Assembly: GCA_026874595.1 (NCBI GenBank)
Contig: CM049309.1
Coordinates: 72,710,426 to 72,774,425 of the forward strand
Reading direction: 5' to 3'
Origin: Sipunculus nudus
Lineage: Eukaryota > Annelida > Sipuncula > Golfingiida > Sipunculidae
DNA: 64,000 nt
The notes under the pieces: generated by a model
What the model was told of the DNA's origin: nothing
What the model saw: the letters and a program-made list of their open reading frames with translations, nothing else
The model's database searches: none
Translations under genes and position numbers: made by a program
Part shown: piece after piece, positions 1-64,000 of the stretch
How the letters are laid out: every line of letters starts with the position of its first letter
Numbering within the stretch: the stretch's first letter is position 1

Positions 1-2708
1 AAGAAATATTTCAAGTGGAATTATCAACCATTCTCCCCTGTTCCATACTCAAGATTCTTTTAGTATTTTTTGTTGTTGTAAATAAACCAGTTTTGTTATT
101 CTGTCAGTATTTTCTATGGTATGGAATCTTCTAGGCCTGAGTAAGCTAGCAGAGTTTAACTTGTTTAGATTTAATGAGAGCTTGGTGTTCAGCAAATGAC
201 CCATTAACATTAGTTTGCTTCAATTTCTTCTGGATTAATCCTAAAACCCTTGCAAACCAGAAATTTTTCAAGAAAGCATAAAGAATAACTATTTTCTGTT
301 CCACCTAGTTCGCAATATTTCCTTTAAAATGTTTTTTACCAATTACAATGCAACTATTATCACATGAGGTTATGTGGTGATTTATTATGATTTAAACAAG
401 TATGAATTCAATATATTTTCTTTGCGAATCCTGAGCAGTGATGACAAGCTGCTGAAACTGTGGTGTCATTTAAATGGTTATTTACATTATTTCTTTTTAT
501 CCTGGAGAGACTATGTATGTGACATTACAATTCTACCACTTACAAATACCATTGTGACATCATCTTTGTGTCATCAAATGTATGGAATTCAAGATCACAA
601 ACCTAGGCTGTCATAAATATGTCAGGTATTTGTTAAGTTATATTTCGTTTTCAATTGATTACCTGTATATGGAATTCATACAAGAGAGAGTATTATTTTG
701 CTGTCAGATAATCACCATATTTGTTTTAATTGCCCAAGGCCATCTTCAAAAGATAAGTTTTTGCATTGTCTACAAAATTCTCATGAAAAATCAGGTGGAC
801 TAGGGTAGTGGAATGGAATTTACATATCATTCTTATCATATGATCATCTTCATCCTCTTTCAAAGACAGTGCCACCTACTGGCCATAGACTTGTACCTAA
901 AAAAATCATTAATTGATAAATGTACAAGATACAACCCCCCCCCCCCCCCTTTCAAAAATCCACATGTGATACCTGCTGTTATTTTAAGGTAACAACATCA
1001 TCCAAAGTTAAACCTGTTCAAGTGAATGAAGTTTTATTATTTTCACCCACAGGAATTTGACCTCCACACAACATAATTTCCTGTATTGATAGTTACTGGA
1101 ACTCTGTCTGTGAAGGTTAAAGGTGTCCTTCTTTAAAATGCAGGCTGTTAAATTAAGTTTGGAAACTCGGTCACTGGGGGAATCTTGGGCCACTGAGTGT
1201 TTAATTGAATAAACCTCGGTGCACAAAGACTGCCGGAGTCTGAAAAGGCTGATGTGTTGCTTCTTGATTCTCTTTGTGATCAAAGACGATTTCTAATTTA
1301 TTTGAATAAACAAGAGAATTTATCAATATTTAGTTATTTACTCTTGAAACCTTGAGAGGTCAGGCTGATACATGACTATTTTATGTAGTGCTATTTATTC
1401 ATGTTCGGGAATGGAGTTTCATTATTTTACCCTCCCTGTTGGAGTGTAAGGTTTTAGCACGGGTCCCAGTTGTAATTAAGGGTTTTAACACAAAGTGCTT
1501 TGTGGGAACTGCAGTGGTGATCCTGAGTAGCATTTATCACAACCATCGTAATGTTGAAAGCTCAAAACACTTAATGTGATATTTTTTTCTGGATGCGGCA
1601 AGGTTATTCTTTATGTCACCCAAGCAGAGTATTTACCAGTGATGCTACCTGCAGTGAGCTGGGAGTTTTATCATTGTTCTGTTACTCTGAAGCCCGGTCT
1701 CCTGCAATTTGATGCTGTGGTTCGGAGGCTGGCGCTCACCAGCAAGACAGTGTTTGCCAGCACCTCATTAATCCGTGGATACGAACGGGAAGAGGAGCTG
1801 TAAGCTTAGATGTGATAACACACGCCCCATTATCCATGTACAAGGAACTCCAGGTAGGGAGCAGGGATGCATGTATATGACGTGTGCCGTTCACTGCGAC
1901 AGCGGGTGTTGTGTTTATTAGTTATGTCAGCAGACAACCCTGGTAATATTGTGTTGCATAGAGTGAGAGAAATATTTTAGATCTGCTACAGGACAGTATT
2001 GATTTTGTTCAGTATTGTTGCAGGCAGAAATGGAACTTCCAAGATGCTCATTTAATGGTCCATAGGCATCTGCCCCAGCCTTTAATTACATGTTTAAAAG
2101 GCAATTTGATATTATAGCCAGTAAATGATATAACGAGATCTGCCCCGGCCAGGTAAACATTGACAACATCGTCACGAACATACTGTCTGTTATGTAAGTG
2201 GTCATGTGCTTGGTTTCAGTGTCCTGACCCGGACACAGGTCTGATCACATGATCATCCCAGGTCCAATGGTATATGTAGATTATCCAGGTTTTTTATGAT
2301 ATCTTGTTAAATAATTGAGGTTAAGCTCTGGACCAGCAAGGTCATGTTCAGCTTGCCTTATTGTTTCACAGCAGCACTGTGATAGTCAGATGCAGCTGCT
2401 GTGCAGACTGTCAATATTTAATACACCAACAAGATTCAGTTAATAAACACATCACTCATTTTTGACAAGCTTCAGACTGTGCCAGCTTTAATCGATGTGG
2501 TCTTACAAAGATAAGCGTGGTATAACACACACATTGGTTTAATTCCTTTTTTATGCCTAGCTGATCGTCCCAGTCGCAGTATTGCCCATCAATGACTCCT
2601 CGGCATCCTATAGAAATATACTATATAAATAACCCCATGTGATGTCTCCTCATCCTTGCCTATGATGATCTTTTATAACACAGACAAAGGTTATATATTC
2701 ACCAGCAT
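1..2708. other. Mostly unique AT-rich sequence, no gene recognised
   Basis: I see no recognisable exon here. A short stretch near 788-815 (a GGTGGACT...AGTGGAATGG word) is also present at 13468-13490, in front of the tandem-repeat element there, so it is a repeat fragment. A run of C bases lies at about 937-950. The stretch 1576-1803 is open for 75 codons and less AT-rich than its surroundings, but it matches no family I know and has no clear splice context. Confidence 0.5.
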
Positions 2709-3400
2709 TTAACATTTTTAGACCCTGCTTGAATAAGCGTTTGCTCAATGGTAATCACCTAGTCCGTCCATCCATCTGTCTGTCTGTCAGGTCATTCGTC
2801 TGTTTCTGGATGATAATTCCTGTTTTGTTTGACATATTGGTTTCAAACATGATTTGTATATGGCCCACCACTAATGTAAGAACTCTTATGGATTTTGAGG
2901 TCAAAGGTCAATGTCATAGAGCCCACATCTTTGAAAAAAAATTAAAAGTCCTACTATTTTACCAAAACCTTCAATCTTTCACAAATGGATCATCTACCAA
3001 TAAAGGAAGTGCACTGTTGATTCTCAGGTCCAGAGGTCATAGGTCAGGGTCACTGCACCCACTCTTCTAAACAGCTTGTTCAAACATTTTAAGCCGAAGT
3101 TTTCATCCCACACCTTCCATCTTTCACATATGGCTTCCCTACCAAATGGAGAAGAATACTTTTAGTTTTGAGGCCACAAAGGGAAAGGTCAAGGTCACAC
3201 CACCCACTTCTTGAAAAGCATGTGGAAGCATTTACAACAAACCTTCCATCTCAAACCTTCCATCTTTCACTTATGGCTTCCTAACAATAGGGGAATAACC
3301 ATATTGATTTTGACATCACAATGTCAAAGGTCAGGGTAACAGGACCATCGTATGATAACATGCTGACCATACAAACAGTTTAATTCATCTGATGTAATTA
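2709..3400. repeat. Tandem-repeat element (family E), about 145-bp units
   Basis: A TCTGTCTGTCTGTC leader (about 2776) is followed by at least three diverged units. The words CCTTCCATCTTTCAC or a close variant recur at about 2969, 3112 and 3260, giving spacings of about 143 and 147 bp. Each unit also carries a 'GAGGTCAAAGGTCA' type segment. The build (CTGTC leader plus a core of nucleosome-length units) resembles the other non-autonomous elements in this window. I did not find a clear 3' hairpin end. Confidence 0.6.
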
Positions 3401-3432
3401 TGCCTCTGTTGCTGGGGATACTCCACTCTATA

Positions 3433-5478
3433 TACCGTATTCGACGTAATAAGTGCCCCGGGCGCTCTCAAAATTAATTTTTTCCAAATTTTTTATACCC
3501 TAATAAGCGCCCCCCCCCCCCCCCCAACATCTGCCAACTTCCAAAGTGCATTACGATCCACCAATTTAACACTGCGGCTTGTGTACACGTGTTTGACTTC
3601 ACAGCACATTCAGGACAATTCAGAAAAAAACAATGATCATTTAACAATGGTTGTGTAATCCAAGTGATACCGATTTGCAGACGATTCTATTTTGTGTTGC
3701 ATGAGAGAATTGTCTGAATGACTACAGTTCGAGATTTCCTTTGCAGGTGAAGAGGAAAAATAAGGATGGTAATAAATGAACGCTTTTATAAAAGTCAACG
3801 CCTTATAAGGTAACAGAATATATAAAATGTTCATATAAAAATATGTAAAACAGTATTTATTTGAATGATGAAAAAAAATAATACGGGACATCGGTACCTC
3901 GATTATGTCAGTCACATTGCGCAAATACCATTGACAGCTGAGCTGATTAATGACATGGAATGGCATCAACAATAATTGTCTTTTTTGTCTTTCATTGTGC
4001 TTGATATTACATGCAAAAGTTTAAAAAAAAACTGAAATACTGACCCTCAGACTCCAGCGTATTATATTTACTTCAGTGCGTATACAAACCAAATCCATGG
4101 TTTTGTTTTAAAATTGTAAGGAAATTTGTCATATTTATATCCCGCGGAAACACGGTCCCTTTCTTGAACTTTGTTGACCCGTTATAATACATTCATTTTT
4201 CGACGTAGTCCAATAATACAAGCTTGACAAACATTGTCACCTGAGGAAAGGCCACTTCATATTTATAATTATAATGCGCTACTAGTTGTCTTGTAATTGA
4301 AGTGCCATGAGCGAGTCTCCGTGTATGTCAGTGTGCAAGCCAGCTGACAGCGTCCACATTCACTGTACTCGTGAACATTTTACGCAGTAAATACGGCACC
4401 ATATGAAAAAATCATCCATGTTTTAACATGCATATTTCGTGCTACTGGATGGCACTTGGTTAGGCAATTTTCCTGCATCCCTTGTGCGAGCGCTGTATAC
4501 ACACAGATTAACCCAGGGCACTGGGATCTTGAGTACATGGGTAAGCCCTGCATGTTGTCAGCGGCATCGACAATTATATCACCGTGTACATGTTCCAAGT
4601 GAATTGCCAAGACATTTTTTGGCAAAAAATACATTAAAACTTATATATTATCAGGATTGGGAATTCCGTTTTGGTCTGTCAATTCCGCAGTTCCGTCCGC
4701 GGTCGCATAAATTCACTGGCTCTACTGTCAGCTAGAAGGGCTTTCATATATTGATTCAGTTAAAATCCCTGTGTCAATGCGGCAAGGGCAAACCTTTTCT
4801 TACCAATTATTTAACTATGTGCACATGGAAATTTGATGTATAAATGATAAATTCAAACAAAAACAAAGCATTGTAATGTTCTTTATTGAGTGTATATTAC
4901 CACCATACGGACATGATGATGATCACTGATATTCACGGCGTCAAGTTCGGCCGACGTAATAATTCAAATTGCCGTTAATTATCCTTGGCGGCCCTGAGGA
5001 CGCTGAGAAACTTGTACCAGTGTATAAGACGGCCGCCCTTCTTTGCCAATATTTTAGGATAAAATTTATCGTCCTGTACACGAGCAAATATGGTAAGTAA
5101 AATATATTTCATTGCATAATACATCCACATACGTACCTGAATTCAGGTCACCCGATTAGCATGGCCACCTGCGGGGTCTGCCTTCACGGACACCGTCATT
5201 CAGTGTTATCTATGATACACTTGACCACTGATTCTGTTATGTGTAAATAATACTATTATTATATTAGATGATAAAGCTTAACGGAGAATGAATAAAAACT
5301 GGTGGTAACTTTTAAGCTTGGCGGGGAGAAATGAAAGCATTACGTTGTCCTGTGTTATATTGGCTAAGGAGAAAAGTGAGGTTAGGATGGCTCATCCTTT
5401 AGTTTCATAGAGTGATCTCCCAAATCCGGTGGGGGGGGGGGGGGGGGGGGGGGGGCGCTTATTACGTTAAATACGGTA
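3433..5478. mobile_element. Non-autonomous DNA transposon with 27-bp terminal inverted repeats
   Basis: The left end reads TACCGTATTCGACGTAATAA, continuing GTGCCCC. The right end reads, as its reverse complement, TACCGTATTTAACGTAATAA, continuing GCGCCCC, so the two match at about 24 of 27 positions. The outer TA on each side fits a TA target duplication, which would make the true terminus CCGTATT. Inside the left end the TAATAAGCGCCC word is repeated and runs into a 16-C tract (3510-3525). The right end carries a 25-G tract (5431-5455). The interior of about 2 kb has only short open frames without recognisable transposase motifs, so the element looks non-autonomous. The superfamily is not assigned. 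Confidence 0.8.
5431..5455 (+). repeat. Homopolymer run of 25 G
   Basis: An uninterrupted G25 lies just inside the right terminal inverted repeat of the 3433-5478 transposon. It mirrors the C16 run in the left end and is a G-quadruplex-capable tract. The exact length may be affected by sequencing error. Confidence 0.95.
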
Positions 5479-5526
5479 TTCATACATGACTGTCAGTGAT
5501 TCAAATGTTAAAGTCTTTGTTAAATT

Positions 5527-5600
5527 ATTGTATCCCAAGACAAAGTCAGAGAATACTTTGGTTTTATAAGGGACCCCCCGCCGCCACTGCTGCAGAAAAA
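5527..5600 (+). mobile_element. 5'-end fragment of HINE family P3
   Basis: The stretch TGTATCCCAAGACAAAGTC, followed by a GATACT-like arm and a CCGCCGCC-rich segment, matches the left end of the complete element at 58926. The match fades after about 70 bp, so this is a solo 5' end or a heavily decayed copy. Confidence 0.6.
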
Positions 5601-5829
5601 TAAGTACTGCATCTGTTTCCTTCAAATCTGACACAACAATCTCCACCAAGATGTTGGACAAGTTCAAACATTTGTGACCTTGGCCCTGTTACATGTGTAT
5701 ATATACTTTAGAAGAAGGGTACCTATTTTTGAAGGGGGTAAGCTTTATATGTCTGGGGATACTAAAGCATCGGAGGGAATGCCAGAAATTTCTAGTTTAA
5801 CATGGATTGTACAAGCAGTTATGAAATCC

Positions 5830-6005
5830 AATTGAGGCACTCACCATGGCTTGGGTTATAGCGTTCTATTGGTTCTATAGGTGGAGGAAACAGGACCTGG
5901 AGAAAACCATGGACCATGAACAGGCCACTACAACCCTCTCACAGAGCCACACTAGGAATCAAACCCAAGTCACCAGTGGGGAGAGGCCGTTTTCTTTTTC
6001 CTATA
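5830..6005 (-). mobile_element. tRNA-derived SINE, copy 1
   Basis: Read on the minus strand, a B-box-like GGTTTGATTCC (consensus GGTTCRANNCC; plus-strand positions about 5953-5963) is followed by a conserved body ending in GGAGAAAACC/GGAGGAAAC words on the plus strand. The same body, including the GAGGCACTC word at its far end, is found at about 27.76-28.02 kb. The tRNA-like head appears shortened here. The body resembles SINEs widespread in marine invertebrates; the family name is not assigned. Confidence 0.55.
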
Positions 6006-6729
6006 TGTATATGTAATAACTGACTAATAGCAGATACATATCAATGATTAAACCTGCTGAAAGAGTGAACTGTGAAGTTTTTAATTCAGATGATGAAAGT
6101 TACAAGGGTAAGAAATTTTCTGAGTTGAGTAGAAAGCCAGTTCAAGACCTTTTTGGCTTTGAATATGAAGGAACATTCACCAACATTCTTATGGCACTTA
6201 AGAAAATTTTCAGCTGCTAACTGTAGGCTGTTCATTTTTCTGGGAAATATGGTACTCTGGTACTTTGTAGGTATTATTTACTTGGTAACTGACAAAATCT
6301 TGCTAACCTCCCTCTTGTACCCCCCCCCCCCACCCCTCCCATCAGTGTGGGTGTTGATCGTTAATCAGTACACTGGTTCAGTGAAAGTGTCTCTCAATAT
6401 GGCTGCAGTCTGGGCATTGGAACCCAATACACACAGTGTGTGCTGCATAATTTTATTGCTGGAGCTTTGGACTACATAAATGAACTAGAAATGTAGTCTG
6501 AGCCTCCATATACCTCAACCTGGATCCTGATCAAACTTAGCTTTCTGATACATAGTGTCATGGTTCAAACTTCATACTGTGATGACAGCTATTTAAGCTA
6601 TATATTATAGGTAGCCCATAACACGTTATAATAAATAATCCCCAGTCAAGGAGCTGCCTTTCTCACAATGGCATATAATCATTATAATTAAAGATACATA
6701 ATGGTGATCTAGATTACCTGAAAATTTAA
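6006..6729. other. Unique sequence, nothing recognised
   Basis: No gene or repeat family is recognised. A C-rich tract (about 6320-6338) is present. Confidence 0.5.
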
Positions 6730-6904
6730 TACAGTGGAACCTGTCTAAAAGACCACCTGTCTAATAAGACCACCCCTGAGTGAATTGAATGCTTTAACAT
6801 TGGTTATACCTGACATATCTAACTAGACCACCTATAAAATAACCTTTGTAATAAGACAACCTTTGGGACTTGCCAAAAATGGTCTTATTACACAGGTTGC
6901 ACTA
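6730..6904. mobile_element. Short MITE with TA-flanked inverted repeats
   Basis: The left end CAGTGGAACCTGTCTAAAAG is the inverse of the right end (TGGTCTTATTACACAGGTTG), matching at about 20 of 23 positions once aligned. The whole element is about 175 bp and carries internal copies of the ATAAGACCACC word. TA dinucleotides sit at both borders. CAGTGGAACCT termini with TA duplications are typical of Tc1/mariner-pogo-type MITEs; that assignment is by resemblance. Confidence 0.75.
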
Positions 6905-8284
6905 GATTAATTCTTGGATGTTGTCCTTACCCTTTGCAATAGTTCATCAGTATCCTTTCAAAACTTTTAGTGTACAGCTGCTAATGGATAAACGATTGAA
7001 CAAAGAAGAAATCATAATACCTCGATCACCACCAAGCGAAGACATCATGCATCATGAAAGTTTTAGAATTTATTATCTCTTTCAATCAGCAGTGAGGAAA
7101 ACAGTGTGAAAGAAAAACATACTCTGGTGATGGTTTCCCGTTGCACATTTCCTGAGAGCAATATCACTAAAAGCCAAAATGGCTCCACAGGAGAGAATTG
7201 CAGTCTGAAACCAGATCACATTATGCTCGTTCCAAGTACTTATTTCTGAGTGTAAAGTTTGGGATGATGAAGGTCAATAGAAAACACCTGCTGCTTCACT
7301 TAAACTAGTTGTTTTGTCGTCCGAACAAAGAGTGTCCGGGCACAATTGCATACATGTTGTCAGCTGTATCAAACTTTCACAGAAAAAAAAAATCTGGCAC
7401 CAAGGGTCAGGTGTCAAAGCCTTGTGGTGGATTTGAGTTAAATGGCAGCTAGATAGGTTCACTGCCATTTAATATCAGAGGGGCCGCGCTGACATTTCGA
7501 ACAGTAGGTGTTATAGAAGAAAATCACAAAAATGGATATGATTAAGAAAAAAAATGGCTTGTCCTTGCATAGATTTTATGAGTATGAGTGTGTGGATGGT
7601 GTAAAAACTTGTCACTTGAAATTGAAGTTATAAATTTTACTGAGCTCTACAAACATGTTTACTATATCTCAGAATTTTAAAATTTTTTTCAGGTATTTTT
7701 CTTTCCATCTTCCTTCCTTCTTAGGGTTTCCTGTGATCTCCTTCCTCTCTTTTTCTGTCTTTCCTTCATATTTTCTTCCCAGTGTCACTCCCTTTACTGC
7801 TTTCATCATTAGGTATGTTTAAAGAAGAATGATTTTTTTTGTACCTGTCAGTCTACCAGTAAAAAATATGTGGGATTTAAATCACTGATGATGTCAGTCT
7901 CATCCGACTTTATACTTGTCTTCCTAGTGTTTTGGGCCTGTTCATTCTTGTAGCTTTTCTTTGTCACCAGGGAGCATACAACCCAAGCTGCTGTAATAGG
8001 TGCTAGAAGGTAAAATAATGCTACATTTGCCTGCCTCCCATTATGATTACCAGTACCCACTCACTCCTGGGTCGAGAGAGAGTACAGAAGGTCAGAAAGG
8101 GACACTAACATACAACCTTGTAGTCACAAATCCAGTTACTCCACAAGCTCATGAGTCCTGCTTTCAGACTGGAGTAAACATTTATAATTACTTGTGACTG
8201 AAGTATTTAACTCCTTCTTTCATCTCTTGTAAGTACACTGAAATAAGAATTACCATGGATATATATGATTAAACATACCAGTAG
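6905..8284. other. Unique sequence, nothing recognised
   Basis: There are only short chance open frames, without splice context or recognisable motifs. A pyrimidine-rich tract lies around 7690-7800. Confidence 0.5.
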
Positions 8285-9175
8285 TTATTAGGTCCTTGAT
8301 TGCCAAGACCGTCTGTCTGTCTGTCATGGAGTCCATCTGTCAGTGGCATCTGTCAGTGACGCTTTGATTTGCAGGCATTGTGTCAATGAGTATATATTTG
8401 ATCTTTCTCAAATTCACTGGGATGATTGGTGCCTATGAGGGTTCCAGACTTGTGGAACAATAGACCTGTCTGAATTTCAGGATGACCACCAGAGCACAAT
8501 CTATGATTTTCTTTTATGCACAATATCTCAGCATAAATATGCTTGATCTTTTTCAAATTCACAAAAGTGATTGGTGCCAAATAAGGGGTCCAGATCTATC
8601 AAATAACAGATTGTCCAAATTACAATATGGCCACCAGTGCTTAATCAGTGGTTTTCTTTTCTTGCACAAAATCTCAACGAGAATATGCTTAGTATTTCTT
8701 AAAGTCACAGGGATGATTGGTGTTATGAGGGCTCTGCACCTATCCAATAACAGACCTGTCCGAATTCCAATATGGCCACCAGAATTAGTGAGTTTCTTTC
8801 ATGCGCAATGTTTTAAAGAGAATAGCTTAATTTTTCTCAATCTACAGGGATGATTAGTGCCTATAACATAAGGGCTCCAGCCCTCTCAGTTTCAGACCCA
8901 TCCAAAACCAATATGGCTGACACAGTGCATTCATGGATTTTCGTTTTCGAAAATTTAATAGATTATTGAGACCCATGATAGGATGTATACTATGACATTT
9001 TAGACTGTTAAATTCAGTATGGCTGCCAGGCAAAAATTTTAAAATCCTTTCACAATAATTCTTTAGATCTTTTCATGATTTACATTGTTTGTGCAGATAA
9101 ATTTCAGATCAATCTGACATCCAGTATGGCCATAGGGCTGCCATTTTCAGAAACTGGCAACTGCAGGGACTTATA
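8285..9175. repeat. Tandem-repeat element (family G), about 145-bp units
   Basis: A GTCTGTCTGTCTGTC leader at about 8310 is followed by at least four diverged units. The word ATGGCCACCAG or a variant recurs at 8482, 8627, 8772 and 8913, giving spacings of 145, 145 and 141 bp. The words GGGATGATTGGTG and AATAACAGACCTGTCC recur in register. Weaker related words continue to about 9140. Open frames of up to 123 codons across this stretch are by-products of the repeat periodicity. Confidence 0.75.
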
Positions 9176-9748
9176 GTTTATGATCAAGATATTTAAACAG
9201 CAGTGGCTGATATCCAGCAATGCAACATGTTTGTGTCTTTATGACGTCATAGCTTGTGAAATTTTAGGCTTAAGATCATAGGTCATGGCCACTTCAGTTT
9301 TAACTTATTGTATTTATTACCTCAGGAATACTTTGAATTGGTACATTGGCTCAAATACCAAGTGTATTAGATACAAAGGTGAGATGCCTGGGGATGGGAG
9401 TATATGCATGTATGACTACAACTATACACGATGATTGTGCCATTCAATATCTCCTTTCTGCATCATCTCTGGTGCATTGTTCTTCCAATATTTTTCCATT
9501 AGTATAACAGTGCTAGGTCTGGAGGCAGTTTAGTCATGAAAAAGCTTATATTCAAGGTATGTTTCTATATTTGCCTGCACAGGTAAGTTCTTAGCAGTGT
9601 TTGAAAAAGAATTCCTGACAGGACCTTGATATATGGTAAGTTTACAGTTAGATTTAATGGGTTGAGTGATTGTGTTCAAACACATGACTAAGTGTGTTGA
9701 TGGAGACTGAAATTCTGATATATGAAAATGCAGCATCAAATAGATTAT
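9176..9748. other. Unique sequence, nothing recognised
   Basis: No gene, repeat family or RNA is recognised between the tandem-repeat element and the family C element. Confidence 0.45.
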
Positions 9749-10616
9749 TAGCTCAGCTGAATATAAGAGTCATCTGAGCTATAGTGATGGTCCTTTGTCT
9801 GCCATCCAGCCGTCTGCTTATAAGGCACGTTTTGAAACTGTTGGACCTACACATCCAAAATTCTACATACAGTTTGATGTCCCCAAGTTCTCCTACAAAA
9901 CCGAAAACTGGGTCACTGCGACTTCATCCCTTTGAGATTTTAAGGAAAAACCATTGTTTTCAAGTAAAAACCTGTTACACTTCAAAACTGCCCACTGTGA
10001 AAACTACTGGTGTTAATGTATTAATGTTTTAAAAAAAACATTCCTGCATACATATCCTATGTACATCAGAGAAATTAGGTCAATATTGTTAAATTGTTGG
10101 AAGTTATGGGCTCAAACATAATGCACTTTGTCAAAAAAACTGGAAATATGTTTAATCTCCTAACAAGATAATTGTTGAAGCTAGAGATTTTTTCCCCTTA
10201 GGATATATCTTTATGTAATCAAGATTTTATTGCATACAAGAAATCAGATCAGAATTTCGTAAATGTTTTAAGTTATTAGCATAATTGTAAAATCAGTACC
10301 TTAAATTTGGCCCAGCTTTGACCATGGCACATTTTTTTCATATAAGCACTATTGTTTTAGTTTTCACAGTGTGTATAAATAAGGATTTAATCTTTTCAAA
10401 TCTGAAATTGAAAATAAAAGCTTAAAAATTGGGCTAGCAATTGAATTTTTATTTGGAGGCCCTATTGTATGGACTTGCAGTGTCAATCACCAGGCAGCCC
10501 ACTTCTGGTCACTTCAGCCTTGCCTGGGTAACCTCATTAGTAAGGCAACACTGGTTGAGCACCCCTGCTGTCACAGGTGTACAGTAATTCTCATATCATC
10601 CATTCCCCACTCCCCT

Positions 10617-10617
<1 letters not shown>

Positions 10618-10677
<60 letters not shown>
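10618..10677. repeat. CA microsatellite
   Basis: A nearly pure (CA)n tract of about 60 bp lies inside the family C element. Confidence 0.95.
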
Positions 10678-10680
<3 letters not shown>

Positions 10681-11336
10681 CATATTCACAAAGTGTAATG
10701 CAATATTTTTTTATTGTTTGAACTTTATTTTCTTAATTTTAAAGCTGTTTTCACTCCATTGTACCAAACTTTGCTTGAGATAGTAATTGAAGGACTAATA
10801 CAGAGGTAATGTAGCATGTTTAAAGATATTAATTTCCTTTTAAATAATTTTAACAAATTAAAATATAAATAAACCCATCAGTATGCATTAATTGATAATT
10901 TATGAGCCAAATTTTTGATTGGGGCAATTGAGATTTGTGAATTCTTAATCTAGCTTTATTTTCAGATATTTATTGTTTTGTTATCAGATGTATTTTGTGG
11001 TAAAAAAATAAATACATTTGATGCATAATGTGGTGTAAGCTGACAAAATAGGGATAAATGATGAATGATGATTCAGTTTAGAATTGTGAATCAACTTATG
11101 TAAAAAATTAATGCAAGTGTTCTGCATTCTATATTTTAAGTATATAGCTGTAAATTGGAATAGGTTCAATCTAATAAATGTTATATTTAAGCCATGATTC
11201 AAATGTTTTGAATTTGCATTTGGAAATATGTTAAAACTTTTTTTAGAATTATAAATTATATAGCACTGTTTTTGTTGGTCAGATGTATCCTTTCATATAA
11301 CTCTCAGGCCCATCATTTTTTTTTTCCTTATTTCAT

Positions 11337-12511
11337 TGTATCCGCCAAAATAGAGTTTTGCGGATACTATGTTTTCAGCCCACCGCCGCGGCCGCGGCGA
11401 AGGTGTCCAGAGAACTCCTTCGTAACCGCTGGGCAGAATTTTACGAAACCCGGGATTATGTTCAGGTCACAGGTGAACTGCTGCGCCCCGATTTTGTTTT
11501 GACCTCTGACCTTTCCTCTGCGCTCTGCGTCCGTTTGTGCGTCTGTTTCAACACATAACCCACATATCTTGGGAACCGTTTGACCGATCAAGAAAATTGT
11601 TTTGCACAAATGTAGCCCTTGGAGAGCTTTATAACATACACAAAAATGGTGGTGCCACCTGCAACCATGTTTGCACAGTGTCCGTCTGTTTGTCTGCCTT
11701 GGGTTAAAATCACTCATATCTCTGCAGTGGTTTGACTAATTCACCTGAAATTTGGCATGCATATACATCCTGGATAGCTTTTCTGATTTTATGACAGGTG
11801 GCGCCACCTACTTTCACGTTTACGCTGCAGACATCCAAGCTCACATCTCGGGAACCGTTTGACCGATTGGGCCAAAATTTTTGCATGTGTATAGATCTCA
11901 CATAGCTCTTTATCATACGCAAAACTGGTGACACCACCTGCAGCCATTTTTGCACAGCTCCCGTCTGTTTGTCTGCCATGGGATAAAATCACTCCTATCT
12001 CGGCAGTGGTTTGACATATCTGCCTAAAATTTTGCAGATTTATACATCCCCGACAGCTCTCTAGATTTTATGACAGGTGGCGCCACCTGCATTCTAGTTT
12101 ATGCAGCAGACATCCAAGCTCATATCTCAGGAACTGTTTGACCAATTGGGCCAAAGTTTTGCATGTGTATAGTTCTCACATAGCTCTTTATCATACACAA
12201 AACTGGTGGCGCCACCTGCAACCATTTTTGCACAGCGTCCATCTGTTTGTCTGCCACGGGCTAAAATCACTCATATACATGTAGTGGTTTGACTTATCTG
12301 CCTTAAATTTTGCATATATACAAATTGGACGGCTTTCTGGATTTTGTGGCAGGTGGCACAACCTACATACACAATTTGGTTGCAGACATCCATGCTAATA
12401 TGCAACACTTCACTATATTTCCCCTTGCCACTCAATCCATGCCTCACTTCACCCGTTCCACTCTGATTTCGGGGGATACACGTAGTCACTTGTCGACTAC
12501 CCGAATTCTAG
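11337..12511 (+). mobile_element. HINE-like element, family P2, copy 1
   Basis: The left end starts TGTATCCGCCAAAA and pairs with GTTTTGCGGATAC a few bases later, forming a strong 5' hairpin. The right end has the hairpin GTAGTC...GACTAC (about 12483-12500), followed within a few bases by CTAG next to T, as in rolling-circle elements. The core is an alternating dimer: the palindrome GGTGGCGCCACC or a variant occurs at 11648, 11797, 11927, 12076, 12205 and 12352, with spacings 149, 130, 149, 129 and 147. It is inserted into family C. Open frames on both strands here (up to 116 codons) are repeat by-products. Confidence 0.8.
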
Positions 12512-13038
12512 TTATTAAATGGTTTCAGGTCACAATTTTCATGTATTACACAGTGCAATATGTACTTATCAGATGTAGTTTATGCTCATTTGATAATGGA
12601 AAATTTTAATTTTTTTTACATCATTTTATTTCAGTAAATAAATGTGTATTATTAAACATCAGCTAATCTTCAATTTCTTCCTTATTCTATAATTGACAGG
12701 GGTTTATACATTCCCAGTGGAGTGGTTATTTCATGCACATGTTACTGTCACATAGCTGAACTACTGATACTTGATACTTTATATTTGATCATGAGAGGCC
12801 CCTGCATCTCTGATATAGTTCATTATAGTGCTCAGTATTAGTTTGGCTAACATTTATTTAGTTTTTGATAGCACCACCATTTCCTATTAGCTTTTCAAGT
12901 GCTTATTTATATAATAAAAAAATAGAAAAAAAGTATATTTTGCATTTGCCATTTTATTAAAATTCAGCTATATAGATCTTGCATTTGCTAAAAATTAAAA
13001 AAAAAATCAGCTGAGCACCATGACCCTTGGTTCACTTG

Positions 13039-13465
13039 TTTTTTAGGTGATGTAATTTTCTTTAAATGATCCAGATGCAAAAAAACCCCAAAATTATGTA
13101 ATTGTAAAGCTATCCCCCTCACTCCCCCCCCCCCCCCCCCACACACACACACCAACAACTTAGTGATTATAGGGAATCAGCCATGGAGAGAATGACTTGG
13201 GGACCAAGGTCAAGATAAAAAAATAAAGATAAATCTATAACCTGGTACAAATATTATGCCCAAATTCTAGCTATTGAAAATCAGCCATATTGGTGACAGA
13301 AAATTGGCAAAAGGAAAAACATAGAAAAAAAAAATTTTGAAATTGATGGTCTTGCACTTGGAGGGGGAGGGACCTAAGTAGATGGACACTAAAAATTGTT
13401 TAACTTGAATATGGATATAGAAATAAACTCATCAACCCCTATAAACCTCCCCTTTCTAAAAAACC
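13039..13465. other. Unique sequence with C-run and CA microsatellite
   Basis: A C-rich run (about 13123-13140) is followed by a short CA tract to about 13153. Nothing else is recognised. Confidence 0.6.
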
Positions 13466-14250
13466 TGGTGGACTGAAGTAGTGGAATGGGCTTTAATTGC
13501 AACAGGCTCCTATGGCTAAGGAAAAAGTTAATCCTGAAGTGAATTTCATTCAAATTTTGGTCAGTCATTGCTCTTATGCTTACCTTGTTTTGGATTGGTT
13601 TTGGAGTGTCTGGCATTTGTCTGTCTGTCTGTCACTCTGTCTGTCCGTCTGTCAGGTTTTCGTGTCTGTGCCATTACTTTCCTAAATATGATCTGATTTC
13701 ATTCAAATTTTGGTCAGTGATTGATCTCATGCTTACTATGGTTGGGATTGGTTTGGAGTGTCAGGCATCTGTTTGTCTGTCTGTCTGTCACCCTGTTTGT
13801 CAGTCCTTCAGATTTTCATTTCTGTGAGATAACTTTCCTAAATATTATCTTATTTCATTCAAATTTTGGTCAGACATTGCCCTCATGCATACCTTGGTTG
13901 GGATTAGTTTTGGAGTGTCTGGCTTTTCTCTGTCTGTCTGTCACTTTGTCTGTCAGTCTGTCAGTTTTTCGTTTCCCTGCTATAACTTTCCTAAATATTA
14001 TCTAATGTCATTCAAATTTTGGTCAGTGATTGCTCTCATGCTTACCTTGGTTTGGATATGTTTTGAAGTGTCTGGCTTATGTCCGTCGTTCCATCTGTCA
14101 CTCTGTCAGGTTTTTGTTTCTGTGGGATAACTTTCCTTAATATTATCAGATTTCATGCAAATTTTGGTCAGTGATTGCTCTCATGCATACCCTGGTTTGG
14201 ATTTGTTTTGGAGTGTCTGTCTGTCACTCTGTCTGTCTGTCCTTTATCAA
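13466..14250. repeat. Tandem-repeat element (family D), five 145-156-bp units
   Basis: The word CATTCAAATTTTGGTCAG, or CATGCAAATTTTGGTCAG in the last unit, recurs at 13547, 13700, 13856, 14009 and 14154. The spacings are 153, 156, 153 and 145 bp. Each unit also has GGAGTGTCTGGC, a CTGTCTGTC block and TTTCCTAAATATTATC. The flank at 13466 shares a word with the fragment near 790. It looks like a non-autonomous element with a tandem core. The overlapping open frames (61-94 codons) are artefacts of the repeat. Confidence 0.85.
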
Positions 14251-17200
14251 GCATGAAAAACAACAAGATCCCAAAGCTGGGGACATTAATTCCACAAATT
14301 TGCTTGTTGTAAAATGTTAATGTGTTTTAAATGTTTAAACATCAATATTGAGAAGTTTAATGGTATTAACATCACTGAATAAAGTGCTTATTTTAATTGT
14401 TGCTTTTTATGGCAAAGATGTATAATAAATTAATGGATTATCTTGCTGCAAAAAACTACTTAGGTCTTGAAAACATTTTTGCAAATAAGAGTATTTAGTG
14501 AAAGTTGCAGAGGAATCATTCATATTCACACATTAGTAGAATTATTTATGCCAGTGACTCAAATGCATTATTAAATCTGTTTTATGAGCTTTGTGTGATA
14601 AAGCTAACCTGTCTCATAAGAAATTTCTTAATTGGTATCAGAAATTACCAGTGAGAATTTTATGTGAAGTTACAGACTACCAGTGAGTTTTCCTTTTAAA
14701 TATTTCTCATACCCACAACTTAGAGGAATTATTTATGTTAGTGATTTGAGAGTAGAATTATGTAAATATGTGAGCTGTGGGGGAGGCCCATCATGACAGA
14801 TTGTCCTGTCAGTGGTCGGCCATGGTTCAGATTTCTTCTAGGATCAGAGTGTGAGACTGGCTGATGATTGAATGACAGGGTAAACACTCGGAGACCAGGC
14901 TCAGACAGTGTCCCTTCATGCTCGTTCTATCTTTTTCACCTGAGAGCAAATATTTATACTTGCAACTTCAAGGGGGTTCATTGTTCATATGGATGTGTAG
15001 TCTTGGTTCATCGAGTGATTGAATGTATTAGGATTCTTCTGATCTGTGCAGCGATAGAACAGTCCTTCCCCTCCTGGTCTTGCGCTGGAACAGTCCATCA
15101 AATTGTTTTGCTGAGATGCAGATTAAAGCAGGATCATGCGGCTGTAAATCTTGAAAAAGTATTCATAAATCTTCCAGCCCGGTTACTGCTCCAGAAACAC
15201 AGAGCTGATAAGCTGAAGTTTCATGAATCAAGTATCACCATACAGTGTCATTTCACTGGTGGCAAGAGTTTCAACCATTGATGTTAATTAAGAGTCCTAC
15301 GATACATTATTTTACTTTACTTAACTTAATCACTTGTTGCTATACTTACCATAGTGACTTGTTAATGTTTGACTATAATTTGTTCCACCATGGGGTGCAT
15401 GCCCACACCCTTTTTGAGATACATGTATTTTGTACCAAATCATTGATATGAGTTATTATTGAAATTCTGCTCAGATAATTTAGTAATCATGAACAAGAAA
15501 ATAAACATCTTACCTTGAAAACAGCCTATTTTGTTATTATATATGTCAACTGAAGTGACAGGACAGGAACAGCTTGTGACATTGATTTGATTTTGGTTAC
15601 AGTTTTTATTCTAAATATTTTAAAATACATAGTGAGTCAGAAGATGCCATTACAAGATAAAAAGAGTTAAAAAAGTTGATAAATGTAATGGAGGTTAACT
15701 GGAGTGCTCATTCTATTGTCATTATCATTAATCATTTACTGTATAGAGGTAAATTATTATATATTACAAACATGCATCTTTCAGATATGAGTAGTGAAAT
15801 TAAATAAAATGGATAAAGGTGTTTTAAGCAAGTTATTGATGTAAAGTACTTTACGTTTTCATCTTATTTTTAAACACCTTCAGGTCAGATCTGTTGGTTG
15901 CCCGTCTACTGAACGAATCTGAGTTACAGGCTACTGACGTACAACTCTGAATAGATTGTGCGGTGTCGTGATTTAGCTTCCTCCAGCTTCATCGGCTGTG
16001 AACTCCTCTGCTTCAGATGTCTGGGTTGGATCTGCCCATATAACTCTGGAGGTCACTGAACTAAATGAAAGCTCATTCCATGTTAAGGTGGCAGTCTTCA
16101 GTGGGGGGAGGAGTTTGACATGAAGAGATTTGGTGGTACTATTTTATACCTATGTCATGTTATATTCATTTGATTTGTCTTGATATTACATGTTTTTGGT
16201 AATAAAATTACCAATGGTCAGCTTATTTAGTCGATGTATGTCATGAAGTTTTTGTTATCATGTTAAATAAAATATTTCAGTTTCTGCTTGTCATCATTTG
16301 TCCTTAAATTTATTTGATATTTTTAAAGATATTTTCAGTTTCTGCTAAATTTGTCCCTTTCTTTGGAAAATTAAACCAAACATGTGTTGTGTAAAAAAAG
16401 TGCAGAGTGTTATATTGATGGCAATCATCATAAGTATATCAATTCCTGGAATTATTCCTGGAATTCACTGTGCATTTGTTGACTTCTCGATTAGTCAGTT
16501 TTCTTCTGCATGCCCATGTATTATTTTGTGAAAGTGTAACATATGCACCCAGAAATACAGAACGATGTAGAAGTCTATTACAGGTTGATGTATGTAATCT
16601 CTGCTTCCATTAGTTTTTGTCTGAACTTGCAGTTTTATCTGCCTTTATGCTACCAGCTATCTGTATATATTAATTCTGAGTTTGTCAAGGTAAACAAAAC
16701 TCCATCAGAACCAATCAGGCTGTCTCCAGGATAATAAGGATGAACATAATATAAAACAGTCACGCTTGCGGAGTCAACATTTTTATAAAATATCATTTGA
16801 CATCATGCCTTGGATTTTATGTTACACCATACTCCAGTGAGCTTGATTTTGCATTTGCCCTTGAAAGCTTTCTGATGCCCTTGCTGGCAAGTACATAGCA
16901 AGTATTATATGTTCACCACATTTGTGGCACATAAAAGCCATAAACTGCCATAAACTTTGTTTTCGGGGGAAGCCTATTGGATGCTCCCAGGTTTGTTTTC
17001 AGGACCATCGACAGTGGCTGCCATATTGATTTTTTTTCACTGGGCCAAAACACGAGGTACAAGTGAGTGTCACTGCTGTTGTATAAAGTTGCCTTGGATC
17101 CTTTTTGTCCACAGCATGCAACAGTTTGCCAGGAAAAGGTAAACAGTTTTATGCTTTCTGTTTATTACAGCTCATTTCTTGTCCCCCTAGTGTATCAGCT

Positions 17201-17476
17201 GGCATTTAACCGCGGAGCTTTTCTGTCTAGAGACAGAGTGAAATTACTTGCTTGTTTTATCGGTATTATTGATTTGTTCTATAATGTTCTGGAAGTCTTT
17301 TATGATTGAATGAGGTAAAAAGTAAGAATATAGCAACAAATGTACTTGATTTATTCTTTACATTTCCATATTATAGGTTTTCTTAATTTGTTTTCACTAT
17401 TGTCAACCGTGTCATCCTACTGCAAATGAACAATTGGTACCACCGCTTTCTGGTATGAAAACATGAAACATATTTT
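14251..17476. other. Unique sequence, no gene recognised
   Basis: The longest open frame (14868-15281, 137 codons, +) matches no family I know. It begins in a less AT-rich, low-repeat block that could be conserved non-coding DNA as easily as coding. Frames at 16957-17142 and 17067-17309 are likewise unrecognised. No RNA gene is seen. Confidence 0.4.
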
Positions 17477-18870
17477 TAGCGAACCTGTGAGCTTATGCGA
17501 TGGTGTGGCGTCGTCCGTTGTCCGTCATCTGTACGTTAACCCATACTATCTTGAAAACGGCAAGAGGTAGCATCACATAATTTTATGCAAAAAATTAGTC
17601 ATCTAAAAAACTATATCGTATTTTGCTTATTTTTTGGCTAACTGCATTTTCTTAGATTTTAAAGGGAAAAAGCTAAAAAAGCTTTAAAAATCTTCTTCTC
17701 CGAAACTGTTCAGCCAAATTGTCCAATATTTCACAGAAATGATTCCTGGAATAATCTTTCTCAAGTTTGTTCGAATGGTTTAAGTTCAGTGATTTTTGGC
17801 CGAGTTACAGGAAGTTGAACTTAGTCATCTGTCCATAAAAGCATACTAAAATTACAATCTCAGAAACGGCTGGAGCCATCATCACCAAATTTAATGCCAA
17901 TGTTGTTTACATGAGACATATCTGAAATTGAGGTATTGGTGGCGCCACCTGCATCGACCTTTTTTGTACGGGGGTCATCAGTGCCTGTATCATATTGACA
18001 GCTACAAAAAACTTCTTCTCTGAAACCATATGGCCAAATAGTTTAATATTGCACAGAAATGATCCTAGGGTAGTGCTTTCTGAAATTTGTTCGAATGGTC
18101 TAAGTTTAGTGACTTTTGGCTGAGTTATGGGAAGCTGAATTTAGTCATATGCTGTAACAGCCCATTTTAGCTCAGTGGCTACAAAGATCTTCTCCTCAAA
18201 AACCACTGGGCCAAATTCTTAAATCTCACACATTAATTATCCTTAGATGTTGATAATTCAAGTTTGTTCAAATGGTTTTGGTTCAGTGATTTTTGGCTGA
18301 GTTATGGGAAGCTTAACTTAGCCATTTTGCTGTATTTTCCCATATGAGTTATAAACCTGTAATATTTTTTTTGACTGACCCTACTGAGGCCAATTTGTTT
18401 AATATTTTACAAGAATAATCCCCTGAATAATTCTTATAATAATTGACTTTTATGGTTCCAAAGAATGAATTTTGGCTGAATTATAAAGGTTCAATTGAGT
18501 CATTTTACCATATATGTTAGCTGTGTGAAGCAGATACACAGATACATCTAGATACATCTAGACTGGCACCAGTTTATCAGCATTTATTACATCATGCCTC
18601 TAGACATTCAGATTTCAGGTTATCTATGGTTAATATTGACAAGAATGTTTTTTAAAAGCTTTTAAAAAATGTAGATTTATGATTTTTGGATATTCCTCAT
18701 GCCAGGCAATGTTTACAATAGCAGCTATACAGCTCTCTGTGGGTATATAAAGATGGCTGTACATGGATTATAAATAATTGGTATCCATAGTCAAATTAAT
18801 TCAAGATTTTGCCATCAGTGAGATGTATCTGTATTACAATTTTGCATTCAATATGCATCTGTATTAATTT

Positions 18871-19406
18871 TTAGTGAACCTGTGAACTTATGCGATGGTG
18901 TGGCTGCGTTTGTCTTCTGTACATTTACCCATACTATTTTGAAAATGATTGGAGCTAGCATCATGAAATTTATTGCAAAAAATTAGCCATCTGAAAATTT
19001 TCTTAAATTTTATAGAGAAAAAGCTAAAAAACCTTTAAAAATCTTCTTCTCCGAAACACTCAAGCCAAATTGTTCAATATTTCACAGAAATAATCTTTTA
19101 TACCATCTCCCTCAATTTTGTTCAGGAAGTTGAACTAAGTCATCTGTCCAAAAAAGCATACTAAAATGACAGTCTCAGAAACAGCCAGAGCCATCATCAC
19201 CAAATTTTTTGCCAGTGTTGGTCACATGAGTCATATATGAAATTCAGGTATTGGTGGCGCCACCTGAATTGACCTATTTTTGTACGGGGGTCATTGGTCA
19301 TATGTACATTAATCCATAATTTCTCAGGAATAGCAGGAGCTACCATTCCCAGATTTTATGCAATAATCTGTCACATATCAAATTTTGTGGTATTCAGCTT
19401 ACTTTT
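18871..19406 (+). mobile_element. Second 5' end of family B inside the element
   Basis: TTAGTGAACCTGTGAACTTA and the following GCGATGGTGTGGC repeat the start at 17477 with few changes. The downstream blocks also recur in the same order, including GGTGGCGCCACCTG and TGTACGGGGGTCAT. This fits tandem duplication of the 5' half, or a 5' fragment of an independent copy lying directly upstream. Confidence 0.6.
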
Positions 19407-21136
19407 TATGCCCCCGCCACAAAGTGGCCGGGGCATATAGTTTTACCCATGTCCGTCATTCCGTCCTTCTGTCCTTCCGTCATTCCGAAATCAAACAGTT
19501 GTACAGACTTTTCTTTCGCAATGCCTGGAGATATTGGCCTGATTTTTGGTGTGTGGGCAGATATAGACCAGTTACAGATTGGGTTCGCGTTTCGTCCCGG
19601 TTGACCTATTTTTGACCGTTTTACGGCTCCTAAACTTAGAAAATTTCATGAAAAATAGAAATATTCATGACAGATACACATGTACGGACTTTTTTTCGCA
19701 ATGCCTGCAGAAATTGGCCTGATTTTTTGTGTGTGAGCAGATATAGACCAGTCACAGATCGAGTTCGCGTTTTGTCCTGGTTGACCTACTTTTGACCGTT
19801 TTACGGCTCCTGAACATAGAAAATTTCATGAAAAATATGAAATTTCATGACAAGTACACATGTACAGACTTTTTTTCGCAGTGCCTGCAGATATTGGCCT
19901 GATTTTTGGTGTGTGGACAGATATAGACCAGTTACAGATCGAGTTCGCATTTCGTCCCGGTTGACCTACTTTTGATCGTTTTACGGCTCCTAAACTTAGA
20001 TATTTTCATGAAAAATAGAAATATTCATGACAGATACACATGTATAGACTTTTTTTCGCAATGCCTGCAGATATTGGCCTGATTTTTGGTGTGTGGGCAG
20101 ATATAGACCAGTTACAGATAGAGTTCACGTTTCGTCCCGGTTGACCTACATTTGACTGTTTTACGGCTCCTAAACTTAGAAAATTTCATGAAAAATAGAA
20201 ATATTCATGACAGATACACATGTACAGACTTTTTTTTGCAATGCCTGCAGATATTGGCCTAATTTTTGGTGTGTGGGCAGATATAGACCAGTTACAGATC
20301 GAGTTCGCGTTTCGTCCTGGTTGACCTACTTTTGACCGTTTTACGGCTCCTGAACATAGAAAATTTCATGTAAAATATATATTTTCATGACAAATACACT
20401 TGTACAGACTTTTCTTCACAATACCTGCAGATATTGGCCTGATTTTTGGTGTGTGGGCAGATAATGACCAGTTACAGATCAAGTTCACGTTTTGTCCCAG
20501 TTGACCTATTTTTGACTGTTTGACGGTGTTCTAACATAGAAAATTTCATAAAAAGGTGCACATGTATGGACTTTTTTTCGCAGTGCCTGCAGATACGGGC
20601 CTGATTTTTGGTGTGTAGGCAGATAATGACCAGTTACAGATAGAGTTCTTGTTTCGTCTCAGTTGACCTACTTTTGACCATTTGACTGCTCCTGAACATA
20701 GAAAGTTTCATGAAAAATATAAATTTTCATAACAAATGCATATGTACTGACTTTTTTTCCTCCATGCCTGCAGATACCACCCTGATTTTTCTTGTGTGGG
20801 CAGATAATGACATTTACAGATCGAGTTTGCGTTTCATCCCGGTTGACCTACTTTTGATTGTTTTACGGCTCCTAAACATAGAAAATTTCATGAAAGACAG
20901 AAATTTTTATGGAAAATGTTTATGTATGGACTTTTTTTCACAATGCCTGCATATACTGGCATGATTTTTGGTGTGTTGCTTGATAATGACCCGTTACAGA
21001 TCGAGTTTGCATTTTGCCCTTGTTGACCCCATTTTTGACCATACAACACCTCCTGAACTTAAAAAATTTTCCAAATTTTACAAATGTTTCTAATTTGCCC
21101 AAGGCGGGGGCATTCGTGTCGTTCCGACACATCTAG
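19407..21136 (+). mobile_element. Pearl/CvA-like HINE (family A) with about 180-bp tandem core
   Basis: The left end ATGCCCCCGCC (19408-19418) is exactly inverted as GGCGGGGGCAT (21103-21113). The left end also folds as GCCCCCGCCAC-AAA-GTGGCCGGGGC. The right end has a perfect 6-bp hairpin GTGTCG-TTC-CGACAC (21116-21130), then AT and CTAG next to T. Between them are nine units of about 180 bp with the shared words GCCTGATTTTTGGTGTGTGG and GTTGACCTACTTTTGACC. One unit is shortened by about 15 bp. The flanks rejoin into uninterrupted family B sequence, so it inserted after family B. Structure and core match molluscan pearl-type elements. Confidence 0.85.
19500..21060 (+). repeat. Core tandem array of family A, nine units of about 180 bp
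   Basis: The anchor ATGCCTGCAGATATTGGCC and its variants recur at about 19520, 19700, 19880, 20060, 20240, 20420, 20585, 20765 and 20945. Divergence rises toward the 3' units. Satellite-like arrays of this length inside such elements are known in bivalves. Confidence 0.85.
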
Positions 21137-21903
21137 TTTGCTATCTGCATTTACTTAGAATTTATAAGGAAAAAGCTGACAATATTTTAAAAGTCGTCTT
21201 CTTGTAGAGGGTCCAGCCAAATTGTTAAATATTTTACATAAATGATCCCAGAGGCAAGCCCTCTCAAGTTTGTTCAAATGGTTTGCATTTGATGAATTTT
21301 AGTGGAGTTACACAAATTTGAACAGTCATTCAGCCAAGTAAGCATACTGACATAGTACTCTCAGAAATGACAGAAGCTAGCATTACCAGGTATTGTGCAA
21401 ATGTTGGTCACATGACTCATATTTGAAATTGCAGATTTTGTGGTGCCACCTACATTGACCTGTTTTTTAATGGGCAAAAAACCTCCTAATATTAGCCTCT
21501 TTCAGCTTAATGATGAAACTGTCAAGTTGAATTGTTCAATTTTTCAAAAGAATTATCCTAGGACATGGTTCTTTCAATCATATCAGAATATACTGAGTTT
21601 GTTGATTTTTGGTTGAGTTGTGAAAAGCTTAAGTTGGTCTTATGGCCATTATGATGTCTTTTTCAAACTGAGGACTGCAATAGTGTTCTTCTACAAAATT
21701 ATTATTTCAATTATATCTTCTGTAACATTGCACAAAAATTATTCTTAGGTGGCCTTTGTTCAAGTTTACTAGAATGATTTTTGGCAGAACTATTGGACCT
21801 TTAACAATGAAAGTACTGCATCTTTTATTATTCTAGATATTTTGATAAAAAGTTTATGAATATGTCGGCTTGAAAAAAGAAATTTTAACCAAAGTCTTTC
21901 AGT

Positions 21904-22520
21904 ATGTGTAAACAGATATACCAACAGGCCAAGATTGAATCTGTATCTTTAAATAGGTTGAGAAACTGCCAACTGTTTCAGATTTGGGAACAGATCAAGA
22001 GTTCATTCACTGCAGCCAGATATAGGTCAAGAGTTCAATCAGTGCAGCCAAGCACATGGCATGTGATCACCTCATGGGTGACATGTGAACACCTCATGGG
22101 CACCATGTGATCACTTCATGGGTGTCAAGCCCTCAGGGCAGGGCCCCTGCATGAGCTTATGCAATGGTGTGGCTACTATTTCAGAATTGGCAACAGGCTA
22201 GAGGTCTGTCTGGATCTATTTATAGCTTTGGCAGACTGCCAACTGTATCAGATTAGGCAACAGGTCAAGAGTTCACTCAGTGCAGCCAGGTATGGGTCAG
22301 GAGTTTACTCAGTGCAGTAGCTGCATTCTGTTTATAGCTTTGGCAGACTTCCAACTGTGTCAGATTATGCAACAGGTCAAGAGTTCACTCGGTGCAGCCA
22401 GGTACAGGTCAAAAGTTCACTCAGTCTAGCCAGGTGCAGGTCATGAGTTCACTCAGTGCAGTTGTCTGAGCAAGCAATTTGTCACAGTTCACTCGGGGCA
22501 ACAGCCTTTCTCACCTAAGC
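21904..22520. repeat. Degenerate short tandem repeats in the 3' part of family B
   Basis: Words such as CAGGTCAAGAGTTCACTCAG and TGCAGCCAGGTA recur six or more times between 21990 and 22470. A separate 26-bp unit (CATGTGATCACCTCATGGG) occurs three times at about 22058-22125. The two repeat types abut. Confidence 0.7.
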
Positions 22521-22933
22521 CTGGTCAGCCCCATGCATCAGACTCAAGGTAAGTTTGATGTATTGGCTTAATATTTTGACCTGTCTATGTGTCTTTGATG
22601 GCTTTCTCGCTCACAAGACAGGTGTCACCACCTACCATGACTTTTGCACACGTTTTTCTCAGGAGGGATTTGATATATCAGTCTGAAATTGGGCGTATGT
22701 ATATATCTCTGATAGCTTCGTTGTATACAAGACTGGTGGTGCCAGCTACAATCTTTTTAGTGTTGTGTGCACCTATGCCAGAATTTCAGCAGTGATGTTT
22801 GTGCAATTGTTTCTTATTCAAAATGTTTAGTACTTGCATAGTTCATATACATGAAAAGTAATGGTCTAGCATTGAAGCATTATACCTGGTGTATTTCCCA
22901 ATGCACAGGTTCGCATTAGGCCTGTAGGCCTTG

Positions 22934-23609
22934 TTTATATGAAAAAAAATAATGAAATCATGAAAAGAAATAGCAAATGATGAAGAAATACCCATTTGTA
23001 TAGTTTGTTTATTCATCAGAGAATGCTAAATAGGCCTTTTTACAGGTTTCTATCATTTCATGAGCTTAGCTGACTTGGTCCTGCTGAGCTCTGTGCTTCC
23101 CTATACCTTGCATTGGTTCAAGATCTTCAGTCAGTGCTCAGCAACAGTTTCATCACTGTTATATGGTGGTTCTGTAGTTGTCACCAAATTGATGAATTTC
23201 TAGTACACTTTGCAGCCCTTGTCCTGTCAGTTCATCAAATTCAATGTCTTTCCTTGCAGTCTATTCTTTTCTTCTTTAGATTTTCAAAAAGTCTGTGATG
23301 GAATATGTGCTTCTCATGCAAGGGAGCAAGGTTTCCTAAAATCAGTTTCTTATTTTGTTATACCAAGCAGTATGTGTAAATATTTTAATTTTTCTTCAAT
23401 GATGTAATAAGGGCACACTATGATCGTGGTATGTAAATTTGGTTCATATCATATGTTTAATGATTTATTAGTCCCCCACCAGTAAAGAGGGAAGACCACT
23501 AAAATGGTCAGGGACGTCCATCCATCAGAGCGTCCTTTCATCCATCAATTCCACCCCATCACTGATGGCACACTTTCCTAGTTAAAAATATGTGCCTCTA
23601 GGCCCTAGT
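22934..23609. other. Unique sequence, nothing recognised
   Basis: Short open frames at 23113-23407 have no recognisable motif. No RNA gene is seen. Confidence 0.45.
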
Positions 23610-24768
23610 TGTATTTGCCAAAACAGAGTTTTGCGGATACTATGTTTTCAGCTGGATGCTGCCACCGCGTAGGTGTCCGGAGAACTCCTCCGTAACCGCT
23701 AGGCGGAATTTTACGAAACCCGGGATTATGTTTGGGTCACATTTGAACTGCTGCGCCCTGATTTTATTTTGACCTCTGACCCTTCCTCTGTGTCCATTTG
23801 TGCGTCTGTGTTCACACATAAACCTCCATATCTCTGGACTCGTTTGACCAATCAGGAAAAAAATTTTGTACAAATGTAGCCCTTGGATAGCTTTATAACA
23901 TACACAAAAAATGGTGGTGCCACCTGCAACCATGTTTGCACAGTGTCCATCTGTTCATTTGCCTTGGGTTAAAATCGCTCATATCTCTGCATTGGTTTGA
24001 CCAATTCACCTGAAATTCGGCATGCATATACATGCTGGATAGCTTTCTTGATTTTATGACAGCTGGCGCCACCTACATTTACATTCATGCTGCAGACATC
24101 CAAGCTCATATCTTGGGAACTGTTTGACCGATTGGGCCAAAATTTTGCATATGTATAGATCTCACATGCATAGCTCTCCATCATACGCAAAACTGGTGGC
24201 GCCACCTCCTACCATTTTTGCACAGCGTCTGTCTGTTTGTCTGCCATGGGATAAAATCACTCATATCTCTGCACTGGTTTGACTTGTCTGCCTAAAATTT
24301 TGCAGGTTTATACATCTTGGAGAGCTTTTTTGATTTTATGACAGGTGGCGCCACCTACATTCACATTTAGGCTGCAGACATCCAAGCTCATATCTCGGGA
24401 ACCGTTTGGCCGATTGAGCCAAAATTTTGCATGTGTATAGATCTCACATAGCTCTTTATCATACGCATAACTGGTGGCGCCACCTGCAACCATTTTTGCA
24501 CAGGGTCCGTCTGTTTGTCTGCCGTGGGGTAAAATCACTCATCTCAGCAGTGGTTTGACTTTTTGCATTTGTATACAACTTTGATAGCTTTCTGGATTTT
24601 GTGGTAGGTGGCACAACCTACATACACATTTCGGCTGCAGATATCCATGCTAATATGCAACACACCTCACTCTATTTCCCCTTGTTACTCAATCCATGCC
24701 TCACTTCACCCGTCCCACTCTGATTTCGGCAGATACACGTAGTCGCTTGTCGACTTCCCATATTCTAG
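23610..24768 (+). mobile_element. HINE-like element, family P2, copy 2
   Basis: The left end TGTATTTGCCAAAACAGAG pairs with GTTTTGCGGATAC. The right end has the hairpin arms AGTCG...CGACT followed by CTAG (24765-24768). The palindromic motif occurs at 23914, 24062, 24195, 24344, 24473 and 24607 (exact at 24195, 24344 and 24473), with spacings 148, 133, 149, 129 and 134, matching the dimer of copy 1. The last interval is shortened by about 14 bp. Confidence 0.8.
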
Positions 24769-25550
24769 TTTATATATTGATGTTTATAATAATTGATTGA
24801 AAAAGATGCAAAAACAACACTTGCTTATTGGTGCTCTGCACTGTTCCACTATGGCTACAATTAAATAGCTTAATGTCATAATAGGTCAATAGAAAGTAAC
24901 AATTGTGAGTTTAATAGGGCTTGTATTAATTCATTAAGAGAAGTGCATATTAAGTTTATTTCTTATTTTAAGTAAGTTATCAGTCCACATTCATCAAACC
25001 AATTGGACCTTTATGGTTGATGGATGTAGGTTGGACATTCCAGACAGCCAAGGCTGTTTTCCCCTTATTTTTTTAAAGATGAACCCCCTGGCTGAAGTGG
25101 TGCAGATGTTTGGATTATTAATCCCTTGGTGTTTACTGTAAACCCTTCCCACTCCAAAATCTTTGAGGTGCTCTTTAGATGTCACCATAACCAGCCTGTC
25201 AGTGGCTGACTAATCATTAATGTCATCTTTAAGATTAATTTCCCTGTCATGGAACTGGCTTTAGAGACACATGTCCTGCCATGCCTCACACCAAGCCTTG
25301 GTATGCTACATGTTTACACCAAGTATGCTGTTATTCAGCTATAAGTACATTTATAAACTGATACACAAATCACACATATTATGATATAAATATGAAGTAT
25401 AGAATGTTGCTTTGTGTGGCACCTTGATTGTTCAAGTTACTAATATGTTAGGAGAAGCAGGGCATGTATACATGCCTTCAAGGATTTAAGCTTTGTATGT
25501 TCAGCTGAGCCTTGTTGGCCAGTTGCCACTCATTGGGTCACAGTCTTTAG
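24769..25550. other. Unique sequence, nothing recognised
   Basis: I see no repeat family or exon. The block 25000-25330 is less AT-rich than its neighbours and without repeats, which would fit conserved non-coding DNA, but that is speculation. Confidence 0.4.
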
Positions 25551-25601
25551 TTGGCTCCTAGTACCTGTGTCTTTACCTTTCTTGGACAATTCAGAGATAA
25601 A

Positions 25602-25844
25602 ATGGAGATTCTCAAAGATCTACAGCTAAAGTTTGGAAGAAAGAAGATCATTATAATGGCAATCACTGTAACTGTTACTGTATTTCTCGTCAGGAACCAG
25701 GCATTTGTGCCAGCAGTAAAAAATTCCCCTCTAAGATTGAGCAGTTATAGTTCAGTAAAGTTTCATCTGATGAGCTCTTGGGACACCCGAGTGTTCGTTC
25801 AGACCTCAGATAGATTGCACATTTATTGCCTAGCTAACTTTTAG
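25602..25844 (+). CDS. Possible first coding exon of a type II membrane protein (weak)
   Basis: An ATG at 25602 in a good context (A at -3, G at +4) opens an 80-codon frame that starts with about 15 residues including lysines and arginines (KFGRKK). A hydrophobic stretch IIIMAITVTVTVFLV and then a polar tail with RNQ follow. A short basic N-terminus followed by a single hydrophobic anchor is the plan of Golgi glycosyltransferases and sulfotransferases. A possible donor (TTCA/GTAAAG) lies near 25754. I do not recognise the family and no downstream exon is identified, so this may be chance. The frame is also open upstream, to an earlier ATG at 25551. Confidence 0.22.
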   Translation: MEILKDLQLKFGRKKIIIMAITVTVTVFLVRNQAFVPAVKNSPLRLSSYSSVKFHLMSSWDTRVFVQTSDRLHIYCLANF

Positions 25845-27420
25845 TCCCTGAGCTATGACGACACCAATTGTCCATACAGCTGCTTGTGCAGCTGTCTCAT
25901 TTAAAGAACAGGGACTGTTTCTTGATTATTAGAACCAAAGACTTTTGTTTTAAAGGTTAATTCTTTGTTGAAGTGATATTTAAGCAAATCTGGTGTTCTA
26001 TCTCCTTTTTTTAATATATGGCATACCAGTTAATTATTGCGGTCTTTCAGATCACTAATTGCAGTGGTCCTAAGCATAAATATGATCAGAGTACAGTGTG
26101 AATACTATGTTTATTACGTTAATATCCTGGTTAATTGCTTTTTAATATCTTATTGGGATAGTGGTTGACTTTCATGTCCTAGTTAATTGCCTTGTAATAT
26201 CTTATTGAGATAGATACTGGTGTTGTTAGATGAGTAAAGTAAATAGCTTGTGCTTACAAGTTACAAACATTGTCCACTTGGCAATGTTGAGGTTTACCGT
26301 GTGGATATTTTGTCCTCTCACAAAATGTAGACATTTTACTCTATGGGTATTTTCTCCTATAGCAGATTGTTGATGGACATTTGGGTAAATATGTAAATAT
26401 AAACTATTGAAACATTTGCATTGTACATCCATGTAGATACTTTCTTGTACTTCCAGATATCAATGATGCACACTCTGATCCCCACTGCCAAACAAACCAT
26501 TTTGTATTAAAGTGTTATTGTTTTTAATGAGTTTAGTCCAGGTGTATATTCACACCTGTTTTAGTTGACTGTTGAATCCTCTGTAAATATATGATACCAG
26601 TTCAGTTTATACCATTGAACTTTGAGCATTATACATTCAATCAGTTATAATTAAACCACTGAATGCCAAGGCAAAATTTATGCACCTGTGCCCCGAGGTG
26701 TATTCTCACATAAATTATATCATTTGATGTTCTAACCTTTATACAACCTGTTTGTTACAGTAGAATTAGCAACACTTTAAATGCCTGTAATTCCCTGAAG
26801 TACCAGAGCAGTTTGTAAATATTTTGGTTTTATTCTTGTTTTAACTAGTAATAATTATTCAGGTTTGTGGAGGTTGTGAAAAGAACATAAAGAATATTAT
26901 ATGTTTACAAAATATTATATTATTTTGATATACAGTTTAGAGACCATGCTTCCTGACAGGTCATATGTATACACTCATACATCACTGATTGAAACCAGAA
27001 AAAGATATGTTTTTTTACAAAGATACATGCACATGAGTTTTAAGGTGATTCTTCAAAGTCTACAGGTACATAAACACTTATGGTTGCAGTTTTTAGCATC
27101 GCCTAAGACTGACACGGTTTGAACTAGTGCTCAGGTGAGTAACATTTGATGGGTTTGAGTCACAGCTCTGCATCAGCTTGATAGATTTTCTGTCCATGTT
27201 CACAGTTCTGCTGTGACTGGCAAATCCCCAGGAAATCTGTTCACTAAAGGTGACATACACAGATACATGTAATTTATATATCCCTTATCCGGGTGGCATC
27301 TGGGGTTGGGGCCAGGTACAAACAGCAGTTCCTAGGTTCAGGTCCAGGTAAAAGTACCTGACACCAACCGTAGCAGCTTGTAGGAAAATTACCTCCCTGC
27401 AAACTTGTTTGACATAGTTT
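25845..27420. other. Unique AT-rich sequence, nothing recognised
   Basis: No gene or repeat family is recognised. Short open frames have no splice context. Confidence 0.45.
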
Positions 27421-27475
27421 TTAGCTCGGCTGACTATAAGTCATCTAAGCTATAGTTGTGGTTCTTTGTGTTATT
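27421..27475 (+). mobile_element. 5'-end fragment of family C
   Basis: TTAGCTCGGCTGACTATAAG and the following TCATCTAAGCTATAG match the left hairpin of the family C elements at 9749 and 39572. The similarity stops after about 55 bp. Confidence 0.7.
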
Positions 27476-27754
27476 ATTTCAATGAATGAAATTTATTAAA
27501 CATAAAAATTTGTGTTTTAATAAATATAACTGGATATATAAAGTAATTATGAATGCATGTTTTATCTTGGTGAAGTGTGTCAAATTTGTAAAAATATAAA
27601 AGGGTTAATCATCGGAATAAATAATTGATTATAATCATTTAAAATAATGAATTTAAACAAACTATTTATTATAAATTCCTATGGTTGATCCCCACTTTAA
27701 CTTACCTTATTTTAAACTTTATGTATTTTTATTGGGTTGTACAGAGTTTTAATA

Positions 27755-28022
27755 ATTAATGTGAGGCACTCCAAGGCTCAGGTAGTGACATTTTTTTTAG
27801 CACTCTGATGCTGGTTGTCAGATGGCCGAAAATGGCACTAGGCATATTATAACCCCTTATGAAGGAACCCAGTGAACCTTGAGAAAAACCACCAACCGTG
27901 GAAAGATCACTACAGCCAACACTTATAGCCTTTCCTGGAATTCAACCCTAGTGACCAGCAGATAGAGTGGAATTAGTAATTGCTCTATGAAGCTTTATAC
28001 TGTTGACCAGTTGACCGCCCCT
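27755..28022 (-). mobile_element. tRNA-derived SINE, copy 2
   Basis: Read on the minus strand, the element starts GGGGCGGTCAACTGGTCAAC, an A-box-like head. It has a B-box GGTTGAATTCC (plus about 27938-27948) and then the same body as the copy at about 5.83-6.0 kb, ending in the GAGGCACTC word. The head has several mutations relative to polymerase III consensus boxes, so it is an old copy. Confidence 0.6.
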
Positions 28023-28189
28023 ACAAAACAAGATTTTTTTTCACATATAAAAATTATGGAAATTTGTCCCGTTCTTCTTCCACCTATGACAAAAGAATTC
28101 ATCCATGGTAAAAAAAATGTAAAAATGGAAACCTTGTGAAACACTAAAAATGAGATATATTAAAAAAATTAACTTGTAAAGTTAGCTTT

Positions 28190-28534
28190 GAATATAACAG
28201 TGATGTAATCGAATTCACACCATCCGAGTCCAAGTGCAAGTCCAACTACAGGCCACCTGAGTCCTTGAGATTCAAGTGCAAGTCCACCATTTAAGTCTGA
28301 GTCATTTGGAATCCAATTCCATTTTGTAACTGTTATTCTGTTAGTAGTTTGCACATGTACACAAGTCTTTATTATGTATTTTTTGGGACTCGAGATGGAC
28401 TCAGCCTTATTTCTTGAGTCCTTACCTGAATAGTCCGAGTACAAGTCGGAGTCAAGGACCCTTGAGTCCAAGTCAGAGTCTGAGTCTCTAAAAAAGTGGA
28501 GTCTGGACTCGAGTCATACATCACTGGAATATAA
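28190..28534. repeat. Perfect 8-bp target-site duplication (GAATATAA) around a MITE
   Basis: GAATATAA is found at 28190-28197 and again at 28527-28534, directly bordering the inverted-repeat element between them. Eight-bp duplications are the hallmark of hAT insertions. Confidence 0.95.
28198..28526. mobile_element. hAT-type MITE, copy 1 (GAGTCC-rich)
   Basis: The ends are exact 10-bp inverted repeats, CAGTGATGTA and TACATCACTG, and the element is 329 bp long. It is flanked by a perfect 8-bp duplication. The interior is degenerate GAGTCC/AAGTCC six-mers on both sides of a unique middle. CAGTG termini with 8-bp duplications indicate the hAT superfamily. No coding capacity is present. A related copy sits in an ARFGAP1 intron at 51998. 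Confidence 0.92.
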
Positions 28535-28955
28535 AGTATTTCTCAGTGGTTATACCCTTAATTAATGTCTCCAGACCTACTTGTATCCTCAAAATTCAGG
28601 TCTGTATATTTTGGATAAGTAATTGTACAGATTACAGTACTATACAATCATTTTCTTGCTAACATGCACCATGACTACAGGAATTGCTGGCAGTAGGTGA
28701 GGGTGGTGGTTGATTGAGGTTATCACAATGGAAATAGGTTCACCGCGGCAAGTTATGTCGGCTTGTTTATTCACCATTGTACATAATAAATGATTAATAA
28801 TTCTTTCTTTATAAAACTCAACAATGTAAAAGTCATATGGGTCTGTCCAAATCCAGTTTGTTGATTGTGCTGTCAGGAATAGTGTATAGGATACTCTAGC
28901 ATCGTGCAAATGCTGGTTTCACTACTTATAGAATATTAGTTGTATATGTATGTAT

Positions 28956-29027
<72 letters not shown>

Positions 29028-29312
29028 TGATTTTATCTTGATAGGTTGTTATTGTGATGAGATGTGCCTTGCTGATGGAATGATAGTAATATATTGATAA
29101 TATAGCACCTCACATTCTGGCTTGGATGTAGAAAAGCTTCCATATACATACACATGACTCATAGACAGCTGGTACAGAGTGGCCCGTATGTGGAACAGGT
29201 ACATGCGGATATAGATTTATGTATCTTATATGAAAATCATGAATTTCTAAAAGTGTACATCATCAGTGTTTGTTGATTTTATTTGACAAGGCCATTTTGA
29301 AATTTTCTATTC
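28535..29312. other. Unique sequence with TA microsatellite
   Basis: A GTAT-type tract (28941-28964) passes into (TA)n at 28965-29025. An 89-codon minus-strand frame at 28640-28909 is not recognised. Nothing else is seen. Confidence 0.5.
28965..29025. repeat. TA microsatellite
   Basis: A pure (TA)n tract of about 60 bp follows a GTAT-type repeat. Confidence 0.95.
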
Positions 29313-29795
29313 TTTAAAGGTGCCTATTCACCTACCTTTTGAAAAGGAATTTGTGATTTCCAGCTTTCTCTGTGTATATATTAATGAACTAAAGGTAATT
29401 TTGATTGTGAAAATTCTTACAAAGCCTCCAGGAAGGATGTATGAACTTGTTTATCAACAACATGTTTGTAAACACAGCAATGTTGACAAATGGGAAAAAA
29501 CATGTAACCTAAGGTGGTAGTCTGCTTATATGCTAACGTAGATAGGTCACTTGTTGCAAAACACCATTGACAAAGCTCTGGCATATCTGACTTGCTGCCA
29601 GGTTCCCAAGTTGAATTTGTATGGATTATTTTGGCTAGCCCCCATATATTATAAACACGTTGATATAAACAAGACAAGCAGCCAGTGTATGGTGATATCC
29701 ACATTTTCAGGCCTATTTTTTTTATAAAAGCTTCAACAGATTACCTTCAGTTTATAAAGGTCGGTCTGGTCAGAGGTGATTTGGCCCCTTTAAAA
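29313..29795 (+). mobile_element. MITE family F, copy 1
   Basis: The ends TTTAAAGGTGCC and GGCCCCTTTAAA are inverted repeats with one mismatch. Interior words recur in the copy at 39012 and, on the opposite strand, in the copy at 31388: AAAGCCTC, a GATGTATGAxCTxG word, and TGCAAAACACCATT followed by TTGTATGGATTAT. With three copies in one window it is a genuine interspersed family. The superfamily is unknown; the TTAA at the border may belong to the target site. Confidence 0.75.
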
Positions 29796-30062
29796 ATAAT
29801 GTTAATAAATTATTTTGTGTGACTATTGACATAGGTCTAAGAAAAGCATGCATGAACATTTAATGTGATATCTTAAAAGGTTATATTCAAAATATAAACC
29901 ATCAATTTCTTAATAAATCATATAAATATTTTATATTTTTATATATACTTTTACAGCAATCTCTTTCCTAAAAAAGTTTATTTATATATTAATACATGCA
30001 CATTTTATCTCAGTTATTAACAAGAAAATGTTTGTAAAGCAACCCATCTATTTTCCATTAAA

Positions 30063-30121
<59 letters not shown>

Positions 30122-31387
30122 CACATACACTAACAATTATAAACTTTTATATACTTGTACACATGAATGAGGACCCTTTAATTTGCCATTCTCTATGATA
30201 CAGTATTGAGTAAATATCACAGCTGTTCCCGTGGGGAGAGCTTGTCATTTAGCCATTCTTCAGTGTAGAAAGTCAGTTCAGTACATAAATGCTAGTAAAC
30301 AGCAGAAGCTGTGTGCACAATATACATATAACACACATATTACCGGGTACATACTAGCTGCCACTGAGAGCCTCTGAGGGCTGGCCTTTAATCTACCAGC
30401 TAGCTGCTGAATTGTAAGTAGTTTGAGTAATTCTTGATTTAATCGTGCCAAGTGCCTACTTTCAACCTTTCTCTTATATACATTATGCATTACAGGTTAG
30501 AGTTGATCAACTTGACCAAGGATCATATGAATAAATCCCTGCATTTAACATATCATAAATGCTTACTGGCTTGTACTCCCCTCTTTTGCAGTGTAAAAAT
30601 ATTTGCCATTTGGCAAACTTGAATTTCTATATTTGATTTATTTATGGGGAAGGCCAAATATTATATTTTTTCCCTTTTCATGAATAATAGTTCTTTGTTT
30701 TCTCACACAAAACATAAAAAACATTCCTTGAAAGTATGTTTCTCTGAAAAATTCTTGGAACTCCTTGAAATTTGATTTGCTCTACAGTTTACATGTATAT
30801 AAGCTGCCAGCTGGCCATGCATTCTTGGCATCAACCAGGGCTTTTTATAGTAGCTACCTCCAGGTGTGTCATGTGATAAGGGTACCTGTATTTACATCAA
30901 CCAAGCCTGCCTCCTCGTTACCAAGTGGATGTTATTTTTCATTTTAACATCGAGCCCAGGGACCAGGGCAGCTGCTTTATTTTGGTAAGTGGTCAATGTG
31001 AAGTTGTAGACATTTTTACAAACGGTGAATTTCTCCAAAATATTAATACAGCTTGTCCTGCAGTGGGACTGTTTAGTTTAGGAGTCCTCCAGAAATTTGG
31101 ATAGATACCCAGGAAATGAATTAAATCTCTGTAGCTCTTGGATTTGAAATAAGTTGAAATATAATCAAAGGGGGCCAGCTTTAAATTCAAGGTTTCTGAC
31201 ATGCTTCATGGGGATACATGAAAATAACATCAAGAGATCTGCTCACATCCACTGTAATCCTTATTCAAGCAAATCTCTTTAACAATTTACAATGTACCTT
31301 AAATGATTAAATGACTAGTCTTTTCAACTGGCTAGACTGAGACACCCAAGAATTTATACTACCGTATTACACCATTTTAATGCCCTC
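29796..31387. other. AT-rich sequence with TA microsatellite, no gene recognised
   Basis: Apart from the (TA)n tract at 30065-30117 no feature is recognised. Several short frames have no supporting context. Confidence 0.5.
30065..30117. repeat. TA microsatellite
   Basis: A (TA)n tract of about 53 bp with a short CATACA tail. Confidence 0.95.
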
Positions 31388-31765
31388 TTTAAAGGGGCCT
31401 ATTCTGATATCTGATGTCTGTTAACTAATGATCATCCTGTGAACATTAAAAAAAAATTGGCCGGAAATGCCAATCCCACCACACACAGGCTGTTTGTTTT
31501 GTTATGTTAATATCCACATGTTTATAACAGGTTGGGGCCCTTTGAATTAATCCAAACACATTCAATAAGGACATCTGGTGGCAACCAGAATTTTGCAAAG
31601 GGCATTTTGAAACTAGTGACCCTTTAACATCCTCACATATGCAGCCAACCAAGTTTGGTTACGTGTTTATCAAAATTGGCTCTGGTACGGTGTTTACCAA
31701 CACCTTGAAGATACACAAGCTCATACATCCGTCACAGAGGCATAATAAGAACTTTTCTTAAAAGG
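31388..31765 (-). mobile_element. MITE family F, copy 2 (inverted)
   Basis: The border TTTAAAGGGGCC lies at 31388. The reverse complement aligns with copies 1 and 3, including GATGTATGAGCTTGTGTAT, GGTCACTAGTTTCAAAATG, GAATGTGTTTGGATTA and the GATATCAG...GCCCC end. The other end is worn and lacks a clear inverted repeat. Confidence 0.7.
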
Positions 31766-32342
31766 GACTACCTACAGTTCAATAATATGTACACAGCGTA
31801 AGCCAGAAATCATGACCTCTACAGAAACAATAATTATTGCTGGTTTTATCCAACATTCCATAATTCCCTATTTTGACGTCTGCTACACCACTGCTGAAAG
31901 CTTATTTCAGTAGACCTAATATAGCCTTTAATATTAATTATTATTTTAATATCTAGTTATTACATGTTATAGTGAATACAGGTGTGTCATAGACGCCCAA
32001 GTCTTGGTCTGGGCTGACATCTGTGTGTAACAAGTAGTGCCCCTGGCATTGATTTAGTAATTTTTCATTCTTTGACCAATGACACTTAAGTGCTGACTCA
32101 AAATTGGTTATCAGTCAAGTATAAGACACGTCATTTACAAAAACTGGCCAGGGGTCTAGAATCTTGCCCTAGATCTGACGAAAGGTTTAGATGCCACTCT
32201 CAGATCACATAGAATTTGTTTTAAATTAAACCACACAAAAAATTAAGCTGGAAAATATTTAAATAATTTATGGTCCAAACTAAATATGTGACATTTTGTG
32301 AAAAGTACACTATGTATCATACAAAAGCTGCTTCAATTTTTG

Positions 32343-32412
<70 letters not shown>

Positions 32413-34142
32413 AAGAACAAAAAAAGAGCAAGTGAAGTGATATCTTAGAAAGGTTGGAAGTTGGGACACCAGTTTTCAACATTACCAATGACTTACTGCT
32501 CATACTGTTACAAAAAGTTCTGAATGGCAAAAAAAAATAGGAGCTGAGATTCCTTAAAACAATTTATATTTTATGTGGCCTTATCTAAACCATCTCTGTC
32601 TTTAGATACCTGGGAGTATATTTATATACAGATATGGATACAGAGATATATAATCTATGGTCATTTTGTGGCAGGCTGACAGTTTTACATTTAATGGGTT
32701 TCAGTAATTCCTAACCATTTACCAGAAGGTTTCTAGCTGTCACCATAGAAAATTCCAAAACCAAGACTGGCTGCTTGACAGGCCTCAGTCCAGAAAGTAC
32801 TGGGGTCTTCTATTTTATGAATCTATATATCAGCTTGGATGAGACAGCAAAACCTTAAATAGAAACCGTTGAAATCTGTACTGTATTCAGCTACCCCTGT
32901 CCAGATGTTTTTTAATGATAATATTTGAAAAATACACTTAGGCAGGGCTAGAGATAACCTTTTGAAAGCACTTGCCTAGTAGGGTAAGTAACATCTAGGC
33001 TTTACTTGCCCTACATTAATTCTTTCTTGTGTGTTCCACATTATTATTTTGCAACCATAAGCATGTTCAAAAGTTTATTTGTTAATAATATCTCTCTTCA
33101 GCATTTACACAGATAAACATACAGGTAACTTAAGATAGAGGTAATTCAATATGATTTTATTTCTCAAAGAAAGGAAATGCTAACTTAAGATTAGTTAAAA
33201 TTGAGGCCTTTGTGTAAAGGTTTATGTTGGACCCACTTGCCCAGTTAGGAAGGTAGAAGCCCACTTTTGGTTGCCGTACCACCATTTTCTAGAACCCCTA
33301 ATGTCACGCACTGTTACAGCATACTATTTTTGCCCAGGTGATAGAACAATACCTTGCTGATGCTTTGTCAGACAAGAAGTAATACTCTTTTTTTGTGTGG
33401 ATTTTTTTTTAATATAAACTAGTAAGCAATCAGAGGTCATGTACACACCTCTTCCTGTTCTCTGGATCATCAGATAAAAATCATTACCAGGATCTTGAAC
33501 AAACTCTGCTGTATGCTAGGTAAGCATAAGAAATATATGAATGTGAGCCCAGAGAAACATGTGTCACTGTTCACCAGTTCCATAGTTGCATCACAGGTCA
33601 GCTCAACCTGCCAGAACAAAGGCTTTCCTAATACCAGTGAATGAATATTGCTTATTGCCGGTTAAACAAATTGCCTTATCACGCAGTAGTAAAGAATTCA
33701 TTAGACAGAAACATGTTAATGGTGATTTAAATTACCTCGAAAATCCAATTGATTGTTCCTTGGTTAGTACCCTGCTCCTCTGAAAAATTGTCTCAAATGC
33801 CATCCACAACTTTTCGGTAAATTTGTTTACATACAACCAATCAACCAAGACAAAATATATGTTGTGACATTCTACTAATGGCCTAAATAGAAAATATTTA
33901 AAGGTTTGTATATATCCCATCTTATGTGAATTTAGTAACCTTTATCTCATTGTAAGTGTGAAAGCTTTATCTAAACTATGCTGTGATGGAGTGGAACCCA
34001 GAGAATATCATGTGAATTGTTACGTTAAGGTAAAATATACTGGGACTTGATCACATTATCTTTGCAAAGGGAAGCAGAATACACACATTTCTAGGATGTT
34101 CTGGAGCCTGGATCACTGAACTAGTGGAAGTCACTATCAATC
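31766..34142. other. Unique AT-rich sequence with TA microsatellite
   Basis: The (TA)n tract at 32346-32412 is the only feature seen. Short frames are not recognised. Confidence 0.5.
32346..32412. repeat. TA microsatellite
   Basis: A (TA)n tract of about 66 bp with one CA interruption. Confidence 0.95.
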
Positions 34143-34800
34143 ATGTGTAGGGTTTTTCTCGCTCTCTTTGTGCAAGTCAGTATTAGGAGGATCGTTTTCC
34201 TGTCGTTCATGAGAGACAACGAAGACACATCATCAGAACCTCTCAATGTAATCAGGTTAGAAAGCATTACACTTCCATTTATTGAATTTACATGGATTCC
34301 AGCAAGCGAAAGAGCTCAGCTCCTCCAACCGGATTGAGAAGAACTTGAGGAGGCAGCTTGCGGGCGCTCAATCTCGTGGATTTACTGACCTCACAGTTGT
34401 GGATTAATGATCGATGATGAATGAAATCACCATCACTATCAGAATGATCAATGATGAATTCCTTCTGATTGACATTCTATGAGTACCAAGGGCCTGACTG
34501 AGGTACAGCGTGTTATAAAGATACCCCAAGACTCGCAGAAGACTGATCATCGGCTCATCTGCAATCCCTGTTGGACAATAAGGTTATCAGCATCCCACAG
34601 ACTTGTCTGGTTTCATTACTGTTCCACCTCCACACAGCCAATAATGAAGATATTGTTACTTCGATTTTGGTTTACAACCTTTGTAGGACAAACAAGCCCA
34701 CCACTTTTCTGTTTATGTGTTAGTCTGTACTGTCCAATTGTTTCACTGTATTGCAGCAATGATCCAGTATCATCAGATCGGTAGCCATGCAAATGCTTTT
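34143..34800. other. Low-repeat, less AT-rich block; possible regulatory DNA
   Basis: This block stands out from the AT-rich flanks. It carries a near-exact direct repeat, TGATCGATGATGAAT (34408-34422) and TGATCAATGATGAAT (34445-34459), 37 bp apart. Both fit a TGATNNAT homeodomain/PBX-type or ONECUT-like site. Open frames here (64 and 101 codons) are unrecognised. The regulatory role is speculation. Confidence 0.25.
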
Positions 34801-36990
34801 ACTGTTCCTGGCAGTCATACACATTTTTATGCCTGCCATCCTTGACGAGTCTCGTCTCTTTGCGGTCATGTCCTCGTTCATGCTTCAGACCATTTAATGT
34901 ACTGTTTAATGGTAACGTCTTTCTTGTTTGTGCTCGTTATTCACTGCCCCCTCATGTTCTATTTGAGCTCAATAAATCTAGCTTTAATGGAATGTGGATA
35001 ACAGATGGCTATTAATGCTGAAACCGTAAAAACTGTGGCACAATAAAGTAAAACCTCAACGTGGAAAGAACTTAAAATCAGCAGCAATATTTTAGCATTC
35101 TTTGAAATTTGTGGTATTAAATGTTATTGGCTGCCTGCCAAGGCTTAGTAATATACCAAGTACTCAGGAGTTCTGTCCATAATCCCTTTTTTAAGCTGCC
35201 AATTGGCAATCTTATAATATTCATGAATGGTTTGTTGGAGTGTGCCAAAATTAACTGGATGTGTGCTACTGCTGCAGTTCACGGACACTTAGATTTAAGG
35301 GTCAAAATCAAGACCAGTGACAACAGGGCTGATATATCAGTCATTGGATTTGTGGTATGTTATGTTATGAATTTTATTTTAATAGCAGTTTAAAATTTTA
35401 ATTTATTTTGAGATCTTTAATTTTATTCATATGCTTAATTTATGCTTTCATATAACCTAATCAGTAATGCCAGGCATCTTAATCAGGAACATAACGACAT
35501 GGGCCTTATCTTCATCTTTATTCATCTGACTTAGCTCCTCTCTCTATCTTACTTGATTTAGAATTGCCACCACTGAGTCCACTCATTAATCATTACCTGT
35601 TTTGTTAGTGAAGGAGTTGTGCCAGTGGCATTAGACAACTAGTGCAAACCAGCTAGGCCACTCAACCCCGATTTATATTTCTTTAGCTTGAAGAGTGTAG
35701 ATAGCGGATGTATTTATTTTTTGAAATTAATTAACAGGAAAGTTTTTTTTTACCAAATTACCCCATTTCATTATTGATTTAAAAAAAATGGTTTTCTTGG
35801 TTACCATGCCATTAACTACCATGATTTTTAAATCTCATGGTTTTGAGTTCTACTAACTCAGCATCTTTGGGTTTTTGGTAAACGGGAAAGTATAAAGTTG
35901 TATAAAGGTGATGAATTGGTTTGTTGGAAAGGGCACTGAAATGATGTATGGAGTGAGTGGTCATTACTGATAGGTAATCAAATAAAAATCAGTGTTGATT
36001 GTTGGTTATATGACATAAAGAGGCTCTCATGTGATGTGTGCTCTCAGAGTTATGTACTTGCGGCGATGAAGGGGCACCTGCTAGGGTATTCCTTTGCTCT
36101 ATCCTGTGGGCTTGTACCTGCCATGTTAGAGATAGGAGACGATCATATCAGACATGGGCTTAGGACAAGAGTAACTCTATTGTCCCGCACTATTTCCTCA
36201 GCCAGGACCATAATTGTCATCCAAATGGTCCATCAGTAACCAGAACTGGTATGCCCTAAGACAGAAAGTGAAGAAGCAAAGACTCCTCAGGTTCACCACT
36301 TAGGGCAAAAAATTAGTGACCCATCCGCAGAAGTTAGAAATGGTGGGAGCCCTCGATGCTGGCAGGTTTTGCTCCTGGGTTCAGTGTGCCTGTACTGTGG
36401 ATTGTGACTGAATCGATTTGCTGCCTCAGATGCTTTCATGGTTGTCCCCCCCTGACTCCCTTAAACTTGGTGTTCTAATTCCGTGCTGTGGCTGGTTGGC
36501 ATTGATCAGCCAAATGACCACTGGCAGGAACAGCCAGAACCAGGTGAACACCATTTTGGGGATAGTCTCACCCACATGACAATGGCCTGGAGGAAGATAC
36601 AGTTGACTTTGAAAGCACTTCTACCGGTGTCACGTAGGTGATGTCCCCATTCATAGTTTGATATAGCATCCCATATGGGATTTTTTTACTTAAGGTTAGG
36701 TCCATACCTCTTTGTGACATAGATGTTGTCCCTATTCATATTAATTTCAATGCAGTCGCCCATTTTGGAAGTTTTTTTTTTTTTAATATTTTTAAAGGTT
36801 GTTTTTTATTGATCTATGGCCTATTGGTGTCACTGTCTAATTTGATGATTTATCAAGGTAACTGTACATAAGAATGATCAATATGTTAATTATGAGCCTT
36901 GCGGATTCAAGTTATCCATGCATGGGATGAGGGATTATTAAGAAGTTGTTTCCAGTCATCAAGATAAACTTTTTAGTTTTATTGCAATTT
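34801..36990. other. Unique sequence, no gene recognised
   Basis: Frames at 35121-35393 and 36036-36239 match no known family. The 36050-36660 block is less AT-rich than the surroundings. No RNA gene or repeat family is seen. Confidence 0.4.
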
Positions 36991-36999
36991 CTTCTTTCA

Positions 37000-37080
37000 C
37001 AATTGGAATACCTTGCAACCAGTGGTTGGTTTTGAACCAGGGTTGTTTGCCCCTTAAGTCCAATGCCGTAACTGCAGGAT
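37000..37080 (-). mobile_element. tRNA-like head of a SINE or tRNA pseudogene (tentative)
   Basis: On the minus strand a consensus B box GGTTCAAAACC (plus 37028-37038) follows an A-box-like segment (GTTACGGCATTGGACTTAAG) at about tRNA spacing. I could not draw a clean cloverleaf, so a SINE head or tRNA relic is more likely than a functional tRNA. Confidence 0.35.
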
Positions 37081-37143
37081 ATGTCTTATCCCTTTTTGGG
37101 TAGATGCTATAGTATATTTAATGTGTATGATATACACATTACA

Positions 37144-37344
37144 ATGGATACCTCCCAGTTATGGGCCGTTTTGAAATCGTTAAAACATTTTCTGAATAAC
37201 AGACATCCCTGTTGTCTTGTCAGTGTCTTTACATTGGTTGTTCTAATAATTTTATTTAAAGTAAATGAATCTGAGAAAGGTTTATGGCATCAAATGTCAG
37301 GAGATGTGGAGCTGTGGATAAGGTCAGTTAGTGCTAGCAAATAA
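37144..37344 (+). CDS. Possible N-terminal exon of a type II membrane protein (weak)
   Basis: The ATG at 37144 (A at -3, G at +4) starts a frame with a basic N-terminal part (KSLKHFLNNRH), a hydrophobic segment CCLVSVFTLVVLIILF and a charged stem beginning KVNESEKG. This is the layout of a Golgi signal anchor. The frame runs to a stop at 37344, but a good donor AAG/GTCAGT lies near 37321. No following exon is recognised. The frame is open upstream to 37081, next to a tRNA-like relic, so it may be chance. The topology resembles the candidate at 25602, though I see no real sequence similarity. Confidence 0.22.
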   Translation: MDTSQLWAVLKSLKHFLNNRHPCCLVSVFTLVVLIILFKVNESEKGLWHQMSGDVELWIRSVSASK

Positions 37345-39011
37345 TGAAGTTAGTCTGTAGATGAACTTAAAATGTACTGATTTTTGTATTAGAAGATAAA
37401 TTTAGTTATATTAGGTGGACATAAAAAGTCATGTTACAATAAAAATAGATGAATAGAAGATTTATATTTGATTGAGACTTTAGTGGTAACTATTGAATAG
37501 GCCTTTGATGAATAAATCTGTTTGACTGTCAGTGAAATATTGTATCTTTGAATTAAGATAAAATTTAAAATAAAATTGCCATAAATTGATACTAAGTCAA
37601 CATCAAGAAGCTTTTTTAAAATGGTTATTTTAAGATAATTAATTTATTACTATCGTCCCATGCAAAAAGGGCTGTCAAACAGTTTTCTAGTCCGGAATTT
37701 CCTAGTACAGGATTCCCTAGTTAGAAAAGTGTAAGTCTGAAATGTCATTCCACTGCTGGTGATGCGGCTGTACCATTGTCTAAGGCTAAAACGATAGATT
37801 ATCAAATGCATTGGCAGATTACAATTACAATTACAATTGTCAGATCCAGGATATAGGAAAAGGAGGGGTCCAACCCATGAGGACTTATGACAAAACTTAA
37901 GAAAAAGTCCCCAGGTCCAGAAAAGGAGGGGTCCAGGCATAAAAAAATTGGTCTGGAACCCTTAAAAGAAGGTTGCACTGGTTCAAAAAGGGGGGTCCAT
38001 TCCCCAGATGTCACTTCTCATCAGAATTTCAAGTATCATCAATGTATCTGTACTTGGTCAAATGATGATACAGATACAGTATTTGACTTTGTATCATGAT
38101 GTATCAGTGTACCAGTGGAATGTAAGAGCCTTACCGCTATCGCTTCAAAATGTAGGAGACCTGACATCATTCTGACATAAATCGGTGAATTGTAAACCTA
38201 TGATGAAGTGGTGCAGTGAAGGCTGAGACATTACAATTCAGGAGACATGACAGTGTCACCTTGTGTTAGAATCTTGTGATGCTACAGGAGACATAGGCCG
38301 GTCATTACCCATCAAATAAAGCAATAAAGACGCATCACTTAGCCACCTTGGTGGTCATTTGCTAGGCCTTTTGATCAATAGAGCTTGTCCCAGGTCCCAG
38401 AGACCAGTCTCCCCAACTCAAAGCCAACAGGCTCGTGTTGTGGCTGGATCAGCTGCTGCTCAAGTCTGTGTCTCTCATTATACAAGATACCCTGCTGGCT
38501 GGGAATTTAGTACTTCTGACAGAAACAATGGATATTTATCTGCCCCTAAAGAAACATTTTATCCTCTTCAGTTTGCAGACACTTTAAATCCTCTCAGTTG
38601 TGCTTTCTGAAGTTTAAGTACTTGTGATGTTAGACGAATATTTTTTATTTATTTATTTTTTTTTTATCCTTGTCATTTTTATAGACTCAGTGGAAGTTAC
38701 CTCTCACGTTTTTTTATTTTTGGCAAGTGAAAGTGCTTCTTTAAGGAACTGATTTATTTGTATTTCCCTGGAGAGGTCCAAGACAGGATAACAGAAAGTG
38801 ATACATGAAATGTATAATATTATGACAACATTAATATAAAGCATAACATTTGGTGTTATTTTTCAGATAGGAATGATTAAAAATGTTTCAAGGGTATAAT
38901 ATACATGGAGCTTATTTGTTCTTATAAATATTTTACAAATTATTAGTATCTGCAATACATTTAACCGTGGCATGCATTGTCTGGATATGTTATATGATGT
39001 TTAGAAGTAAC
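37345..39011. other. Unique sequence, nothing recognised
   Basis: A short ATTACA tandem (37815-37838) and a purine-rich block with repeated GGAGGGGTCCA words (37860-37940) are present. The GGGGTCCA words look like a degraded interspersed repeat. An 83-codon frame at 38359-38610 is not recognised. Confidence 0.4.
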
Positions 39012-39435
39012 TTAAAGCCAGCTATTCACCTGCCTTACCTTTAGAATTTTTTGTGATTTCTGAACTACTATAGCTTAATCTAGGTTCTTATAAAGCCTCT
39101 TTGGTAGATGTATGACCTGGTTTACCTGCAAACTGTTACTGAACATGGTACACACACCCTTGTTGACAAACAGAAAAAGAACACGTGACTGTAGGTAGTT
39201 GTTTGCACATATGCTGAAGCTGAAAGGTCACTAGTTGCAAAACGCCATTTGCAAAACTGATGTTCCTCTAACTTGCCTAAGGATGTCCTTGTTGAATGTG
39301 TTTGGATTATAAAAAAGCAGATATAAACATAACAAACAGCATGTGACTTGTGTGCAGTGGGATCAGTGTTTTCTGGCCTATTTTTATGAAAGATTGAAAG
39401 GGTTAGTTATAGATGTCAGATATCAGCCCCTGTAA
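39012..39435 (+). mobile_element. MITE family F, copy 3
   Basis: It aligns with the copies at 29313 and 31388 over most of its length: CTATTCACCTGCC near the start, AAAGCCTCTTTGGTAGATG, GGTCACTAGTTGCAAAACG, GAATGTGTTTGGATTA and the GATATCAGCCCC end. The terminal inverted repeats are eroded. Confidence 0.7.
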
Positions 39436-39571
39436 TAGGGGTGATTGAAAACCTTGGAGCTGCTTATTGTCTTCCTTGATAAAGAGGAAGTGGCTTCTGG
39501 TGACCATTTTACATCTGTCATTAATTTCTTTATATATATCCAAGCTTATAATGACTCAAAAATTAACTTTT

Positions 39572-42170
39572 TAGCTCAGCTGACTATAAGTCATCTGAGC
39601 TATAGTCGTGGTCCATTGTCCGTCGTCCGTCCGTCCGTCCGTCCGTCCGTAGATGTGGCACGTTTTGAAACCGTAAGACCTAGGAATCCAAAATTCGGCA
39701 TAATGTTAGATGTCCCCAAGATCTCCTACCAAGCCGAAAACTGGGTGTTTGCAACTTTGTTCCTTTGAGAAATTAAGGAAAAACCTCAATTTTTTATTAA
39801 AAACCTATTTTCACACTTCAGGACTGCCTAATATCAAAACCACTCATCTGTTTTACCTCATATTTACCATAAATATTCCTCTATATAGTTCCTATGTATA
39901 TGCCAGAAATTATGTCTGTATTATTTAATTTAAAAAAGTTATGGGCCCAAACATAATGCAATTTGTAAAAAATCAGAAAAGATATTTGATCACTTAACAC
40001 AAAAAATGTTAATGCTATGGACCTTTTTTCCAGTAATATAACTTTAATTAATCAAAATTAAATTGTATACCCAAAAATAGATGAAAATCTTTTAAATTTT
40101 TTAAAATATTAATAAAAATAAAAAATTGGTACCTTAAATTTTGCCCAACTTTGACCATGGCACGTTTTTTTCCTGTAAGTACTGTGGATTTAATTTTCAC
40201 AGCATGTTTTTGTTAGCATTTCAACTGTTAACACCAAAAATTTGAACCCAGTTGATCAAAAACTGTAGATTTTAATCAAGTTTTCAAGCACCATGTAACA
40301 TATTGTTTACATCAAGCTAGTGTTATGCAGTTTGCAAGAGCTCAGCTCCCCAGCTTCAGCTCTAAGTTCCTTAAATTCGGCATACAGTTAGATGTCTCCA
40401 AAATGCCCTACCATGCCAAGAATTTTATCACTAGGACATTCGAGATATTACTGAAAAACTTCATTTTTCCATTAAAAACCCATTGTTACACTTCAAGACT
40501 GCCTAATATCAAAACCACTGATCTGAATTTGATCATAAATAATATACATATTTTTCATTCTCTATGCACATGCCAGAATGATGTCAGTATTGTGTAATTG
40601 TTTTAAGTTATGGGCCCAAACATAATGCACTTTGTAAAAAATCAAGAAATATATTTACTCCCTTAACAAGAGCATTGCTGAAGCTAGAGATTTTTTGTCA
40701 GGGATGTAACATTATTTAATCAAGATTCAATTGAATACCCAAAATTAGTTCTGAATTTTTCAAATTTTATTTAGTATAAATATAAAATTAGTACCTTAAA
40801 TTTTGCCCAACTGTGACCATGGCACGTTTGATTCCCGTGAGCACTGTTGATATAATTTTCATATCATGCACACATAAGCATTTCAGCTTTTTAGTTTAGA
40901 AAGCTGAAAGAAATTGGCCAAAAATTGTAGCTTTTATTAATGTTTTTTATGAGACCCTGTCAGACTTTGGCTCTCTCCAGCCTCTCTTGAGTCACCTGTA
41001 TGTTGACCTTGTTGACCTTTAATCAAATTATGCACGCTTGAGGCGAGGCATACATGGAATCCAGGCAGCTTATGGCAAGCCACAGTTGATCCAGGTGTCC
41101 AACCCAACTCATCTAGTAGTTTTAACCAAGAACATAACAAAAAACAATAAATTAATAAATTTTTATTGGTTTTTAATATCAAATTAAAGAAAAATAGAAA
41201 AGGAATTTGTTAGTTTATAATAACAGGAAATTAACTTGCAGTTACTGATGATATAAGAATCTTGTATCGATGGGTAGAATGTCACATATTCCAAATAACA
41301 CCATGCAGTCACCTATGGCATTTTTCAGTTCAATTTTAATGATAAAGAAGTAAATCATATTATTCATTACTAATCATTTGGGATCATATGAAGGAAATTA
41401 GACAAAGATGCAGTTGATAATATTAATCTAGATTCCTGCTGTGTCTAGTGTGTACATTGATGTGAAATTAGTCCAAAATGAATTTTTTACAGTTATTTTT
41501 TAATATAAATAAAAGCCATAAAACCAGGTACTTATGATCATTATTTAAATGTGTGAATTTTGTATATTCTGGATTCTCAACATCATTGTTTGGTGAAAAC
41601 TGAATAAATTCCAGACATGGTGCAAATACTTTGTAATTGTATTTAAATACGAATATGATTTTGTACTCCATTATACAATTTCTTGCATAAAGAACGGAAA
41701 TTCAGGTAAAAATGAAAATATATGAATACTCGTGCAAATACTTTCAAAATGTATTCATGAATGCATTCATGAATATATTCTTTAATATTATTTTAATAAT
41801 CATATCAGTTATATTTCATTTTAAAAAATCATATGATTCTCTTATTATTTTTAATAAAAATTATATTTGGGACAATATTTGTATTTTTTTTAATAAATAG
41901 TTAAACTCTTATATTATATGTTCTGCTTATAAGTTATATGGCCAAGTCAAAATCTGTGTGACAATAGTACTCCATTTGTTAATAAAATAAATGAAATCAA
42001 TCCTCTTCCCTGTCTCCAAAGGTACTATCAAAATCATACATAAGCTAAACAACAACAACTCATAATACAGCTTATATTTATTACCACACAAAACCAGCAT
42101 GTGCCTCATTTCTAAATAATATTTTTTTATCATATATAACAGCTGAGCGTCGTGACCCATAGGTCCCTTG
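39572..42170 (+). mobile_element. HINE-like element, family C, copy 2
   Basis: The left end TTAGCTCAGCTGACTATAAG folds into a long hairpin (AGCTCAG/CTGAGCT plus TGACT/AGTCA around ATA). The right end has the inverted CAGCTGAGC, a hairpin GACC-CATA-GGTC and CTTG (42167-42170) next to T. A (CCGT)n tract follows the left end. A block of about 680 bp is present twice: AAATTCGGCATA...GTTAGATGTC at about 39691 and 40374, and TTGCCCAACTTTGACCATGG at about 40141, with a near copy at 40802. This copy is not split by P2. Confidence 0.75.
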
Positions 42171-43473
42171 TTTTCAAATAAGTGATTGCATGTATTCTAA
42201 AATGGTTTCTTACATATTTTCTTGATTAAATTGTACTTTGTCAATTAAAATTAACTTCTAAGGGACTTAATGCATGGTGATTGTTTCATGAAGGCAAAAG
42301 CACATATGGGGAAGACATGCATATAATATATAGGCTTACTCATCTGATATTTATTGTTATCATAAGATAACAAGTTATTTTAGTATGAACTTTATAATCA
42401 AGCAGACATAATGATGAACCTTAAAAAAAACATGGTTTAATTATTCTAATTTGCCAATGTGAATGCTTCAAAAATTTTTTGGCACACATCCAAAAAAACA
42501 CTGACCAGTGTGTAAGCATAACTAAGTCCCTGCATGTTGTTCCACATATTAAATGTAAGTTTTTTATGCTGAGAAAAATGACTCTGCATGTTTCAAAGGA
42601 TCCATATGTTTACAGATCTGTATACATTAATACAAATATATTGTATAAATGGTTCAAAATTTTTACCATGGGGATGGAGGATTAATGTTCAGGTGGGTAT
42701 TGACATGGGGGAATCAGTGGTAGGAAGATTATACTCCAGGGATATGCCACTGGAGGGATTTTTTTATCTTGTCATAATATTGATACAGTTGTGGGAATAA
42801 AAAAGGACCAAAACCTATCCACCATGAATCATCACCAGGACTGATTTAATGGAGATTAAGATCAGTTCTGATATTAACACAGGTTTTGTGTGGATACAGC
42901 TGAATTTATGATGAAGGTTTTTCAGGTTTTCATTGTTATGAATATGAAGACAACTTTATTCCTTCTACGGTATATTGCAGTGGATATTATTTTTATACAT
43001 ATTACAGTAGTTGGTTTCCCACAACAAATATCAAATTCTTTTTTTGGTATGAAGAAATAACTTTCATATATATAAATCTGTCATATGCTTTTTTGCCATG
43101 TCCATATTCATTTCTGTGTATCTGTTTGATCACAATGTCCACTAGAACATAAGCAACTACTTTTTATTATTTTATTATTTTCCAGGCCATAACTGAATCT
43201 GTGCATGTAACTGTTTGAACATTTTTCCAAATGGAAAGTTTTTTTGTAGTTTAGAAAGTCTTTCATATGTATGCGCTGTTAAGCAAGGGGATGCATGTTA
43301 TGATGTATTAGATTGTCAAGATGGTAATACAGTATTATTTTGTACATCTGTCTCCAATAATAAAAATGGAAAGTCACTGGTTCTGACCTCTGGGAGATTA
43401 TTTTGAAAATATACATTAATTTATTTCAGTGCATAAGGATGACTTAGTAACACAGTGTTTTTGCTTGTTACAG
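42171..43473. other. Sequence upstream of the first ARFGAP1 exon seen, nothing recognised
   Basis: This is presumably the downstream part of an ARFGAP1 intron, since the exon at 43474 begins in mid-protein at phase 0. No earlier ARFGAP1 exon is recognised here or further left in the window. Confidence 0.5.
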
Positions 43474-43539
43474 GCTAGCAAGTTGGCAAATGCTGCCAGC
43501 CAGAAGACAAAGGAATTAGGACACAGTGTCAATGAAAAG
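43474..43539 (+). CDS. ARFGAP1: ARFGAP1 exon (segment between ALPS1 and ALPS2)
   Basis: ARFGAP1 stimulates GTP hydrolysis on Arf1 at the Golgi and helps COPI coat cycling; its ALPS helices sense loosely packed, curved membrane. This 66-nt exon encodes ASKLANAASQKTKELGHSVN then EK. It corresponds to the vertebrate segment with the ASQK.SELGHSLNE signature just before ALPS2. The acceptor is TTTTTGCTTGTTACAG and the donor AAG/GTAATT; both borders are phase 0. The catalytic zinc-finger domain and ALPS1 must be encoded upstream; I did not find them in this window. Confidence 0.88.
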
Positions 43540-46500
43540 GTAATTACAAACCCAGTATTTTACTTCTTTATCCTGTTTTTCCCCAGTATTTCAATTATCA
43601 CTTTTTAATAACAAAGCATCTTCACCTCTGCTTTATATATTCATTGGTGAAATTGTGTATTCTTTTTTAAAAATTGGCAGGTGCACTTACAGTTTATGGA
43701 AGCATACTTTATTTGATGAGGTTTCTGTGTCAGTTGTGTTTTTGCCGTAAAGGACAAAATCTCACCCTGCCAAAAAACTGACCTGGTTAGTAGCACACAA
43801 GACAATAGCCTACCCCTTACAGTGCATAGTAGGACTTTCAGCTTATATTGTGGGTGTATCTAACCTCACATTTTTTGCAGTTTTAAGCACTGGCAGATTG
43901 AGCCAGTTTCAGTGCTGCCTTTTGATATATTTTAATATATCAATTTCATTTGAAAATAGTATGTTCTTAAGTGTAAATACATTTTACTTGTAATTATTTC
44001 ATTAACAAAAAACTTCCACTTAGTTATATTAGACTATTTACAATACTATTTTAAAGGCCTCCCAGATTTAGTTGATGTTCTTTCTGTATTTTTTAGCAAA
44101 ATTCCCAAAATTATTAACAGTGATTGACAGAATTATTTAAATATGACAAAACCAAGGATTCAGAAGTAATTTCCACCTACATCACTGCAGGATGGACTTT
44201 ATTTACAAGCAGAAAGCATTTGGACATGTGACAGAAATATTAGTGTTTTCACAGGACATATTCATATTTTTTGCTCAAAAGTGTAATAAACATTTTCCTG
44301 AAAGATCAAAATTAGTGGCACCACAGTAACTCTGTGGTCCAAGAGAAACACCAGTTCCAATTTTGTATACAGAGAGAAGAATTATACATGACAGCCCTGC
44401 CTTTGTCCTTCCAGTCAGTGATGATTGCTTGCCATGATGCAATTGGTTTAACTGATCATTTTAGATTTCCCAAAGAAGTATCTTGTTTAATACTTTTTTA
44501 CATTTGTATTCTCTCTATTCTTTCTTCTTTTCCAAAACAGTCAAGGACATTTTAACAACATTCTGGGATAAAATTTTGCCATTTATCTAACACCAGCAAG
44601 TTGATTTCTGTTGCCCTTTTATTTACTATGTCCTTAGGAAAGTGACTTTTAACTAGTAAAAAACCTGCCAGGGTAGGGTGAAATGGCAGGCTTGATGAAA
44701 CTCTGAAATACTACGCTAAAGACCATCCGTGGCATGTCTTAGACAGGAAGTCCTGATGGCATGTACCAGTAATTTAATCCAAAATGCCAAGAGTCAGGAT
44801 TTTGTAACTTGACCTTTTCAGAAACTCAAGTTTAAGCAGAAAATGTAAAAAAAATCCAGATGTCTTAAAAATGGGATTGAATGGTTGTATTTTAAAAGCA
44901 AATAAATGAAAACTGAAATTTACTAGATATGCAGCATGTCGTGCCAGGTAAATAGTGCTGTTGGCACTGTCATTCACGCTTTTGAGTAGTGATGTCATTT
45001 TGAACATGACCTGACAATGCATCTAATGTCATACATCCCCACAAGGGGCGAGGGCTATTAACTCTTCCTCACAATGGACTTTTATCCTGGCATTGATTTT
45101 CCGTTTATTTATGTAGAGAGTGCGGGAGAAGCAGAGCATGGGAGGCTGACCCCTCCCCTCCAGACGTAGAAATTGCTTATAGCCAGATAAACACAAAGAT
45201 GCAAAAAGAATCATAAATCACAACAACTTGTCATGTGAGACATGGAAATATGCCTCGCTAAAAAGGAGATTCTTGTTTTGTTGTGTTTTGATTGGATTTT
45301 GGTCCTTTTGGATATTGCAAGAAGCTAATTGATGACCTTTGGTGCTTGTTGTTTGGAATAACTATATGTATGTTATTGACATTTTGCTGTGAAATCATTA
45401 ATTTCTGTGTATTTAATTAAATCTGCCTGATTAAAGAGAATTGTTGTTTTATAGAAAATAAGTCTTTGGCAATTTAATCTTTTAAAAATTAAGAATTAGA
45501 AAGCAGTCAGTGGAGCTCAAAATACCTCCTCCAAGGACAGTCATGAAGTCCAAGAAAAAAATTACTGGACATAATGGACCTTGAAGAAAATGAATGACAC
45601 ACAGCATAATTAGGGCCCATACTGAAATGTCACAGATCAGAATGTTATATTGTATGTATATGAAAATGTGGTAAACTTTCATTGAAGGAGTTTTTACCTT
45701 GTTACCATCAGGATGTGCCTAATCTCTATTAGAAACCTCTGCACATCCTTTCCTGGTGGTCATATCCCATTAATAGGGTTAAGTATGGTTAGTATGGGTG
45801 ACAGGTTGATGGGATGATATTTATGGATAATGCTTCCATCCCCACATTCCTGACGCAGCAGGAAATCTTGATTCCCAAAACCAATTCTCCTTTAAAATAA
45901 AAAGAAAAGTTAAGATGTGTCACAAATAGACATTCAGCTTGCAATTTTCTGTAACTAGTGATTTAGGAATAAAACAAACATGGCTTAAAGCTGTCATGAT
46001 GTTAATTGTTTGTGTCATGATAGGTCTGTGAGTTTGTTTGGGATTATTTTACTCCCTAATATGGCTAATGTTTCTTAGTAATCACAACAGAAAAGATATC
46101 CAATGGTAAATTCTAATACCTATTGTATTAGGCAGTAGAATAACAATACTTAATTTTATAAATTTGCCAAAAAAAAGACCTAATTTCTCTAAAGGCTGGC
46201 TATACAGACAAGCACAGCAAGGCTTTTCTTAACCTGAAGGAATAATAGAAGATATCATTGTATCCCAGACAAAGTCATGGGATGCCTGAAGTTGTGAGGA
46301 AGTCATGGAAAACAGTCAAAATCAAATATTTGTCAAGAAAAAATTGAACGGAAATATTTATTTGAATTATGCCATAATTAAAATCCATGAATAAATTAAA
46401 TAACTACCATATGCTATAAATACTAGTTACTGGTGAACTTCACATAAATTGAAGAAATTGGGTTAAAAAAAAAACACCATGCACAATCCACAGTGATTCC

Positions 46501-47195
46501 ATATTATTTCTTTGCATGTAATTTTATTCATGTATTTGTCTTTTTTATATGTTCATTTGTATGCATGTTTAGATATTATGTGCAGTTAAAATAATAAATT
46601 CATCGATGCATGATTTATATTGTGTATGTGTCTGTAGGACATATTTGTAAGTATATAATTTTTGGTTTTCCTGCTGATTGATTTCAGGTTCTTTCTGTAT
46701 GTACATAATTGGCTTGAATTGTCAATTGTATAAAAAAGATATTTGGTTTAACTGATGTGTTCTTAAACATCATTTAGTCATTGTTTATTTTAGTGATATC
46801 CCCATTTCTTTGCACTGCAACGAGTGTTCATTCAGTCACATGTTTATGAGGTAACTCTCAGTCTCTCAGAGATGAATTCATTTTCTTCCCGCATTCCTAT
46901 CCTTCCTGGAAATTACTCTGTTCTGTTGACATATTTCTGCAAAAAAGTATGATCAGATTATTGCTACCATGAGCAGCTATATGATAAGAGTAATCTTTTG
47001 ATAGAAATAAAAATAGGTTTTTGTAATCTGAACACAACAAATTTGAAGGGAAAAAGTTGTTTCAAGCATGAACACCAGGTGATGTTGTTGTGCAATTGGG
47101 ATATTACTGTAAATATTTACAGCTGCTTTTTATGTACCATATTGTATGAAGATTAATGTTCCATTTAAAATCAACTTGCTATATTTGACTTGAAG
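43540..47195 (+). other. ARFGAP1: ARFGAP1 intron, 3.66 kb
   Basis: The intron is GT...AG. It contains a fragment of a P3 left end at about 46259-46290 (TGTATCCCAGACAAAGTC) but no other recognised element. The acceptor of the following exon (TATTTGACTTGAAG) has a poor pyrimidine tract. Confidence 0.75.
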
Positions 47196-47255
47196 GTGAA
47201 AGAGGGGAAAATTATGGAGAACTTGTCGGCAGGCATGACTGATTTTGGTAACAAA
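47196..47255 (+). CDS. ARFGAP1: ARFGAP1 exon, ALPS2-like copy A
   Basis: A 60-nt, phase 0/0 exon encodes the 20 residues VKEGKIMENLSAGMTDFGNK. It aligns with the single vertebrate ALPS2 start (VKEG..DDVSSGVS type) and with the next exon here. It shares V1, K2, G4, S11, G13, M14, F17 and K20 with that exon and keeps hydrophobic residues at 6, 7 and 10. An ALPS helix has bulky hydrophobic residues on one face and mainly Ser/Thr/Gly on the other; this copy has Asp at 16 and Asn at 19, a slightly less typical face. The donor AAA/GTAAGA is good but the acceptor is weak, which suggests optional inclusion. Skipping it keeps the reading frame. Confidence 0.82.
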
Positions 47256-48002
47256 GTAAGATTGCTATCTTACTGAGGGTTATTTGCTAAGGATAAGCTT
47301 AGCAATCCACTGTCAACCCTGAGCACTACAGCTTAAGTTAGCATCTCTGGCAAAAAAAACCCTATTTATAAGAAGTCCAAAAGTTTTAAATTTCCATAAA
47401 ACCTTGTAAAGTACATATAATTTTAAGCATGGTAAGTTCTCTGTCATCTTTTATTCCCATTTCAACATTAAAATAAACTTATTTTTTAATTTAAAAAATA
47501 TCAATTTTAGGGTGAAACAAAGATGAAAGAGAAAATAAATCTTTGAGATATTAGCTTGAACTTTTATATTAGCCCACTAAAAAGTTGCATGCTCTTCTCT
47601 TTTAGAAAAAACAATAACACACTAAAAAATAAATTTTAATTATGTTAAAATACTAAATGACACCTTCAATATAAATGCCATCAGGAAGAACACTGTACAA
47701 GATTTAAATGATATATATTTTATGTCCCCTAACATGAATTTAAAACAAAGGAAGGGGTTTTTGCCTGAGCAGCTACCTTAATACCTGCAAATTAACTGAC
47801 CATTGCTGAAACCTCACCAGAACCTCAAGTGATTCACCCTTGTGTGTAAATGACAAGTTAGCATAAAAACACCAAAATTAAAAAGGAATAATAATGGCAT
47901 ATAATTCTTATCCTTTTATCACATGGTTAACTACATTTTCATTCAAACAACAGTGACACCTATAGGCAATTGGCCTATCCTTTAAGAAATAATTCTCCCC
48001 CC

Positions 48003-48042
48003 ACCCCACCACACACACACACACCCTCACACACACACACCC
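48003..48042. repeat. CA-rich microsatellite
   Basis: Two (CA)n blocks are separated by CCCT, within an ARFGAP1 intron. Confidence 0.9.
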
Positions 48043-49745
48043 AGCATTACCTGCTGCTGTATGATATATTAGCCTGATGACCTGAGTGATTCTGTAGTCA
48101 TGTATACTCTTTTATTTTAACTCTTTGTCATATTTTATGAAATGAAATCCTGGCAAGTAACAATATGTATAAGATGCAAATGTGGGTATCATATATTTTG
48201 AATTCTCATTGAGGTTTTTATAAATGTAACGTTTGGTCTTTATCTTGTAACTGAATTTTTAAGCTAGTGTAGCAAGTAAAATGTTACAATTTTGACCACA
48301 CCTGGGTGCAGTATAGATCTAAACATTCTCCCCAGGAGAGACTTATAAATTACAACTGATACAGTGAATATTCCAGTTAGGTCTCCAGACAGACAATAGA
48401 GTAAAAAAGCCCAGAGGTTTAGGTTCCTCAGCCAACAAACACAAAGTTGAAAACATTTTTTTATAATGGGGATTTGTATGTCTGCAGGAGGACTGCTTGG
48501 AGGTGTATAATTTACATCCAAATTCAGTACTTACATCACTTGGTTTCTCATGTCATATTGCCAAACGTTTTATATTAAGTCTCTTGTTTGTTTGTTTGCT
48601 TACTAATCAATTGAAATGAATTGTGTTGTGGAGGGAAGTCACTGATATGAAATTGAAACTGAACTGAGACCTATGGGCAAATGTAGATTATATTGGTGCT
48701 TATATGGATATTCATATCATTCAAGGGTATGCAGTTTTGTAAATTACTGAAAATTTTCTTGGTTCACCAGCACAGTAATAATGTATGTGCATTATGCTTG
48801 GTGGTCACATGGGGTTTAGGCTTCTTTTAACTGATATGAAATTTGGTGGGTATCCACCTGTATGTGCACAGAGCTTACTAACTGTATGGTAAATATGGGT
48901 GAATTACAGACAGATTGTGGGTCAATTATAATTCCCATTATAAACACACAGGTCTACACAGCAACCTCTGATGTTACATGCAGGTGCCATCTGTCATCAT
49001 GTTATCATTTTCATTGTCATTCATGTGGCAGTGCCACCGGTAGGCCATGGTAATAAACTGTTTAAAACAATTAGTAAAAGCCCAAATCTCTTCAGATCAC
49101 CTGTTTAATATGACGGTTAATTATCTGTTCAGTTTGGGGCATTGATCATGGTTCTCTTGATATACGATGGCACTTGCCGTAATTTAACATCCCATTTTCG
49201 GGTGGTAATAAACTATCTGTCAATATTGAATTCTCCGTAATAAGATCTGTTATGATTTTTGGAGGTGCTGATGGAAAATAAGCTCATAGCTGATAGTTAA
49301 TTTACAAAATAAGCTGAAAGTTGATGGTTAATTTTCAAAATAAGCAAAATGCCTGGAGCTTCTCTGATATCATCTCTGGTGTGCAGGGTCCTGGATTCAG
49401 TCTTTAGGCATATCACAAATTACAAAACATTTGCTGTATTTGTCATTGTTCGTAATACACTGCACATCTTTGCAGTATTCATAAGGTCCAATCATCATTC
49501 GGGTCCTTAACCAATAATCATTAAAATTAAGGACAATGATTCAGTTATATTTCTTCATGGTTGAAATTAATTATGCACAGAAATATTGCAGCTATTAAAG
49601 TCTTATCATCATTTGGATAATTACCAAAGCATATCATACAGGACAAAAGGTTACATTTGCTACTGCCCATACTGTAATTAAGGTCCATACTGTAAATTTA
49701 CTCTTTTCATGTGCTTACTTTGTAAATATTCCTTTGGACTATAAA

Positions 49746-49822
<77 letters not shown>
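49746..49822. repeat. TA microsatellite
   Basis: A pure (TA)n tract of about 76 bp, the longest in the window. It directly precedes a block with an unusual sequence. Confidence 0.95.
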
Positions 49823-49825
<3 letters not shown>

Positions 49826-50080
49826 GGTAGTGTTACCCTCCGATGTAAAGTGCTCTATGGCCTACAGACTAGGCCAGAGCGGTATAACTTTGGAGAAAAA
49901 CAACACTGTAAATTCACTACAGTCTGTTTCATGGGGTGCGACCCGATCATCAGGTGAATGTTGTTAGAATATAGCTAACGGCGTGGTTTGAAAAGCCGAG
50001 ACTTTACGAGATTACGAGATTATGCTTTGTGCGTATTGGGGGGAACATTTAATGACTGACACACATATATATATATATAT
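49823..50080 (-). mobile_element. Candidate Penelope-like or ribozyme-bearing tail (tentative)
   Basis: The block is bounded by TA tracts (49746-49822 and about 50065-50080). On its minus strand it reads CTGATGA (plus 49946-49952), then a segment with GGGT-CGC-ACCC that can pair, then GAAA. This order matches the conserved core of hammerhead ribozymes, which are found in terminal repeats of Penelope-like retroelements. The bases next to the core do not pair well and I could not establish stems I and III. The higher GC content and multiple dyads nevertheless set it apart from its AT-rich setting. Confidence 0.3.
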
Positions 50081-51911
50081 TTGTAATTGTTAACTAATTA
50101 ATATGTTATGCATTTATAAAGTGTCTGCCCAGTCTTTGTGCTATATTTTATTTATTGTAGATATTGATTTGTTATTTTCTTTAAATGGCAAAATAATTGG
50201 CCTGACAAGGGAAATGTTGCACCAGTAATTTTAATACATGATATCATAAATAGTGGTTGTTGATGTGAGTTTAGTGCCCCCTTAATATTACAAAAAGTTA
50301 ATTATAATAAGTTGATCATGTACAGTGTGCTGCAGATGCTGATTGTGACATAATAATTTTCAAGAGCATTTTATTTATGTATGTTTGATCCTGTCCCTAG
50401 AGATTCTATGAAGTTGAGAAAATTTACAACTGAGGGTCCTTTATGTTTGTGGAGCTGTAGCCTTTGACCATATCAGAAGTGATTGTCAGGACATTTAGGG
50501 TTTTGTTATATAGCAGATGTTTTGTATATTCAAAATGTAATTGATTTGGACATAAAAATGGTGAGCATAATATAACCATCTGATATATGGTAGTAACTTG
50601 ATAAAATACAATCATCTGACTCTCCATATCCATGCTCCACAATGGTTGCATTTGAACATGTATGACCTTGGCACGTTTTTCAAGGTCACAGAGGTAATAG
50701 TCCTAAAAAGAGGTCAGCACAATAACTTGAAAGAACTAGATAACTGGCAGTTGACAAACAACTAAAGGTATCTGCCAAATCACAGAGGCATGGATAAAGT
50801 GATTCTTGGAATCTCTCCTAATGTGACAGCCATCCAAATCTGTAGCATCAGAGATTTCCAAGTATCCCAAGATGCACGGACAGACAAAACTAAAGATTAC
50901 TGTAGGTGGCACCACCAGTCACATGTACAAGATAATGCCACCCTAGATCTGTCATGTACAATTTCAGGCTTATACATTAAACCACTCCTGAGATTAATGT
51001 ATTGATGTATTTTACAGAAACATAGTACAGCATAGTACATTAAAAGAAGAGGTAATGTGTTAGCATGGCTTTCATTCACAATTGTAGGGATTATTAGATA
51101 TTTTATCGAGGGACAAGCATGTTATCACTGCCAGAAGGTAAAGCATGTTACATTTCACAATGTTTACCATTGGTGGGACTTGGATTTGAGCATTTGGCAG
51201 GGACACACCTTCCGTCCTGATCTGACACCATGAAAAAGGGAATGTGCCACTTTCATGCTGGATGTTGACACTTGTCTCTCCAAATAAACATTCTCTCCAA
51301 ATAAAAAATAGAACACTATTTGTATGTCCATGGCTGTACTTTAATTTCCAGACTGGATGTTGGAGATATTTATTAAATATTCAGCACCACTGCTGCCACT
51401 GTAGATTATCCTTGTGAAAGAGATAACTCAGATATCTTTTGGCATATTTAATTCAAATTTTGCTGATGCATAGATTTTGGTTTCAAGGTGAAAACTTTTT
51501 AAATTGGTACATTAAACTTTCCTAAAAGAGTTGCCTTCACCTTGTATTGGCCCATGGTAGGTGAAAATTTGCACTAAACCTTTGTCTCCAGAATAGTTAT
51601 GATGTATAATGGTTCTGAAATTTGTTATGGTTCAAGATAGTGGACAGCTATATCTTGTGCTTAGCACTGGTGCTACCATCTGCTGTATTTAGTTTCATTT
51701 TTTGTGCTATTTTACTGCAAAACTGTTAGATTTCTTTGAAAGTTTGCATGAACATATATGTGGGTCAGAGCTGCATCCTGGACAGATTAGTTTGACCTCA
51801 CATTATTTTCTGATTGATGTCAACACAGTTCTCCCACCCCTTCACTAGTGGATAAAATGGAGCAATCACAGTCATATTTTCATCACATTTTCTGTTTTTT
51901 TTCCCCACCAG

Positions 51912-51971
51912 GTGAAAGATGGAACACTGCTGAATGATGTATCACAAGGAATGAGCAGTTTTGCTTCTAAG
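51912..51971 (+). CDS. ARFGAP1: ARFGAP1 exon, ALPS2-like copy B
   Basis: A 60-nt, phase 0/0 exon encodes VKDGTLLNDVSQGMSSFASK. It is closer than copy A to the vertebrate ALPS2 segment, with the DVS.G.S..ASK pattern conserved. The Ser-rich polar face is typical of an ALPS helix, which folds on contact with curved, poorly packed Golgi membranes. The acceptor has a strong pyrimidine tract (TTTTTTTTCCCCACCAG) and the donor is AAG/GTACGT. An hAT MITE begins only 26 bp downstream of the donor site. Confidence 0.88.
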
Positions 51972-51997
51972 GTACGTTCGTTGTTCTGTGTTAGATA

Positions 51998-52581
51998 CAG
52001 TGATGTAGTTGAGTCCACACAATCCAAGTCCAAGTGCAAGACCGAGTCCAAGCTACTCAAGTCCGTGTCCAAGTCTGAGTCCTAGAAAATCAAGTCCAAG
52101 TCCACCTTCGAGTCTGAGTCTTATGGTCATTTAAACTCAAAACTTATCATGTGTACTTACATTATTTGGATATGCTTTTCACTTAAATGTTTAATTACAT
52201 TTAGCTCCTGATGCAGAGCTAAAGTATTCTATCTTGTATTTTAGTAGTATTTTGCACATGCATAAAAGTCTTATAGTATTTGGAGTTTTTTTCTGGAATT
52301 GAGATGGACTGGGCCTGATTTCTCAAGTCTGTACAAGTCCAAGTCCAGGAGCCTGTTGCAATAACATTTTATCGGACTTAAGCCTAGTAGCGGGCCTAAA
52401 TACCATTGTTACAATTGTGACATCATCATGGTTTGCCATAGTGACATATATATTATCCGGGGCTTAAGTCACCAACATGACTAAAGTCACCTTATTGCAA
52501 CAGACCCCAGGACCCTTGAGTCTGAAAATGGACTTGATTCTGGACTGGAGTTGGGGTCAAGATGCGAGTCTTGCATCACTT
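51998..52581. mobile_element. hAT-type MITE, copy 2, with nested MITE
   Basis: The ends CAGTGATGTA and TGCATCACTT are imperfect inverted repeats. They are flanked by GTTAGATA (51990-51997) and GTGAGATA (52582-52589), a 7-of-8 match expected for an aged hAT target duplication. The GAGTCC/AAGTCC-rich interior is shared with copy 1 at 28198. It is longer than copy 1 partly because another element is inserted at 52351. It lies 26 bp into an ARFGAP1 intron. Confidence 0.85.
52351..52506. mobile_element. MITE nested in the hAT MITE
   Basis: The ends GCCTGTTGCAATAA and TTATTGCAACAGACC are inverted repeats over about 13 bp. The insert is bordered by CCAGGA on both sides (52345-52350 and 52507-52512). 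Removing it restores the order seen in copy 1 of the host MITE, where the GAGTC...AAGGACCCTTGAGTCC run is uninterrupted. The element is about 156 bp and non-coding. The superfamily is not assigned. Confidence 0.8.
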
Positions 52582-52582
52582 G

Positions 52583-52662
52583 TGAGATAGGTGCATTACA
52601 CTGTGTTAGGTATGTACATTGTGAGATAGGTGCATTACACTGTGTTAGGTATGTACATTGTT
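52583..52662 (+). repeat. Two-copy 40-bp direct repeat
   Basis: The stretch beginning TGTGAGATAGGTGCATTACA and ending TATGTACAT occurs twice in immediate succession, with no mismatch seen, next to the MITE border. Its CTGTGTTAGGTA word resembles the flank on the other side of the MITE (CTGTGTTAGATA). Confidence 0.9.
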
Positions 52663-53859
52663 CAGTGTATGAGCTATGAAGATTGGGGCACTGAGTAAAT
52701 CATGATCTGTAATGCCCTGTCTGTCAAGTTTAATTTTGGAGCCAGACTCTGGGACAGTTTACTATTGCTTGGCAGATTAGCTTTTAGTTTGCCTCAGGGA
52801 ATGCTGATGTTGTGGCTGTATTCTGCTGAAACAGCGCTGCAAGCCTGGCTGTTTGATTACAAACTAAGATCCCTTAACACAGGGTGGGATTTCAATTTCA
52901 CATAGCCTTTGGGACCAGCAGATGAGCAATATTTTTTTTTAAAGTTTGATAGTTCTGAAAGGAAATCACTGTTCAGTCTGCAAGATTTACAAGCAATAAT
53001 GGTTATTAAATCAAATAAGTCTCATGTTGCAGGTGTTATAAAGAATAAGCCTGAAGCACAGAAAATGCCAGACTAATCAAGCAACAATGGCTATGAATTT
53101 ATTCTCATGTTACAAATGCCTGCCTGGTAAAGTATAAAAAGCTACAAATTATGGGAAAAGACAAAAAGCTTCAAGGATTATTGTTTCGTATTTTGTTTCA
53201 CATTACAGATTCATGCAATGCAGATGTTAACATTTAGAAAATTCACAGTAGATGAAGATACAAAATATGTGAATTTTAATGTCAGACTTGTAATTTAGGC
53301 AGAGCTGTCAATAATAATTAGTGCCATGGCTAGCGATAATGCTTATATGTAACCATACAGCCAAAAGTTGAATACTCTTGATTCCAATAAGTTTGTGATC
53401 TCAAGTTTCATGGATGATAAAAGATGTGTTGTTTTGTGTTATTCAGTTTTTAGGTTTTCATAATGAAAATTAGAAAAGAAGAATATGTTAAAAATAAATT
53501 AGAAAAAAAAATAAAGAAAATATAAGCCATAGGTAATCATGGATACTTTGAAAAGCCTACCTAAATGGAGAAACTAGTGATAAAATGAAAACTACAAGTG
53601 ACTGCCAGGTTTCTGTGACCCAAAAATTAAGGCAGATGAATAGAATCCTTCTTCCAGGGGGGTTATTAAAACTTTCCAGAGAGGGCTTAGTGGTATCTCC
53701 TGAACAGGCATATCAGGTGATCCCCCTCCCACACCCCGAAAAAGGGACATGCTTTATTTCTCACAGTGGAAACCTTAGACTCGAGCTTTCACATTCATCA
53801 GTTAGTTTCCTGCTTATGCCTCAACTACAAGAAGATTGTCTTGGGGCAATTCATGATTT

Positions 53860-55075
53860 ATCAACTGTTTTTAATTTGATACTGTATCATTCACATTTTA
53901 CTGTATTTTGAAACATTTCGACTTACAAGAATCTACCTATGTAAGGGTTTTATTCATTGATTTCAGCTCAGCCTTTAACAATATCCTTCCCCATAAATTT
54001 ATTGGAAAACTATCAAACTGGGTCTTAATATTAACATGTGTAACTGAATCTTAGACTTTTTAACAAATCGGCCTCAAGTGGTTAAGATTGGTAACATTAT
54101 TTCCGAAGAATTGGTCTTAAACAATGGAGCACCCGAAGGGTTGTGTGCTTTCACCAAAATTGTACTCTCTATTCACCTATGACTGTGTCTCTACTTCTGA
54201 TGATTGCCTCATTGTAAAATTTGCAGATGAAACAATAGTTCTAGGCTCATCTGGGGAAATAACGAAAGTGTTTACAGCAATGAAATTAAAACTAACTTTG
54301 TGGTGCTCTGAAAATAATCTGGAGTTAAATGTAAAGAAAACCAAGGAGATGATAATTGATTTTAGACAGAAGAAAACTGAAATATTACCCTTAGTAATTG
54401 AAGGCTCCCAGGTTGAAATCGTTGACTGTTTTAAATTTTTAGGAATGTTTATTTCTTCTGATTTGAAGTTTGCCGAAAATGTTAATTACTGCATAAAGAA
54501 GGCACAACAACATTTATTCTTTCTAAGGAACCTAAAAGATTTCAGGCTCAGTCAACCGATTTTATTAAAGTTTTATTGGGTGGTAATTCAATCCTGACGT
54601 TGTCAGTCACTGTATGGGGAGGCAGTATCACTGTCCAGGAAAGAAACTGTCTTTCGAGGGTAGTAAGAACAGCTGAGAGGATCATTGGGGTTCCTTGACC
54701 CACAGTTGACTCCATATTTCAAACATGATTGTTGAAGAAAGCAAACGACATAATAGAAGACTATAGTCATCTGGTGCACTATTTGTTTAAAAAAATGAAA
54801 ACGGGGGTTCGCTATAGGTCCCTATCAGGCAATTCCAAAAGAACTCAAACTAGCACTTATGCGTCAGCTCTTCGGGAATTAAATATATCACTTGCAGCAC
54901 AATGATCTAGTCAAACATTCTTAGTCATATGTCTTTTTTCAATACATAATTTTATTTTATTATTTCTTGTTTAATGTGTTTGTTTAAGCAAGCCACTCAA
55001 GCCAAATACTATTGTATGTGATGATTTTATAACATATAAATAGCAATAAACTATATCTTATCTTACCTTATCTAT
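53860..55075 (+). mobile_element. 5'-truncated, decayed non-LTR retrotransposon (reverse transcriptase part)
   Basis: Palm motifs of a LINE reverse transcriptase are readable in order: FIDFSSAFN (motif A, about 53958), NGAPEG followed by CVLSPKLYSLF (motif B, about 54123-54170), KFADET (motif C, about 54217), then NLELNVKKTKEM and FKFLGMFIS. Downstream the thumb/C-terminal pattern (VTVWGG, RTAERIIG) is seen in another frame. The second catalytic Asp of FADD is Glu here. At least three frame changes and several stops break it, so it is dead. The 3' end is an AATAAA-containing tail followed by TATCTTATCTTACC-type short repeats, typical of CR1/L2/Rex1-like LINEs. It lies in an ARFGAP1 intron in sense orientation. 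Confidence 0.88.
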
Positions 55076-55945
55076 CTTTATACTCTCATTGTTATCAATC
55101 TTCAGTCAAAATTTCAAGGCAGTTGCGCCATTGGTTCTTGAGATAAAGCTGGAAAGAATGACATTTGGACAAACAAAATGCCTGATAAGTATATTGATCA
55201 CCTGCCTTCGCTGCCTGCCTATGCAGGTCCATAATAATCAGTGCTCCATTCATAATAGAGTATTTTGTTAACCATAGTTAGATATTAATTGAGATTGGTA
55301 TATAAAGATGTGAGCAACAAGGGAAGCCGACTTTTAAGTTTATTCTACAGACAATATTTTGTCAGCTGCTACATGTAAAATTGTAATCTTCAAAGTCAAC
55401 AAAATTATAACTTTATCAAATAATGCTGTATTCCTGTTATTTTATAGCAGAGATTTTGAACTTTGCTCAGTTGCTCAAGGAAACGCTGCTACACATCTCT
55501 CTTCTAAACATCATCAGTTAAACATAATCCCAAAAGTGTTATCCCTCAAAGCCAACATAGACCACAGCATCTCTGTCAGTGAAAACATGTGAAAGGTGCA
55601 CTGACAAATCCTGCTGGGCAAAATACGTTCCCAGGGGTGATTCAACCAGAGTCAGGGATCCAGATAAGAAAAGAGTAAAAGAATTTAAAGAATGTGTTTT
55701 ACATGGGTGACCGGTGCACTGTCAGTAGGGAGGCATCGTTTGTCTTGTGCAAGTTAAATATATAAAGGTCAATGGGAAAACTGGGTCCATGAATTCATCC
55801 AAGTACCCTGGAACCAATGAAAAGTAATTCTTTTAAAGTTACTACCACAGATTGTTGAAAGATCATGTTTTTTCATAAACAAAGTACATTTGTAGATTTG
55901 GTTGGTAGATGAAAAGTTTGAAAATTTTTTCCCATTTTAGTTTTA

Positions 55946-55985
55946 TTAGCTCAGTTTACTGAATCATCTTGGCTTTAGCAGTGGC
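55946..55985 (+). mobile_element. Degenerate 5'-end fragment of family C
   Basis: TTAGCTCAGTTTACTGAATC and the following ATCTTGGCT resemble the left hairpin of family C, with several mismatches. Confidence 0.45.
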
Positions 55986-57084
55986 ATTCCATCTAGTGCT
56001 TTACTGAGTGTCATGACTCATCGATCACTTGCTGTGCACCTAAAATGTATGTCCTGAATTCTAGTAGTTTATGTGGATGCCAAATTTGTGTGCAGAGTTT
56101 GGCACTTGCAGCATTGTATTAAGTAGGAGCATTAGTATTAACAATATTTGGCCAGCTGGCAGAACAACGTAGCAACTGGTATTGACCAAACCAAAGATAT
56201 ATAGCAGAACATGGTAAATAGTTCTCATGGGTGATAGCTTTACAGGCACTGGTACATATATACAGTTGACTGGATGATGTATACAGGCTGAGAGGAGAAG
56301 CAGCAGGAGAAAGGGAATATTGCATGACGTATGATGCAGTGTTATCTGAAGCTCAAGGGGTGTGTGAATGCAGAAAATATACCATACTTTGTTTCTGTTC
56401 TGGTGGATATTTGATATGTCAGTCAGCAGTGATAGAAATCTATTGCAGTTTCTATATCACTGCACTTTGTGAAGTACAGTACTTTCATATTAATGTATAT
56501 GGACATATGGATGTGAACAAAGTCACTTGTGTCCACATATGCTTAGGCTTAGACATAAGAGATGAAGGTTACCGTTTGAATTTGACTTTGGAAGAAATAG
56601 TACAGCAATCATGTTTTTTTTAATGGTTTATACACAGCACTTAAAGTATCTACACCAGGTATTTAAGCACTGTTTGTGTGGCTTAGTTTGCTGGGCTTTG
56701 CCTCAAGAGGGCAGTAGAAAATGTCGGCCCAGTTGCCAGAGGTTTTGTGATTGGTTGCTTGATCAGCTGGAGTTAAGCACTCAGTTAATAACATGACGTG
56801 GAAGATTTTGTAAAAAAAGGTGATGAGGAAAGTGATGAATTAAAGAGATACATAATCATTGGTGTGGTAAAAGTTTTAGCAAAGAAAGACTTCCTTGTTT
56901 GTGTTCCTCCAGGAAATGCACTTCCTAGGCAGCAGTTTGCTGAATCAAGAACCAGTAAAACAGAGCAAAATATTAATTTAATATATTCCAAATATGTCAT
57001 TCATCTGGTACTGTAGCATTTGATTGTTTCTGATAGTGATATAAGATTTTTATACATTGACTTCTGTTTTTATATATACGGCAG

Positions 57085-57230
57085 GTGTCCAGTGTGAGCA
57101 TGAAGGGATGGAAAGACTTTTCCTCCCGATTCTCAGACAACAGGACGACTTTATCCTCAGCTGAGGGTGCCCCAGGAGAAGGTACATCACTGCTGGGCGG
57201 AGGTGGAGGTTCAAATCGCAGCGGTGCCAG
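57085..57230 (+). CDS. ARFGAP1: ARFGAP1 exon, KGW(K/R)D segment
   Basis: A 146-nt exon begins at phase 0 and ends at phase 2. It starts VSSVSMKGWKDFSSRFSD, matching the conserved segment that follows ALPS2 in vertebrates (Lys-Gly-Trp-Arg-Asp with an aromatic-rich follow-up). It then runs through a Ser/Thr-rich part into LLGGGGGSNRSGA. The acceptor is TATATATACGGCAG and the donor CAG/GTAACG. The glycine-rich linker agrees with the disordered C-terminal tail of the family. Confidence 0.88.
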
Positions 57231-58211
57231 GTAACGATCTGTACTCATCTGAAGCCATCTTCACCTGTGTAGAATACCATATTACCCTAGAAATCTGCAT
57301 TCTTAGGAATGCAAGCACCCGCCAAAGGTGTGTGGGGGGTCCCTATTGGGGATGGCTTATTCCTGAAATGCCCTGAAAATTTCATGAAATTCCATTCATG
57401 ATTACTTGAGTTATGTTGGGAACAAACAAACACACACACAATTGGGTAAGAATACATATCCTTCTGGCGGAGGCAAACAACTCTCTTTAGTATATGGTGT
57501 TACACTATACCACAAAGATGATTCTTTATCTTCTTTGAGTGTTTCTTTTCTCTATGAGGTCTTGTACATAAGTAAAATAATGCTCTTCTGTAACTCTATA
57601 AGAGTCATCTGGCTTTTCTTTTTTTATTGTGCTAGAATCAGATATTACACAGACAGGCTAGTGTATATGGGTTCTAAATATATAATCTGTTTACTGACCC
57701 AAGTGTACCTTATTGAAGTTTTCTAAGATGAAAATGCACCATACAGTCTTTGAAACATCACTCCATCATTCATAGTTTAACATCAGTAACTCATTGTTAT
57801 CATCATATCACAGGAGCTGCATTTGTTCATGTGTCCATTATTGTGTAGATATTGTTTGATTTGATTTCTCAGCAACTAGACCTGAGTCAGACCAGTTAGC
57901 TTTAAGGGGCTTGAAGTTTTGTTTTCTTCAAGATTTGATGCAAACATGTAATGAAGGTTTCATCGTTGAAAACCTAAATGGCTTATGACCATTTACAGAT
58001 CCAAAATTCTACCTTATTTAACAGATGATATTTTCAGAACAGGCAACCAATTGTTTTACACACATTCATTAACCCCCTACCCAGTAACTGTCCTTTGATG
58101 CTTTCCTAAATGCAGACAAAAGAGAGATGTGTAAGTAAATGATTATTACACATATTATTGAATTAAGGGTGTGTGTAAAACAGTGTCATCTTCTGGGTTT
58201 CTTTTCTTCAG
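57231..58211 (+). other. ARFGAP1: ARFGAP1 intron, 0.98 kb (contains candidate microexon)
   Basis: The GT...AG intron can be read as one intron, or as two of 885 and 81 bp around the 15-nt candidate exon at 58116-58130. No repeat family is recognised in it. Confidence 0.7.
58116..58130 (+). CDS. ARFGAP1: Candidate 15-nt ARFGAP1 microexon
   Basis: ACAAAAGAGAGATGT is framed by an acceptor (TTTCCTAAATGCAG) and a consensus donor (GTAAGT). Its length is a multiple of three. Both flanking exon borders are phase 2, so insertion keeps the frame and replaces one Ser by Arg-Gln-Lys-Arg-Asp-Val. The downstream intron would be 81 bp. Tissue-specific ARFGAP1 isoforms made by small exon changes are known in mammals, but this exon is predicted from sequence only. 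Confidence 0.45.
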
Positions 58212-58271
58212 TTACCAGGCCTTAGTATCAGATACTAGTGTCACCCCACCACGGATAAACCTAGATCTCAG
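58212..58271 (+). CDS. ARFGAP1: ARFGAP1 exon, Ser-Tyr-Gln segment
   Basis: A 60-nt exon, phase 2 at both borders, reads (S)YQALVSDTSVTPPRINLDL when joined to the previous exon. The Ser-Tyr-Gln start recalls the same position of the vertebrate protein. The acceptor is strong (GGTTTCTTTTCTTCAG) and the donor is CAG/GTAATA. The frame is closed by stops outside the exon, and the phase match with 57230 supports it. The remaining C-terminus lies further downstream. Confidence 0.75.
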
Positions 58272-58925
58272 GTAATACATAGCTGGAGCCAAATATAGTC
58301 AGGGCCCTGGTACTCATTAATTTACTCTTCTCAGTTTGGCCAGTGAATGGCTGTTAACACCGTAGATGGATTTTATTTTGGAGGTAGTCTCCCAGCAAAT
58401 GTAGACTCCTAGACACTGGTTCCTTTCTTGGTTATCATTTTATCATCATTTGCTAGCCTTGATTTGCTGAAAGCATACCAGAATAAAGGATTATTGGATG
58501 AGGTTAGAAAAGTAATAGCAACTGAAAGGAATGGAGCATTTACTTTATTGATATATCTAAACAGGATGTGTCCAGTGGGGTACAATAGGAATAATGTGGA
58601 TTTATTGTAATTCATACTTAAAATGACAAGCAGCACCATCTAGTGATCTGTTGTAAAATCTAGTATCCTCAAAGGAAGCCTTCAAAGAGTAAACTTCCTC
58701 TGTTTCCATTAAGAAATTATCTCATTTAAGATCTCATATTTTATGCTGAAGTTTTATTTGTATTCCTACTCCCACATTCTTACTATGTCTGAAGCTGTAT
58801 TTTTAAATTAACACAGGGAAGAAGAGTGTGCTGTTATATATAAATTTATCTTTCTTAAGGACAATACAAAAATTTTATGTGAAAAATTAGTAGTTTAATT
58901 TGTAGATGTAAAAAGACACATTTAT
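58272..58925. other. Downstream intronic sequence, nothing recognised
   Basis: No exon or repeat family is recognised. Short frames on both strands at 58409-58639 have no support. Confidence 0.45.
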
Positions 58926-60988
58926 TGTATCCCAAGACAAAGTCGGGGGATACTTAGTTTTCATACCGGTCCCGCCGCTGCCGCCGCATATAAATCTTGT
59001 TTGCGCGATGACTCAAAATATATTTCACGGATCTTTACCAAACTTGGTATATGTATAGATATGGGTGAGAGGACGACGCCTTTTTAAAATGAGGTCTTGA
59101 CCTTGACTAGGAGAGTGTCCTTGACCTTGAATAGGTCCAGTTTTGGGCAAAATCACACAAATTCTTAAATATCTCAAGAAATCTTGCATGGATTGATCCC
59201 AAAATCAAGTTGATGGAAGATCATGGATAGGGTTGTCATTTTCCAGAAACTGGTGGTGCCACCTATTATTCTTTACTTGTTTTTGTGCCGTTTAATACCC
59301 CCAAAATTGCAACTTGACAGTACTGTGAGCATTATAAGTCAAAAACTAATGGACAGATTTCTTTCATATTATGCATATACATAGATATGGGTTATGGGAT
59401 CATGTTCATTTAAAATTGGGGTCATGACCTTTCCTTTGAGAGTGGCCTTGACCTTGAATATTGCCATATATGGTGAAAATCACACAAAATCATTAATTTC
59501 TCAATAAGGGATGCATTGATTGGTCCAAAAATCAACTTGACCTAAGATATTGGATAGTAAGGTCATGTACCGGAAACAGGTGGCGCCACCTGTTATTCTT
59601 TTACTTGTTTTCGTGCCGTTTAATACCCCCATCATTGCCACATAACAGTACTGTGAGCATTATAAGTCAAAAACTAATGGACAGATTTCTTTCATATTAT
59701 GCATATACATAGACATGGGTTATGGGATGATGTATATATAAATTGGGGTTATAACCTTTCCTATTAGAGTGCCCTTGACCTTGAATATTGCCATATATGG
59801 TGAAAATTATACAAAATCATTAATATCTCAATAAGGGAAGCATGGATTGGTCCAAAAATCAACTTGATCAAAGATCTTGGATAGGGTTGTCATGTTCCAG
59901 AAACTGGTGGTGCCACCTATTATTCTTTACTTGTTTTTTTGTGCCGTTTAATACCCCCAAAATTGCAACTTGACAGTACTGTGAGCATTATAAGTCAAAA
60001 ACTAATGGACAGATTTCTTTCATATTATGCATATACATAGATATGGGTTATGGGATGATGTTCATTTAAATCAGGGTCATGACCTTTCCTGTGAGAGTGG
60101 CCTTGACCTTGAATATTGCCATATATGGTGAAAATCACACAAAATCATTAATATCTCAATAAGGGATGCATTGATTGGTCCAAAAATCAACTGAAGATCT
60201 TGGATAGTGTTGTCATGTACCGGAAACTGATCGCGCCACCTGTTATTCTTTTACTTGTTTTTGAGAGAGGAATATCTCAAAAAGGATTTATAATATGAAT
60301 TTTATTTCTTCGGTGCTGATGTATATTAACAAAATCTTGTTCAAGTTTGAACATGGGTGACTTTGACTTATTTTTGGTTGTTTAAGAGTGAATTAAAGAA
60401 AAACCTTAGAAACTTATTTCTCAGGAACCACTTGGTGGACTGTTATAAAACATGCTATGATTATTAACACTGATGGTCTGTAACTGCTGCACGAGTTTTG
60501 GGGTGCCACCTCCAATTTCTGAATTTAAAAGAATTTTTATCAGATTTTTCAATTTTGGCCTTGTGAGCAGGATATCTCCAAAAGTATGCAACACAGGAAT
60601 TTCTTTTCTTTGATGCTGATACATATCAACAAAATCTCTGTCAAGTTCAAAGATGGATAACCTTGACCTAATTCTCAAGGTCATAGAGCTTATAATAGAA
60701 AAAACCTAGGAGCTTATTTCTCAGGAACCACTGGATGGATTGTTTTGGAATGTGGAATGGTCATTGGCCTTTATGATCTCTTTAGTGCTGCGTGACTTAC
60801 AAAGACTGGAGCCAGACTTGCAAAGTTACTATATACCTCTCTAGTTCCAATTCACAACTTGAACAAGATATATGTACAGATATACATCCTTGTGAGAACA
60901 AATAATACATGAATACTTGTTACTGTTATCACCCATAAATACTGCTCTTTTGGCTGAGGGCTTTTGTCAGCTTTTGCTGATATTCTAG
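58926..60988 (+). mobile_element. HINE-like element, family P3 (complete)
   Basis: The left end TGTATCCCAAGACAAAGTCG is closed by GGGGATAC, forming a GTATCCC...GGGGATAC hairpin. A CCGCCGCTGCCGCCGC stretch follows. The right end has TCAGC-TTTT-GCTGA, then TATT and CTAG (60985-60988) next to T. The core holds three units of 328 bp (AGTCAAAAACTAATGGACAG at 59337, 59665 and 59993). The palindromic motif or its variants occur at 59252, 59579, 59906 and 60229. Fragments of the left end occur at 5527 and 46259. A minus-strand frame of 87 codons at 60421-60684 is a by-product. Confidence 0.82.
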
Positions 60989-61308
60989 TTTTCAACTTAT
61001 AATTAGAAGAGACTGTTTCTCTGAACTGACTTGCTGATTAATTTTGTTAAACTCAGTCACTCATCTGAAGATTGAACTAATTTAATAGAACTTGGCACAT
61101 GTGTGTTATTTTTTCATACCTAGGCTGTGATTATTGACGGTGCCCTAGCCACATTTTTGTGACTTAAAGTCACCAACCTCTCCTGAACTGTGCCTGGAGC
61201 ATTCATTAACTGAGCTTGGGTACTTCTCATTAGCAGATATATGTCCTGTGACTGGGATAATAACAGCCTTGCACTGGAGGTTTCTTGTTTTATCCGTCTT
61301 CCTTTTAG

Positions 61309-61393
61309 ATTAAAACAAAATGCTCATTTACAGACTCCAAAGAATGTGAGACAGCAAACTGAGAATATATTAATTGAAAATAATGTTGTATAG
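61309..61393 (+). CDS. ARFGAP1: Possible ARFGAP1 terminal exon (weak)
   Basis: A very pyrimidine-rich acceptor (TTTCTTGTTTTATCCGTCTT then CCTTTTAG) precedes a frame that, joined at phase 2 to the exon ending at 58271, stays open for 27 codons to TAG at 61391. It would add a short polar tail beginning RLKQNAHLQTP. The tail does not carry the Trp-rich C-terminus seen in vertebrates, and I see no convincing AATAAA soon after it. It may be an alternative ending or chance; the usual terminal exons may lie beyond the window. Confidence 0.25.
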
Positions 61394-62579
61394 CTTTAAG
61401 GTGGAAGCTGTAGCCTCTCATCAGGTTATTATTGTAACTAGCTAGAAATAATACTCATACCACAAACCTCGGCCAGCATTGTTGTATACCGGAGGCAAAA
61501 TTTTACCTAAGGATCCTGATTAAACTTCAGAGTATACACATGGTATGAAAGTGCAGGAAATATATGAAAGAATTGCATTTCACCAACCCCATTGTTGTAA
61601 CAGAGGTCAGCTTTGCCTGACAGAACAAAGACAGCTCAAATAAGGTCACACCATTACATGTAAGTGGTAGAAGCTCACCCTTCCAACAGGGTCGCTTCTA
61701 CTCAAAATGAACTTCTTCCAGTTAGAAAATTGTGGGGATGGCTGGGACTACTTGTCTAAACTGTCAGACTTCAAAATCCAACTTGGTTACATTTCAAAGA
61801 AACACATTCTGTTTACATTTCACATGTTCATGCTTACAAAATAATACTAATACCATGATGTCCTTACCATGAAAACACCCGTGTTTATATAATTTGCTTT
61901 GAATCAATTCTTATCCAACATATTTGAACCATCATTACCCTTTCCACTACATTTATACATATGCCACTGGTGTAATTAGAACCTCCAGTCCAATGTGGGC
62001 ATAGGAACTCTACCTACAATCCCTAACCAGCAGAGTCAAATTCTGCGCAGTGTGGGAGAAACTTTAATCTGCTAATCAGTACACTGACGGTCAAATTCCC
62101 CCAATACTAGTGAGTGATATAAGACTAGTCTCACTTTCAACAAGGAGGAATTGATGGCACTTTCTCAAAATTCTAAAGAATCCTTTAATCTAAACCTATT
62201 ATGATGATTCAGATTACCTCTAAAATTTAATTAATGGTTCCATTGTTATTACTGTAATCCTCCTTAAAATTTCATCAAAAGCCTTTCATGTCTCTCTTGA
62301 GTAAATTTGCTTAAAGAAAGTGAAACCATCTGAGGCAAAAACATTAATTAATACATGGCAAAAGTAAAAAAATGTTTAGTCTGGTTAATGTGAAAAGGAA
62401 TAGCAGTTCCCTGACCTGTTAAACCTGTCCATTAATTACTTCACAGTTAAGCCATGGTTCATTACACCAGCTGTAAGCAAAAAAAGAAATATGTGGATTC
62501 ATTTTGCAATACAAAAAATGCATATTTTTAATTTACCATATATATTCATTTTATGAAGGTTTCATATATAATAAGAGTA
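61394..62579. other. Unique sequence, nothing recognised
   Basis: I see no repeat family, RNA gene or supported exon. Confidence 0.45.
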
Positions 62580-62581
62580 TT

Positions 62582-62780
62582 GTCAAGCCTGTGGGGAGAC
62601 ATTTTATATAATATAGCCAGGCTTGACAAGCGGTGCCCTATAGTGATCACCGTGTCAGTCCATCCTTCTGTCCTTCTGTCCTTCCGTCAATGACTCTTTC
62701 CTTCTGTATTTAATCTGGTCGAAGTCTTTACTATGTATAGGTCATATATGTCTTTCCTCTGTGGATATTGTAAATAAAAA
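62582..62780 (+). mobile_element. 5'-end fragment of another tandem-repeat element
   Basis: TTGTCAAGCCTG (about 62582) is inverted as CAGGCTTGAC (62622-62631), giving a 10-12-bp stem. It is followed by a GTCC-TTCTGTCC-TTCCGTC leader like those of the other elements. No core array follows, so this is a fragment or a solo end. Confidence 0.45.
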
Positions 62781-63274
62781 TTTTAATCTTGTTTGTTTTT
62801 GATGTGTTAAGGATTTATTTGAATGGTATTGAAGTTAGACTGACATCATATTATGTGATTAAACCAGTAAAATTTTGCTTTTCCACATTGAGAGTTGTAA
62901 AGGTAAAAACTGGATAGAAGCTAAGTTATTCAGAACAACATGGCTGTCTAGATTAAATCTGAGAGAGAACTTTATAGATAGCTTACAGAATCCATTCATT
63001 AGCTTGGGCAGTTTAAGCTTGGTTTTACGGTAAACATTTTGTTGAAGGACATCTGTATGGTCATATCTTGAAAGATAATCGTAGGAATTCTTCATAGTCT
63101 CTGTAAAATCAATGTTCAAGTCACAGTTCAAAACATGTTATAGTGGATCTGTGTCCCACTAATCAAGATGCTTTTTGATAAGTGGTAATATAATATTTAT
63201 CTTCAGATGTGTTCAGAAAATATTTTGAGGAAGGGAAACCAGTTTGGAATCATTTGAAGTATTGTTGATCTAAT
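62781..63274. other. Unique sequence, nothing recognised
   Basis: A 90-codon minus-strand frame at 62859-63131 has no recognisable motif or splice context. Nothing else is seen. Confidence 0.45.
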
Positions 63275-64000
63275 TGTATCCGCCATAACAGAGTTTTGTT
63301 GATACTATGTTTTCAGTTGGCCGCCACCGCACAGGTTTCCGGAAAACTTCTCCGTAACCACTAGACAGAATTTTTTTAAATTCAGGATTATGATCAGGTC
63401 ACATGTGAACTGCTGCGCCCTCATTTTTGGTTGACCTCTGACCTTTCCTTACTGCCCAGCATCCATTTGTGCGTCTGTTTCCACACATAAACCCACATAT
63501 CTTGGGAACCGTTTGACCGATGAGGCTAAAAATTTAGCACAAATGTAGCCCTTGGATAGCTATATAATATACACTAAACATGGTGGCGCCACCTGCAACC
63601 ATTTTTGCACAGCATCCATCTGTTCATCTGCCTTTGGATAAAATCACTCCTATCTCTGCATTGGTTGGACTTATCCACCTGAAATTTTGCAGGTTTATAC
63701 ATCCTGGACAGCTTTCTCGATTTTATGACAGGAAGCGCCACCTACATATCACGGTAATGCTGCAGACATCCAAGCTCCTGTTTCTGGAACCGTCTGACCG
63801 ATTGGGCCATAATTTTGCATGTGTATAGATCTTACATAGCTTTTCATCATACGCAAAACTGGTGGCGCCACCTGCAACCATTTATGCACAGCGTCCATCT
63901 GTTCATCTGCCTTGGGATAAAATCACTCATATCTCAGCAGTGGTTTGACTTATCAACCTGAAATTTTGCATGTTTATACATCATGGACAGCTTTCTCCAT
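63275..64000 (+). mobile_element. HINE-like element, family P2, copy 3 (cut by window end)
   Basis: The left end TTGTATCCGCCATAACAGAG matches copies at 11337 and 23610. The palindromic motif or its variant lies at 63582, 63731 and 63861, with spacings of 149 and 130, the same alternating dimer. The 3' end lies beyond the window. Confidence 0.85.

Follow-up and report, generated by a model that had tools for sequence, protein, structure and literature searches.

Two diverged exons for half of the ALPS2 segment in ARFGAP1 of Sipunculus nudus and a probable splicing choice between sensor versions

Splicing control of the ALPS2 segment of ArfGAP1 is already known in mammals (PMC5730162, PMC4944158). 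According to the cited passages, brain ArfGAP1B has a 10-residue insertion after residue 239 and lacks 22 residues after residue 259 (PMC5730162), and splicing of the brain form changes ALPS2 (PMC4944158). The ARFGAP1 gene of Sipunculus nudus raises a related question, as two similar exons of 60 nt lie where the first half of this segment is encoded: do they offer alternative versions, act as independent cassettes, build a longer sensor together, or include a relic? Here, the window is the whole stretch of DNA that was analyzed (64,000 nucleotides). The gene contains two diverged 60-nt copies of a half-sensor exon; therefore, cells could probably pick the version of the sensor by splicing.

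The ARFGAP1 gene and its paired exons

The coding frame of the whole gene comprises eleven exons, seven of which lie beyond the window. Against PDB, the gene product matched human ARFGAP1 (9.2e-64), ARFGAP3 (3.1e-29), and ARFGAP2 (2e-27), and its N-terminal ArfGAP domain (Pfam PF01412, 117.4 bits) is nearer to ARFGAP1 than to ARFGAP2/3, as in an orthologue. The ALPS1 and ALPS2 region follows 3′ of the GAP domain with its order kept, and the exons are collinear with human ARFGAP1. The PDB and Pfam matches and this exon order support the identification of the gene in the initial annotation.

Exon E7 (ASKLANAASQKTKELGHSVNEK; 43474..43539, + strand), the presumed common exon upstream, has 66 nt and phase 0/0 and encodes a peptide aligning with residues 229-252 of human ARFGAP1. 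Copy 1 (VKEGKIMENLSAGMTDFGNK; 47196..47255, + strand) encodes version 1 of the N-terminal half of ALPS2, and copy 2 (VKDGTLLNDVSQGMSSFASK; 51912..51971, + strand) encodes version 2; both were re-derived as 60-nt exons of phase 0/0 with GT-AG sites, in full agreement with the earlier description. The intron between them (47256..51911, + strand; 4656 nt, GT-AG) contains a TA microsatellite (49747-49822). Exon E8 (beginning VSSVSMKGWKDFSSRFS; 57085..57230, + strand; 146 nt) encodes the C-terminal half of ALPS2 and is the presumed common exon downstream. Scored with a primate-type matrix, acceptor and donor reach 9.9 and 8.4 bits in E7, 4.4 and 7.5 bits in copy 1, 12.2 and 9.1 bits in copy 2 (the top of ten acceptors scored), and 2.8 and 7.3 bits in E8. 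The claimed difference between a weak copy 1 acceptor and a strong copy 2 acceptor thus holds, but the former is not exceptionally weak: the acceptors of E5 (3.9 bits) and E8 are weaker.

As had been reported, the 20-mers of the two copies align, with 8/20 residues identical. Their BLOSUM62 score is 49, and at the nucleotide level 35/60 positions agree, namely 12/20 first, 14/20 second, and 9/20 third codon positions. On the + strand of the 134-kb gene region, 165 of the 459 AG-60nt-GT stretches are stop-free, and for the other 163 of these the maximum score is 8 in comparison with copy 1 (mean -19.6, SD 9.6) and 10 in comparison with copy 2. When splice sites are not demanded, the runner-up for copy 1 scores 32 and that for copy 2 scores 31 among 40,652 stop-free forward 20-mers of the gene region; the corresponding values among 37,720 stop-free 20-mers from the six frames of the window alone are 32 and 23. 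Judged by these alignments, the paralogy of the copies is far beyond chance, and the proposed exon duplication stands, with a mutual score far above all other splice-flanked stretches. No third copy was found among the 165 stop-free sites, and in the genome search each copy corresponded to one place. Used jointly, the exon peptides led to 4 places in the genome (5 candidates scored), which are the four exons themselves; no retrocopy that could serve as a fossil transcript was found. A search for mitochondrial COX1, meant to place the animal in a phylum, gave 10 matches, and both of the 2 that were inspected are bacterial. A recent segmental duplication was rejected, as the 1-kb flanks on each side of both copies are without convincing similarity (best E 0.52). 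E6 and E7 were rejected as further copies, since they resemble neither of the two (shuffle p 0.34 to 0.63). A separate observation is an 11-residue repeat common to E6 and E7 (8 identities; 0/2000 shuffles equally good).

Human ARFGAP1 has one such segment and is not known to have a second homologous copy; identities to this segment are 9/20 for copy 1 and 11/20 for copy 2. The distance between the two copies is thus similar to that between either of them and the mammalian segment. In this comparison with the human protein, the alternative that vertebrates have both segments as two separate exons, with nothing duplicated, is unsupported. The match to vertebrate ALPS2 put forward initially holds in that the segment is homologous, but each copy covers only its N-terminal half: by residue arithmetic, the rat counterpart of the encoded 20-mer would be residues 259-278, and the 22-residue gap of the rat brain form would cover 19/20 homologous positions. 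Five sequence strings from the vertebrate ALPS2 region had no match in the one open-licence library searched. Rat ALPS2 is given as residues 264-295 in PMC13139335, the source of the ALPS coordinates used for the ARFGAP1 comparison.

One copy, both copies, or neither

We lean, if slightly, toward an old tandem duplication in which both copies still code and mainly one is used per transcript. The exon for the first half of ALPS2 would have been duplicated in tandem long ago, and both copies would have remained coding. The pre-mRNA would most likely take mainly one copy per transcript, in a mutually exclusive or strongly alternative manner. Either copy, spliced to the common exon E8, would then give one 32-residue amphipathic segment, resulting in two chemical versions that would differ in Ser/Thr and charge. 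ALPS motifs are amphipathic helices whose polar face is rich in Ser/Thr and low in charge, and they bind selectively to curved membranes. Among the 20 residues encoded by copy 2, 5 are Ser/Thr and 4 are charged, vs 2 and 6 for copy 1; the 32-mers of copies 1 and 2 have 8 and 10 Ser/Thr (rat, 8) and 7 and 6 charged residues (rat, 6). We infer alternative use and unlike binding of curved membranes by the two forms. This reading would be favored by the canonical coding frame, the family assignment, the paralogy, the decay simulation described below, the direction of the hydrophobic face, the criteria for mutually exclusive exons, and the splicing known from mammals.

Including either copy, both, or neither keeps the frame, as first claimed, with a single open frame and an identical stop in all four patterns (471 and 471 codons including the stop with either copy, 491 with both, and 451 with neither). 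The hydrophobic face of residues 6-20 has a common direction, namely 196 degrees in copy 1, 199 degrees in copy 2, and 200 degrees in the rat sequence. At 100 degrees per residue, the 32-mer moments of the single-copy forms are 0.42 and 0.42 (rat, 0.46), and a shuffled exon-encoded part attained the observed moment in 1.6% and 1.3% of 20,000 trials. Against the one-copy reading, the amphipathicity of the 20-mers alone is not significant (p 0.07 and 0.18), and the hydrophobic face of E8 deviates by 58 and 55 degrees from those of the copies (rat, 27).

That the copies are two independent cassette exons, present in transcripts singly, together, or not at all, seems unlikely to us. All four combinations keep the frame, brain ArfGAP1 of mammals skips the counterpart segment (PMC5730162), the search for an exclusion mechanism described below found none, and the form with neither copy still has a moment of 0.49 in its best 18-residue stretch (best-18); against this, the whole-segment moment at 100 degrees drops to 0.27 when both copies are left out and to 0.21 when both are included. 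Constitutive inclusion of both copies, the longer or tandem sensor raised in the initial annotation, appears quite improbable. It is less favored because, with both copies in line, the whole-segment moment is half that of either single-copy form and the hydrophobic face of copy 1 is rotated by about 157 degrees against that of copy 2. As the offset from the E8 face is 102 degrees, the tandem would not give one uninterrupted amphipathic helix at 100 degrees per residue. Nevertheless, its frame is kept, hard-wired exclusion is absent, and ALPS2 could still arise from copy 2 joined to E8. The highest best-18 moment is also that of the tandem (0.55, vs 0.50 for the copy 1 form and 0.48 for the copy 2 form, where the stretch falls largely within E8), and local helix formation is therefore no argument against it. 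For the single-copy forms, the best-18 shuffle p values are 0.03 and 0.06 (rat, 0.05). The best-18 scores leave the four forms unseparated, which counts against the one-copy reading. At 102 degrees per residue, the single and tandem forms are equal, and at 96 degrees the moment in the absence of both copies is 0.44 vs 0.51 and 0.49.

Maintenance of copy 1

A further alternative, in which copy 1 is a decaying relic no longer spliced in, is in our judgment very improbable. Its weak acceptor, at the 87.6th percentile among AG dinucleotides of the window, would suit such a relic, but weaker acceptors occur in E5 and E8, and copy 1 has an open frame, two intact splice sites, an exact length of 60 nt, and the identity to the human segment given above. 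Neutral decay was simulated with the other copy restricted to synonymous change; runs qualified at a third-position identity of ≤9/20 and matched when the frame was open and the similarity at least as observed. Matching runs numbered 88/400 at 20 proposals, 29/1540 at 30, 6/2634 at 40, and 0/3544 at 60, and the mean third-position identity at 40 proposals (8.6) was nearest to the observed 9. Short, fast drift can thus yield such similarity, as the runs at 20 proposals indicate, but the simulation seldom reproduces copy 1 at matching divergence. Under this model, a maintained copy 1 would fit better than a relic, and both copies would have been kept up by selection.

Search for an exclusion mechanism

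The hard-wired mechanisms considered were those in PMC5740500: (i) a U12/U2 clash, (ii) a short intron, and (iii) a frameshift. None of the three applies here, with both exons U2-like GT-AG, an intron of 4.6 kb, and 60 nt being frame-neutral. Hard-wiring is not required, as 484/629 human mutually exclusive clusters fall to other mechanisms in that source (PMC5740500). Competing RNA structure found no support among the three introns, where the longest exact complementarities (simple repeats masked) were 13, 12, and 12 nt. In sets of 60 resampled pairs per comparison, 50, 95, and 87% attained these lengths, and the complementarity is not above chance. Within 43540-57084, the 25 longest of 108 inverted-repeat pairs all come from one TA microsatellite. 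The RBFOX-like motif TGCATG occurs 6 times in the cluster vs 5.9 expected from the window, and GCATG 17 times vs 12.1 expected, without excess in either case. One TGCATG begins 167 nt upstream of copy 2.

Mutually exclusive exons are predicted from agreement in length, phase, and splice type together with homology (PMC3228551), and copies 1 and 2 are neighboring internal exons alike in all of these. On the fly X chromosome, the cited passages list 65 predicted internal exons, 26/65 of them annotated, and 90 non-exclusive exons (per transcript, six genes) with the same features (PMC3228551); among human candidates for mutually exclusive exons, 1,399/6,541 are given as validated. Look-alike pairs elsewhere thus give a mixed picture, in which many are not exclusive, and this would count against the one-copy reading.

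Comparison with known systems

The pair resembles the mutually exclusive exons predicted by WebScipio in equal length, phase, splice type, homology, and position as neighboring internal exons (PMC3228551). U2AF1 exons 3/Ab and OGDH exons 4a/4b likewise are two alternative exons within one gene, and the splice signals of the U2AF1 pair are unequal, as in ARFGAP1; OGDH 4a/4b are described as mutually exclusive and the U2AF1 pair as alternatively spliced duplicated exons, whereas for the ARFGAP1 pair such use is predicted. With the mammalian ArfGAP1 isoforms, the ubiquitous form and brain ArfGAP1B, the pair has in common the gene family and the ALPS2 segment, which is under splicing control in mammals; there, however, the segment is removed, and a second homologous copy is not mentioned in the cited passages of PMC5730162 and PMC4944158. 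By title, no earlier description of a duplicated ARFGAP1 exon was found in the one open-licence library searched. A more far-reaching version, which we regard as doubtful, would have truly mutually exclusive, old ALPS2 half-exons switch the helices of Golgi ARFGAP1 by tissue, with mammals skipping the single exon that they retained.

Structurally mapped mutually exclusive exons sit in folded domains (PMC5740500), whereas ALPS2 off membranes is unstructured (PMC13139335) until membrane-bound; this contrast counts against the one-copy reading, and exclusivity in ARFGAP1 is predicted. The ARFGAP1 pair may be a clean case for asking whether mutually exclusive splicing extends to disordered, membrane-folding segments. 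Two natural versions of a half-helix in the same register would provide a natural experiment on the residues that set curvature selectivity. If both copies are used, ALPS2 would be a splicing-controlled module beyond mammals.

The ARFGAP1 gene and its surroundings

A human ARFGAP1 protein sequence was aligned to the window (C4:72710426-72774425) with 40 kb added upstream and 30 kb downstream, and eleven coding exons with GT-AG sites were read out in one open frame (coding exons only), spanning C4:72678449 to 72780302 of the 1.43 Gb assembly, C4 being the contig that holds the window. Four of these lie inside the window, namely E7 (43474-43539), copy 1, copy 2 and E8 (57085-57230), and seven outside; the ArfGAP-domain exons are on the same strand ~25 kb upstream of the window, and the intron preceding E7 is ~54 kb long. 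The protein carrying copy 2 scored 117.4 bits against Pfam ArfGap and matched human ARFGAP1 in PDB at 9.2e-64, followed by ARFGAP3 (3.1e-29) and ARFGAP2 (2e-27). A genome search with PF01412 returned at least 15 matches (E up to 1), two of which, at C4:72.68 Mb, are ARFGAP1 exons E2 and E3. Among the best candidates scored in a genome search, a single place was hit by each of the four exons inside the window, and no retrocopy of them was seen.

Several further features were observed. The tail of the first lipid-packing sensor, ALPS1, on E6 (C4:72699406-72699462) reads ASKIANTASDK, and E7 reads ASKLANAASQK (8 identities over 11 residues, equaled in 0 of 2000 shuffles); read from this shared repeat, the stretch between ALPS1 and ALPS2 may be an old internal repeat. 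Long TA microsatellites occupy introns at 49747-49822 and within 28900-29097, and open fragments in the copy 2-E8 intron (53875-54597) resemble a non-LTR retrotransposon reverse transcriptase. Related open fragments at 12015-12284, 24128-24295 and 63758-63961 have NWWRHL.PF.HSV.LF.C.G.KSLI in common, which suggests a dispersed repeat family. Elsewhere in the assembly, a COX1-family search gave ten matches (L026-L035) on contigs C60, C61, C62, C66, C72, C74, C75, C89 (two) and C123. Locus L026 on C60 is bacterial, with consecutive coxI, coxII and coxIII-like genes, and a 20 kb stretch of C123 (52.9% GC) reads as bacterial genes, their names being presumptive. On the other contigs the COX1 scores are near-equal, which points to related strains that may be symbionts or contaminants.

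A diverged exon pair for the first half of ALPS2

Both phase 0/0 exons of 60 nt proposed in the initial annotation were recovered on the + strand with AG/GT flanks, copy 1 (VKEGKIMENLSAGMTDFGNK) at 47196-47255 and copy 2 (VKDGTLLNDVSQGMSSFASK) at 51912-51971, and their encoded 20-mers do share the 8/20 residues it had counted. The copies agree at 35/60 bases (12/20, 14/20 and 9/20 at codon positions 1, 2 and 3) and reach a BLOSUM62 score of 49. Across the 134 kb region around ARFGAP1, 165 of 459 + strand AG-60nt-GT stretches are stop-free; apart from the two copies themselves, none of these 163 exceeds a score of 8 when compared with copy 1 (mean -19.6, sd 9.6) or of 10 when compared with copy 2. 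With splice sites waived, the runner-up among 40,652 forward 20-mers of that region scored 32 (copy 1) or 31 (copy 2), and among 37,720 six-frame 20-mers of the window 32 or 23. Identities with the human segment are 9/20 for copy 1 and 11/20 for copy 2. Vertebrates are not known to have more than a single copy of the segment.

By counting back, we take the 20-mer to be rat residues 259-278. Rat ALPS2 is placed at residues 264-295, and DVTTFFSGK at 289-297, in PMC13139335. Because of this correspondence, each copy is predicted to give the first half of ALPS2, and E8, which begins VSSVSMKGWKDFSSRFS and continues beyond, the second half. The "duplicated ALPS2 exon" thus stands as a duplication, of the N-terminal half only and not of the whole sensor.

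Age and probable upkeep of copy 1

Copy 1 retains an open frame, its exact length and both splice sites. In a neutral-decay simulation, one copy drifted freely and the other was restricted to synonymous changes; runs were retained only with third-position identity ≤9/20, and counted as matching if the frame was still open and the similarity no lower than that seen in the real pair. Matches made up 88/400 runs at 20 proposals, 29/1540 at 30 and 6/2634 at 40 (mean third-position identity 12.1, 10.1 and 8.6; observed 9), and vanished from 60 to 120 proposals (0/3544, 0/3782, 0/3853 and 0/3907). Overall, the simulation favors constraint on copy 1, a relic after quick divergence being the less likely alternative. 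The 1 kb flanks on each side of both copies showed no similarity that convinces (best E 0.52), which speaks for a duplication that is not recent. Each copy differs from the other roughly as much as from the mammalian segment, which is compatible with great age, 20 residues being too few for dating.

Predicted use of the copies in transcripts

On a primate-type matrix, the donors score 7.5 (copy 1) and 9.1 bits (copy 2) and the acceptors 4.4 and 12.2 bits. The contrast stressed in the initial annotation, between a weak upstream and a strong downstream acceptor, is therefore real, but the weakness is ordinary for ARFGAP1, since E5 (3.9 bits) and E8 (2.8 bits) score lower still.

Mutually exclusive exons have been predicted from length, phase, splice type and homology (PMC3228551), all of which the ARFGAP1 copies share. 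On the fly X chromosome, 90/16,180 non-mutually-exclusive exons (per transcript; 6/1705 genes) have these features, and 26 of 65 predicted internal exons were annotated (PMC3228551). In humans, validation at the one-read level succeeded for 1,399/6,541 candidates, and many similar neighboring exons are described as not exclusive (PMC5740500). The hard-wired mechanisms listed in that study (U2/U12 clash, too short an intron, frameshift) do not fit the ARFGAP1 pair; 484/629 human clusters are likewise left to other mechanisms there. Complementarity between the introns around the copies was at chance level. The structurally mapped cases in PMC5740500 lie in folded domains; ALPS2, by contrast, has no structure before it encounters a curved membrane. 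Cassette use of the copies is a serious rival, because rat brain ArfGAP1 lacks 22 residues after 259, the corresponding stretch (PMC5730162, PMC4944158). With the fly and human base rates weighed, which lowered our estimate a little, we still lean slightly toward mainly one copy per transcript. In mammals, ALPS2 is already known to be under splicing control; a limited search of the open-licence literature found no description of a diverged duplicate pair for this segment.

Helix geometry and possible consequences

With 100 degrees assumed per residue, residues 6-20 turn their hydrophobic face to 196 degrees in copy 1, 199 in copy 2 and 200 in the rat segment, and the 32-residue moments are 0.42, 0.42 and 0.46, reached by 1.6% (copy 1) and 1.3% (copy 2) of 20,000 exon-part shuffles. 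In the tandem form, copy 1 presents its face 157 degrees from that of copy 2 and 102 from that of E8, and the whole-segment moment is 0.21, compared with 0.27 when both copies are left out. Several results speak against this argument. The face of E8 is 58 (copy 1) and 55 degrees (copy 2) off those of the copies, versus 27 in rat. At 96 degrees, leaving out both copies still gives 0.44 versus 0.51 (copy 1) and 0.49 (copy 2), and at 102 degrees the tandem form equals the single ones (0.30). The best 18-residue moments (0.50 with copy 1; 0.48 with copy 2, mostly within E8; 0.49 with neither; 0.55 in tandem) do not tell the forms apart, and the amphipathicity of the 20-mers by themselves is not significant (p 0.07 and 0.18 for copies 1 and 2).

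In composition, copy 2 has five Ser/Thr and four charged residues of 20, copy 1 two and six, and rat four and six, all with net charge 0. We infer that, of the two forms, the one with copy 2 would be closer to a typical ALPS, and that they would differ in affinity or curvature preference.
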